A stretch of 64,000 nt of DNA. It comes from Turbatrix aceti. Taxonomy: Eukaryota > Nematoda > Chromadorea > Rhabditida > Panagrolaimidae. Of this stretch, positions 1 through 64,000 are shown in pieces (positions within the stretch are counted from its first letter, which is position 1; each line of letters opens with the position of its first letter). Location of the stretch: contig OZ017770.1 of NCBI GenBank assembly GCA_963969345.1, positions 1,745,246 through 1,809,245 on the forward strand. Direction: 5' to 3'. The notes below the pieces were generated by a model. It ran no database searches, was not told the DNA's origin, and saw nothing but the letters and a program-made list of their open reading frames with translations. The position numbers and the translations under genes are program-made.

Positions 1-65
1 GGCAATCACCGCTGGCTTAAAATGAAAAATCATATAAAAAAAAATGCATAGAATTGTCAACTTAC

Positions 66-566
66 GTAGTATGGAATACGATATACTAAATCCTCGCTTC
101 TGTACAACGCTGTCGGTATGAAAGTGTACAAAAAGGGAAGAACCGGTACTGATTACGGTTGCGGGATAAACTCTGCCGCACCACTTGACAATTGGTCTGC
201 TTTTTCGATGAGCACCGTCGTATGCCACAACGTAGTCATTGCACTCGCCGAACACAGGTTCTTCTAATTCGGAGTACTGGACCATGATTTGTATCACCGC
301 TGATATATCCTGGGTGATGAGTAAAAATGAGCAGTCTAAGTCAGGTAAGTAGGTAGGGTTGTCAACATAGGGTTCATGAGGCGAGTCAAATGTCCGGAGG
401 TCGCGACCTGCGGTAAGCACAATAGGATTGACTAAAACCAATCGTTAATGAACTATTTCAAGATTAATGTAAGGAAATTAAGCATACCTGGACATGCCTG
501 AAGATCCTGAATTTGAGAATATATTTTTGAAATCAGAATAGACACCACACAAATCCAGGTATACAT
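66..566 (-). CDS. Secreted CUB-domain protein, 5' part (runs off the left edge)
   Basis: Two exons read on the minus strand. Exon 566-488 starts with ATG and encodes a signal peptide (MYTWICVVSILIS...) ending in ACPG; donor GTATGC. Exon 407-66 follows in phase and carries almost a whole CUB domain: the opening CPG, a Cys in DLDCSFLL, a Cys-Asp-Tyr block (ECNDYVVAYDG), WCGRVYP, the strand ISTGSSLFVHFHTD and the closing GFSISYSI. This spacing of four cysteines is the family pattern. CUB domains are extracellular beta-sandwiches in secreted or surface proteases and binding proteins, and what follows here cannot be told because the exon ends in a consensus donor (GTAAGT) at position 65 and the next exon lies outside the window. 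The start is chosen because it directly precedes the signal peptide. Sure of the CUB domain, unsure of the full protein. Confidence 0.82.
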
Positions 567-2310
567 CAATACCCCTCTATCTATGGCAGCATTCGATGGC
601 AAGTTTTAGGACAAAACACCAAATATTACAGCAAGCAAATGTGGAATACCATTTTTCACACAAAATGCTAGAAAATAATGAGGGATAGCAAGGGGATTAG
701 TTGTATGATGTTGTAAATTAGCTAACGCTTTTTAAAAGGCACTAAAACGTCTGAAGATATAAAATGTGGCTTTTGCCTCTTTAGGGGGGCAGATTTAAGC
801 AATCAATGGCAAATGTAAAGTTTTGAGGAGGCTGGTGGTCACGCACACCATATTATTCGGATTGTAGACGATGCATGTAAAAATGAAATGAATAACCAAC
901 GCGTATAGATAAATAGCTGATGACACCTTCTTCCCTAGTAATTCAAGGGCACTAAGTGACACTGTTGAAAACATATCGTTTATTTTCGGGGTACCAAAAC
1001 CAATTTCATATGTCCCAGTCGTCATGGTAACGTTTAAAGCGTACTAAAGAAGAAAACTGTTATTGCGCAAAGTTATTTTGGAACAAATCTTCAGACTGAG
1101 TATACGATAATTGGTTTTGTCGCTCTACTATAATATTATTTTTATTTCACAAATCCTGGGGCGTCATGCCATGGTAGTCATCAATTGTTTTAAAAAAAAT
1201 AGGAAAATTTTGGAAACATGATTAGAGACCATTAATATTTTTTACACTGTTTATAATTTTTAATGTCAAGAATACCGGATAATAAATATTGTTATTTACT
1301 TAATAAAGGATAAGAGCGCATGTCAGACACCAAAAATGTAAGCTTCATTCACAACATGGACAGAGTAAATCGTAATTTCTACCTGGGATGCCAGCATTTG
1401 TAGTTTTTTCATCTTTCGAAAGAGTCAAGTTTTATTCGGTACATTACAATTAAATTTACCGCCTTTTTTTTGTAGATATTCTTTTCTTTTTTTGCTTTTG
1501 AAATGTAATTCCTTCTAGTGCTTTCGATTTATCATTTTGTTTTATTGTTCAAAAAAACTGTGGTCAAACGTGTCATCATAAAAACAATAAAATGGTACGG
1601 AACATAACTTATAAGGAGCATCAAGGTAGCCAAAAGAAAAAAGTTTTGTAAAACATTGAGATTAAAATACGCTTAACAATATTTGGCAAACTGACAACCT
1701 GAATCAGAAACATTTTTTAATAATTCAAGTGTTAAGTAACGACACACGAGAAAAAAAACGATTGTTCAACTAGAATGAAATGGAGAAGGTGACAAAATCG
1801 TTACACAAAGTCAGTGAATTTACACGTATGGGGAGGACAACTATGAACACGTAAAACACTTATAACACGATTACAAAAAATGTTTAAAAGAAAAATACAA
1901 CTAAGGTTAGTGGGTTTTTTGTTGTGCAAAGCAATTTTTGTATTTATCCAAAAAAGAGAGCTCCTTGTGCCAAAACAACGACATTTTTTGGTCCCGCAAG
2001 TGTGGTGAAAACAAAAAAATATTAATTTCCCAAATAGGATTTCTGTCCTGAAAAAATAGTTTGCAAATGTGAATGACTGCAAATCGACACAAGGTAAATC
2101 CAAAAATGAACAATGTTAGTTATATATAAACTGTTATGACTTAAACAAAAAATAGGGTTAGTTATCGAGATGCCTGATGCAGAATGCTTATTAAAAATTC
2201 TACTGATTAAACATGAGTATTGTTGAGTTCAAGGATGAGAGGACTGAGTGTGTTTGAAATGACTTGACAAATTGCGGTGAACACCGATGGTAACTGAGAT
2301 TTGCACACAT
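567..2310. other. Non-coding spacer between CUB gene and MYRF
   Basis: AT-rich sequence with many homopolymer A and T runs. Open frames here are short and none resembles a known family. It should hold the upstream region of the CUB gene and the 3' UTR of MYRF. A 76-codon minus-strand frame near 795-1025 has one hydrophobic stretch but no family resemblance and no convincing splice partners. Confidence 0.5.
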
Positions 2311-5300
2311 TTATGAAGCGTTAACCAGCGATGAACATTGTCGGTAGAAGACAATGTTGAATTCATCGAAGCTTCGACCTTGTTGGTCTTCGCTCATGTT
2401 GCAGGATTCCGTGGTGTATCCGACACGGAAGCGGTAAGCGCTCTTGACGAAGTTACCCGCCGAGAGTTCGTACGTGTTTTCGCCCATCTGAAGAATCAAT
2501 TACAATTATTAAAAGCTTCAAATTTAATCCAACATACCTTGTACGAGGTAGCTTTTTCGGCACTTCCGGTTTCACAGACTTCGTGGGGGAAATCGCGAAG
2601 GCTGCCGCAGTTGTCAACGTATTTGACGTCTCTGACACTACAAAATAAAAAAAAACTATAAATGTTATTTCCAATGCCAATTGTTAAAACCTACATGAAC
2701 TGAACATGAAGCGGGATGGTTGGTAGGAAGGGTGAGATGGGCACGTACAGGTTGTACCGGCCGATGCGAGGCTGGCAACTGTTCTGCACACAGAATCGCT
2801 CATCAAGAGTAATGTTGAGATTTGTGATTCTGACCGTTACTCCGTTGCTGAACGGAACATTCGTCGGTGAGGCAGAAGCTGAAAGATTTTTTGTGTCAAT
2901 AAAATAAATCCCAAGATTGAATATCTTACTTTTCGGCGATGTTCCCGCCACAAGAGCGTTTGTATAGTCATCGTGGGCTTTTGCGACATTATCCGGTGAA
3001 AACTTGGGCATCTTGGACAAACTTGAACAACAATACTGTGGACAAGTATCTTTGAGACCGCATGTTGCCGCTAATATAGGTGCTGTTGGATGTTCTTTTG
3101 GTATAGCGCCGAGTAGGTAAGGTTTCTTTATCACGAGATGACCGACGACTTCTTGCATGGATGTTGACGTATGAATGTGGGGGTTGTAGACGTAAGTTCG
3201 GTGATACCAGTCGAGCACGTATAAAGTGCACATGGCAACCACGCAGAGGGCCATAATCATGACCAGTGTTACGATCGTGCCTTGGGTGAGACGAGTCGTG
3301 CAGGGACTACCCTCGCCGCCGGACTGACAGTTTCGGTGCTTGGTTTTGTGAACCGTTGACTTCTCTGTGCATGTGGTAGCAGCAGAAGCAAGCGAGGCTC
3401 GGGAGAATGACAGGCTTTTGTCAGCCAAAGTGAAATCAGATCCCATCTTGTGCTTGTTCTTGGCAAAGCGTGCGAGCTTTGCGCTGATCTTTTCTACCTG
3501 ATCAATCTTGCATTCGAGGTTGCCGGTTAGTCTGTAGAGCTCTTGCGCAGCAGCAACGGTATCGTAGAAGATACGCGTGTCATCGACGGTGAGGAATTCT
3601 CCGTTGTCACGGACGGCATCCGGAAGGACTTGCGCCAGTTCCTGGGCAATGACACCCACTCGGTGACGGCTCGACTCATCCAAACCCCATTCAGTTGCGA
3701 TTTCCGGTTTGTAGGCATACTCGACTACGCGAACCTGCGCGAGACGAGACATGGCATCACGGGTATCAAGCTCGGTGATATTTTCCTTCACTCTGCGATC
3801 AGATGGTCTCGTGTGCGTGCCCGTAGACACGATATTGCCCATAACCGATAGCTGAGCGTTATCGATCTGCTTGTCATTGCCGATGGCAACCGGGCCTGGG
3901 AAATGAAGGACATGGCCATTTCGTTGCCAGGTAGCGTCGTTGTCGGGCTGCTCAAATTGAGCTGGATTTGAAGCCTATAAAGTGACACAAAATTGGTTTA
4001 TGTTTCTGCATGACAGGTTTCATTTGTGTGCATTTTGTTGTTTCAAGAACTTTACTATCAAGATCATGACCTTTCACTTATCTGAGATGTCACTATACGA
4101 AATCCAAATGGATATTATCTAGGCGCGTTAAACACTGTCTAGGCTGCGTAATGACCTTGATAAGGACAAAGTGAAAATAAGGATACAGCAAAAGTGCAAT
4201 CTTCAATCATTGTCAATTTGTTCACACAAAATTAAACAGAAACGCATGATCCCTAAATGCTTGTGTTTACTACGTTTGTCTACTTTCTACCGATGTACGG
4301 TCAAAAAATCGAAATATCACACCGTTAGTCATCAAGTAAGGCGTTGGAACGCTATCGTGCGTTGGACGATTCCCTCAGAACTGTGTTTTTTTTGTGTCCA
4401 GCTGTACACGATACAGCGCATTTTTGAGCGCGGCAAATACATGATGGTACGAGAAAAGGTGAACACCGCGTCATTTAAATTCGTACAACGTAAGCGAATT
4501 TGTAAGTGAATGTTAGAAAAAAATTTGAATCAAAAAGCGCATGATAGGCATGAATGAATTGGTTTTTAAGCATCGCTATTGATAATCAGAATATTAATAG
4601 CGATTTTCCACTCTCAGTAACTCCCGACTAGTAGAAAAATAGAGAAAAACATACCCGAACGATAACGCGATCTGACTGATACGCCTGGATGAGGGCACAG
4701 GTGCCGTCCGTAGCGTAAGCCATGAGACGAACGACGAGCAGGAAATACTTTTGATCCGGATTAGGCCGGCTGTTCTTTCGGTTGTTGTTGGCGGTAGTTT
4801 CGGAGAAGTGCAGTCTCGGTACCGTTACCTTGGTCACTCGTCGTTCACGAATTTCAAGCGATACAGGTTCATGCGGAATTGGCTTTCTGTCGGTTTGCGA
4901 CTGACGAATCGGCACTTCGTTGGTTGGCATTTCAGCCTTGACACCGCAAAAGGCAAGCTTGAATTCGGTGATCTTCTTGAAGACACCATCAGCGCAGAAA
5001 TATTCAGGTCCGGAGTCGTCTTGGATTTCAATATTTGCGGTGATTTGGAAGTGGTTCTTTTTCTGGTTCACAAAACAGCCATCAATTCCGCTGTAGTTGA
5101 AGCCCTTGTCGGCAACCACGGCCACGGAGACGCGTTGGAGGGGACGTTGATGAATATCATAAAGCTGGGACCATTGTTCTTGCATGTGAGGCGTGAACTG
5201 AAATAATCCAGCTGTTGGATCGAAGGTTGAGTCGGAATACCCTACTCGAATAGTACGCTGGAAATTTTCATCAAATTCATCCGCTGGCACATTGAGAGGA

Positions 5301-8300
5301 AGCGATGGACTGTTGTTATTGCTATTCATGTAGACCCGTGATTGAGGTGGAAGTTCGTCTTTGATGTAGATAGGCTGATTAGTTGGAAGATCAGTTCGCT
5401 TTCGTTTTGCGGCGGGTTGAACGTTGTTGCCGCTGCACACACTGCCATCCGACGAGCCATACATGTCGCCGTTGAAGCCACAGACGTTGGTTTGTGGAGG
5501 AACAATGTAGCGCGAGTTGATGGCCGGTGGCGAAACTTGCGAAACATTCGATCCCGGTGTGGATTGCGGTGGATAGACAAATTCGGTGTGAGGTGATAGC
5601 TGGTTATGCATTGGCATGACCCGGCTCGATGAATTGATATGCTGATTTAGCACATCCTGATTAACAATTTGCCCAATGAGTTGACCATTAAGATCTGGCA
5701 TACCGACAAGTATATTACCGTTTTGTGACACCACTAAAAAACAATATGTCATTGACCTCTTTTAAGTCGAAGAAAACTCACGATAGTTGTTGTATTGGTC
5801 GGGCGAGAACGGTGATTCAGACGTACAGCTCGGCGATGACGTCGAGCCTCCCGCCGAAATGTCTGTTATAGGCGATCCATCGGTTAGGCGTGTATTTCCA
5901 TTGTACATCACATTGCCATCAATGACCACAGGTCCTTGTACCACGCCGTTTTGCGTGGTGTTTAGAACCTGGGCATAGTTATTTGCCGCCGCTTGTTGCG
6001 GGGCCTGAGGATGTAGCCACGCGGTCTCAATGGTGGCGTTGCTTTGATTAGGGTTAGGAGGATGAAACGTGCTTGGGGGATCGGCGAAGTCAGTTCTTAC
6101 CGGATCGGCCGGTGAATCGGCGGGCGTACTACAAAATGAGGAAAGTTTAGATGATGACAAAAAGTTGTGCAATGGGTAAAACTTACTCGTTGTCGTTGAT
6201 AAACTGTAGAATGTTAAAGCCTTCGGTGTAATCCCCAAGCGGATCGCCGAATCCCGTCTCCTCTGAAACAAAAAATATTAATTAAAATAAATCTCAAGGT
6301 TGAATTATTTTTAATACAAGCAAAATGTCACAACTGGCAAAAAAGTTGTGACAAGTTTGATTTAAAAAAAGTTTAAACTTCAAACACACCTCTGCTCACA
6401 AAACTTTGGCGACTAGCCATGCAGACTCATGAAATCAAATAATCAGTCGAGGATAAATTACTAGTATATGTTCAATCTAGAAGAAAAAAACAATGAATCT
6501 TAAATGTCACAAAATATGCAAATGCAAAGCGCGGCACCCGCACTGTCAAGGACCTGCCATACAAAAAACGATGTCGGAAATAAATTACCGGGGGCGATCA
6601 AATGCCAATGGGTGCAGAGGGGGAGGGGGGTGTTAAATGTCAAGTGCCGGGGACAGATCAAGGAACAAAAAAAACCCATTGATTTGCTAAAAGAAGTCGA
6701 TCGGCCGGGGTGGAAATGTATGCGCGCGATGCAAAAAGAACCACACACAAAGCGACCTTCGATGGGGACGGAGAGAGGAGGGGGGTAAGCGAGCGAGGGA
6801 GCGGGAGTGGGGAACGAGATAGCAGTTGCCGGGACGCGGGACAGACAAAAAAAGGCACGAGAGTGAACGCTGGCGGAAGAGAGATTTTATGCGCGACAAC
6901 TGTGCGAGTAACACAAAGGGTGAAGGTCCTCTGCGACAGGCTATGCAAAGAACACGGCGTGTGGCTCGTACCAGGCACCGACACGGAGGAAGGAAGAGCC
7001 TTATTCTTCAAAGCAAACAACATCGATGGCCTCAACGGTTACATCAGGGACTCTGGCGACAGCGAACGGGTCAAAAAACGAGTGAACAATAAAAAACACA
7101 CCATCCATGGATGTGGGGTATCTATTAAATTGATGAATCCCCGTAAATCCGGTGCGCAAAGACAAAAACACACAGCAAAAAAGACAAACAAAAAATTGTG
7201 AACACCTTAAAAATGTTTAAAAAACATAAAAATTTGTTTTGGAGTTTATAACGTTCTGGTAAAACAAAGCAAACTATATTTCCTTTGCCAATGCAAATCA
7301 ATCAACAAAAACCCATTCCACAAAGGTTACCCCCAGACTTGGGCCAGCTGGCTCGAAAGGTCACAGCTGCGCGAACTGAGTGCAGCGCTAAGGGTGGCAC
7401 CGAATGTGAGAGGAAGCCGTCATTAAAAGCGCAAAAATAAGCAAAACACAAGACCAGTGATAACAAACGCACCTGAGGAGTTCGTTAGGATAAAAATGAA
7501 TCAAAGGAGGACTGTCAACCACAATAAGGCGAAAAAACGACGCAGAAAACGTACGCTTTTTTTCTCCATGACCTTGCCCGCCAGAAAGATCTACTGTGTG
7601 AAGGTCACGCAGAGGCAGAAGAAGTCGGCCGAAAACATTCATGGTATAGAGAAAAAATTTTTTTTACGAAATTGCGCACCATGATTGTATGTGTTTAGGC
7701 GTGCACACGGGGTAGTACTACTTCACCCCATCAGACACAAGGACAATCCGGAACGTGATGCGTTGTAGGGTTGAGAGGTTGCAATTTGCCTGGTTGACGA
7801 GAATACAATTCACTTTTTACAGATCACTAGGTGCCCTAGATCTAGGGGTACTCCTTTCATGTGTCCAACAAAAAAGTGTTTTACCGAAAAAGGGGTTAAA
7901 AATAAAATCAAAGTATGAAAAATACGTAATTGCGTAAACAGTGACAGGGTCAGGGTTGTAGGAAATGCGCGCGCAAAAAAAACAACACCGGATATATTTT
8001 ATGCAAATGAATTTGGTTCGTCAGCTAGTTAACGAAGTAGGGAAACGACATACCCCACAGATCGTCGTGGACCTTCTCCGTGCGAACGGAAATGCATAGA
8101 AAATAAACAAACACACTCAAAAAAACGCACACCGTTGGTTAGTGATTTGGCCGCCAGACATACCGCAGGCTTGACACGTGTGTGAAGTTCGGGGTAGGTT
8201 CGTGCCAGTTGGGAAGAAGCACGGATGCAAAAACATTGACGAAAAATGCTGCACTCTTGCAAGATATGAAACGCAAAAAAAGCCTCGTTTTAATAAAGTT

Positions 8301-9495
8301 TAAAAAAAAGAAGCAAGAAAAAATAGTTGCGAACACTATTCTACCCTGGAGCGAAGAAGTAACTGGAGGGATGCCATTTTGGTGCGCGGGTAGACAGCAT
8401 GTTTTAAAAAATGTGTACAAAGGTGAAGCCACTCCACAATCCCAAAAGGTTATGTGTTCGCTTTGTTGTATTTTGACAGCATTTGACTTTTTGAAATTTT
8501 TTTCGCGGGCAAATCTATTACAAAGACAACGGGGATGACAGTTACTTTCATCATGGGTTCACACTTGGCACAAAGACAAGACAAATCACGCCTTTTGCAC
8601 ATTTTTTAACGCGTCATTCAGATTTAGAATATTTAATAACATTGAGTAAATCATAAACCAAAACAAAATTATAGCAAGCTGCTAATACCGTGATTATATT
8701 TTTTTTGCATCTGCTTACAATTTTATTTCTGTCAAGAAAAAAAAAGCAGGACTTGATTGTGATGCAAAAAAAAGACACGCATAAAAAGCTTAAAAGAAAA
8801 AAAGCAATAATTTTTGTGCAGCCCTGTGCCATGCACGGAGCCAACTCTCGCCCAGAGGCTGTCGAGACTTCAGCGCTGGACTCCGGTTGTCTTGCCGCCG
8901 GCTGGTCAAACGCTGTTTGTTCGCGTGCTATGGTCTAGGCTATTCTACTCTCGAGGCAAACGTCCGTGCTTGACGAACAACGAGAGAACTTCTCTGATAA
9001 CAATTAGCGTTCAGCGACAATGAATTTGTAGCAAAAAAAATGTGATATACAAACAGGCGTTTAGAAAAATGACAAAGACAAAAGATCTAGGCCAATGGGA
9101 TATTTTATGCAAGACTACTTGAATTACGTCAAAGCCCAGAAAAAAGGCTTCTAAAAAAGGGGGCCCTAACAAATCACCAGAAGTATGTTTGAAGTTTAGC
9201 TTTTACGCATTTTGTTATTATTTGAGTTAGTTTGGGATAAACAAAAACAACTCACGTGGATACTTGAAAAAAACACGGACTGGTCGGACGAGGGTCAGTA
9301 TTTTACCCTGCTGGATCTGTTGTTGTAACGACTGATGAGGCCCTTTGTTTTGCAGCAAGATGGTACGTGCTGTTATCGTAGGAGGCTGTGTGGTTGTCGA
9401 AGATGGTACTGCCTGGGGTGGTTGAGACGATGGAGGTTGCGGTGGCTGGTGAGGTGGTGGTGGATTCGACGTTGACGCTCCTTGTGGTATGGGGT
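2311..9495 (-). CDS. MYRF: Myelin regulatory factor homologue, membrane-tethered autocleaving transcription factor (5' end not found)
   Basis: Exons on minus, 5' to 3': 9495-9256 (or ending 9307), 6262-6187, 6128-5782, 5733-4655, 3974-2930, 2878-2695, 2637-2538, 2487-2311. Order of domains: Pro/Gln-rich N-terminus; NDT80-type DNA-binding domain in exon 5733-4655 (NQKKNHFQITANI, RLHFSETTANNN, PNPDQKYFLLVV); then, continuous across the splice, ASNPAQFE and the intramolecular chaperone domain with the Ser-Lys dyad in RPSDRRVKENI; a coiled linker; a transmembrane helix (GTIVTLVMIMALCVVAMCTL); and the lumenal C-terminal domain ending FNIVFYRQC. Family knowledge: the protein trimerises at the ER, the chaperone domain cuts itself, and the released N-terminal trimer acts in the nucleus; in nematodes it drives moulting and synaptic rewiring. 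Both dyad residues are present, so self-cleavage is expected. The 9495-9256 exon is assigned by phase and composition only; the first exon and start codon were not located. Confidence 0.93.
6263..9255 (-). other. Large intron of MYRF (about 3 kb)
   Basis: No coding exon recognised. About 6500-7200 is G-rich and less AT-rich than its surroundings (runs such as ggggagggggg near 6620) and could be a second promoter for a shorter MYRF isoform; this is inference. The rest is AT-rich with A and T runs. Open frames on both strands are short and unlike known proteins. Confidence 0.4.
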
Positions 9496-12255
9496 CTAAA
9501 AATGGACATTTTCATGCGACAAATTGTCTGTACATTGAGAGTCGTTCAAATTTAACAAAGAAAATATTTAAAGCCAGAAAAAAACAAAATTAAAACTACA
9601 GTGATGAGCAAGCATGTATCGCAGCTGCATCAACCCTTTTATCAATGAATTACTTTTATTCGGCAACTTAACAGCATTGGGACTTACATGACTCTTTTAT
9701 GACCTTCATTGTTGGCTGTTGATACGTAACAATTCAAGTTGACGGTTGGTTTACGCGCCTAAAAATTCAAAGTTGTAAGCCATACTGCCTGATACCAAGC
9801 GATCACCACGACAATGATAGAGACGAAGAAGCAGAGCGAACAGGAAAACGAAAACATCATCCATGTTCTACACTGTTCACATTCAAAAAATCAAGTGTGT
9901 TTTTAAATGGCAAGCTAACAGAGACTGAGATTTCAAAAAATACATGGCGGTTAACAAGACAAAGAGGAAGGGGTACCTGCCTCGTAGGCAGAACAAATTT
10001 TAGAGGGCACAAACCATGTCGTGAGGACGGCTATATTTAGAAAATAAAGAAGCAATTACAACAAAGTGACCAGACCAAATGGACTGCCTCAAAACCAATT
10101 TCTACAATAGAAAAACACGAACAAAAAAATTTCCTCCAGGCGACTACTGATGCGCGGTCACTGCATTTTCACTTCCACAGTTTTTAGCAGACAACAATGT
10201 TTTTGTTTCCTGACGTCGTGCAAGGCACTGTCAAGCTTGGTCGAAACGACTGGGCTGAAAATTTGTTGCGATTTTAGAGCTCACTCCTTTTTATTTCGAT
10301 AGAGGGTGTCATTAGATTGAGTACTGGGCAGTTGAAAAAAAAGTTGAAAAACGAGGTTCAGCGAGAAGTCAGACACGTCAGGCCGTAAGGCAGCAGCGTA
10401 ACGAGGGGCTACTATGTTAAAAACATGGCTGTAAAAGTGCACAAATCATCATTCAGAGATTTTGAGAGATTGTCACCTAGCCGTGCCAGCTTGACATGAT
10501 TGGACAAGGGGGTCGGTTGGAGAGAATAATTTATTAGATGCAGCTTTGTTCTATGAGGGTGGGCAACTTTGTTGTTATGCGCATAAATGAAACAAACAAA
10601 TTTTCTACAAAACAAAGAGTAGTTTTAAAAAATCTCTTTGTCTCAGACTACCACGATTCTGTCTTCTGACTTTGAGACAGTAAAGTACATACTTAGAACT
10701 AAACGCACGTCTATTGGCTTTGCAAAAAAAAGACTACGTTTAGTGCCACCGATAGTGTACTGTATTTTTTTGTTCTCTTGGGTGCATGAAGCCATATTTA
10801 GAGAGAATTTCAGCGATATGAGAAGACGTAAAAAACGGCTTCGCTTCAAGGACGTTTTTATCAATGTGGAACAATGAGAAGGGCATCAGGATGGCACGAG
10901 AGCTTAAAGGACATGCTGTAGACAAAAGTCCGTTGTGTGCAAATTCACTTATAAATTCGCAATACGTACGATGTGGCACAGACACATTATTTTTTACACA
11001 AAAAAATTAAAATTTGTAAAAATAGTCTATGTAAAATAATCGAAAATAACAAATTTCTCTGGATAAAAAATGTTAAAAATTAACACTGTTAAAAGTGCAT
11101 TTATCGTTCTCGTTCACTTTTATGGCGTCAACGGACTCGAGTGGCGCGTTTGGTAGACGGTCGTGCCAGGCCGCTCCGACGTTCTAATAAGTACATACTA
11201 CTCCTGTCAGTGGCAAAAAACGAATTGTTTCGCTGAATATCAACATTTTGAGGGCATCAGCCCGTACGTCAAATCTTAACACTCGATGATAACAAGATAG
11301 GCGGAGGGTAAATGGTGCAAGGAAGTGGAAAAAATATTTCAGTCATCTCTGATGTCCATACCGGAAAGGTTTGTTAGTGCGTGAGAGCAAATAGAAACGA
11401 CACTGTTTGTCGAAACAGAAACGAAACGTAAAAAAAAGTGAAAGAGCCGTCGATAGACAAGTCTACCTTTGCAGCCTTAACATAGAGCAATGGCACGTTT
11501 TACATACAGAAGGCCTTCTACAAGGGCTTCTACAAGGGCTTAGTGAGAAAAAACAGCTGGGTACTTCTATGAGATAAGAGCTACGCACAACTAAGTTATT
11601 CTTGTTTTTAGCGCCTTCGAAGTCTCAGTCCAACGCTTATTCACGAGTGGAGAGCCCGCCTTACAAGACAAAACGATGCATTTGAGATTTGTCGACTGTT
11701 GACTGTTGACCACCAATACCTACTGGTCCACAGGTAAATTTGTACGTGACAACACCAGATGAATAGGCGGGAAAATTGACTGCGCCGGTGTAAAATACAA
11801 CGGCACCTGTGTAGACGTTGAGAGTTAGAAAACGAGAACACCTAGTTTGATTGAGCAAAAAAACCGCGTGGAAAAAACTATAACATAGTGCACAAATGTT
11901 TTTTTTTTTGGATAAGCATCGGTTTATAATACCAATAGCTTTTCACGTAATGTCAGTCTAGCCTACCGTAATCGGGGTAGTACGAATTAGTCTCCGTGCC
12001 GTGTTACGAAAAGACACAAGGCTGCTACGTGAATTAAATAAGTCGCTATCTTTTCCTTTTTTTTCTTTTTTTGTAGCGACAACTGCATAGATGAAAAGTC
12101 TGCTTTTTGAAAGATGTTAATTGTGCAAGTACGTCCTCGTTGAAAATTTATTCCAAATTTGGTTAGCATTTATTTTGCTCTTTCTTGACAGATAATGCAT
12201 GCATTTTCAAAATCTAACCAAGTACAAAAATTTATATTTGCGTTTAACAAAAAAG
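9496..12255. other. Region upstream of the most 5' MYRF exon found; no gene recognised
   Basis: AT-rich, with no recognisable domain. Two small points: a short tandem duplication of a cttctacaaggg unit near 11514-11540, and a minus-strand open stretch at about 11860-11660 (includes VVFYTGAVNFPAYSSGVVTY and CGPVGIGG) that has an acceptor-like CAG before it and a GTAAGG donor-like site after it. That stretch could be a single exon, but I see no partner exons and no family match. The missing first MYRF exon may lie here or beyond the retroelement. Confidence 0.35.
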
Positions 12256-12260
12256 GTGCA
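12256..12260. repeat. Target-site duplication, left copy (GTGCA)
   Basis: Five bases GTGCA sit directly before the left LTR, and the same five bases follow the right LTR at 20260-20264. A 5-bp duplication is what BEL/Pao integrases make, and the exact match shows this is one insertion event rather than a recombinant. Confidence 0.93.
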
Positions 12261-12464
12261 TGTCGCCGCCAGCGAAGTCGCTGGCAACGAGCTCTTGCCA
12301 GTTGTCAGCGACAAGCGCTCCCGGAAGCCCCCCGATCCCCCCGAATCGGCCGGATACATATCCGGCCGCAAAGGGGGTATAAATGCGCTTACGTTTTGCA
12401 TTTTTGATGTGCTTGGATTGAATAAAGAAAGAGCTTTCTACTCTCTCTCTTGGATCGATTGAAA
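12261..12464 (+). repeat. 5' LTR
   Basis: 204 bp, starting TGTCGCCGCC and ending ATCGATTGAAA. It holds a TATAAA box at 12378-12383 and an AATAAA poly(A) signal at 12421-12426, so U3, R and U5 can be placed roughly. I find no base difference from the 3' copy by eye. The ends are TG...AA, not the usual TG...CA. Confidence 0.95.
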
Positions 12465-13900
12465 TGGTGCAATCGGCTAGTGGACCCCTGCGTACCACTA
12501 TCGGGCGGCAGCGCGCGACTCTACGCTCGCACCTGGCCCGCCTCGCGGCCGTCGAACTCAACGTGCCGGACGATCCGGCGGCCATCGCACGCCTCTACCT
12601 CGACCTCAAGGGGCTCGATTTCAATATCCAACTTCACACCGAGAAGTTGGACGACTCGGTGGACGCCTGGCGCGGCATCATCCGCGGCCTGTCAGCGGAC
12701 GACGCGTACGACGAGGCCCAGCTTCTGGACCAGTGGCTTACCGGCACAGCGACGATCGAGAGCCTCAACGACTGCTTCGGTGACGCACACACCAAGCGCA
12801 ACGACATCGCGACGCACCTCGCCGAATTAAACTCGCGCCACATGGTCTTGACGACGCGTCCTTTGCGCACACCATCGGCCTCGATTGCTGAAGCCTCTCC
12901 GCCACCCGAGACCAAGGTTCCTACATCTACGGACCTGAACCAGGCAGCAGCACAGCAAGTCGTGCACCCGTCGGCCCCGCCGTCTTCCGCTCCGCCAGCT
13001 CCAGCTGCCGCACCCGTCGACTCCGCGGTTCCTCCGGCATGGGCCAGCCATGCCCCCTCAGGTCAGTTCCACGGATTTTCTTACGCACCACAACTCATGC
13101 CGGCTTACCCCGCAGGCACGTTCTATCAACCCCGACCCGGCGTGACCGCCGCGGCTCCGCCACACATGGCTCCGATCACCTCCGCTCCGCCGTCGATGGT
13201 CATCAACGGACAGCATCCGGCGCTACCATTCATGACTTCGCACGGTCCGCAGCCTACGGCCCCTCCGCTCACGGCAACTACGGGTCTGCTTTCCTCGGCC
13301 ACGCAGCACACGGCACCGATCGGGCACTACACGGGCGCGCCACAGCACGTGGCCCCGTACGCTCACCCAGCAGTCAGGCAGCACGCAGCAGCAACGGGGC
13401 CACCGCCGCTTCCTCAGCGCCCCAGCGAATGGTCGCGGCTTCCTCGCATGGAGCTACCTACGTTTGATGGCTCGCCCTCCAAGTTTCTCCACTTCTGGGA
13501 AACTTTTCGGGTCACCATCGACGCTAGGCCCATCCCGTACGTCGAGAAGTGCACGCTCCTCTTCTCACATCTCAAAGGAGACGCAGCGCTTGTCGTGGAC
13601 GGTCTCCAGCCAAGCGAAGAGACTTACGCCATTGCTCTGCAAACCCTGCGAGAACAATTCGGGCAAGTCGAAGACGTGAGCGAGGCTCTGCATCAAGAAC
13701 TCGCCGACATCCAACCGTGCCCGCCCAACGCCACGTACCTGCATCACCCTCGGAAAAGCAGAACGACTTCTACGTCAAATGAGCACGCTCGGCGAAGACA
13801 CCGCTCACCCGCAGCTCCTCCGCATGGTCGAACGCCTAGTGCCCTCAGACTTCTTGGCCCTCATCTGGGACAAGTGCGATGGACGCCGGACACTCGATGA
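12464..13900 (+). CDS. gag: Gag-like protein of the BEL/Pao element
   Basis: 478 codons. The start ATG straddles the LTR/PBS junction: its A is the last LTR base and its TG the first bases of the primer-binding site. The N-terminus is mostly charged, residues about 140-320 are rich in Pro, Ala, His and Gln, and from about 325 there is a DUF1759-type capsid-like domain (MELPTFDGSPSKFLHFWE). The frame leaves that homology near 13700-13740 and ends in unrelated Arg-rich sequence, while the rest of the domain continues in the +1 frame used by pol. Zinc knuckles are therefore not in this frame. Either a frameshift makes the full product or this copy carries a one-base indel. Confidence 0.85.
   Translation: MVQSASGPLRTTIGRQRATLRSHLARLAAVELNVPDDPAAIARLYLDLKGLDFNIQLHTEKLDDSVDAWRGIIRGLSADDAYDEAQLLDQWLTGTATIESLNDCFGDAHTKRNDIATHLAELNSRHMVLTTRPLRTPSASIAEASPPPETKVPTSTDLNQAAAQQVVHPSAPPSSAPPAPAAAPVDSAVPPAWASHAPSGQFHGFSYAPQLMPAYPAGTFYQPRPGVTAAAPPHMAPITSAPPSMVINGQHPALPFMTSHGPQPTAPPLTATTGLLSSATQHTAPIGHYTGAPQHVAPYAHPAVRQHAAATGPPPLPQRPSEWSRLPRMELPTFDGSPSKFLHFWETFRVTIDARPIPYVEKCTLLFSHLKGDAALVVDGLQPSEETYAIALQTLREQFGQVEDVSEALHQELADIQPCPPNATYLHHPRKSRTTSTSNEHARRRHRSPAAPPHGRTPSALRLLGPHLGQVRWTPDTR
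12465..12482 (+). promoter_or_regulatory. Primer-binding site
   Basis: TGGTGCAATCGGCTAGTG directly follows the 5' LTR. The opening TGG complements the CCA end of a tRNA, as required for priming minus-strand DNA. The tRNA was not identified with certainty; the first seven bases would fit a glycine-type 3' end (…GCACCA). Confidence 0.7.
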
Positions 13901-16900
13901 CGTCCGTCGCATTGCCCACCAACTCTTGGCCTCGCGCGTCCGCATTGGACGACAACACCGAGACCCCCTCGCAGTTCAACCGCACGTAACCACCTTGGCA
14001 ACAGCTATCCAACCCACCCACCAGCGCAGGAACCCGAAAGCCACTGAACCACCACGTGATGCCACGGACGGCGCCGCTAAACCACGCCGACCGTGCCTCT
14101 TCTGCAACGATGCAGCCCACAGCACGACCCGCTGCACCAAGGTGGTCGGCAGTGAACAGCGAAAAGCACGCATCCGCGAGCTGCGTCGCTGCTTCATCTG
14201 CCTGTCGGCGGATCACTTGTCCACCGGCTGCGACAAGCGTCAACGTCCGTGCCGCTCCTGTCACAAAACTGGGCACCACCTGGTACTTTGTACCCCCAAC
14301 AACGACACAACGAGCGGCACTGTTGCTCCGGCGCCAGCACCGGCGGCACAAGTGACCACAACGACGCTGTCATCGGCGAACACCTACTTGCCGTTGACAA
14401 CCATCCGCGTCCATCATCACCAGACCAACGCTGACGTTATGATGCTCCTCGACTCGGGCAGCGAAGCCAGTTTCATCTCTACGACATTGGCAAAGTCTCT
14501 CAACCTCCCAGTCCTCGACGACACCATGCTCACGGTTGCCACCATTGGCGGCCGCACGCAGCAGATTTCCGCGCAACGACATCAGATCCGCTTGCTTCGC
14601 ACGGACGGGGCCGATCTCGTGGTCAAGTGTTGGGCGGTCGACGATCTCTTACAACCGCTCAAGCACGCCGCCGCCGCCCCTGACACCACAGCAGCCGTCG
14701 ATGTCCTCATAGGCATAGACGCCTACTTTGATGTCATCCAAGGACCACCGCAACGGCGCACGGACGGCCTCTACGAGCTCAACACCGTATTTGGCCCCAT
14801 CGTTTGCGGACAAGTGGATTCCTCAGCCATGGTCACGGCAGCGCCACTTCGCGTGTCACCCGCGCAGTCCAAAACAGCGCAACTCTCAGAGCTCCTCCAG
14901 AAGCAGTGGGCACTCGACGCCATTGGCATCAGCGATGACCCATGGGAGCAAGACGATGACCGCGCCTTGAGCGAGCTACAGGCATCCATCATACGCACGC
15001 CCGACGGCCGCTACCACGTGCGCCTGCCCCGACGACCGTTACCGGCGGACTTCAGCGACAACTTTTTTCTGGCACGTGCACGATTGCTGTCTACGTCGCG
15101 GCACTGGCAAACGACAAATCCCGAGAGCTGGCAGGCGTATGTCGACATCATCCAGCAACAGCTCACGGAGCGCATCATCGAGCCCGTTGCCCTAGACGCC
15201 CTTCCTACGGGCCCCTGCCACTACATCCCTCACCATATGGTGGTCACGGACAAGAAGAAGCGTATCGTCTACGACGGTTCGGCCAAGCAAGGCAGAACAG
15301 GGCACTCCTTGAACCAGATCCTGTACCGAGGCCCGTTGCTTCTGGGCAACCTGGCGTCCATTCTACTACGCGCGCGGTTCGCTCCGATTCTGGTTTCGGC
15401 GGACGTCGAGAAAGCGTTCCTCATGATCGGCATCCAAGAAGACGACCGGAACCTACTGCGATTCCTATTTCTCAAAGACCCGACGAAACCCGCTTCTGCC
15501 GACAACCTGATCATCTATCGGTTTACCCGACTCCCCTTCGGGCTCAACTGCTCACCGTTCATCCTGAATGCGGTGCTGCGCCAGCACCTGTCGACGGCGG
15601 ACGGTAACCTCGCACAAGTTATCGCCGACATGATATACGCCGATAACGTCTTCATGCCAGCCCGCACGACGCACGAAGCCCGTGAACTCTGCATCCGTGC
15701 CAAAGCACTTTTCGCGGAAGCCAAGATGAATTTGCGGCAGTTTCGCTCCAACGACGCAACAATCCACGCTGAGTTTGCCGACAACGACGACCCGTTCAAA
15801 ATCCTGGGCATCGTTTGTGACACTGCGCAAGACACCCTCCGGATCGACTTCCCGACGGCACCAGCAGGACCCGTGACAAAGCGCGTCATCGCCAGCGTCG
15901 TCGCGTCAGTCTACGACCCGCTCGGATGGACCTCCCCGGCTCTTGTACCTGCTCGTCACTTCCTGCGCGACCTGCACGGCCGATACGACTGGGACGCCCA
16001 ACTTTCTGACGGCGACACCGCTCGTTGGCAGCGACTCCTTCACGGTTTCGCGGGCAAAACCTGGACCGTGCCTCGCTATCTACCCGGTAACCTGCCGTCG
16101 GCACGACTTCATGTCTTCTGTGATGCATCCAAGCATCACTACGCAGCGGTCGCCTACCTGGTCTTTGCGGAACCCACGCAACGCCCTCAGTTGCTTATGG
16201 CCAAATCCCGCATTGCACCCACCACCATGACAGAAAGCGAGGTACTCGACATTACCATTCCTCGTCTTGAACTCGTGGCATTGCACCTCGGCGCCCAGTT
16301 GTGTTCTTTTCTACAGACACACATGGCACTGCAGGCAGCACCGGCACTCTGGACCGATTCACAGGCGGCCCTCGGCTGGGTACGATCATCTCCCCAAGCA
16401 GTTCTACCCGTGTTTGTCACGAATCGCGTACGTTTCATACGCTCTGTCACCACGACAGTGAACTACGTGTCGACCACGGACAACCCGGCAGACATCGGTA
16501 CGCGTGGTCTCGACCCTGACGAGCTGCGAAACAGACCGGAATGGCTACATGGACCGGCATGGCTTGCGCAGCCCGAAGCGACATGGCCGTCGTCACCCAC
16601 TGTTCCGGCGTTCGCTACTCGTGTTGCGGAATCGGCGTCAACGTGGCCGTGTGTCAACCTACAGTCGAGCAACAGCTACATTGGTCTGGTTCGCGCACAG
16701 GCACTCGTTCATCGTGCGTGTGCTCGATTTCTGCAACACAGAGCCTCGACACCGCTCATGAAACAACTCACAGCGGCAGCACAGGCCCCCAAGTTGTCGG
16801 CGACCGACCTCGCAATCGCCAAACGCGTTCTCATCCTACAGGCGCAGCAAGACTTTCCTCCGACCAAGATGCACACCCCGGTGCTCTTCACGGACGTCGA

Positions 16901-19900
16901 CGGCGTTCTGCGGTACGACAGCCGTCTGATCCACTCACCGCTGTCAGCAGATGCATGTCAACCCGTCTTTCTCTCGCCGCAAGCACTGCTCGCCAAACAT
17001 CTGGCCGCGCACGTGCATCTGCAACTTCGACATGCCGGCGAACAAACGACGTGGACAGAGTTGCGCCAGCAGTTTTGGATCCCACAAGGCAGGCAGTTGG
17101 TCAAAGGACAACTACGTCGATGCGGTGCCTGTCGTAAACGGGATGCGCGCCCGTTTGCGGCCCCTCCAATGGCAGCATTACCGGCAACACGAGTCACGCC
17201 AACGCGTCCGTTCGACCACGTGGGCCTGGATTACTTTGGTCCTTGTACAGTGCGGTCCCCCACGGAGCCCACGCAAGCTATGAAAATCTGGGTCGCAGTC
17301 TTCACATGCTTCGTCACGCGGGCAGTGCACCTCGAAGTCGTACATTCGCTCTCAGGGTCTTCCTGCTTGGCAGCTCTACGGCGATTCTTCTCACGACGCG
17401 GGCGACCGTCCTCGATAACTTCCGACAACGCGACTACATTTCAACTTGCCAGCTCGGCAGTGCGCACCGCTTGGCCCGAACTCCAGCTACCACCGGCAGT
17501 CACCGACGCACTCGATGAGCACTGCACCAACAATGGCATCACCTGGTCGAACATCGTGGCACATGCACCGTGGCAAGGTGGCGTCTGGGAACGCATCATT
17601 GGCGTCATCAAGCAGCCGCTGAAAAGCAGTATCGGTCGCAGTTGGCTTCACCTCGAGGAATTTACTACCTTACTCGCGGAAGTTGAATTCACGATCAACT
17701 CCCGACCGCTTACGCACAGCTCCGCGGCAGCGCCAGAAGTCTTTCGTCCTCTTGACTTTCTGTTGCCTCTGGGCACGCCAAGTGTCATCCCGACGACTCT
17801 TACAACTCCTCCGCAAGCCGCCGCAACGACGGCCGATCTTTTGGCGCTATGGCGCGACAGCCACCAACGCCTCGAAACATTCTGGCAGCACTACCGCAGC
17901 GTCTACCTCATGGACCTTCGCGACCGGTCTGAACGCCTACTGCACGGCACACGTTACCACGAGCCACGCATACCGGTCATCGACGAGGTGGTTCTCATGC
18001 TCGACGACGCTGTTCCACGCAACCAGTGGCGTATCGGGCGTGTGGTGGCGCTCCACGACTCCGCTGACGCCGCAATTCGGTCGGCCACCGTCCGCATGGC
18101 CAACGGCCGTACTGTTCGCCGCCCCGTCAACAAGCTTGCGCCCTTAGAGTTTGCCGTTGACAGTCCAGCCATCACCAGCGACTCCACACCCGTGCAACTC
18201 GATCGTTCGCCGTCGCCAACGGCAGCCGCAGCACCAGAGGCCCGTCGCCGCCGTGGTCGTCCTCGTAAGCACCCTGCACCTCTACCAGCGGCGACTTCTC
18301 CTGAAGCGGCCCCACCGCAGTTGCCACCTCAGATGCCGCGCTATGAGCTTCGTCCGCGTACTCAACCACGCGCGCTGGCAACTACCGCGACTGTGGCAAT
18401 GACACTTAGCGCCTGGCTCCCCCGTACGGACGCACTTCCCCTCGTCAACGCACCAGTGATCACAGATACCTTCATCTTTGGTCCGGTCGGCTACGCATGC
18501 CTCATCTTGCTCACGCTTATCCTCTGCTGCACCACGATCGGTCATCTTATGACGGTATTCAACCCCCTGGCCATCGTCTGCCGCCTCGTGTTGCAACTAC
18601 TTAGCCTACCACTGCGGTTGCTCTTGTGGCTCGTTTGCCGCAACCCCCGCAGTGCCCGTCGTCGCGTCATCTTCGCACTTTGCCTGCTGTTTCTTCCGGG
18701 TGGCGAGGGTGCCGTCTGCACAACGAGCAACGTCATGTCAACGTACGCGGCACAATGCACGGACTCAGGATGCTCCCACTTCGGCGAAGCACGTCTGACG
18801 TTGCGCGACGTGGGACAACGACCATGCTTGCTATTGCTGGATAGCAACGACACGGTTCACGGCCAGATCGCCCTAGCCCTCCACAAGCCACAGCTACTTT
18901 GTCGACCACGACACATGTTTGACACGCGTAGCTATAAGACGGCTACGGCAGCAGTGCAACGATGCCCGGCCAGCGGCTCATGTGTTCTCAACACGTGCGC
19001 AGAGGTCAAAGCCAACGACCACTTACCGGAGTTCGACAACGTGAACCAGTTTCCGGGCACGACTTCATGCGTAAATGGCCCAGAATGGATCTTCACAGGG
19101 TGCGCTTTGCCCACCCCGTCATGCATCTTCTACAGACTGGTGGCACTACCGGAGGACGACACACGTGCGATTTCGATCTATCGATGCGACGAATGGGCAA
19201 GCAGCGTTCAAGTCATCGTGGAACTTACCACACGACACACCACGGAATCAACTCGCGTACGGCTCTACGACGGAGTGCCCACCACCGTAAGCGGCAACAT
19301 CACGGTTACGCTGAACCAAGCCCTACAAACACCCGGTGAAGTCTTTCTCTTGCGACGAGGACAGGAATGGGCGATCGCACCCTCGCTCGACGCAATACGA
19401 CTACGGCGCAGCCACGGCGAGGAACTGTTTACCTTTCAGCCGCGATGCGGCTGCCAACCGACGGCGACGACGGTCAATTGCCTGTGCGAGCCAGACCCCC
19501 CGCTACAAGCCTGGCTAGACGATGCCTTGCCAACGCCATGGAAGACCGGCCTGCTGCACTCGACGCCTGCGGGGCCTGCATTTCGACCGGACCAAGCTAC
19601 CGTCGAACTCGAAGTCAGCATCGCAGGTTGGCACTTGGCATCATCCAGCGCTGCCGAGACTAACTGTACGATCACGGTGGGACCAACACTTACGGCAGCG
19701 ACCGGCGAAGCAGTGACGGTGCTGTGCAGCGCCCCAGAAGAAGAGCAGATTCTCGTCGAATGCGGCAACGAGGTTCTTGTGGTGGAATGCAACACCACCA
19801 CCGCGGCCACTATGATCACTCTACCGGTCTCTGACGACGGCGAAGTGAGGTGCAGCGCCCGCTGCGCAGGAGTCGCGCACGCCGTCATCTTCCGGCAGCA

Positions 19901-20042
19901 TCAGGCAAGCAACCCGTACCGCCCCCTTGCAGCACGGCTACCAACTCTCACCGAGGCGACACCGGACTCCCGAACACTGCTCCTCCTCGACCTCGTGGCC
20001 GTGGGCGTGCTGCTTCTCGTCTGCCGCCACCGTCGTCGCTGA
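13779..20042 (+). CDS. pol: Pol-envelope polyprotein of the BEL/Pao element
   Basis: 2087 codons from the first in-frame ATG; the frame is open back to 13680. Approximate residues: end of the gag domain 1-60; CCHC-like zinc knuckles about 106-170 (CLFC, CFIC); aspartic protease about 221 (LLDSGSEASFIS); reverse transcriptase about 450-680 with SADVEKAFL and YADN at about 620; RNase H from about 780 (FCDASKH); integrase with a His/Cys finger at about 1074 and catalytic D, D, E near 1149 (GLDYFGP), 1214 (SDN) and 1269 (WERIIG); a DUF5641-like tail to about 1450. From about 1540 there are hydrophobic helices, a basic RSARRR, a second signal-like segment, a Cys-rich ectodomain of phlebovirus Gc type (CTDSGCSHFG and following) and a C-terminal anchor. 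Envelope is fused in frame to pol. The second Asp of the RT YxDD motif is Asn. No internal stops. Confidence 0.93.
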   Translation: MSTLGEDTAHPQLLRMVERLVPSDFLALIWDKCDGRRTLDDVRRIAHQLLASRVRIGRQHRDPLAVQPHVTTLATAIQPTHQRRNPKATEPPRDATDGAAKPRRPCLFCNDAAHSTTRCTKVVGSEQRKARIRELRRCFICLSADHLSTGCDKRQRPCRSCHKTGHHLVLCTPNNDTTSGTVAPAPAPAAQVTTTTLSSANTYLPLTTIRVHHHQTNADVMMLLDSGSEASFISTTLAKSLNLPVLDDTMLTVATIGGRTQQISAQRHQIRLLRTDGADLVVKCWAVDDLLQPLKHAAAAPDTTAAVDVLIGIDAYFDVIQGPPQRRTDGLYELNTVFGPIVCGQVDSSAMVTAAPLRVSPAQSKTAQLSELLQKQWALDAIGISDDPWEQDDDRALSELQASIIRTPDGRYHVRLPRRPLPADFSDNFFLARARLLSTSRHWQTTNPESWQAYVDIIQQQLTERIIEPVALDALPTGPCHYIPHHMVVTDKKKRIVYDGSAKQGRTGHSLNQILYRGPLLLGNLASILLRARFAPILVSADVEKAFLMIGIQEDDRNLLRFLFLKDPTKPASADNLIIYRFTRLPFGLNCSPFILNAVLRQHLSTADGNLAQVIADMIYADNVFMPARTTHEARELCIRAKALFAEAKMNLRQFRSNDATIHAEFADNDDPFKILGIVCDTAQDTLRIDFPTAPAGPVTKRVIASVVASVYDPLGWTSPALVPARHFLRDLHGRYDWDAQLSDGDTARWQRLLHGFAGKTWTVPRYLPGNLPSARLHVFCDASKHHYAAVAYLVFAEPTQRPQLLMAKSRIAPTTMTESEVLDITIPRLELVALHLGAQLCSFLQTHMALQAAPALWTDSQAALGWVRSSPQAVLPVFVTNRVRFIRSVTTTVNYVSTTDNPADIGTRGLDPDELRNRPEWLHGPAWLAQPEATWPSSPTVPAFATRVAESASTWPCVNLQSSNSYIGLVRAQALVHRACARFLQHRASTPLMKQLTAAAQAPKLSATDLAIAKRVLILQAQQDFPPTKMHTPVLFTDVDGVLRYDSRLIHSPLSADACQPVFLSPQALLAKHLAAHVHLQLRHAGEQTTWTELRQQFWIPQGRQLVKGQLRRCGACRKRDARPFAAPPMAALPATRVTPTRPFDHVGLDYFGPCTVRSPTEPTQAMKIWVAVFTCFVTRAVHLEVVHSLSGSSCLAALRRFFSRRGRPSSITSDNATTFQLASSAVRTAWPELQLPPAVTDALDEHCTNNGITWSNIVAHAPWQGGVWERIIGVIKQPLKSSIGRSWLHLEEFTTLLAEVEFTINSRPLTHSSAAAPEVFRPLDFLLPLGTPSVIPTTLTTPPQAAATTADLLALWRDSHQRLETFWQHYRSVYLMDLRDRSERLLHGTRYHEPRIPVIDEVVLMLDDAVPRNQWRIGRVVALHDSADAAIRSATVRMANGRTVRRPVNKLAPLEFAVDSPAITSDSTPVQLDRSPSPTAAAAPEARRRRGRPRKHPAPLPAATSPEAAPPQLPPQMPRYELRPRTQPRALATTATVAMTLSAWLPRTDALPLVNAPVITDTFIFGPVGYACLILLTLILCCTTIGHLMTVFNPLAIVCRLVLQLLSLPLRLLLWLVCRNPRSARRRVIFALCLLFLPGGEGAVCTTSNVMSTYAAQCTDSGCSHFGEARLTLRDVGQRPCLLLLDSNDTVHGQIALALHKPQLLCRPRHMFDTRSYKTATAAVQRCPASGSCVLNTCAEVKANDHLPEFDNVNQFPGTTSCVNGPEWIFTGCALPTPSCIFYRLVALPEDDTRAISIYRCDEWASSVQVIVELTTRHTTESTRVRLYDGVPTTVSGNITVTLNQALQTPGEVFLLRRGQEWAIAPSLDAIRLRRSHGEELFTFQPRCGCQPTATTVNCLCEPDPPLQAWLDDALPTPWKTGLLHSTPAGPAFRPDQATVELEVSIAGWHLASSSAAETNCTITVGPTLTAATGEAVTVLCSAPEEEQILVECGNEVLVVECNTTTAATMITLPVSDDGEVRCSARCAGVAHAVIFRQHQASNPYRPLAARLPTLTEATPDSRTLLLLDLVAVGVLLLVCRHRRR

Positions 20043-20055
20043 CGCCCCCCGGGAG

Positions 20056-20259
20056 TGTCGCCGCCAGCGAAGTCGCTGGCAACGAGCTCTTGCCAGTTGT
20101 CAGCGACAAGCGCTCCCGGAAGCCCCCCGATCCCCCCGAATCGGCCGGATACATATCCGGCCGCAAAGGGGGTATAAATGCGCTTACGTTTTGCATTTTT
20201 GATGTGCTTGGATTGAATAAAGAAAGAGCTTTCTACTCTCTCTCTTGGATCGATTGAAA
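20056..20259 (+). repeat. 3' LTR
   Basis: Same 204 bases as 12261-12464, beginning 13 bases after the polyprotein stop. The polypurine tract before it is short (GGGAG after a C run), so the plus-strand primer is weak or unusual. Confidence 0.95.
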
Positions 20260-20264
20260 GTGCA
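20260..20264. repeat. Target-site duplication, right copy (GTGCA)
   Basis: Matches the five bases at 12256-12260 exactly and marks the right edge of the insertion. Confidence 0.93.
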
Positions 20265-23200
20265 CATTTTATGAGCAATTTACACAATGGTCAGCTGTGC
20301 AGAGCCGGCCTGTTTATTTCATTCTGAATAGCTGCTACCAACTTTGTTGTTGTGGTTGCGTGTTAACAGGCAAAATGGTGCGGGATACCCGCATCGACGA
20401 CAGGACACAAATTGAGCATCTCGGAAGTCTTGAAAAAGCGTGGTAACATCTATGTTTTGGTAACTGTTGGACATGCCCGCAAGGCGAGACAGCACTTGTC
20501 GGCGACTCGGCGGCTGCTCTGCTCCTCGGTCGTTGTAGCGTGCGCGAAAGCCTTCTTCAGGCAGTGGTAGAGGGAACGTCGTCGTGCTTTATGAAAAAGC
20601 CAGGGTACAGGGCATGACACACTGCTTCTCAGGACAACTGGACCAACAAAATTCTTTTTGCCATTTTTCGTATACTGCCAATGGCCAAAGCTTGCGGAGT
20701 TTGTGTCTGTCTATATGAAAAAGAGGGGGCAACTTGATAAGAGGGTGCTTTCGCGCTGTCTGGCTTCACACTGCTTCCCAATATGGACCCTCTGAACAAA
20801 CTGTGCTTCTTATTTTTCTCTGGCTTGACTCTGACCCGCTGAATGGCATACGTGAGTTTTTTTGCAATGTCACTTTTTTGAATGGTTCGGTAAGACTGAG
20901 AATGCCAAGGACAGAATTGGCAAACTCGGGTAAAAAAGTCCCATCCTTCGCTCCTCGTCAATTCCACAAGCACTGGGTTTGCCTGTTCAAATGCCGAACA
21001 GGCAAGAACATGTTTGTTGACCGAATTGGATACACATTTTATCGTTGTCGTCATTGGTTTAACAAAAAAAACCGGCAAAGCCGGTTGCTGTGTACACGCC
21101 AGGCATATGCCATCTTTTTTTTGACGTCCAACGACCCCATTTTCAACGGCGACAACTAAATGGATTTCCAAATTATTTTTTTGTTCATTGAATTAAAAAG
21201 AAAGATGATTATTCGTTATCACTTTACCTTTCTAGGATTTACGTTAGAAACCATAAAAATAAAAAGAAGGTACTAACTCGCGTGCGATTTATCCCCGGCT
21301 TATCTCAAGCTAATCCGGTAAAGTAAATTATTGCTTCAAGGTATTTAGCGTGCGTTTGGAATGTCCCATTTAATGCAAGTGTTTGTTACTCCCGCATAGC
21401 GTTCAGCTTTACTTCGTTAATGTGTATTGCGCATTTTTGTGAAAATTTAAAACATTATGAATTATTAAATTCTTGCTTTTTGACGTTTTTACACTTATTA
21501 AATCAATAATTGATTAATTGTTTTTAACACGTTTAAGCCTGTTTTGGTGTTGTGAAGAATGACGGAATGACGTGCGATAATATCGGGAGAAAGAGAGAGA
21601 GCCAAAAAATGTGAAACCATATATATACGTCTAGCACGTGGGGCAGGTGCCTAACAATTTATCACCTCACGTTTCGCCAAACATCCCATGGCCCAAGTCA
21701 CGTGCCGCTAGTCTAGACAGTATTGATGAAACAAATGCCGGTAACAAACAAAAAAATAGATCTTAAAAAAACTTGTTTGTTGTTTGGTGGTCGTAACTGA
21801 TACGCACGTTATCAATGAAATCCCATAAATTCATACCAGACATGCTTTGCGATCAACGTCGGCCTTAATCCTTGTCTTCTTGCATCATTGTGTAGTGTTT
21901 TTTTTTACTGCAGCATCATGTGTAACTGAAGTAATTTACCATAAATAGAAGTCTACCACAAATAGCAGTGGTTTTCCAAAAAAGTGAACTTATCTGATTG
22001 TTTATTTTTCGGAAACCTTTTTCCGTCAATATATGCGCCTGAAAATAGAAAACCATATAGCTCATAGTTGTACTTTGATGTCTTTGTGGATTTGTACCTT
22101 TCTGTTTTTATTGGATTTTATTCATAGCGCCTCTCTTTTTTGCATCGTCTTCTGAATGCTTCTTATCGATTGTTCAACTCGCCCCTGGCAGCAAGCGTTT
22201 TTATGCACAATTTTATGTAGCCGTGGTTTAGTACGAAAAAAATTATCAAAGGCCTGTCGTAACTTTTTTTAACCAGAAGCCATTATGAACGAGTCATGAT
22301 ACAATTGATGATTGATTTATGTCTTGAGTGACAAACCCTCAAGCTGAATAGAATGAAAAGAAGGTGTATTGTTATTCTAATTAGAAGAAAAAAAGTGTAC
22401 ACCGCAATACTTTTCCCTACATTTTTTAATTTTACAATGGCGTGATTTTTATGATCATATACGGTTGCTCCACGTGTTTTGTAAAATACTGTTCACAATA
22501 GTAGTCCAAAATGTTGATATTTGATGCTTAATACCATACTAATAATTGTGTTATTCTTTGTCGCGGCGGTCAATCATAACAAGGCGATTAGGAGGAAAAA
22601 ATATTTTGACGTGATATATAGTAAACGCATCCGCTGACCCCATAAATTAAAAAAATAAGTATGTCGCTTCGTGAAATGCTTTTTGTCAATGCTTTACTCG
22701 TAATTTTGTCAATGGGAAATAATATTGATCGCCCGTGGAGTGAAGATACCACCGCATAATGCGTGAAAGTCGCCCGGCAGGCAAATGTCGCACGGTATCA
22801 CACCTAGGTGTGCACGCACCTACTGCGCTTAAAATGCTTGCGGTGACGATGGGTGATTTTTTTTGTAAAAATTACAACATATTGCCTGCTTGTACAGTGC
22901 GTTCTATGAAGCACATGAGCGTCATCGACGTTTCCTACGCTGGCGGCAATGACGTTCGGACAGCGCCTGGTAATCGCAATACTTTCTCAGATGCTGGCTG
23001 GTGGTAACAACGGGGGCTGCGCAAGCCGTTGTATTTCAAGCAAAATTTTGTGCGCGATGCACGTTTGTACGAAACACGCTCCCTTACAGCAGGCGACGAA
23101 GCAGGCGAGCGAGCGAGCGAGCAAGTGTGCCCCCCTTGCGGCCTCCACTGTGGTTGAAACGAGGAATATAGCGAACGCAAAGAAGAACGAACGACCAGGC

Positions 23201-24090
23201 ATGTCCGCCGATGAATACGGAGAGACGGGGGAGCGTTGTTTGTCGGTGCAAACATCCCCCCTCTTCTACAACTAACTTGGCCGAATGAGTGAGTGACTGT
23301 GAGCTTGCTCTGTTTCCCTGTCTCATCTCTCTTCGCCTCATCGTGCGATACCGATCGTAACACACCGCTGTCCGCGCACCCACCACCACCGCTGCCGCCA
23401 CTACCATGCTCCATCATGTCGTGTACACAATTTCTCTGGATGGTCAGTCTCGAGCCTCCAACCACACTGGCGTCAAAAGCGCGCGGAGAAAGGCCGTTCG
23501 ACGGACAGACGCGCAGAATACAGTGTCGAAGTATGCAAGTAGCTATCCGGCATCACCGCGATCGCGGGGAGGCTGAAATAAATCGTGGAGTGTGAGCGGA
23601 AACCACGGTTCAATCAATGCACCTAACCTTTTCGTGATTGTTCTAATTTGTAATGAGACTCAAGTATGCCTGGCAGGCATCGCGAACAATGTGACTTTCT
23701 TGTTAGGTACGCATTACTTAAAGGTCGTGTTGCGCGATGCTATTTATGAAATGACGTTTTTATGCGTGCCTATGCGTAACATTTGTCAGGATCGCGTTGG
23801 CATCTGTCACGTAGAAAATCATTGATGCGCGAGTTTGTCGACTTGTACTCTTACAATTGTGTCCAAAATACAAATACTTATTGTTTTGTTAAGGCCAGTC
23901 AACCCACCACTATTAAAGTCAGCTACAAAGGCTTTTGTTTTACTCGTCATATTATTGCCTTATTCAACGTGCCTATGAGCTGTAAAATTGTATCGTTGAG
24001 GTCATTATATTTTACCTAACTACGTAATAGATCGCTGAAGAATTGTCTTACACTCGGTGGCATCGTGTGATTGTCGCCTTATTCTAGTCA
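20265..24090. other. Non-coding region between retroelement and LDB gene
   Basis: No gene recognised. A long minus-strand open frame (20629-21171, about 180 codons, no ATG at its head) has no family resemblance and a shadow frame opposite. A small perfect hairpin (aaccggc-aaa-gccggtt) lies near 21069. About 22740-23600 is clearly richer in GC and CpG, with a short GAGC microsatellite near 23103-23124, and probably belongs to the LDB promoter. The remainder is AT-rich. Confidence 0.45.
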
Positions 24091-27000
24091 ATGCCGCGCA
24101 AGAAATCTGGAGACACGGGAGTCGGCTCCGGTCCCCCGCAAAATGCTCCCAGACAACGGCAGAGGAAAAAAAAGGAGCCGGTTATTCACAATGATATGAA
24201 AATGGAAATACCACAGCCTGGTATGTCGTATGAAAATCAGGTTATACCAAACGGTGTTCCACCTCATATGCTACCGGATGAAGGGCAGTATGGTCGCATG
24301 CATCACGAATATTACTATCCGCCTGGAGGTCCACAGTCGACAGCATCAGTCGCCATGACTAATGGCTATGGTGCTCCCAATCAACCCCCACAGCCCCCAC
24401 CTCCGCCTAACGGTGGTATACCCCTTGGACCGGGAGGACCTTATCAAGATATTGATATGAATCCTGCACACGGACAGCCATCAATACCCCCACCCTACAT
24501 GCAGCCACCTGGTTCACAACAGCCTCAGGGAATGATGCCGCCCCCTCAATCAAACATGCCCCCGCCACACGCTGTCAACGTACAGAATCCCACGCCCAAT
24601 GGTGCCCCGGCACAGGTTGCCGCATCGGCTGCGCAATCTCATATGGTGATGAGGTTTGTCTTGGTCGTGGAAAAAAGAGTGCGCAGTGGATGTTAAATCA
24701 TTATTAGAAACGAAAAAAACGCGACCCTTTGGAATATGAAGAAAACATGCAAGCACGCAGGTTACTTCATGTAAATGGCGCTTTTACAGGCTCCGGCATC
24801 GGTGTAAATTGAAAACCCTCTTTCGAGGGCTTGCATACAGAGATGAAAAAAGAGGTTATAAGCGATTATTAACTTGACAATGTGTAGAGCCGAGATTAAT
24901 GCCAGACTATTTTTTAGTGCTAAACGCGCGTCTTAGTATGCCACAGGGCTCTAAGAAGAGTAGTAGCCGTTGGGTGCTTTTGATCGTTGCTTTATGACGC
25001 TGGGTAGAGCGTTTTATTCAACGAACAGCTTTCGCTCTAATCAATACGTTGACTTTAATTTTTGACATGCCTGTGGCGATGACAATTAGGTTTGTATAAA
25101 AAATTATATACAATCAACTTTTTCAGACAAATGCAAGTGCCTAATTCCATGCCATTTCCCCAACCGCCATTACTTGAGTACAGAATTATGGAAATGAACA
25201 AAAGAATGTACTCATTCTACCACCCAGGAGTAAGCGTACTTACTTTTAAAAAACAACTACTAAAAATGTTTTTTAGGTGCCACAGCAAGATCATGCGCAA
25301 TGGTGGGAAGCATTTGGACACGAATTCTTCGACGACGATGCAAAAGCCAGTATTGTAATATACGAAACTGCAGAAGTGGCGAAAAAATACAGTACGTTGC
25401 CCAATACAGCGTAAATCCTATTAATTACCACAATTTTAGCCATTGGAAAGTTATCAATTAACAGATTCTTTCGAACAATGTTTGCAACAGGTGTGAGAGA
25501 ATTAAATATTCTACCGCGTGGTGCATCAAGTGAAAAACTCAGCCAATGGGGTGCGTGTGCTCTCGAGTGCGACAACGTCGTTATGCTTACAAAGATAGAC
25601 AAGCCATTGCCTGTTCAGGTAATAATTACTATAAACAACAACATATGACAACTTATAACTAATGATATCCCCGTTTTAGGTCATAACCGATGCCAGGTTA
25701 TTTGTAGAATTCTCACCCTACGACGAAGCTGTCGGCTATAGGATAAAACAGTTTACTATGGAACTCAAAAACGCTCAGGAATATGTGTTAAGTCACGCAA
25801 ATTTGGTTAGATTTTATAACATGTTTTTTTGTACCCATTTAACGTCAATAAAAATTTCAGGATATGGAATCACAAGAAAAGCTACGACATGGCTTGACCA
25901 AATGTGGTATTACTCAAGAGGCCGTTGAATTTCTTCGCGTATGTGTAATAATGGAGCCCATGCAGCCGATAATGACAATATGCAAACTAAATCCCCAGAC
26001 ACAGCCTCGAGACGCTTTAAAAAACATACTTTTTAACCACTACAACCAAAGGAAGACAATGCCACTGCCAGGTATGAATGCAGGCGTTGCCGCCATGCCT
26101 CCACCTGGACAAACTCCCGGTGCGATACCTCCCCAGGGCGTTGACGACACGGTAAAGAAGCAACCGCGCAAGAGAACCCGAAAGGCGAATACCAATACAA
26201 CGTCGCCAACAAAGCAACGAAAAGGCAACAGTCGCTCGTCTCCGGCTCAAAGCGCGAACAATTTTCCGATGAATCAAAGCGTAGGTCAATTTTTCGCAGG
26301 CACTGCACGAATGTGCATAAGAAGGGGGGAAAAGCGACAGTGGACATGTCATATTTAAAAAAACATGCTTTTTCAGTATCCTGTTTCACAGTATCAAGAG
26401 GTCCTGGTCGTCGGTGAACCATCTTTAATGGGCGGCGATTTCGGAGAGGATGATGAAAGAGCAATCTCACGAATAGAAAATACGCAATACGATGGTTCAC
26501 TTTCACACGCAAATAACAACAGTTTTTCTCATACTAGTGGAAACAACACACCGATGTCCGCAGGGCTACAGGCAAATGGCTCAAGTAGGTACTTCAATTT
26601 ATGAACCAAGTATGTCTATAATTAACTTGGCAAACTCTGCTAAAAACCCACTTAACCCCGCTTTGATAACAACTAAGACCCCTTGGACTTTGGCTTTTTA
26701 TATAACAGACTACAATTTCCGGCTAGATTGATGAATTCGGTTTGGGTGTATAAAAGTCGTCTAATTAATAAAAAAAGCCTGCTGATATTAATGACAGCAC
26801 AATGATGCCTTAACCCGTTAAAATCAGTTTTCCCTGACACAATCAAAATTAAACCATTACAACGTCACAGCAAGAGTAATTAATTACAATTACGTTTTTT
26901 TTCAGATGGGATGTTCAATAGACAAAACAGTTTCAATCGTAACACCATGGACATGAATAAAATGCCACCGCCGCAGGCGGCAAACGTGGCGCCCATGAAT

Positions 27001-27144
27001 TCAGGTCTACAGTCTAATCTGAACATGCTACAGCCTCCTCCCTCATACGAGTCATCAATGATTGGGGGTAGCAATTCGTGGAATACAATGGGATCAAGTA
27101 GCATGACAACGCCGCTACTTGCTCAGGCAATATGCGAGCCATGA
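24091..27144 (+). CDS. ldb-1: LIM-domain-binding transcriptional cofactor (LDB/CLIM/NLI/Chip)
   Basis: Eight exons: 24091-24653, 25127-25229, 25277-25391, 25440-25618, 25680-25805, 25861-26280, 26377-26584, 26906-27144; 650 residues. The N-terminus is a basic stretch followed by a long Pro/Gly/Gln-rich region. The dimerisation domain starts at LLEYRIMEMNKRM and runs through QWWEAFGHEFFDDDA, TIGKLSINRFFRTMF, ARLFVEFSPYD and VEFLRVCVIMEPMQ. A basic nuclear localisation segment (KKQPRKRTRK) follows, and the LIM-interaction domain is VLVVGEPSLMGGDFGEDDERAISRIENTQYD, nearly as in vertebrates. These nuclear scaffolds dimerise and bridge LIM-homeodomain or LMO proteins to enhancers. The start has TTCTAG three bases upstream, like a trans-splice acceptor. 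AATAAA-like sites lie near 27486 and 27542. The C-terminal exon is low-complexity and less certain. Confidence 0.96.
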
Positions 27145-28500
27145 CGTTAATGATATACGACGTACATTTTGCTATCCTCTTTGTTTTTCTTCGCAGAAAC
27201 CCATTCAATTGTTATCTCAAAAAAGCTTTTATCCATCGTCAACCTCTACGTTGATTATCGGTGCAGCAGTGCTAACTCGTATTGCGCAAGACAGTTCAAA
27301 AATGTGCATTTATTCGTTTATTTTCTAATCTAAACAATCGAACACCTAATAATTGTAATAATGACATTTATAACCTCTGTTTACCCATTTAATTGCAAAG
27401 AAATGTTATGTTTGACAAAAAACAAATTAAAAATGAGATCCTAACTATGACTGATGCACACAAAAAGCGCGACTGTAAAACAATCAAATAAAATAGAAGC
27501 AAAAGGGGAAACCACGAGTCCCGGCAACCAAAGATTTGTAAAATAAAAACAATGACAGGACAGAGACAGTGGTCTGCAAAAAAAAATTAAACACGGATTG
27601 GTTGCATAGCGATGAATCGTTATGAACTCACAGAAATTCGTTGAAATATTGTCGGCAGTAGAAGCAGAACAATTTTAGTGGTCAGTTGTACAACCAAAGA
27701 AAATTGATAGATGTTTTATCGGTGACATGAGCCGGCTAGCTTACAAGGAGAGCAGATGTTTTTTGCTAACAGGAATCAATAGTCATCAAGGACACGGAAC
27801 ATGGGCATGCGAAGGGTCTACAGAGATTGACAACTTATTTACACATAGCAATGCTTGCCAAAAACTAAACAATAAAATACTTGGATCACTCCGACACAGG
27901 TGAATTTCAAGCTCTCGCAGCAGCGACCAATGTCGCGCAGCTGAGCGAGTGCTTTTTGCGCATTTTGGTACAGGTGGTAGCAATTTACCTTTGCGTTTCT
28001 TTTCATTCTAATTTGTCGCGCAAATTTACCATTTGTAACCACTATGACAAAACTGGTCGCGCGGTGCTCATTTCTCACTGCATTCTTTTCAGTGCGCAGC
28101 TGCAGCCCAAAAAATCAGGAAAAAATGACTATGACTTTGTGAACTTGCTTTGGATAATCTTTTGCATGCTTTACATTGTTTTTCATACTTAAATTATATT
28201 TTTTAAATACTGTATGATGGGCTCGAAGCAGAGTTAAAAACAAAAGTGCCGTCAAAATTCAGTTAGTTGACAAATTATCAACATGCTTCTAAGATTGTTT
28301 ACTGACAGTTTTTCGTCTCTGATTCCGTATTTTGTTTCTAACTTATAAATTCGAACTAATCGAGAATTCTTCGCGAACGCAGTTCCACACCAACCTCCAA
28401 GACATATACCTTGTTTTCCGTACATTCGTGACTTAACCTTACGTTTCTTGTACGTACTGACAATAAATTCTTTATACTAACTCTCGACTTCTCTGTGAAG

Positions 28501-28541
28501 CTTCCCTCGCGTGGCCCGTTCCACTGTGGAACGGAGGGAAG
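28501..28541. other. Stem-loop with two perfect 8-bp arms
   Basis: CTTCCCTC (28501-28508) pairs with GAGGGAAG (28534-28541), and CGTTCCAC (28517-28524) pairs with GTGGAACG (28526-28533), with an 8-base bulge on one side and a single central base. Both arms are exact. On the minus strand it lies just beyond an AAAATTTTTAAAA stretch, as a 3' terminal hairpin would after an Sm site. Confidence 0.7.
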
Positions 28542-28639
28542 TTCTCCACGTTTTTAAAAATTTTGATTTGTGATGTGAATAAAGTGCGTCGCCGTAACAA
28601 GGTAGAAAAAGTTTGCGGACCGGCCGACTATAAGTAAGC

Positions 28640-28980
28640 ATGTGGGGTTCCCGGTGGTATTTCAACCGAGATGCACAAACAGTTGGCTCAAGTAAGTTTG
28701 CGAATCAGTTGCCTTCTTCGCTGCCCCTACGAGTCTCGAACTGTATGAAGATATTACTCTCCCTATGACTCCCCAGCGCTCATAGCAGGCAGCAATAGTC
28801 GTCGTGTGTATCTACTCAACAACGACACCACCACCGGTCCGCCTGTGATACCTCTTTTCGAAGAATTTATATGCCGACTAATACGTATTCTGCAGCTACT
28901 GTTTTGATGCAGTGCAATGCCAGAGAAGCCATAGAAAATTATTTCTTCTTCTGTTAACAGACCTCAAGTTGCCAAGTGAG
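28640..28980. repeat. Conserved-block repeat, copy 1
   Basis: Shares with copy 2, in the same order, the blocks ggttccc-gtg-tatttcaaccgagatgca (near 28647), ttttcgaa-a-tttatatgc (near 28856), tgcagtgcaat (near 28909) and ctgttaacag (near 28962). Sequence between the blocks is unrelated and spacing differs. On the minus strand the second block reads as a TATA box (CATATAAA). Confidence 0.55.
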
Positions 28981-29212
28981 GTCAGACAGAGATTTACGGG
29001 GGTACGCACACTCCAAGGCTACAAATAATTCAAAACTGCAAAAAAATGTCATCGAGAGACTTAAATCTTCCCTTGCTTTGTTGAATTTATCACCTTTTTC
29101 CGACACTGAGCCCGTCCGAATGCGAAACCATATTCTTTGTTTGTAAAAATAAAATTTTGTGACAAAATAGTATGTAAAAAGCTGTAAAAAATTTTTGGAC
29201 TGTCCCAGATTG

Positions 29213-29557
29213 AGGTTCCCAGTGATATTTCAACCGAGATGCAAGACGCAGACTTTATGATCGTTGGAATAACTCGAAATTATTCACTACTACCCATAGC
29301 GTCACCCTACCCGATCGAACGGGAACCCATATTGACGATTTTCAAGTATAGAGATCTATCCTTGATTCGACAAATACGGAACAACTAACTACCCGCGTAT
29401 GCCTTGACTCCTCAAAGAAGGGGGACCACGACGTCCATAAACACTCTGCTTTTCGAAAACTTTATATGCTGCAGTGCAATTGTTATGCAGATAGTGTTTG
29501 AGAAAAACAAAGTGCGAAAGAAGGCAGAGAAAAGTAATCTTTTGTGCTGTTAACAGC
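29213..29557. repeat. Conserved-block repeat, copy 2
   Basis: Same four blocks as copy 1, at about 29213, 29451, 29469 and 29548, about 570 bp further on. The minus strand again reads CATATAAAG at the second block. The pattern of short conserved blocks in diverged DNA suggests selection on promoter and RNA elements rather than a fresh duplication. Confidence 0.55.
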
Positions 29558-29582
29558 AAGAGGACTGTCGAGTCGATCGCCA

Positions 29583-29684
29583 TATGCATGTGCCACGCGC
29601 ATGCGCGCGCGCAGTGGATTAAATTCTAGGATCTGACCAAAAGAAAGGATAATGTGAAGAAAAGGGTGCGCGTGCGCGCGCAGT
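29583..29684. repeat. Pair of alternating purine-pyrimidine (CG/CA) tracts
   Basis: Two tracts of alternating bases, at 29583-29615 (centred on gcgcatgcgcgcgcgcagtg) and 29665-29684 (gtgcgcgtgcgcgcgcagtg), share the end cgcgcgcagtg and are about 70 bases apart. Such tracts favour Z-DNA. They stand out in an AT-rich background. Confidence 0.6.
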
Positions 29685-30744
29685 GAAGAAAAAATCCAAG
29701 GAAACCGACTGCGGTATTTTTTGACAAAATCAAAAAAAAAATTGACAACCAAATATTACGATGTCATAAATTTTGTCCCTCGTTTTATCAATTTTTTTGA
29801 CTCTTGATAACCCCTTGAAATACCAAATCGCCTGCGCAACCCCCGGGTTTTTGACTGCGTCTGCCGTATGTGCGTCATTCGAGATAAAAACGCAAAAGAA
29901 AAGAAGAAAAGCAAAAAAATTTTGTGTTTCCCTCTTCTTTGTGACCTTGGGTTAGCAAATCGCTTTTCGTCTCCGGCAGCTGTTTACTCTTCTTCTCGCT
30001 CAAGCTACATGTATCCTAGAAAGCCATCGAGCAAGCATGACGTACACGCGGTCAGGAAAGCAAAACAAACAAAAGACTTGGTGGATATTCGGATAATGCG
30101 AATTTTCTGTCTTATTCGTGGTGATGCTTGTGCACTTGCGCTTTCACCTCTACCGATTACGCCAAAAATTTGCGAATAAATGATTTGTAAATGGTAACTG
30201 CTCCCCTTCAACCAGTTTTTATAAAAACAAGTCTCACTGAATGATCTTTGCCACGATTTTTATACTTGCACACGAATTTCTTTCAACTCACGTAACTGAA
30301 TATAATTTTTGAAGTAAGACCGAAGAAGGTTAAAGTGTATTTTGATCTATTAACCAGTCGCTGCAAACATCCAAGCCTATCACATGAAACACCACAGATC
30401 GATCTCTGTTCACTTCTGCCTGATTCGTCTCTGTTGCAGTAGCGGTACAATCTTTGCTCAACCAGCAAGACCATAAATATCTTGTTTACGGTTTGAGCAG
30501 CCTTTAATGACTGATTATGCGTATGGCCCTAGCGCAGGATCGCGTACAATCAGCAATCACGGGCAGATCACGATGGTCAACTGTTCGTTGCTCTAGCCAG
30601 CTGGTTTACTCAGACGAAAACGACTAACCGTGACCAGTAAATGTCACGAGGTAAAAAAATAACAGTAGTTTTAAACTTGCGGAAGATATCAAAATGACAG
30701 AGAGAGCGGAGTGACCTCGACTAAGGCGTCTGATGGCGGGCTGT

Positions 30745-31904
30745 TTACTGGAGGCGATTGATGAGGGCACGCGACAGCATGGTACCCATGGCAGCGGGAG
30801 AGGCAGAAACCTCGACACCGGCTTCCTTGAGCGCTTCGATCTTGTTGGTCGCAGTACCCTTGCCGTGGGAGATGATGGCACCAGCGTGGCCCATACGACG
30901 ACCGGGAGGAGCGGTCACACCAGCGATGAACGAGACAACAGGCTTTCTGTTGGGTCCGGAGTTGTTGAGCTTGAGGAACTCAGCCGCGTCCTCTTCAGCA
31001 CTGCCACCAATTTCGCCGATAAGGATGATACCCTTGGTCTTGTCGTCGGCGAGGAAGAGTTCAAGGCAGTCAGTGAAGTTGGTGCCGTTGAACGGATCTC
31101 CACCGATGCCGACACAAAGGGTCTGGCCTAGGCCGACAACCGTCGTCTGGTGCACAGCTTCATAAGTGAGGGTACCCGAGCGAGAGACAATGCCGATCAC
31201 GCCTTCCTGATGGATGTGACCGGGCATAATACCGATTTTGCACTCACCTAAAACATAAAAAAGAACGTAAAAGCAAAACAACACGTGGGGCAACATACCG
31301 GGCTTGATGATACCGGGACAGTTAGGACCAAGGAGTCGAGAGTGGTTCTGGTTGAGAAGCTTGTTCTTCACACGAACCATGTCCTGCTGGGGAATGCCTT
31401 CTGTGATTGCAACAATGAGAGGAACCTTGGCGTCAAGAGCCTCTTCAATGGCAGCGCCGGCGGCGAAAGCAGGCACGTAGATAACAGTGGCATCGACGCC
31501 GGCCTTGTCAACAGCCTGAATATTATTGCTTATTCCTGACAAGAAACGAAAAATGCAACAAACCTCCTGAACGGATCCGAAAACAGGTTTGCCAAGATGA
31601 ACACTACCAGCCTTGCTCGGCGACACGCCACCGACGACATTGGTCTTGTAATCGATCATCTGTTGTCCATGGAAGGTGCCCTGCAATGAATGGCGTAATA
31701 TAAAATTCAAAAAACAAACAAAAACAACCACCCACCTGCTTTCCGGTAAAGCCTTGAATCAGAACACGCGTATTTTTGTTGATGGCGAGATGCTTGATGG
31801 TATCATGATAGGATCTACGAGTGGCCACTGAAAAAAATGAGGATTTAGGATGATGTGCTATAAAAGCATTCAATCAACCTACCTAGTCCACCCACACGCA
31901 ACAT
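30745..31904 (-). CDS. SUCLG1: Succinyl-CoA ligase, alpha subunit, mitochondrial
   Basis: Five exons on minus: 31904-31883, 31827-31736, 31680-31564, 31515-31299, 31247-30745; 316 residues. A short Arg-containing N-terminus (MLRVGG...ATRRS) serves as the mitochondrial presequence. Then come the CoA-binding fold ([46 protein letters not shown]), [20 protein letters not shown], and the ligase half with [21 protein letters not shown] and the phosphohistidine loop GHAGAI. It joins succinate and CoA with NTP formation in the TCA cycle, as heterodimer with a beta subunit not in this window. All catalytic motifs are present and length fits the family. Its start faces that of the MXRA7-like gene 347 bases away. 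Confidence 0.97.
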
Positions 31905-32251
31905 GCTACCGGCACATCTTTCGAGCATCATCATTTGGCGAAAATCACAGCTCAAGGCACAAAGGGAACTGAGTCGTACGTTTCTACTAACAAAAACTAC
32001 ACGGAGCAATAACAACCTTTATCATTGCATTGCGTTGTGCGTTTGCATCTTTCGCGTAGGGAGCCTCTCTTGCGGTGAGCGTCACACGCGTGCGCAATTC
32101 TAAACGCAAGCAAATTCGTATGCGCGTGGATGCGAAGACATAGAACGTCATAAGACCATCTAGCTTATCAAAAAGTTGACTCCAAATTTGTAAGCCTTCC
32201 GAAGAAAGCTAGGGAAGACCCATAAGTATCTGTCATGTTGTCGTAGCAACC

Positions 32252-33070
32252 ATGTGGGATTTTGAGCCATTGGAAGCCGATAATCTGGGGTTAGACGAAC
32301 ACTTCGCTCGCCATCCTGCCCCGGGCAACGCACATGCTTCCGAAGGAGCAGGTATAATCGTTTAACATTTGACGTATGTAAATATTTTGTCTGCTAAATT
32401 TAGCCATAATGCAGCAGGAATCTGCTTTTTCGTTCGATAGCATGCATAAATTCTTCTCAGACCCGTATATATTAGGCATGCTTGGAGTAACTGCCGTACT
32501 CGCTGTCTTGATTCCTATTCTGAGTGGTATATTCTTCCGCTACTTCTACAAAATGCAAAATACCTGTGAGATTGTCTCTGCCCGCGTTCTGGATGTTGCT
32601 AACAAGTTTGTAGATAACTTCGTCGAAGACAAACCTAACGACACCGAAGAACTCTTGTTTGACGATGGTAAGTAGTCTTTGTTCTTTCTGAACCTTCAAT
32701 TTATCATTTTTCTTGTTCAGACGAATTTGCAAAAAACGATAACGACTTTGAGAACTGCGACCCCCTTGATCTGTCCCCCGAAGAACGTATCCTGCTTGGC
32801 GCTACTATGGACGCCGACGACCCGACCGATACCAACATGCTCGAGGCCCTTGCCAAGATCAAGCTTCACGGAAAACTCGCCAGTGCCCAGCTGCGTGTCA
32901 AGACGGCCAAGATGAACGAAGAATTGAGCGAGGAAGAACGCCTTGCAGAGCAGAAGGTCAAAGATGAGCAACTCGCGAAAATCTACGCATTGATGCAGGA
33001 AAATGCGGACAAATTTGGCGTCCAGTCCGAAAATGATCTCCAAGAACAACTCAAGTTGTACGCGGCTTAA
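32252..33070 (+). CDS. MXRA7: MXRA7-like single-pass membrane protein
   Basis: Three exons: 32252-32351, 32404-32667, 32721-33070; 237 residues. A hydrophobic segment (ILGMLGVTAVLAVLIPILSG) at about residues 53-72 is the only membrane span. The C-terminus is acidic, then basic and helical, and ends KVKDEQLAKIYALMQENADKFG...DLQEQLKLYAA, which corresponds to the conserved C-terminus of matrix-remodelling-associated protein 7 (…EQLxxIFxLMxxN…VQEQLRLYDM in vertebrates). The molecular role of MXRA7 is poorly known. The call rests on this C-terminal block and overall layout. A GTAG acceptor-like site lies five bases before the start. Confidence 0.8.
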
Positions 33071-33301
33071 TTTTGGTTTGTCATTGATATATATATAAAT
33101 AACCATGACCGTTGACAAATTTTTTGTATAAAGTATGAGAAACAAGCACATCCAATTTTGGGTTAATTCTTTATTACAAAAGTGACAACTAGTATGGTAA
33201 CTAAATATACAACGCTAACACTCGCTAGAAGTAATAACAAATCGGTTCACTGACAAGTTAGCCCTGGGGCTGTTTGATGGAGACAAAAGAGAAATCCATC
33301 T

Positions 33302-35296
33302 CTAAACCACACGGTGTATCGGTTGCTGTTGTGGAGCTGCTTCGAGATCTTCGTCGTCGAATAGAAATTCACAAATGTTTTGTGCGCATCCACGTCTGCA
33401 ACAAAATCCCAGTAAATCGGATACAAAAGAGTATAAACTTACGAAAAAGGGCTATTGCTGTAAGTCTGGAAGTGCTTGTAACGATACGCGTTAAGCCGCT
33501 CATTCGCCGTCATGGCATGTGTAATCTACAAAAAAAAGTAGGTTACAATCATAGAATTCAATGGTAATAACAACTTACGCCATAGACCTGCATAAAAACG
33601 AGGACGTTGAGCCAGAAGAAGAGGAAGAGAGTCAAGAAGAAAGTGTATGTTACCCAGAGCTCACAGGAGATTAACGCCAACGTTGAAAACTCGCCGCATA
33701 CATTCGTATAATCTAAACCAAATTTTTCAAACAGTATAAATATTTTTTCCTGACTTACAGGAATATATGCCCATCATCATGAGAATCGATGAGAAATAGA
33801 GTAGCAACAAGTACGACATGAACAATCTGTGATTCTTCATGCCAATGCATTTGCCGATCCAAATGCAGTGATGATCAAACTTTCGAACGCAGTGGTCACA
33901 GTATCGACAGTGCTTAGATCGCATGGGACGAATTATGAGACAGGTTGAGCAGAAGTTTCCGGTAAAGGTATCGCCTTCGCTCATTTCGATAATCTGGCTG
34001 CATTTGTCCTAAACAAATTCATTTCATACAGTACAAAAATAATTATAAAAACTTACAGCCTGGCTTGAAGTGATGACACCGGGATCACGAACGCAAAGCA
34101 GGTAATGTAGGTATGGCAACATAACAAGGACAACAAAGAATGATATCTGAAGGTACCACCCGGCAGATTGGTGCAAGTACATAAGCCATATGACAAAGAA
34201 ATACATTTTAGAGGTAATGACAAAGAATAGTGCAAATGATCCAATTGCATAATATTGATGACCGATGTATCTCCTGAAAAACCAAGTGGTTTTCATAAAA
34301 ATATTCTAAAATTTAGAAACTCACGAAAGCAAAGACCCGAGAGCCGCATAGATGGCAGCAACGAGAAGCATCTTGATGAGTACATGATAGCTCGAAACGA
34401 TGACAAAACCGGGAAGGAAGTAAAACAAAAACGGAATAATCTGGGCGACAAAGCTCCGAAGAGTCGTGTCCTCGTAGATGGTCTGCTTGAAGGTAAAGCG
34501 TCTGAGTCCCCGTTGCCGCTCATTCATTGCTATGAGTTGCATGGCCAAAAAATCATTCTTTCGCAGAGCAATGTCGTACGAAGTCTCGTTTTCCTTGTTT
34601 GGTATTGATGTATCGGCTTTGAGTTTGAGCAGCGTACCTATGCTTGCGTGATTGCCGTGCATCACCGCGTAGTGCAAAGCTGTATTCCCGAAAATCCCAT
34701 CCGTAGCGTTGACATTGGCACCCATAGATACCAGCATCTGCATGGGATCCCGAGTAGTTGTTCTCATTGCGGCGTACATCAGTGGAGTCAGCTGCGCTGC
34801 ATCCCGTGTATCCGGTGACTGTCCCTTGGCTATGAGATAGCACGCAATCGGCGTTCTGCCATACTGACAAGCTGTGTGAAGCACCGTAAAGCCCTCTCCA
34901 TCCCGAATGGTGTAATCGGCGCCATTTTTGACCAGAAGAGCAACCATCCGTGTATGACCCTGCCGACATGCCCAGTGCAGCGGTGTACATGCCAAAACGC
35001 CTCCAATATGATTGATGTCTGCATTCTTTGAGATTAGGTATTTCGCAATCTGAAAAAAAATGAATCGAAAAAATGAAAAGAAAATCCTTGAAGCTATATA
35101 AAACCTGTAATCGGTTGTTAATCGCAGCCCAGTGAAGCAGCGAGCATTCGTCGACATCTGTATCATTGGGCGAAGCCAGTCCAGACTCAATGAGATGCCG
35201 AACTTTTGACAGGTCACCGAATTGAACAGCCTGCTTGACATCTAGGTCGTCAAATTCGCCCGCAGAAGTGCCAGCATCTTCGTATTCAACGTGCAT
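33302..35296 (-). CDS. ZDHHC17: Ankyrin-repeat DHHC palmitoyltransferase (HIP14/ZDHHC17/ZDHHC13 type)
   Basis: Seven exons on minus: 35296-35105, 35049-34325, 34273-34057, 34008-33759, 33712-33579, 33525-33443, 33395-33302; 564 residues. Ankyrin repeats fill about residues 20-230 ([73 protein letters not shown]), followed by two membrane spans, two more, and the Cys-rich catalytic domain: [21 protein letters not shown] and [17 protein letters not shown] with an intact DHHC. Further spans and the conserved RYKHF and GC..NICEF tail end the protein. It attaches palmitate to cysteines of synaptic and trafficking proteins on Golgi membranes. The start lies one base after TTTCTCAG, an acceptor-like site, so the 5' end is probably trans-spliced or follows a leader intron. 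Confidence 0.95.
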
Positions 35297-37343
35297 TCTG
35301 AGAAATTTGAAGAAAGTTGAATCACAGACACAACAATGGGAGGCTGAACACTGTCGTCTCTTGCCTGGGCATCATCAACCAGAGATAAGCGTATTGCATG
35401 TAAATTAGACACGCATGCTAAAAGTCGCCGTGATGAAGGCCATACACAGCCAGAGGGCTAGAAGCACGACGCTGCCCAAATCTTAAACCAGATGGTTGTG
35501 TAATACCGCTCACGATAACAATCTAAGAGTAATCCTGGCCTTCAAACATTTGCATGACAGCAGACAACAAAAAAAGGATTTCAAAGTGCGCGTAAAACCG
35601 ATCAATAAGTAACCACTAAAATTGTACAACCAACAAAACATGCAGCATTTTTTTTGACATCAGAAATGCTTTTCAAAACAATGTTTTTTTTTTCATCTAT
35701 TTCCCTCCACAACGTCCGCATGTATGCGTTGCGTTGCGCTTATAGACAGATTCAACGTCGGGAAACGTACAAAAAGAAGTGCCTTTGTTGCGTGAGAAAA
35801 ACAGGTTTTTGGGACACCCTCTCCTGCCTAGACTTCATGTAGAACAAAGAGGATCACTCTGAAGGGTCTGGGGTTATGCGTTCTTTTTTTATAATTTCAA
35901 ACAAGGCCGCGGTAAATAAAACCCCGGTAAACGTGACTAAGCAAGACGCAACGCGCAAGGGGCGTCACAGCAAGCTCCGACTGCCACTGCCACGGCAGTA
36001 TGCACACTTGGTTCTAAAAAAGGCTTCGTGACCTTTTATTTTGTACAGCGTTGGATGATTTTTTTGTACAAAAAAATTGACTTTGATTTCCTCCAGGGAG
36101 GATAAATAGTATATGTGAATGAAGAAACGAGACTTATCTGACAGTGGATGTAGTCCATAGCGGTGAGCGATCTTCTCCCCTGCTCCTCTTCACCGCGCGC
36201 ACACATGCGCTATAAGCGCTCTATACTACTGGCTGGCTTGAATATGTAAAAAAAGCACGACGATGAAACAAACGTTTCCGCCGCTGATTCACTCATGTTC
36301 AGCTTAAACGAGGGGGAATGTGAATTATGAAAATAAACTTTCAAGTTCTGGATGAAAATTGAATGACTAAATTTGTTATCAGTCCACAGGGGTTGTCGGT
36401 TGTGTTCATGATCTATAAGATTGCGTTGGATATGTCAGCAAGAAATGTGGGCTGCCTATACAGGTGTCATACTATTCGCGAGTCAATTTCTTCAACATTA
36501 TGCGCCCTTTTTTCGTTTGATAAAGCTCCATGGATTGCAGCTGTCATTTTTTATCCCCCTCCCCCTCCAACGAAATTTTCGAAGAATTATTTCCATGTTA
36601 TTGTTTTCTTCGCTCACAGTGTGCGTCCAAGTGGTGGTGGATGAATAGATGAGAAAAAAAGTCGATGTCATTTCCTGCAACACTGCCTGCATGAGTCGAG
36701 TCGGCAGCGATGACAGACAATTCCCTCTATTGGAGTTCTTCGCGACAAGCCAGCCTAGTGCTCATGCCTACACCTCGCAAGCAACCCGGACATGCCTGCT
36801 CTCTCCGCCAGCTACTCCCACATAAAAAATGAGTCATTGATTAGGTTATAAAAAACGGTAGTTTCGATTATCAAAAAACGATTTATTGTGGGTTTTCACA
36901 AAGAAAGAAACAATGGGGAGAAAACAATAGTTCACGCAACACTGAAGAAAGCAAATTTGGTTTTTGTAGACAAAAATTGGTTGTATTGTCTAATTATTTA
37001 CACTAACGTGAGCGACTTTTGGCAAGTAATGATGGAAGAACGACAATTGAATATAAAAAAAACTTGCTGCGACCCGATTTTTTGAATCCATTTTATTTTT
37101 GGTTAAAACTGATGTGGTAGTAGCAATCCAAAGTGAGAATTAGTATTGGGTTGCCATAGGCTTGATATTGCATAACTGACCGAGAAATGCGTCTACTGCT
37201 GGCAGGTATGATAAAAAGTAAGAAAAAAACATCGCGTCAATCATGATCACGTAAATTTAACAAAACAAAAAACAATTTAATCCACCAACAAAATAAACCC
37301 CGAAAGGAAAGATAATTTGTAGATCAGTAAAAATTCAAAGCAA
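35297..37343. other. Non-coding region between DHHC and Rab genes
   Basis: No gene recognised; only short frames without domains. It should include the DHHC promoter and the Rab 3' UTR. A somewhat GC-richer patch occurs near 35910-36000, with ordinary AT-rich sequence elsewhere. Confidence 0.45.
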
Positions 37344-38120
37344 TTAGACGAAGGTCGGAGCAGGTGCACTAGAACAACAATTGCTCAGAGTTGATCCATT
37401 GAGACCACTGACAACTTTTTCGTCTGCAATCACGCCATCAACGTGGAACGCAGAGGCAAATTGATCGGAGTCTTCGCTGTCTGAATTTATGTTTGAAACA
37501 AGTAGTCGATCACGCATTGCAGTAGCCAGATCGATGAAGGCTTCGTCACAGTTGATACCCGTCTTTGCGCTTACTTCGTAGAGAGAAACGCCTATTCTCT
37601 TTGCCAGGCTAAAAATAAATTATAATAAAATCAAAAGTAATGTGGTCGACAACAAACCTCTCAGCCCGATCAAATCCAACTTTGCGTTCGGCTTCCATGT
37701 CTGCCTTGTTGCCGACCAATAAAAGCACCGCGTTTTGGGGAGCGTTATTACGGATTTCTTTGAGCCAGTAATTTTCGAGGTTCTCAAATGAACGCTCATT
37801 AGTCAGATCGTATACACACATAATTCCATGAGCTGAGTGGTAGTAGGAATTGTAAATTGTGCTAAAATTTAAATTATAATGACCATGTTGCGTTTTTTCA
37901 AAATAAAAAAATACCGGTATCGCTCCATTCCAGCTGTATCCCATAGCTCTAACCTGATTCTATCCCTGCCAAGTTTGATAGTTTTTAGTTTAAAGTCGAC
38001 ACCAAGAGTGCTGATATGATCCTCCCGAAAGGTGTTTTCGGCGAAGCGAAGCAAAATGCACGACTTGCCACAGTTGTGGTCGCCGACGACGACGATTTTA
38101 AAGAGATAATTATAGCTCAT
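37344..38120 (-). CDS. Rab-family small GTPase with Met in place of the switch-II Gln
   Basis: Three exons on minus: 38120-37915, 37861-37658, 37608-37344; 224 residues. P-loop GDHNCGKS (usual GDSGVGKS), switch I STLGVDFK, G3 WDTAGMERYR where Rabs have WDTAGQERFR, G4 GNKADM, G5 EVSAKTG. RabF motifs and the NERSFENLE region resemble the Rab3/8/10 group. The C-terminus has a Cys-Cys pair (NCCSSAPAPTFV) that is ten residues from the end rather than terminal, unusual for geranylgeranylation. The Gln replaced by Met is the residue that positions the hydrolytic water, so slow GTP hydrolysis is likely. A TTTTTACAG site 22 bases before the start looks like an acceptor; an ATG between them is out of frame. 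Confidence 0.92.
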
Positions 38121-40886
38121 TATCTCTTGGCATCGACTGGTGCTGTAAAAAAAGTGCAAATAACAACACCGTTAGAAGTATACACTTTTGAAATAAATTC
38201 GTATATCCACGGTGTCAAAAATCAACTTCAAGCTCTCAAAAGAGAATGCTCGTTCAAGTGTCTCCAGGGCGAGTGGATTCAGGCATGAGTAAATAAAAAG
38301 AAAATCATCCTATGTAAAAAAGATCAAGTCTTTCATCGCGAGTTTATTTCCAAACATCAAGGATGAGGAGGATTGTCGGTAACGTTAACGAAAAAGCAAT
38401 CGATGTTCAAGGGAAGCTTATTTTTAGAGACAATAACCCATGGGTGAGCGTTGTACTATTGTACACGACATACGAAACACAAAAAAACATATTTGCACAA
38501 CGAGAATCGTTTGTCTTGCCGTGAGGTAGAAAAACCACAAAAAAGCAAGGCGCAGGTTCTTAAAATCAAAGCTTGTTAGGAAGCACAAAAAAAGGATCGC
38601 AAGAGAGAATGAATGCCGTTGGCTGCTGCTTTCTTGATTGCCTCACTGCCCTAAATGAGTTTCCATGTGTCAAATTTACGCGAAAAGGCGGAATAGTAGC
38701 AGTATTACTTCAGATGTTTATTTTGTCCAGCAAAAGATGAACGAACGGAAATGTAACTTGAAAGAACCAGATATTCTTCATTCGTATCAAAGAAAAAAAA
38801 TACCCATTACTCATCCAAGAAAAACAACAATAGGCTATTACAAAAATTATTCTGTTTTTCTAGAAAATGGAAAACAAAAAAGAACAACTCATCATCGTTC
38901 ATCAGCATTGAGGGAAAGGAATAAAAGTGAACGTATTTTTCAAGGGCTATGGATGAACGTTGTGAACGGTTTTACTATGTACATTCGCTGCAATAAAACA
39001 TCGTCGATCGTTGGCACTAGTTTTCACCCGGACGCACTACGCTGGCCAAGCCTTACACTCCGCTACGGACGACCAATCCGTCGGAGCAATAGCCTCACTT
39101 AATAGCGCTTGCGCCATTGTCTGGGTTAAATTTTTTTCCAAAAACATAAAGTCGCGACGAGTCAAAGTAAAAATTAGCCTGCATTAGACAGAAATACTAC
39201 GTTTTCCCAAGTCTAGAGGCGTCACTTGAATTTTTTTTGCAAAAAGACTGTACAATGCCTCCGGTCTTCATCAATATCGTTAACAAAAAAAACTATAATT
39301 CCCGTTTGTTCACCGCCAAACCAAACTGCAGCTGAATAAAAAATGAGGCGAAACAAAGCAAAGCGATACCCGTTAGGCAGAGGCCTGTCTGTGCGCGGTT
39401 TTGCACAGGAGTAATCGGCGTTTTTGTTTCGTTTAACGTAAGGTATGGTGGTTGGGGGCATTTACATTTAATTGTCGGAATCCATAAATGCGCACCCTAA
39501 TCATTGTTGCCAGAAAGGGAGAGGAACACAGAACAACCAGTGAAGCAAAGGGCGTCTAACTATTACGAATGCTAACCACTATCGTTTTTCTTTGTGTATA
39601 TGAATGGTACTTTTTACGGAGAAATCAACACAAATAGCGGCAAACACGTTAGGTCTTGCGCACAATGATGGCGACTGTCAACGGGTGGTGGCAGGTTTGT
39701 TGCGCAGTAGTGCAAAAAAAAGGGTAGTATACAAAAATGTCGTTCGTATAATTGAATACCACCATCGCTTATCGAATCGGCCTGGGATGGATGTGTTGTT
39801 CGTCTGGTAAATTATTTAACCACAAAATAGCAGCGAAGTAGTCGCGGCGATTATCTCCTTCTCAGATCACTGTCCATGATTGCCTTTTTTTTTACACTGG
39901 ACACTACTGCTACGAACAAACTAGGGGCTTTAATTATATTGCCAGGGTGTGTCCGTCAAAGTTCAAAAAATGAAGGCAGGGCTCAATGTAGTGGCGATGG
40001 AATACAAAACAAGCTCATCGCAATATTTTTTTTCTGAAAAGGCTGCCTGCAACTGTACGAATCAACGATAATGTCAAAGAAATGATACAGTAATGCTGGT
40101 CATGATCGATAAAAACAATTGCAACATCATTCAATTTTTAAATTTCGTGTTCTTAGAGTTTACTATGCATTTTTTACAACGGAAAAAAAATATAAAGCAA
40201 CGAAACACATTTTCACTCAATTTTCGGAGATAAAAAACGGCCCACATTTTATTAATTTATGACTTCCTCAACCTTGGAACTTTTTTTCCAAAAAATTTGA
40301 TTGAATGCGACAAAAAAATCTTTTAAAGAAAACGGCCTGAGACATTTCACATCACAACCCGGTTGTTTACAAATCGACAATTAAAATTTTCTTGTGACTA
40401 GATGACTCAAGAATGAATCATTCAACGCACAAAAACAGAATTTACGCCTACAAAGGCGTGGTATGCTTTCCAGTCGTTGTTACACATGTAAGCACCATAA
40501 TACTACTTAACAAATGGTCTAAACTCTCCGAAGCGCAAAGGACTCAACTTAACGGTCGTCGAGTCGTGTCTATTGATCCATGGGAACGGAACGTATGCTT
40601 TCAAGTGCGAGTATAGGGTGTTTTGACAATGGGTTTTCACATCGGATTTGGAGACATACCACAAACCGCCTCTCCAAACCATAACAAATACCGTGAATGA
40701 GTGCTGCGTTCTGTTCTGTTGACCGTTACCCACCCACCCTAGCAAATACATCGTAAAAGCATGCTTTATTTTATTATCACGTAAGTTGACTTTTTTGCCA
40801 GAACCCGAAGAAGTCAAAAAAAACAAAAATTCTGACTATACAATAAATAAGTCACATTTGATTGCACGTGCGCCTCTGTGAATCTA
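38121..40886. other. Non-coding region between Rab and PGAP2
   Basis: No gene recognised. A plus-strand frame near 38665-39102 (145 codons) is rich in Lys, Arg, Asn and Ser and has no family resemblance; it is probably chance. The rest is AT-rich. Confidence 0.4.
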
Positions 40887-41778
40887 TTAGGTCGTCTTTT
40901 CGGAGGCGTATTTCGGCAACAATTCGTAGTCAAAACCTCCCCAGTGCGTGACCAAAACGAACTTCTTGCCCTGAAAATCGTAGCTTGCAGTGTAGTGGAA
41001 AAATATGTTAAAAACGACGATTGCGTATTCGCAGAGAGCAAAGTAAGTATAAATGAAAGGCTCGCAGTAGGTGTTGTGTCGCCAGAAGAAGTACATGCCA
41101 AGGAGGAGGAAAACAATTTCACCACCGCAGCACATGATTTTGTATTGAAAAGATTGCTCGCCCTAAAGTTCATATAAATGTCAGCGCGCCAAAAAGAAAT
41201 TTGAAACATACAAGGGCAGTGGTGCGTCGACGTTTCGAGTAATCGAATAACCAGGTGTGAAAGATCATGTAGCAAAGGGAACAGATCATGAACATGCAAA
41301 AAGAAATTTTATGAAGCGCTAAAAAATTTTTCTATCAACCGAATTTTGCATGACTCAACGCACCGTAATCCTCAACAGATGAAATCGATGTCAGCATGAG
41401 AAGGAAAAAATTTTCGGTAACGTTGAGCAAACATGTAAAGTTGCACAGCCACCTGAACCACGCCGGCATGGAGATAGGCGTCATAGGCGAGTACAGCATG
41501 TAGTTGCGGTAAGCAAAAGCCATGGCAAATCGGGGCATCGAGTGCAGAGCAATCAGGAAGCGCCAGATGTATCGTTCGGGGGCATAGCTAGCGACAGCAG
41601 CTGAGATCGATGGAAAGTAGTTGGGTACACCACAGTGGGTTCTCGTAGCCTCGTCCCAGTGAATGATCATGCTGATGATGACGCAGATAGTCAGCGCCGA
41701 CAGCGGCAGCCCTGCCACAACGTAGGCTGCTAGCTTGAAGGGAATCGTAAGAACTTCATCACTCTCATTCAAAACCAT
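40887..41778 (-). CDS. PGAP2: PGAP2/FRAG1 family, post-GPI-attachment lipid remodelling factor
   Basis: Three exons on minus: 41778-41364, 41318-41212, 41162-40887; 265 residues, close to the human length. A Frag1/DRAM-type multi-span membrane protein: first span after KLAAYVVAG, then HCGVPNYFPSISAAVASYAPERYIWR and AMAFAYRNYM, conserved in the family, three or four further spans, and the loop YFFWRHNTYCEPFIYTYFALCEY that precedes the last helix. PGAP2 works in Golgi membranes to reacylate GPI anchors with saturated fatty acid. MRPL16 lies 249 bases upstream on the same strand, and TTTAG stands 12 bases before the start, so the two could be a small operon. Confidence 0.95.
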
Positions 41779-42027
41779 GGTGAATCAACGCTAAATGTGA
41801 GTGAATGAATGCCTCAAACTGCTGGTTCGACGCCAACTAGGTGCTGATCATATCTGCAGAGTTACCTTAAAATCTGGGTCATCAAACGAGAGGATCCCAA
41901 AAAAATAACCATAGGTTCAAAATAACCTTATACGAAGTACACATGCCTCCTAGTACAATGAAATTTTACAACCAAACAACAACAAAAAAATTCGCAAGGA
42001 ACTACGACTATCTAGTTGAACAAAAAA

Positions 42028-42834
42028 TCACTTGTAGCGGCCTCGCCAGATGATGTCGTACTGCGACAACCACTTTGAGCTGTTCTGCATGTTGTACCGG
42101 ATCACGGTATCCCAATTGAAAGGATTCTGGTTGTTTGCGCCGATGTACTCTTCTTGCTGACGGCGTTGATCCAGGATCTCCTGACTGACAAACTCGACGG
42201 GAAACGGCAGACGGTCGCAGAGGTAGGTCAGGTACGCGCGAGCCTAAAAAACCCGAAATCTGCATGTACACAATAAAAACACCTTACCTCGAATTCAGTG
42301 ATGTGGCCACCAACTTCCAAAATAATGCGATTGGCCCGGACAGGAGTGACGTAGTGATGGATACTTCCCTTTCCACCACCAAGTTTTGTGCCTTGAGCCT
42401 TCTTCGTTCGCGGCAGCCAGGGCGGATCGACACGCCAGATAGCAAACTGCTTGTCGGTCAGATTCTTGTTCAGTCTTTCGCAGAGGTATTTGAACTCGGA
42501 AGAAGAAATAAAACCTCCAGTAACAGCGGCCAGGCCGAATTGTTTGTGGATGAGGTCGGTATGAATCTCTTCGACACCTCGAGCTTCGATCATGCGCTTC
42601 GTCGTCTTGTACTTCTGTTCTCCACGTTCAGGATCATACGTAGGCTCTGTCGGCATCGGTGTCAGCTTATACTGGCCATTTGGAGGAAAGACAACGTCTG
42701 CAAAACAATATGCATATAAAACAACACTGAATTAGAAAAAACTCACTTTCAAACGTCACTGGAAAATCCACCTTTGTGTTTCTGCATCGTACAGCCGTGA
42801 AAAGCACTCTTCCGGGTCCGAGCAGACGCTTCAT
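42028..42834 (-). CDS. MRPL16: Mitochondrial ribosomal protein L16 (uL16m)
   Basis: Three exons on minus: 42834-42747, 42697-42288, 42243-42028; 237 residues. The N-terminus (MKRLLGPGRVLFTAVRCRNT) is a basic presequence. The ribosomal L16 core includes FGLAAVTGGFISSSEFKYL, LTDKQFAIWRVDPPWLPRTKK, LGGGKGSIHHYVTPVRANRIILEVGG and an animal-specific C-terminal extension (LPFPVEFVSQEILDQRRQ...). It sits at the peptidyl-transferase side of the mitochondrial large subunit. Length and motifs are normal. The PXK gene starts 234 bases away in the other direction, so they share a short bidirectional promoter. Confidence 0.96.
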
Positions 42835-43068
42835 AATGCCAGAATCTCAACCCGAGAAGGAGATAGCTAACAACAATGCAATCCAACGCATCTATTATTC
42901 TGAGTAAAAAAGTTCGTGTCGAGAGTGCTCAAAGTTTCGTTTTCTGAAACCATCTGCTCCTGCTACTCGTATAGCAACAAGCCGGCGGCGGTGTTCGTGC
43001 AATATTTTGTATACTGATTAACAACCGTGCAATGAAGTGTGTTATTTAAATCATAATTTTTGTACAGA

Positions 43069-44828
43069 ATGTCACCTTTATCGTTAGATACTACTTATAT
43101 TATACTATGCGAAATTACGGGCTGGAAACTTGAGTCTGGTCACGTGGTGGGTTTTTTCTTTGAAAATATTTTTTGTTACTATTGACAACTTTCCAGGAGT
43201 ATGAAATTGAGTGTACGAGACCTTTGATCAATGAAAAATGGGTTGTTACGCGGCGTTACAATGATTTCTACACGCTTTATCAGCACCTGATGCCATTCGG
43301 GTTGAAGTTGCCGTTTCCCCCCAAAAAAATCTTTGGCAACACCGAACCAACTTTCGTTGATGGCAGAAAACAAGTTCTCCAGGTGCATTTTTTGCTTATA
43401 TTTCTGTCTGAATATCAGTTGTGGTTTTCAGCAATTTTTAGACAAAGTACTAGTTCATCCCCTGATTTACTGCAACACCGAGGTCATGAGATTTGTTCTG
43501 CCGGAAGACGATAACTTTATCAATGGTTTGTCATTTTTTTAATCCACATAAAAACACTCATTCATTTTGCAGATTACTACCAACGATCTCAAATCGCCCT
43601 TCGTAACATGCCCAATTATATTTTGACCCAACGATTACCCAACATAGGTTGGAGATGTGAAAAGTTCTATGCCCAGGTGCTCAACACAATGAACCATCAA
43701 ATCTCTATCTATTCCTGGACTTCTCACGGACCGGATTCTATTGGCACACCTGCTGAGCTTACTGCGACTCTCAAATTTCTGTCAAAATTTAATTGCCCGG
43801 TATTGTTTCAACCCATACAAACTTTTGTCGATCACAATGGAATGGGTATCATCTCGGAGACTTGGGAAGCTGGCAGCTTACGAGATCAACTTTACAGAGT
43901 TTGTTTTTATGTTCTCACAGTTTTATTTAATTTCAAAATTTCAGAAACCCCCGGGAGAACGATTTCTACAAAAATACGCTGTTCAGAACGAATGCTACTT
44001 TCTCAACCCTCTGGACATCCGATTCATCGCACGGCACGTTTTGGAAGCATTAGCGGTTCTCAACAGCTTGTCGGTGCCCTATTGTGAGAGTTTATTGGTT
44101 TTATATCTCTAACTAATTTTTTTAGTGAACATCCACTGTGGAAACGTGCGAATCACGGGCAATATCTGTGAGCTTACCGATGTTGAATTTGGTGCGTTTG
44201 TTTTCTTGAGGTTTTATGTTATCGTAACGTATTTTTGTAGCGCTAATGGGCAACTCATCGTACAATCGACCCATCATGGTTCGTCAGCCGTTGGTCAACT
44301 CCATTGAAGACATGATGGTGTATAGCTTTGGTCATTTGTTATACGAGATGGTCGGTGGTGTGCTTGTTTTCCCAGAACACAATGCACAACAAGCGTTGGG
44401 CAAAATTCACGTCAGCTTTCGTATGACAACTTTTTTTAAATTGTTTTCCAGTATAATCAACGATATTATAATTTAGAACCAATTCTACGCTCGATTTTTG
44501 ACGCAACCGATCGCCTGCCAACGCTGCAAGAGCTAATGTCCAACATGTAAGCCACCTTCGAAAGATGCAGAATAACAAATCGTTTTTTAGCATCTTTGAT
44601 AACATATCCGTGGCACGTATGAGTCAACGAACGATAGCTGTTCCCGGCGCTGTGAAGGCGTTCCTTGAGCGACTTTCCCAACGGATTGTTAACCGGCTTC
44701 AAGCTGACAAAAAGTCCCTTTTCGATCGGGAACGAAAGGAACACTTTGAAGAGCTTGTGCATTCCGAAACTGAACGTAAGAGGCGTAGAGAGTTGGTTCT
44801 CGCCGAGCTAAGCAGACGACAGGTGTAA
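43069..44828 (+). CDS. PXK: PX-domain pseudokinase PXK
   Basis: Nine exons: 43069-43146, 43197-43382, 43432-43525, 43573-43898, 43945-44083, 44126-44191, 44241-44420, 44477-44546, 44591-44828; 458 residues. PX domain in residues about 10-125 (TRRYNDFYTLYQHL, LPFPPKKIFG), then the PXK-specific DIGWR-like motif (PNIGWRCEKFY) and a degenerate kinase domain: the HRD-equivalent loop reads LNIHCGNV, with no catalytic Asp, and the DFG position reads TDVEF. The C-terminus is a charged coiled segment. PXK binds phosphoinositides on endosomes and affects receptor trafficking. The junction of exons 7 and 8 is uncertain (an alternative would give a 41-base intron). TTTTTGTACAG ends one base before the start. 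Confidence 0.93.
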
Positions 44829-45770
44829 TCATGCCTTTGAATCTATGTAAATGGAACTAAATCTAGTTATACTTGTCTGTTTAATCCTGTGATGTTATAA
44901 ATTTCTATTTATTGCACTGAACGCATTTGCAATATTACAAACAACAAAACTTAGTGGCACAATAGGTTTTTTTTAGTTGGCAGAACACTTTTGTTCGTTC
45001 GCGAACAAAAAATGGCACTTCTGCCAACCGTGTTCGCGCATAAACTAATTCAAACCGCTGATCACAAAAAGTACTTCGATCACAAGCAACCCGCTTATTT
45101 GACAGTAGTTCCGGCACACTATGTACGCTCTTATTCCCGGTTGTAAGAGATAGTACACGCAAAATAGACGTGAGAATAATAGTTCAGCTTATACTGATAA
45201 ACTAAACGAGAACAATCACAAAGGAAAGAAACGCATGTTTTTTTTGCAAGTTATGCCGGCGCTGCACTAAAGGTCGTACGCACTGCATCGCATGCTCGCG
45301 TGTGCGTCAGTGCCCCAGAGGTAAAGGTAAAGTACTCGTCATGCATCTTTAATTGTATTTTTTTTCTTTATGCGCGGATGCAACAGTTCATATTCATTAC
45401 TCCATCAGGAAGAATAAAACACTTTATCCACCATTAAATATTATTTAACCTATTTGATGAAAAACACACGGGACCTTTTTTTCAGTGGAAGCATAGGTTT
45501 TTCGGATACGTATATAATTAGTCAGAAGAGGGCAATTAATTGCAAGTGCAGTGTTGAAGTACACTTTTGCATGAAATTGAATGGAAAAGGACGTTTGGTA
45601 TGAGGTTTGGTATGAGCATGAGGATATCGCAATATATAGGTCTTTTCTGAAGAAAAAAATGGATACGGCAATGAAACTGACATTCAACGCAACAAGTTAT
45701 TTTTCGGATATATCTAATTATTCGGCAGTGAAACATTAAATGAAAGTTGGTAGTTTCATTTCATTCAGCC
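44829..45770. other. Non-coding spacer after PXK, with a hairpin
   Basis: AT-rich apart from the hairpin at 44976-45028 and a slightly GC-richer patch near 45250-45320. No coding frame is supported. Confidence 0.5.
44976..45028. other. Strong 53-base hairpin downstream of PXK
   Basis: GTTGGCAGAA (44976-44985) pairs exactly with TTCTGCCAAC (45019-45028); inside it TTTGTTCG (44990-44997) pairs exactly with CGAACAAA (45002-45009) around a four-base TTCG loop. An asymmetric internal loop separates the two stems. It lies about 150 bases after the PXK stop. It could be a 3' UTR structure, a small hairpin RNA or a remnant inverted repeat. Confidence 0.65.
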
Positions 45771-48700
45771 ATGCTCACGTTCCAGAACCACTGTATACTA
45801 TTTTTTAAGTTTATTGCCCTATGCTTTTATTTTTTAACGATGACCGTGATTGCGCGATGCCAGCCTAACACCGTAGCCATGCTCGGGTCCTATGGTGATG
45901 AAAACAAGAGATGTGACGACCTCAACCGAACGTCTTACCTTCGATCTGAAAGCATGAGGATCATGGAAATTCCCAAAACAATGGTCAAAGCCGTATCCTT
46001 GAATCAGTGTGCCAAGCACTGTTCGATGAAATACAGCGGCGTCGATTGCGTATCCTTTGAATACAATGCGGCCAGTCAGAGTTGTTCGCTTTTGACCAGC
46101 CAGGGTCAACCCTTCGGGCCTGCAATCGTTGTCCAAACCAACGAACGCGGTATTGCGTTTTTCGAACAAGTTTGTATTGCAAGTAAGTTTACTTTTTGAT
46201 TGCCAATGCATATATTTGAATTTGTTTCAGGCGAAGAACTGTGCACAGCTCCATATGCGTTTGAGAGATTTCCCCAACACGTGCTCATGGGTCAAGCGTC
46301 TCATACAATATCCGCAGATGGACTTTCCGATTGCCTAAGTCTTTGCCTGGAGGCCAAACGGAGATTTAGCGTGGACTGTCGATCACTGATGTTCTACTAC
46401 GAGACTGGAGAGTGCATTTTGAATCAAAAAACAAAAACTGAATTACCAATGTCGTTTACCAACGATACCAAGTTTCACTTGGTAGACTACTTCGACAACA
46501 ATTGCTTTGACAGTAAGAATAATTTTAAATCGGTCTTTTTTCAACGTAACGTGTTTTTAGTCATCTGCTACGGACATTCAGATGTTCATTGGATAAGCAC
46601 CGAAGACTACAATATCGGTGTCAATAAAGACGTCATTATGCACGGACTTTCGGCAGACGAATGTCGAAAAACATGCTTGGTACGTATTTTTTTCAGTTCA
46701 CATTACGATCAATCATATTTATTATAGAACAACATGGTAGGAGTAGAGGTATTCCCCTGCAAAGCTTATGTGTATTCAAGCACTCAGCAGGAATGTCATT
46801 TGACTGCCGAAAGTGGCTTCACACGCAAAATCGTGATAAACTCGTCACTATCTACCGATGACAGCCAGATTCCCAAATTGCAACTTCAGCAAGAACTAAG
46901 CTCATTCACAGCCGGACAATACGTAGAAAAGTTTTGTATTGATTCATCAGCTCCTGCTTGTAAGGATATAAGCTTTGAACTCATCCCGGATCGCATGCTG
47001 GACTCTTTCGATATTGTTTTCGAAACCAAATCGGTAGCTCACTGCCTCAAGGAGTGTCTCATTGCACGACAGAACTGCACATCTGCAATGTATTTCTACG
47101 AAAAAGTCAGTAGTCTTGTTTTTTGATTTTCTGGGCTCAATTCAGCAAAATTTAATGTTCTTTTCAGAACGAATGCGTATTAAACAAGCGATCTCAGTTT
47201 TCCAATCCTGATTTGTTTATTCCGATGCAAAACGTTGATTACTACAACAATGTGTGTGAATACGAATCCCAATTTTCTGAACATCCGACACTCCTGCCTA
47301 CACCAGCAAAAAATGCACTGTCTCTGGATGACACAACGTTTATGACCACGGGGCCCGGTGAAATTGAGCAGGCTTTGATGAATTTTCAGGCAGAAAAAAT
47401 GATTTCCATCAACGAAAAAAATAATGTTTTTCGCGATCCCGTGGAAAAAGTCAAAGGAAGTAAGATTGCAAAAACATTATTTTTTTGTTCCATTAATTTT
47501 TTTAAGCATTGGAAACTGAATGCAGGCTGGATGGTATTTTTGTGTCCGCAATTTTTGAAATGCCAACCACGGGGGCACTTTTTATTAAAGATCATTCAGC
47601 TACGTGTCGTCAGATATTTACAAACGCTACGGAAAGCCGATTGGAAATTCCATACCCTAGTCCGGGAGATTCCAACCCTGAATGTCCCGGTGTTGAATTG
47701 GCCCCCAACCTTTGGTCTTTCATCATCGTCATTCAAAAAAACGACCTGGGAATTCCCTCACTCATGACAGAAGCTGATCGTGTATTCAACGTAACTTGTG
47801 ATTACACAAATACTGCTGTTTCACAAACAAACAACGAAAAAAATCCCTCCGAATTATTTGTTACTTCAAAAGTTAGTGATGAGTACATTGGAAAAATCAA
47901 GATGTCTATCTGGCGTCACGATAAGTCCGTTACTACGGTGGCCTTGGGTGAAGAGCTTGAGTTGCGTTGGATAGTTCAAAACTATAATTCAAACAATAAT
48001 GAGTCACGAAATGTTGGTTATTTTATTGATGAATGCATTGCTGAGCGTTTGGGAGGCGAGCCTCCAGATCCTTCACCTCTGCGACTCATCGAACACGGGT
48101 TTGTACAGTAATCGTGCTGTTTTTATTAGTCATTCTTCTTGTTTGCTTTTCAGATGCCCCGATCGACGGGTTGTCAACAAACTTATTTTGTACCCTGTAG
48201 GAGTGCGTGATTATGGATTTAGCACTACGATAAAAGCTTTTCGTTTTGACGGATCTCGGAGAGTACGTATCCGATGTGCAATCAACATTTGTGTAGATCA
48301 GTGCGAGCCGGTAGGATTTTAATCTTTATTGGTGCGCATGACACAAATTCTTTTTTCTACAGGTTAATTGCGACCAAGATCATACCGGAAGTTTTGGAAA
48401 ACGCAAGAAACGACAAACAGTCGCAGATCTTCAAACATTGCTTAGACGCTATCATGAAGCACGAATGAGTGGCACACTTGATTCATCTGATGAGCAAGAC
48501 GTAAACGTTAAAAAAAATTGAACTTTGTTTGTTTAAACCCCCTTTTAGTCACAATCAGACGGTTCTAGCGATTCCGAGCCAGTCATAGAACATTCAACAA
48601 TAAGCGGCACTTACACTATCATCGATTCCCCCGATGAAAATGTTCTTGCTAACAGTGAGCTGGCCAGCCGCGTTTCACTGGAAGGGGAGAGCAAGCGGCA

Positions 48701-49363
48701 AAAAAGCGATGAACCACATCCGAGTGATGATGCAGCCGCTAAAATAAGCAAGTTCACAAATCAGCTTGTACCTGAGAACAATGCGTCCGTTCCTGATTGT
48801 GAGATAAAAAAAATGCATTGTAACTTTGTTGAAAAAAATTATTTCAGGCACTGTTCTCACTGCAGAGTACAAAGACAAAGTTTGCATTATTCGTCCCATC
48901 TTTACAAGCCTTCTCGTTGGTCTCGGAGTTCTGCTTACAATTCAATTGTTTATTTTCATCAACTGTATCTACAACAAATGTAGCAGTGATCACACCGGAC
49001 TATTGGACGAGGATAGTTCAGTGACGTCATACTCATCTCTGTCGATGAAAAGTATTAAAAAATAGAGTTTCACCTGGTTTACATTTTTGTCTTTTAGGGT
49101 CGCCCAATTTTTGTTACCCAGAGAGTTACGAGAAAAACAGTTTCAACTACGATAGTCAGGCTTCTATAGCCAAACCAGACGGATGTGTTTTTGGTAAAAC
49201 TTTGTACACATTTCAACACCCCTTATTGCCAGCCATTTTTACAGATTATCACAATTCTTTTCCGAGAGAAAGAAAACTTTCTTGCTCCGTCTTGCCAGTG
49301 AACTCTAGACATGAAAAAATTCACGACTTGCGTAACTTCCAACGGTATCGTACAAATTTATAG
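45771..49363 (+). CDS. noah: PAN/Apple + ZP transmembrane protein, NOAH/NompA-like (copy A)
   Basis: Twelve exons: 45771-46182, 46231-46512, 46561-46679, 46728-47105, 47168-47459, 47507-48098, 48154-48310, 48363-48500, 48549-48798, 48848-49051, 49098-49193, 49245-49363; 1012 residues. Signal peptide (FIALCFYFLTMTVIARC), four PAN domains with the paired-cysteine pattern (for example LNQCAKHCSMKYSGVDCVSFEYN, ADECRKTCL, VAHCLKECLIARQNC), then a ZP domain from TECRLDGIFVSAIFE to CAINICVDQCEP, a furin site (GKRKKRQ), a membrane span (RPIFTSLLVGLGVLLTIQLFIF) and a Ser-rich cytoplasmic tail. NOAH/NompA proteins are apical matrix proteins that attach epidermis and sensory endings to cuticle. The start has TTCATTCAG two bases before it. 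All splice phases agree. Confidence 0.93.
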
Positions 49364-51190
49364 CTCCCGTGATTAAGAAAACAGGTTTCAGGGGTTCAAC
49401 GCGCGCATCCGTTTCTGTCGTGCACTATAAAATATAATCAATGTATATTCGTAACAACATCATTGTAATTTTTGTTAGATGATTGGGTAGTAAAAAATAC
49501 TTTAAAAAATTGTGTTGATTTTTTTGTTGTATGTTGAGAGTGTGGACAACCAGCAGGTGGTGCGTCACAGAGGTGTACTCCGCTAGTCTTTGGACACAAT
49601 GCGTATCACCGGAAATGATCTTTTTAACCCATTCGACAGCCAAAAAATAAACACCGCATTAACCGAATTTTTGACGCTGCCCGTTGATAAGAAAACATAA
49701 TTTTACACTTCCGCTCACCTTCTTTTTTGCCCAATTCATTTCATTTAATAGAACCATAAATGCTTTATTCGTTTTTGGTGATAAAGGATGACCTGTGTAT
49801 GAGCTTAATTACCATGAATAAATAATGGAATGTTTATTTTTTTGTTAATTGTACGAAAGTTTTCCGTGGGGAAAAATATGCGCTGTGAATTTTGCTTGTC
49901 GGAAGAGAAACGCATCTTCTTTCACCAGTGTTGACGATTTTGCTTAATCATTGTAAAACAAAAATATTGATTGGCAGCAAGCAAAACTTGCGTTTCTCTT
50001 TGGTACGGCAGCTGCAGTCTCTTGTTATTCTTCCTTGCATCAAGGGAAATATTTTTGACTTTCTTGTATACCACTTTTCAAAACTTTTTGCAGCTTTTTG
50101 TGTCCTATTGTTTTTACCATATTTTCTGTTGTTTGTATTTTGAATTCGATTACATGCTAAACAAAGTGATATAAATTTTAGCACGCTAGAGTGTAATAAT
50201 CCTTTGTTCATCCGTTTTTTTTAATATTTCACAACAAGTAAAACGTCGGCGTTTCCGAAAAAAATTTTTTATATATACATGCGTTTTACTACATTCGCGT
50301 ACGGCTTATATGAATTTTTGTTGTTGCGCTCACTCTCGTTCATACCCCTGACACGTATTGTCAAAGGTAGAATTAAATGCGAATTTTTTTCATACCTTCA
50401 ATTTACGTTGATCGGAGCAAAAGTACACTCACTGTAGTTTTCGTGTTTTTTCTCGACCCAAAAAATCTAATTTTAGGCAGTTGTGCCTTTTTATGGGCAA
50501 CGAAGCTTTTTTTTCAAGACGTGTTATTTTACCGGTACAAAAAAGACAAATATCGGGAAGAGAAAATATCGGCGCAGACAGAGAGCAGGTACCCCGAATG
50601 AATGCAATAAATAAAAATTCGCGTGATCGTATATTTTGTTTATATTACCCCCGACCTTCTATCTAGTGTAGAAAACTTGCGTCGATTGTGCCCATGTTTG
50701 TCTTTGTAGCACCATTTTACGTTACTTTTGAACCATAAAGACGTGAAGTAGGAAGAAGAAAATTTGTTAACGTGATCAAGTAACTATGTTTGAACCAAGC
50801 CACTCCTTCTTAACGTTCTGCGTTTCTGATACGATGATTTCTATCTTGTTATTCCTATTTTTTCGTTTCAAACCTGTCAAGGTGAACAATTCAACTGTTT
50901 TTTCAGTGAAAAAAGAGTTTTTATTTTTGGGGTTGTTTTACCGCATCTTCATATTTTTAAAAATTTATTTGTTTGTTAACTTTTATCTGTTCGTGCATGT
51001 TAGTTCTTTTCATAAACAACAAAATTGTTGCCACGTCGGCCTATGCATTTTTCTCGCATTCATCAGTATTGAAAATTTTTTTAGTTACGCAAAGCACACT
51101 AGTCATAGAGACTTTTGTGTAACCCCAACACTTTTAACAAAGTGAACACTCCCGGCTCGATCTTTACAAAGATACCTACAATCAGGAACA
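49364..51190. other. Non-coding spacer before the nuclear receptor gene
   Basis: Strongly AT-rich with T runs. Frames are Phe/Leu-rich by composition and not protein-like. No domain, RNA gene or repeat recognised. It should hold the 3' UTR of the PAN/ZP gene and the promoter of the receptor. Confidence 0.5.
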
Positions 51191-52912
51191 ATGGCTTCCG
51201 GAGCACGTCCTTCAAGCAACCAGCGTTCTACATTGGATGCAAACACACCAGGTGGAGGGGGAGGTAAAATGGTGACTTCCCGTGGACATCGCCATGCTTT
51301 GGAAAGCGAATCTCAGCCGATCGGTTCAGACTTTCTTACCAAGGTAAACAGGGTTCAAAGAAACCATTTTTTTACCGTATAATTTTTTAGTGTGTTGTTT
51401 GTGGCGATCGTGCTTGCTCGCACTACTATTACGGCGTCGCTGCCTGTCACGGGTGAGTAAGCCATCTGAAATTCAATTTTTTACTTTCGTTATTCTTGCA
51501 GTTGCAAGTGCTTCTTTTGGCGCTCTGTAAAGCAACAAGCTCAGTACATTTGCCGTTACAACAAAAAGTGCGATATCACAGTCAGCGCCCGAAATGTCTG
51601 TCGTTATTGTCGTTTTCGACGCTGTCTGGCCGCTGGGATGCAACCCGAATCTGTCCGTCTTGCCAAAAATGACAAACGTGTTGACAAGGTCAAGAAAGAT
51701 TTGGTCGAAAAAACTTGCAATGGTTTTTCCGACTCCGGTTATGCATCCCCCAAGGTCTCACCGATTTCGAACAATAGTCAGACGCTTTTGGCCAAGATTG
51801 TTCAACTGGAAAGCCGCATCTCAGAAGAAGCCGACTTCAACGAGAATCAGCAAACTCAATTGCTTGGCTCGCTTCAAGAAGTAGTGTCCTTTCCTGAATG
51901 CCTAGATGCCTATCGTACACGTGTTACCTACTGCATCCGTCTTCGCAACGTCACCGAAGAAGAAATGAATTTCTGCAAGTTTCGTACCCTGACGTACTCT
52001 CTGGATTATATTCGTAACCTTCGAAATCTTCATCCGGAGCACCTCTGTTTAGCTGATCAGATTGCTTTAATTCGTAGTTGTTACTGCGCTCTGTCGATCT
52101 TCTGCATTACGGTGGGCACGATTGAAACCACGAATGTGGATACCCTTCTCTGCCTTCCGACAGGAATCACGGTCTCAACCGAGGAAAACTTTATCTCCAA
52201 TAGGTTCGTTTTTTTTTATAATTCTTGTTCTGTTATTTACATTTATTACTCTTACTTGTGGAGATTGCACGAAGAGGGCGCCGTCAATTGCAGCTACCTG
52301 TTCTGTTATTACATTATTTATTTTTTTCAGTTTTATGAGTCAAGCTGTAGTCGTTAACATCATCAACAATTTACTCAAACCCGTTAGAAGTTTGAAACTT
52401 AGTAACGAAGAGATCAATTTCCTGAAAGCAATTATTGTTGTCAACAGCGAAGCAGTTGGCTTAACACTGAATGGTCAACGTGTCGTCGGTGATATTCAAG
52501 ACCAGCTTCATGCTGCTCTGTACGAACACTACGAGAGCACGATGGATGCTAGCTCAGCTCCGTTGCGTTTTGCAAAAATCCTTCATCTTTTGCCTAAAAT
52601 TTTGGTTGGTTTTTTTTTTCAATTTTGCATTGCAAAAATGCAATTTTGTAGCTCTTGTCTCGCGATCTCATTGAGCACATCAGGATGGAGCATACGTTCA
52701 ACGTCGAAACGCGACGCGTCGATCCCCTCTTCTACGAACTCTTTGGTGACATTTTCCATGAACCAAGTGACACTACCAGTCTGCCTCAGCCGTATTCCAA
52801 CATCTCCAGCGGGTTTGTTGACCTTTTTGAGGAAGGAAGTTTCATTGATGAAGCTATTTTTTTCAGTGATCAGGAGGCGTCTCCCCCATTTTATGGGTGG
52901 ACACCCAGTTGA
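51191..52912 (+). CDS. Divergent nuclear hormone receptor
   Basis: Five exons: 51191-51343, 51391-51452, 51502-52203, 52331-52604, 52652-52912; 483 residues to the TGA. DNA-binding domain: first finger CVVCGDRACSHYYYGVAACHGC, then KCFFWRSV, second finger CRYNKKCDITVSARNVCRYC and RFRRCLAAGMQPESV. The second finger is close to HNF4/supplementary nematode receptors. The first has an extra residue between its Cys pairs, and an odd P-box (CHGCKC for the usual CEGCKG). The ligand-binding domain is helical with the signature LADQIALIRSC and an AF-2-like end PLFYELFGDIF. In the last exon, 52813-52866 looks like a 54-base in-frame intron (GTTTGT...TTTTTCAG) that may be kept or removed. An ATCAG acceptor-like site lies five bases before the start. 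After the TGA the frame reopens; see the separate entry. Confidence 0.92.
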
Positions 52913-53146
52913 CAATTAGATGCAACCGGCTACGGTCAAGACGTCGGATATGGCTCTAGCCGGTTGCATCGAGAAGGCGATGCCCGCGAACAGGCGACGC
53001 TAAAAAGTGCGTCGTTGCATTGCCAAAATTTATTCGACAGTAATAACAGTGGGTCTCAAAACACTACCTACTCAGCACACTTGCCATCCATCGGTTCAAT
53101 GACGACTACAGAATACTTTTATGGTACTTCTGGCAATAACGCTTGA
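52913..53146 (+). CDS. Candidate readthrough extension of the nuclear receptor (77 codons)
   Basis: Directly after the receptor's TGA (52910-52912), the same frame is open for 77 codons to a TGA at 53144-53146. The residues (QLDATGYGQDVGYGSS..., later NNSGSQNTTYSAHLPSIGS) are Gly/Ser/Asn-rich but protein-like, and the base composition is like the exons, unlike the AT-rich DNA that follows. The stop is followed by CAATTA, matching the CARYYA leaky context, and by a 14-bp stem-loop. I found no donor and acceptor pair that would splice out the stop and keep the frame. Alternatives are UGA read as selenocysteine, a recent nonsense mutation, or a sequencing error. Confidence 0.6.
   Translation, partial: QLDATGYGQDVGYGSSRLHREGDAREQATLKSASLHCQNLFDSNNSGSQNTTYSAHLPSIGSMTTTEYFYGTSGNNA
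52919..52970 (+). promoter_or_regulatory. Stem-loop just downstream of the receptor stop codon
   Basis: GATGCAACCGGCTA (52919-52932) and TAGCCGGTTGCATC (52957-52970) are exact reverse complements, a 14-bp stem with a 24-base loop. It begins six bases after the TGA. The position fits a readthrough-stimulating or stop-redefinition structure in mRNA. Confidence 0.8.
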
Positions 53147-53714
53147 ACTCGGATGCAAAATCATAAAGTTCGCACCACCACTCATCATTCAGTTGATTGT
53201 GAAGTCCGCAATGACTTCGGCATATTTATCCTGTCAAATGGCCATTTAATTGTACAAGCTACTATTTTTCTCTCTGAATGATACCAAAGTTTTCTTGTTT
53301 TTTTAGTAAAATATTTTTATCTTTATTTTTTATACCTGTTATTTTTTTGTAATAATGTTTTAAATAGTTTTGTATTATGTGTTCTCTGTAAAAAAAATAT
53401 TGTAATGTGAAAAATGAGCAAATGAACATGCGAAAAACTGGATTACATTGTATCACACTTTTGCAAATGGTTAAAGGGTGCTTAAGAAAATCTCATTCAT
53501 CAATAGAATTATTATATAAATATATCAAGTGAGATTGTGTTTTTATCTTTGGATTTGACTCGCAACTTTGTGAAGATGCTCAAAAATGAGGATCGCTGCT
53601 CCGCCTTTATGACTAGATGCACTTGACTTACAGAACGGGTGCCTTTTTGGCGTCAAAGCATTTACGCCTGTTTCAATATTGTCAAAAGCAAAATCATCAT
53701 ATTTCCCGTTAAAA
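53147..53714. other. Spacer between nuclear receptor and PAN/ZP copy B
   Basis: Very AT-rich, including a T-rich stretch at about 53290-53400. No coding frame or RNA gene is supported. It must contain the receptor's 3' UTR and whatever drives copy B. Confidence 0.5.
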
Positions 53715-56700
53715 ATGAACGCCATCGTTTTAGTAGCAGTACTTTTTTTCAACGTAACGACCTTTGGGCGTAGGTTCAGAGTATTCATTTATTTACCATT
53801 AATTAACGTTTATTTCTTTAGAGTTGTCACGACTAACCAACGACGACAGGGAGACTTTTTCTTCGTCTACAGGTGTGCAATGTACCAAAAAGAAAGAACA
53901 AAAAAGCTTTATTCGATATTCAAGACGAAAACGTCTGGAAACGCCGTATTCAACGCTGAGATCCGCCACGCTTCCACAATGCGCATCTATATGCAAATCA
54001 AACATGGATCAAGTATCCGGGCTACCATTTGATTGCCAGGGCTTTAGCGTCACAATTCTAGATGCAAGCCAAAAATGTGATTTTTACACAACACATTTAG
54101 GCATCGAAAATCTAGATTCGGTCTCTGTCATTGATAACAGATCAATGTATTTTGCTGCTGAATGTTTAGAACTTCCGAAAACATGCACTTCGAGTATCTT
54201 TACGCTAGAAATTTCCCCCGACAGTATACTTCCGGCAAAACCAATTGACTCAGTCATCGTTGTTGATCGTAAAAGTTGTTTTAATTTATGTCTTAGCAAT
54301 GCGGACTGTCAATCGATTAACTTTGATCGGAAAACAAGGCAATTTAGTTTTTGTCTCTGTTTATTGATGTGAATATCGTTTTATTTGCAGGACCTGTCAC
54401 GTTCTTCCATCTTCCAATCGACGGCCTTTAGCAAAGATGATGCCTTTCATGGGATCCGACTATTTTGAGGTCACCTGCGTAAAAAGTTAGTAAACAGAGT
54501 CGGACGTCGTCTGGGAGCTAAAACAATTAAAATTTAACTACCTTTATAGAATTTGTTTTTTTTAGAGATACAATGCGATCAGAATCAGAGGGTAGATTTC
54601 TTTGCAACAATGAATGCAAAAACTAACGGATTGCACATTTCCATCGGTGCCATGTCATTGAGGAACTGCATGCGAGAATGCCTAAAATCATCTATGATTA
54701 ACTGTCGCAGCATTCAGTACAACACAATGCTTCATACATGTTCCCTTGTTGATGACACAAGTGAGGTTACTCAGCATGCTGATTCTACACATATTTTTGA
54801 ACCAGTGTGTTTATCGGACATCGTCGACATTCCCTGTCACGGAGACTTCGCTTTCCGACGTACGCCAAACGTAGCTTTGGTAGCCGAAACAATGCTGGAA
54901 GAAATTAGCGGTGATCCGTTACTTTTAAACATCAAAATATAAATAGGGTAATAAATTTTAGATAGTTCGCTGGACGCATGCATGGATCGGTGTCTTCAAA
55001 ATACCCGTTGTCTGTCAATTGTTCGCAACAAGACAAATCGCAGTTGCGTATTGTTCCAACAAATTGAATCAAGCAGATCTGTTACAAATGAAAGCTTTGA
55101 TTTGTATGAATTAGCATGCAAGCGTACGGCAGTATGGATTAATACAAAGCCAACTATAGTTTATACTTCGCAAATTCAAACTACGACTCCAAGCCCCACA
55201 ACCATAAAAAACTCGCCTGACGGACGTATGTGTGGTTCAATGCTGATCGAGAGCGGCAGAACTTTACGACTTCAATACCGTAATCTGCATCACATTTCTG
55301 TTAACAGTGAACAACAATGCGAAGTTTATTGCGCACGCAGCACAATTGACTGCCATACTTACGTCTATAGCCAACGTCATCGTGATTGCTATCTTTCAAA
55401 CATCGAAGTACACAAAAATGACACATTTGAATACTTAACGCAACATAATGCTGATTATGATTTGTACGCATACTACGACGCAGAATGCCTAGAAACAGCT
55501 GTGCTACAAACAGGTTTACTAACTTTTATACTGATAATGAAAAGCGATTTTTACTCTTTGCATTTTTAGCGATTACCACGACTCCAATTCCAGATGACAA
55601 CGAAGATTCATCAAATTCAAGTACATCAAGCGAAGACGCTCAAAATAGTACTCAATCAACTTCTGATGAAATTTTTCACATAGATTCCAACTTCTTAGAC
55701 ATGGATTTTACAGAAGCAATTTCTGAAAGCACATTGCCACTTACTATGACGACATCGCCAGAAACATCAGCAAAACACAGAAAACCAATCAAATCACAAG
55801 AAGTAGCTACCGTAGTTACTACTGAATTGCCAGTAGTGTTTAAAGATTTTCCACAGCCACATCAGCGTGGACGCACAAATCTTCCGGTTTTGTACAAAAC
55901 ATCAGTTGTGAACGTTGAACAGACACTTTTCGAGGAAGCACTTGATCAATTGCCTCGACAATTAGAAGAAACTGAGGATCATAAAAGAATACCAGTGAAC
56001 AATATTACACTACACGCTGATTGCTTGCCCTCAGGCATCAACATCACGGTTTCGACAACGGGCAATGTTAGATTTTATGAAATGTGTTCGTTTCCCCATG
56101 ACCTTTTTTGTTTCCTTTCAGCGTTACACAGGTGCTCTGTATGCGGCAGAGAGGTTTGCATCGTGTAGAACGTTAGTGCACCACGACCGAGAATTTTCAC
56201 TTTTTATCAACCGATCAGTGCCTCGAAATTTATGCAATGCCTTGGAAACTGTAATTTTTGCCATGAATTGCTTAAAAAATGTGTTTTTTTCCAGGATAAT
56301 GTGCTAACAGTCGTCGTCGTGATGTCGAATGACCTGGTCTTACCTTTGGACGTTACGACCAATCATGACTTGTTCTATCAAGTTACCTGCGACTATAAAG
56401 AACCTTCACACGACATCAACGTGCACTCTGGAATCATTGTCGGGTAACCTAAACTCCACATTTTTATTACTCCCTTTTTTTCTTTTTTTTTCAGGGGACC
56501 AGAGCCAAGATCAATTCAATCAACTTTTAAATTTCACGATGAAAAACGAAGTCGAGTTGAGTTTAAAATAATGAAAGGTGATCGACTGGCAGAAAGCGTC
56601 TTGATAGGAGAACAGCTAACTGCTGTAATTGAAACCGATGCCGAGAGTAAGATAACTATCATGCAGCTTTGAATGATTGACAACGCGTGCTACTTTTCAG

Positions 56701-57311
56701 CTTCACGCATACGTGTATCTGATTGCACAGCTACCCGAGTAGGGGGACTAGAACCCCAACCACAATCTGTCAAACTCATAGCTGATGGCTGTACGCTAAT
56801 GCCACAAATAATCGGTGACATTTACATTTCAAATAACAAGTTAAAAGCGCCGTTCACTGCTTTCCGAATTGACGGCTCAGATGAGATTGACATCTCGTGT
56901 AACATTGTTCTTTGCAGTACCGAGTGTCAAAGAAAGGTGAATTAAGCAAAATATAAAAATATATATGTTGCACGTTACAGGAGCCCTGCCCAGAGTTGCT
57001 CCAGCGGCGGCGCCGAATGCCAGGCGACCCCAGCCCGATAGCTATGTCAGGCATCGAAGAAGACACCATAACCGTTGACCATCGTCTTCGGGTAATGGTG
57101 GACGAAAATACTGCAGCCGAAAATAAGCGTCTGTCAAGTCTGTAATTTTTTTAACAATCAAAAGTAATACCAAATAGTTGCAGGCAAATGCTTAGAACCA
57201 TCACTTTTGCTTGTTGTTTTGACGCTGCTGTTTATAACAGTGATGGCGTTATTTTTATCAATTGTGACCAACTGGCGAAAAAGAAATCAACACGGTCTTC
57301 ACGAATCGTAA
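53715..57311 (+). CDS. noah: PAN/Apple + ZP transmembrane protein, NOAH/NompA-like (copy B)
   Basis: Twelve exons: 53715-53769, 53822-54338, 54391-54485, 54566-54910, 54962-55513, 55570-56066, 56122-56250, 56295-56443, 56495-56646, 56701-56936, 56981-57137 (or 57128), 57184-57311; about 1003 residues. Signal peptide MNAIVLVAVLFFNVTTFG; five PAN domains (Cys pairs in LPQCASICKSN, KSCFNLCLSNADC, LRNCMRECLKSS, LDACMDRCLQNTRC, EQQCEVYCARSTIDC); a Ser/Thr-rich acidic linker in exon 6; a ZP domain from LHADCLPSGINITV to CNIVLCSTECQ; a basic cleavage site (QRRRRM); a membrane span (LLLVVLTLLFITVMALFL) and a short tail. Same architecture as copy A but diverged and with an extra PAN unit. The intron after exon 2 needs a GC donor (AAG|GCAATT) to keep frame. 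Copy A plus the receptor plus copy B are all on the plus strand. Confidence 0.9.
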
Positions 57312-57762
57312 TGCGCTTTGTTTGTTGCTTTTTACCCCAGAAGTAACAGTTTCAGGCCAGAAACATTTTTCTGTGAAACGTCAAACTGTGCTCCTCCAGG
57401 ACTTGAAAGATATCGCCTGTAATGATTGCAAGCTTAAATTCACTCATTCAAAAGCTTTACAACTCCCGGTCTCTGTGAATTTTTTTTATACAAAGAAGTA
57501 ATAAACATTACCAAGTTTTTTCGAACTCAAGACACAAAATACGTTGTAAGACTTGCTATGGTGCTTGTAAAAGATACAAACGTTGTGGCATGTTTTTTCC
57601 GTGTGCTGGCAATGATCTTCAAACGATGCTTATCATAAAAGCATGGTAAGACGGATGATTATGGAGTGGGCTGATACCCGAGTGGTCTGACTTATAAGCA
57701 GCCGATACATAAAAGCATTGTGTCATTGTTCAGTATTGACCGGCTGGCCGACTGACTGCACG
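57312..57762. other. Spacer between PAN/ZP copy B and elongase
   Basis: Contains a poly(A)-type AATAAA near 57500 that may serve copy B. Near 57673-57690 the bases tacccgagtggtctgac resemble the D-arm of a leucine or serine tRNA, but no T-arm follows. No gene supported. Confidence 0.45.
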
Positions 57763-58719
57763 ATGAGTCTCGGTGTGTTTGTCAACGAATACAGTTACGA
57801 AGCTGCTAAGCAATGGTGCCGGGACACCGAATCCTACTTAGTGATTGCCGTGATTTCATATGTCACGGCAATCTGGTCGATCAAGTTCATCATGAAGGAT
57901 CGTAAACCATTCGAATTCCAGTATCCACTCATTATCTGGAATGCCATTCTGGCGGCATTTAGTATCCTGGGCTTTGTTTACGTCACTCCGGTTTTCCTCA
58001 AAGTGATATACCAAAAAGGACTCTCATGTAAGAATTTGTAATTTGGATTATTAAAACAAGCTATTTTTTAGTCACGTATACTGATATCTCTGAAATCCAC
58101 ACCGATAAGGTAGCCGGTTACTGGACTTTCCTCTGGGTTGCTTCTAAGACCCCTGAATTCTTGGACACGATCTTCATCGTTCTTCGCAAAAAGCCTTTGA
58201 TGTTTATGTAAGTCTTTATCAGTTTGAAAAAAATATCACAATATTGTTGTTCAGGCACTGGTATCACCACGCTTTAACCGGATATTTCGCCGCTGTCAAC
58301 TTCTACGAAGACAACGCTTATATGGTCTGGGTCTGCTGGCTCAACTACTTTATTCACTCATTCATGTACAGGTAAGCCAAAGAACATTACCGCCATATCA
58401 GACATAACCAATCAAAATTTATAGCTACTACATGCTTCGCGCCCTCCGCATCAAAGTCCCTCCTCAGGTAGCTCAACTCATCACCAGCGCCCAAATTGTG
58501 CAATTCCTTATCACGCACGCTGTCATGATTCACCTCGGTTACCTGGTCCACGCCGCCCCCCGCGACTACGCTGTCACCCGGCGAGGCTATGCTATCGGAG
58601 CGTTCATGGAGTTCACATACCTCCTTCTGTGGTTCAGATTTTACTACATCTCGTACTACCGCTCGGGTGGCAAGAAGTACGTTCAGGCAGTCCAAACAGA
58701 AGTCAAGAAGACAGAATAA
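57763..58719 (+). CDS. ELOVL6: Very-long-chain fatty acid elongase, ELOVL3/6 type
   Basis: Four exons: 57763-58027, 58072-58207, 58255-58371, 58425-58719; 270 residues, typical length. About seven membrane spans. Conserved motifs in order: KTPEFLDTIFIVLRKK, the His box HWYHH (interrupted by intron 2 just before it), NYFIHSFMYSYYMLRA, and QIVQFL. It makes 3-ketoacyl-CoA from malonyl-CoA and acyl-CoA in the ER, lengthening C16-class chains. TTGTTCAG stands 27 bases before the start. The stop lies only five bases from the stop of the convergent dsRNA-binding gene, and the first AATAAA on this strand (58832-58837) is inside that gene, so the 3' ends overlap. Confidence 0.96.
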
Positions 58720-58724
58720 GCAAT

Positions 58725-59926
58725 TTACATATTGCGTAAAGCTTGTTGATAATAATACTTGAGATGTGTAAGAGCGTTGCTTGCGGCGTCGTCAAGTGCC
58801 GATTTTCCGTCGACACCTAGACCGTGGAATGAATAAAGTATTGATTGTGCAGTCATTTCACCATCAGCAGCATCGTTGTCGATAAAGCTCAGTGTGCGGG
58901 CACAAACTTCTGCAAAAAAAATTGCAAAATGAATTAACGATGTTGTTTTGATAAAAACAAATAGCTCACGCATGTCGTTGCTGGGAAAGGGGAGATCTAC
59001 GACGTGAAAATCAGTCTTGCAAAAATCGAGGAGAGCACCTGTCTTGCAGAGGTTGACCAGTGCACTTACTCTGTCGTTCTTGGCAAGAGCTTCTTCGCAG
59101 TACTGGATGAGATCGAAGACATCGTCGATGTCCAATTCTGTGTGTGGGGTTTCCGGGTCAAACTGCTTTCCTGTTAAAAATTCCCCCTGCTTGGGCTCAT
59201 TCGACGGCGCAGGCAGCGCTTCGATGATTGAAATCATCTGTTCGGCAGCAATTGCTTTTGCGCCTTTCTTGTTCACTGCCTCACCAATAGTAGTGTGTTG
59301 CCGTACTTTGCATGTAACTCGAAACGACTTTGGGTTTGGATCTGACGTGTCGTCAAACGCGTAAGCGGCATCAGGTAGACGCTTGCTTGAACATCTTCAA
59401 AAAATTATCGCCTGTCAAAAAAATTCTGACATGAATAAAGAAAGGCTCACAATGTGTGCAAAATGTGGACGGGATTTGGCATTGTTGTGTTGCATAACTT
59501 TTTTAGTTCAGCAACTTGTGTTTGCCTAAAAAGAAACTCTTCTTTGATTGTTACTCGAGAGAATAAAGAATAAATATAAACACGAATTTGGTTGCTGCGC
59601 TTTGTTCCATCTCAGGAAACGGGAAAGACGTCCAATAGGGTGTTTCAAGAACTTGTTGAAGAACTTCACCGGCTGCCAGGTGCATGGCATCGCGTTTTTT
59701 TAAAGCCTTGCCAATGCCTTCAATCACTTGCACGGCAAACGGTTGCGCATCCAGAGTTGCGATGACAATGTAATTTCTGTTTTCATCCTATAAAACCTGG
59801 TCAATTTTATGACATTTTTGGTTCGAAATATTATACCCCAGCTTCAAAGACGTGTTTGTATTTTGGACGACGCTTTAGCAGCTTGCTGGATCCTTCTTCC
59901 AGAATAGCAAGAAGAGTACGCTGCAT
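58725..59926 (-). CDS. Triple dsRNA-binding-domain protein (TRBP/PACT/Loquacious/RDE-4 type)
   Basis: Four exons on minus: 59926-59837, 59787-59555, 59394-58970, 58909-58725; 310 residues. First dsRBD from RRPKYKHVFEAGDENRN to GKALKKRDAMHLAAGEVLQ; second from LPDAAYAF to VNKKGAKAIAAEQMISII with the KK..AK lysines; third, without those lysines (KSALDDAASNALTHL), like the protein-binding third domain of TRBP and Loquacious. Such proteins partner Dicer in small-RNA processing. The linker between domains one and two is hydrophobic (FVFIFILYSL) and comes from the choice of a GAGTAACA donor, which should be checked. The start is the first ATG; an ATATAG site 18 bases before it could be an acceptor. 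Confidence 0.85.
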
Positions 59927-62900
59927 ATCGGCCGACTGTTGACGCTATATTTGGCAAACTAGCAGTTCAGCTTTATCGACAATGCAAGATAGACAAAAGC
60001 TTGATTGAGAATAAGAAGCACCCGCCGAGTGCTCGATGCGGCATCACCGAGTGAATACAAAAGGTACGTGCTGCATTTGCTGTTTTTTTGCACTCCCACA
60101 GCGAAAAAAACTTGTAAATTCATTTCAAACACAAAAAACGAGTGCCCTGACGGAATGCGTTCTTTTTATTAGTCATTAACAAAATATAATTGTACAAAAA
60201 CGTTCAAGTATAAAAAACGGACTACAGCTTATAATAAAAAAAATTCATTAAATACAAATTCGTTTACGTCCAAGGAACAATAAAGTGGTTCTCTCGCAGG
60301 AGACAAATTCTCTTTCTTTTCAATAATTTTGGTCATACAACATCAATTGGGCATACCTCTTTTTTTTCTATTTTTGCCAGGCACCTGATAACAACGAAAC
60401 CTTTTTTTAGAACTTTGACTAACAATGCGGTCGTCGGATGCGGCTGTTTAACAGGATTGTCAATTTGTTTAGCCTCTCAAATGTGTCATTTACAATCCTT
60501 TATGCTCACAGAGGAAGCGTGCGTGTTCCAGAATTAATTTTCTTTCTCTTGTTTGATGGTTTACGATGAATACCTTAATTTAAGACAAATTTATTACCTG
60601 CCATTGTAAGTTGCTTGTTTCACATGTTTTTACCCCCACACGATGATGCGAAGTAAGGAGTATTTTTAGACATTCTTTTAATTCCATGTGGTTACCAAAA
60701 AAAATTATGACGACGATAAAAAAAATTATGCTTTCTGGGTGTAACTATATTTCTCTGTTGCATAAAGCAGTCTCTGAAAAACACAATAATTTATATCCAG
60801 CCATTGGTTTTGCCACAAGATCCGGACATTTGTCAGTTCGTCATCTATCTGTCAAAAGTTCATGAATTTGGAAGGCGAATTTGCGAAACGAAGCTTTTTT
60901 CTATTCCTTGAAGTTGAAACAAAAAAATTTGTTCCAATTGTTTAATTCATGCCTACTGACGATTCATTTCTTTGTTAAAACAATATTTTATCTCGCTTGA
61001 ATGCAAATTGCATTTGGCGTAAATAATTGCTAAATGGTCACTGAGGAAAAAAGTACGCGATTTGTCACCAGTGTACCAAAATAACAATGATCTGCTTTTG
61101 TGCCCAACATGAGTCTTGCTCTTTTTGACAGATGTAAAAACCCGATAGCCTAATACCAGTATTCCAGTGCTTCGGACTTATTTCTAATCAAATGTTGTTT
61201 TTATTGCCGCAAAGTTTCGGCTTATTGTCTTTAGCTCCGTGACTTCCGCTACCGATAATGGGCAAACGGACGTTTTTTTCTGACCGCGAACAAGAGATAT
61301 AAAGAATAAGTTGTCGCACTTATCTAATGTCTGTTTTTCGGCCAGACTGTTAAATCCAAATTCTTGTAAAAAGTAACACAAATTGCTGTCCCGGGACTCA
61401 TTTGCAGATGCACGCTGGCCTGGAAAGGATAGAAGAGCGGACAATAAAATAACCACAGTTTTTCCGAGTTATTTTGAGACCGGTTTTCTCCTTTTTTAGT
61501 TAAAACAATAAGCCTCCGGCTTTTTTTCTGAAATTAGACATCCAATTTGTGTTTTGAAAAAAAGTGTTGTGACGTCGAAGCGTTGCCAAACAAATGTAAA
61601 AGTTTAACGGATGACTGATTCATTTTATTTCACGCATATTTTTTTGTTATTCTCAACAAACATCTTGCTAACTTCTTATCGTAACCCGTTATGACTTTTT
61701 TTCTCGAACCAACAGCAGCATTGCTTTTGGAAAACCCCCTCAAATTTGGACTCATGAACTAGGTTGTTTTCCTTTGTTGCTTAAAGAACAGCTTTTGTTT
61801 TCGCATTTGCAAATAATATGAATGTACCCTATTGGATAGCTAACAGAAAAACAGCGGGATATAACTGATTAAATATAAAAAAGAACTTTGTAATAAGTTT
61901 TGACTATTGTTGCCATGTTTTCTGTCAAGAGAGATTTCTGCTATCCAACTCCACTCACATACTGACAAATGGATAACCAGTGTCTCAATGCAGCGTATTC
62001 AAATATTGAGTCACCCATACTGTTCGGCCTAGAGCTAAGCTGTTACAATAAACAATTCCCAATACGCCTACTTTGTTTCAAATAAGAAATAAAAGAAAAT
62101 GCCGACAGTATTTACAACTTAAGAACTTAAATTGTGTTTGGTTTTTTGGACAAAAAAATACTTCGCACTTTTTAAAAGTGCTGTTCCTTAGGATGTACAA
62201 AATAAAAAAAATTATCTGTAGGGAATTTTGTTGCATCCCTTTTTAACGCACTTTTAAACCATTTCATCCAACATGGCAGGCCGCTATTATACTCGCTATA
62301 AGCAAATTACTGTCTAACTACATAATTTACTCCAAAAATAGACTAAATCACTAACTAAGGGGGTGGAGAATACGTAAGTTTTTTTTGTGACAACAAAGGA
62401 GAGACGCAAAACATTTTGTTCTCTCCTTGTACCAAGAACAAGGCAACTACGATAAATGAAGGTCCTAGTCTTTCAAACTTTCTGTATCACGTGTAATTGA
62501 GTTTTTATCCTGTGTTAAAAAATCTACGCAACACAAAAAACGCCCCTTCCCTCCTCTCTTCATTGACAAAAATGTTTTGTAAATGGAAAAGTAAAAGTCC
62601 TTTTTTTGCCGTGTATTTTTGTTTATCCACAAGTGATATATTTTTTCTTGTTGTGACTTTTCCTAAATTAGTTTTTTTTTTCGGATTTTGTCAACAGAAG
62701 TTTATAACCATGCCTTCATCTCCTCCCCCCTCTCTCAGATACAGTGACAGTTCAGCTCTATATTAATTTAATTTTAGTTTTTGCTTACGTATAATAACGA
62801 TGATGCGAGAATGTTCCATTTCAAATCTTACTAGTTCAATGACCTGTATTTTTTTCTCTGGTTGCAAGTTTTATTCCCACTTAATTGCGATACAATTGGC

Positions 62901-63261
62901 AAATGCGGGGTGGCGTTATTCGAGATCCCAATTGCATTGACGACATTTTTTGCTGCTTTTTTTAGGAATACAGTTTTAGTTGAAGTTTTCCACATATTTA
63001 ATTCGTAAATTCAAGTTAGCGATAATGGCTTAGCGTATCTAAACGCTTGTCTTCCGTGTTAGTGTATTTTTTGCCGTGGTTTGTATTATTCGTTGATGCT
63101 TGTCTCATCCTGTTGCCCGAGACATGCTCTTTTCTTTTCAGACAGACTATACTCAGATTATTGCATCTGAATAGAAGCTGAAGAGACAGGTACGAGGGAT
63201 GGCTTAACTCCTAACGAGGAATAAATACCTTTCGAATGTGTAAAACAATTATACTACCGCA
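59927..63261. other. Long non-coding region upstream of the GPCR gene
   Basis: AT-rich throughout, with many poly-A and poly-T runs. A minus-strand frame near 61184-61456 starts with a signal-like stretch but has no ATG at its head and no family resemblance. No RNA gene or repeat family recognised. A long upstream region is common for neural receptor genes, whose first exons and regulators are often far away. Confidence 0.45.
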
Positions 63262-64000
63262 ATGACGGGACTTACGCAGGCATTACTCCTTTTATTATTC
63301 ACTATTCTTATTCTCTTTGCCTTGGCTGGCAACATCCTGGTTGTAGCTGCCGTCTTTGTTGATCGCAAGTTACGCATTCAGCCGGAAAATTTGTATCTGG
63401 TGTCTTTGGCGCTCTCTGATCTCGCAGTGTCACTCTTGGTCATGATATTTGCGGCTGCCAATGACCTACTTGGCTTTTGGCCATTTGGAGCGACTTACTG
63501 TAAATTCTGGATATGTTTTGATATTATCTGCTGTACAGCGAGTATTCTAAATCTCTGTGCCATCTCGTTTGACCGATATCTTCATATCAGTCGTCCGTTG
63601 ATTTATTCAAGGTAAATATTTTTTGTTTTCACAAAATGCTAATAAAGTTGGAATTTCTAGATTCAGCAGCAAGCGACTCATCATAATTGTTATTTTGATT
63701 ATTTGGATGCTGTCAGCCTTAATCGGTCTGGCGCAATATATTTTTAGTCTAACAGGCAATAATGACGTGCCACTTAACAGCGGGACTTTCGATCTTCATG
63801 GAAAACATGTTACTCACAACTTTTCATCGCTTTCCTCTTCATCGTATGTTTTTTCGTGTTTTTTATTTCTAATTTATCAAAAAAAAAATATTTTAGAGGA
63901 GAAAAGTGTCAATTAACCCTCCAGCCTTTATACGCCATCGTCAGCTCATTTTTGAGCTTTTTTTTACCCGCAACAGTCATGGTTATGCTGTATACAAAAA
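63262..64000 (+). CDS. Biogenic-amine GPCR, dopamine-receptor-like, 5' part (cut by the right edge)
   Basis: Exons 63262-63611, 63661-63843 and 63897-beyond 64000. Helices: TM1 with [12 protein letters not shown]2 with [18 protein letters not shown]3 with Asp in [20 protein letters not shown], the amine-binding position, followed by FDRY (DRY box) and [13 protein letters not shown]4 [16 protein letters not shown]; a loop with the conserved Cys (EKCQL); and TM5 [22 protein letters not shown]. The [11 protein letters not shown] and DRYLHI..PL.Y motifs are typical of dopamine receptors of invertebrates; the SSKR after TM3 is like D2 types and the HI..PL like D1 types, so subtype is open. The N-terminus is very short, so a further upstream exon with glycosylation sites is possible. 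Confidence 0.88.

What the first reader, a model, noticed from the sequence alone, without database searches (positions are those of the whole stretch)
52910..53146. Probable programmed stop-codon readthrough in a nuclear receptor
Three independent signals meet at one TGA. The next six bases are CAATTA, fitting the CARYYA context known from leaky viral and cellular stops. Six bases after the stop begins a perfect 14-bp stem (52919-52932 with 52957-52970, 24-base loop). The same frame then stays open for 77 codons with exon-like composition, ending at a second TGA. The product would be a receptor with a tail beyond the AF-2 helix, which could change co-regulator binding. I know of no described case of this in a receptor of this kind, though I could not search.
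Basis: partly seen in the sequence, partly recalled or inferred. Interest (0 to 1): 0.88.

Follow-up and report, generated by a model that had tools for sequence, protein, structure and literature searches.

The report
Leaky stop codon in worm receptor
A nematode hormone-receptor gene ends in a stop signal that looks built to be skipped some of the time, which would give a second, longer receptor; the signal is real, but whether the worm makes or uses the longer form is unproven.

Summary
The gene is a nematode nhr-97 orthologue. TGA 52910 is its normal end: 29 of 52 homologues stop 24-43 residues after the AF-2 motif, this one 33 after. TGACAATTA is identical to the stop site of Drosophila bi, read through at 33-38% in [psi-] yeast (PMC3609751). 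I found a second hairpin; the 124 bases after the stop fold at z = -6.4. The best in-frame splice bypass has a weak acceptor.

The weak point is the tail as protein. Only 400 of 13535 dinucleotide shuffles stay open, but given openness its codon signal is ordinary (30.5% of open shuffles score as high), its first half fits another frame better, and the stretch after the second stop scores higher. Similarity to one Panagrolaimus tail is marginal (p 0.015-0.028). No relative's DNA was reached, so conservation of codons, context and stem is untested.

Verdict: a good readthrough candidate, probably leaky, function unproven. It is not the first in a nuclear receptor: human VDR does this (PMC5868278).

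The parts
51191..52912 (+). nhr-97-like receptor gene, main ORF of 465 codons: exons 51191-51343, 51391-51452, 51502-52203, 52331-52604, 52652-52812, 52867-52912
   Evidence: joined translation is open; zf-C4 1.8e-21 and Hormone_recep 9.3e-20; homologues. Exon borders are my own model, no cDNA
52733..52756 (+). AF-2 helix core YELFGDIF
   Evidence: position; aligned motif in homologues
52813..52866 (+). last intron, 54 nt (GTTTGT...TTTTTTTCAG), no effect on frame and open if retained
   Evidence: acceptor fits the local model
52910..52912 (+). TGA stop of the main ORF, candidate readthrough site
   Evidence: stop position conserved in short-form homologues
52913..52918 (+). CAATTA, CARYYA-type post-stop hexamer
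   Evidence: published assay of the same nonamer, PMC3609751
52919..52970 (+). hairpin 1: 14-bp perfect stem (52919-52932 / 52957-52970) plus inner 5 bp (52934-52938 / 52951-52955)
52976..53024 (+). hairpin 2: 16 bp with a 9-nt bulge (52976-52983 / 53017-53024 and 52993-53000 / 53009-53016), 8-nt loop
   Evidence: -24.6 kcal/mol, z -3.23; both hairpins together -56.4, z -6.38
52913..53143 (+). 77-codon in-frame extension, half S, T, N, Q, G
   Evidence: no Pfam family over cut-off
53144..53146 (+). second in-frame stop, TGA followed by ACTCGG
53031..53040 (+). best-scoring in-tail splice acceptor (TATTCGACAG), in frame with donor 52813; weak

Best explanation
The normal stop of this nhr-97 gene is a readthrough stop. 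UGA followed by CAAUUA terminates poorly; two hairpins, the first beginning 6 nt after the stop, may hinder termination further. A near-cognate tRNA decodes UGA in a percent-level share of ribosomes, which translate 77 more codons and stop at 53144. Most product is the 465-residue receptor; a minority is a 543-residue form with a polar, probably disordered tail beyond AF-2 that could change coregulator or partner binding, as VDRx changes VDR output. Shown: stop, hexamer, hairpins, open frame, conserved position of the first stop. Inferred from published assays of the same nonamer: leakiness. Inferred only: that the hairpins act, that the tail is used, and its effect. The confidence is for percent-level readthrough in the worm; that the tail is also selected and used I put at about 0.4.
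For: Nonamer TGACAATTA identical to Drosophila bi, 33-38% readthrough in [psi-] yeast (PMC3609751). Hairpin pair at z -6.38, as stable as 14 of 4227 genome windows, 2 of 646 at matched GC. Open frame kept by 400 of 13535 shuffles. Stem-loops placed just after a stop promote readthrough and their distance matters in Drosophila dfr (PMC13170385, section 19). First stop conserved in 29 of 52 homologues, so it is no premature stop. Whole-tail score exceeds all but 1.2% of 568 noncoding windows. Tail resembles the Panagrolaimus sp. ES5 tail at p 0.015-0.028.
Against: Against open shuffles of itself the tail has no significant codon signal (30.5% as high; exon 5 1.5%, exon 4 in its true frame 0 of 190); the first half fits frame +1 better; 53147-53278, after the second stop, scores better (4.8%). 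Tail homology not established: the best of 12 comparisons is p 0.021, and 2 of 84 control comparisons there reach p below 0.02. Searches with the P0004 tail and with four aligned tails found no relatives. No relative's DNA. Few readthrough genes are known in nematodes (5 in C. elegans, PMC5100048 passages).
Confidence: 0.55

Rival explanations
1. Chance or non-adaptive leakiness: an ordinary stop that happens to carry a leaky hexamer, in front of a structured 3'UTR whose hairpins do something else (stability, protein binding) or nothing. Any extended protein is noise.
For: No significant codon signal in the tail and a better one after the second stop. The 0.29% rate of CARYYA after TGA triplets lets several genes per genome have it by chance (inference). 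The structure stops at about 53024, well short of the second stop. Tail homology not established.
Against: Hexamer, strong structure at the right distance and a 77-codon open frame at one stop is an unlikely meeting.
Confidence: 0.3
2. Alternative splicing removes the TGA: the last-intron donor (52813) is joined to an acceptor in the tail (best 53040), giving a shorter long form ending in NNSGSQNTTYSAHLPSIGSMTTTEYFYGTSGNNA.
For: The 228-nt intron keeps frame. Length-matched, 53039-53143 scores better than the first part of the tail. Annotated long forms exist in 16 of 52 homologues, and short and long strongylid proteins part at the same place; how those are made was not seen.
Against: Acceptor 53040 scores 2.7; 13 accepted sites score 6.1-13.4 and decoys reach 5.2 (8 of the 13 were picked by eye and all were scored on themselves, so the model leans to consensus sites). 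52913-53036 has GC 0.52, against 0.28 and 0.32 for two other introns of the gene.
Confidence: 0.1
3. The UGA is a selenocysteine codon.
For: tRNA-Sec matches over the cut-off in this genome (75.2 and 59.2 bits); a stem follows the UGA.
Against: No SECIS match in 52300-55000 even at E up to 10. Short homologues end at about this place. The tRNA-Sec search also rang in 14 of 14 control genomes, over the cut-off in 5.
Confidence: 0.02

Closest known systems
Human vitamin D receptor readthrough, VDRx (PMC5868278; abstract, passages and Discussion read)
   Same: Nuclear receptor; UGA-C stop after the ligand-binding domain; extension of similar length (67 against 77), inferred to be largely disordered; little sign of deep conservation.
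   Different: VDR uses UGA_CUAG, 6.7% in reporters, with antibody and ribosome-profile support; here CAATTA with two hairpins and no experiment.
Drosophila bi (PMC3609751; sections 5 and 6 read, passages elsewhere)
   Same: Identical nonamer TGACAATTA; called a readthrough candidate in its own species.
   Different: Not a nuclear receptor (recalled); 33-38% is a yeast figure. The other two metazoan genes were tested there for predicted RNA structure; bi was chosen for its hexamer.
Drosophila drifter/vvl, dfr (PMC13170385; section 19 and passages read)
   Same: Stem-loop just after the stop (+9 to +59 there; 52919-52970 here, +7 to +58 if the first base after the stop is +1; I did not check their numbering origin). 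Nucleotide constraint at the start of the extension, codon pattern only beyond.
   Different: UAG stop, POU factor, stem shown to act by deletion and spacing changes, conserved across 29 Drosophila species.
C. elegans C18B2.6 (PMC3609751)
   Same: Nematode; TGA-C; predicted post-stop RNA structure.
   Different: No CARYYA; supported by coding conservation; 2.9% (DualGlo) and 1.0% (DLR) in [psi-] yeast. I could not see the names of the other four C. elegans candidates.

Membership tests
Programmed stop-codon readthrough genes (metazoa) | Leaky stop context | tested here: met
   TGA-CAATTA by sequence; leakiness itself from a published yeast assay of the same nonamer, not measured here
Programmed stop-codon readthrough genes (metazoa) | Open in-frame extension to a second stop | tested here: met
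   77 codons; 400 of 13535 shuffles stay open
Programmed stop-codon readthrough genes (metazoa) | Extension under protein-coding selection | tested here: inconclusive
   single-genome codon signal not significant against open shuffles; above most noncoding windows; no relatives' DNA for Ka/Ks
Programmed stop-codon readthrough genes (metazoa) | Post-stop RNA structure (frequent, not required) | tested here: met
   two hairpins, z -6.38; conservation not tested
Programmed stop-codon readthrough genes (metazoa) | No splice route around the stop | tested here: inconclusive
   in-frame combinations exist but acceptors are weak; no cDNA
Programmed stop-codon readthrough genes (metazoa) | Extended protein or footprints observed | not testable with these tools
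   no ribosome profiling or mass spectrometry held
NHR-97-type nuclear receptor | zf-C4 DNA-binding and hormone-receptor domains, best homologues of that group | tested here: met
   three of 52 homologues are named nhr-97, among them C. briggsae; no tree was built
Selenoprotein | SECIS element in the 3'UTR | tested here: not met
   no match at E up to 10 in 52300-55000; divergent SECIS not excluded

The most novel reading that the evidence does not exclude
NHR-97 receptors have two C-terminal forms across nematodes, a short one ending about 30 residues after AF-2 and a long one with a polar tail. Other species appear, from their annotated proteins, to make the long one by splicing; this lineage makes it by ribosomal readthrough, with the hexamer and two tandem hairpins standing in for the splice site. 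The same pair of isoforms would be kept while the mechanism was swapped.
Probability: 0.1. Interest if true: 0.78.

Novelty: new member of a known kind. Interest (0 to 1): 0.5.

Why it matters
If used, it would be a receptor readthrough case in a nematode, outside the arthropods where readthrough is abundant. It joins a strong hexamer and stable structure at one cellular stop, so reporters could separate the two parts. It would give a second nuclear receptor, after VDR, with a tail added at the ribosome, and make it testable whether this is a recurrent way to tune receptor output. If not used, it is a caution that an open frame, a leaky context and a hairpin can meet without a codon signature.

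Tried and rejected
Mobile element: no support; exact copies of the arm occur only as the two arms here, with 14 single-mismatch matches elsewhere against 6 for the reversed control pattern, and the tail is single-copy in the own-genome searches. Known RNA family: only a rox2 match far below its cut-off. Premature stop or assembly error: unlikely, relatives end at about the same place. Selenocysteine: no SECIS. Profile-HMM test of the tail: the script ended in an error because no score for the tail was reported; not repeated in that form. Protein search with the P0004 tail found only P0004 among 46 candidates; with four aligned tails, none of 31 candidates. DNA of relatives: 18 pattern matches in viral contigs and 60 in genome contigs, none confirmed. 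A first codon model was replaced because some exon frames in it were off by one and it separated coding from noncoding poorly. In one search exon 4's true frame is the row 'frame 2'. In one search the half-tail scores came from a model for longer stretches; I use the length-matched ones. Structure prediction was not run.

On rechecking I kept the odds that it gave, added the odds missing for two rivals, and reworded the control counts.

Full report
What is there. The window lies in a 59.9-Mb assembly of 28 contigs. The gene is a nuclear receptor: zf-C4 1.8e-21 and hormone-receptor LBD 9.3e-20. It has 52 homologues at E <= 0.001 among the 7997 candidates that were scored; those with an organism name are nematodes, the best being Panagrellus redivivus and two Panagrolaimus at 53-55% identity, beside JGI proteins without organism name at 46-56%; three records bear the name nhr-97. 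The spliced ORF has 465 codons. Its last intron, 52813-52866, is 54 nt and leaves the frame unchanged, so TGA 52910-52912 ends the ORF spliced or not. Exon borders are my own model.

Is the TGA the real end? As far as proteins tell, yes. After the AF-2 motif GDIF this protein has 33 residues. Of 52 homologues 29 have 24-43, 16 have 71-400, and 7 lack the motif in my pattern. Several Panagrolaimus-like short forms end alike (YDPS, YDQS, YSPS; here YGWTPS). So this is not a premature stop.

The signal. TGA-CAATTA fits CARYYA; 28 of 9813 TGA triplets in 264 kb of this genome do, this one included. The same nonamer ends Drosophila bi and was read through at 37.7% (DualGlo) and 33.4% (DLR) in [psi-] yeast (PMC3609751, sections 5 and 6). 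Behind it the 14-bp stem is perfect (-31.8 kcal/mol, z -5.33). I find a second hairpin, 52976-53024 (-24.6, z -3.23); both together give -56.4 kcal/mol, z -6.38. Of 4227 overlapping genome windows of that length 14 are as stable, of 646 GC-matched ones 2. The structure ends at about 53024: 53037-53143 has z -0.86. Exact copies of the arm occur only here. In Drosophila dfr a stem-loop at +9 to +59 promotes readthrough, and moving it by 3, 6 or 9 nt lowers it (PMC13170385, section 19).

Is the tail protein? Here the evidence is thin. For: 400 of 13535 dinucleotide shuffles stay open; GC is exon-like (3.9% of 568 noncoding windows reach it) and the whole-tail score is reached by 1.2% of them; length-matched, 53039-53143 is reached by 2.7% of noncoding and 2.0% of shifted-frame stretches. 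Against: compared with open shuffles of itself the tail's in-frame score is ordinary (30.5% as high), while the same test gives 1.5% for exon 5 and 0 of 190 for exon 4 in its true frame. The first half, which carries the hairpins, fits frame +1 better. The 132 bases after the second stop score better than the tail (4.8%; 0.4% of noncoding windows), so the score is not specific to the tail. A structured start can hide a codon signal: in dfr that part is conserved as nucleotides and the codon pattern appears only beyond. That excuses the first half but does not show that the second is selected.

Relatives. Sixteen homologues have long tails. The one most like ours is P0004 (Panagrolaimus sp. ES5), with D..G.G..YG...RL near the start and TNEQFYGSNTNN against TTTEYFYGTSGNN near the end; shuffle tests give p 0.018-0.028 (best seen of 16 tails), 0.021 (best of 12) and 0.015 (of 2). 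P0003 against P0004 gives 0.006 and 0.004. Mean z over 12 tails is 0.71 for ours and -0.20 to 0.48 for seven control sequences; 2 of 84 control comparisons reach p below 0.02 (reversed tail against P0035, 0.007; another frame against P0008, 0.002), none of ours does. So homology is suggested, not established. Searches with the P0004 tail and with four aligned tails found nothing more.

Rivals. Splicing around the TGA is possible in frame (donor 52813 to 53040), but that acceptor scores 2.7 against 6.1-13.4 for 13 accepted sites, and decoys reach 5.2 (8 of the 13 were picked by eye and all were scored on themselves). Selenocysteine is unlikely: tRNA-Sec matches exist but no SECIS was found. Chance leakiness in front of a structured 3'UTR is the main rival.

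How it would work. UGA with CAAUUA terminates poorly; a stable stem 6 nt downstream may hinder the termination complex (the VDR paper's Discussion, calls the mechanism still unknown). A near-cognate tRNA decodes the stop in some ribosomes and a 543-residue receptor results. The added tail is half S, T, N, Q and G, so probably disordered (inference). In VDRx such a tail goes with a lower ligand response.

Known or new. Readthrough in a nuclear receptor is known: human VDR, 6.7%, 67 residues (PMC5868278; abstract, passages, Discussion). C. elegans has five conserved candidates (PMC5100048, passages); I could see only C18B2.6 by name, since the 2011 paper that lists them is not held. A library search for 'readthrough' with 'nhr-97' returned 0 papers, 'nhr-97' alone one, on male tail tips (listing only); a wider search on nuclear hormone receptors timed out. 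So, if real, a new member of a known kind; that it is the first in a nematode receptor I cannot claim.

Judgement. That the stop leaks at percent level when tested in a reporter: about 0.8. That percent-level readthrough happens in the worm: 0.55. That the tail is selected and used: about 0.4. Interest 0.5.

Noticed in passing
window 12422-20042 (+): GC-rich (about 0.6) Bel/Pao-like retroelement: DUF1759, aspartic protease, reverse transcriptase, Peptidase_A17 and integrase zinc-binding matches and a phlebovirus G2-like envelope domain. Observed only.
   Followed up: no
window 53147-53281 (+): After the second TGA the same frame stays open for 44 codons and 53147-53278 scores as coding-like as or more than the tail. 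Unexplained: chance, an older longer tail, or a second leaky stop.
   Followed up: partly
nhr-97 homologues P0036, P0038, P0039, P0049, P0051 (strongylids): Short forms end SCSPSSVVSS while the long Necator form continues from SCSPS into another tail, as if a splice donor lay there; DNA not seen.
   Followed up: no
window 2691-5761 (-): A myelin-regulatory-factor (MYRF) type gene: NDT80/PhoG DNA-binding, Peptidase_S74 chaperone and MYRF_ICA matches.
   Followed up: no
window 52813-52866 (+): The last intron is 54 nt, a multiple of three and free of in-frame stops, so its retention would add 18 residues.
   Followed up: no
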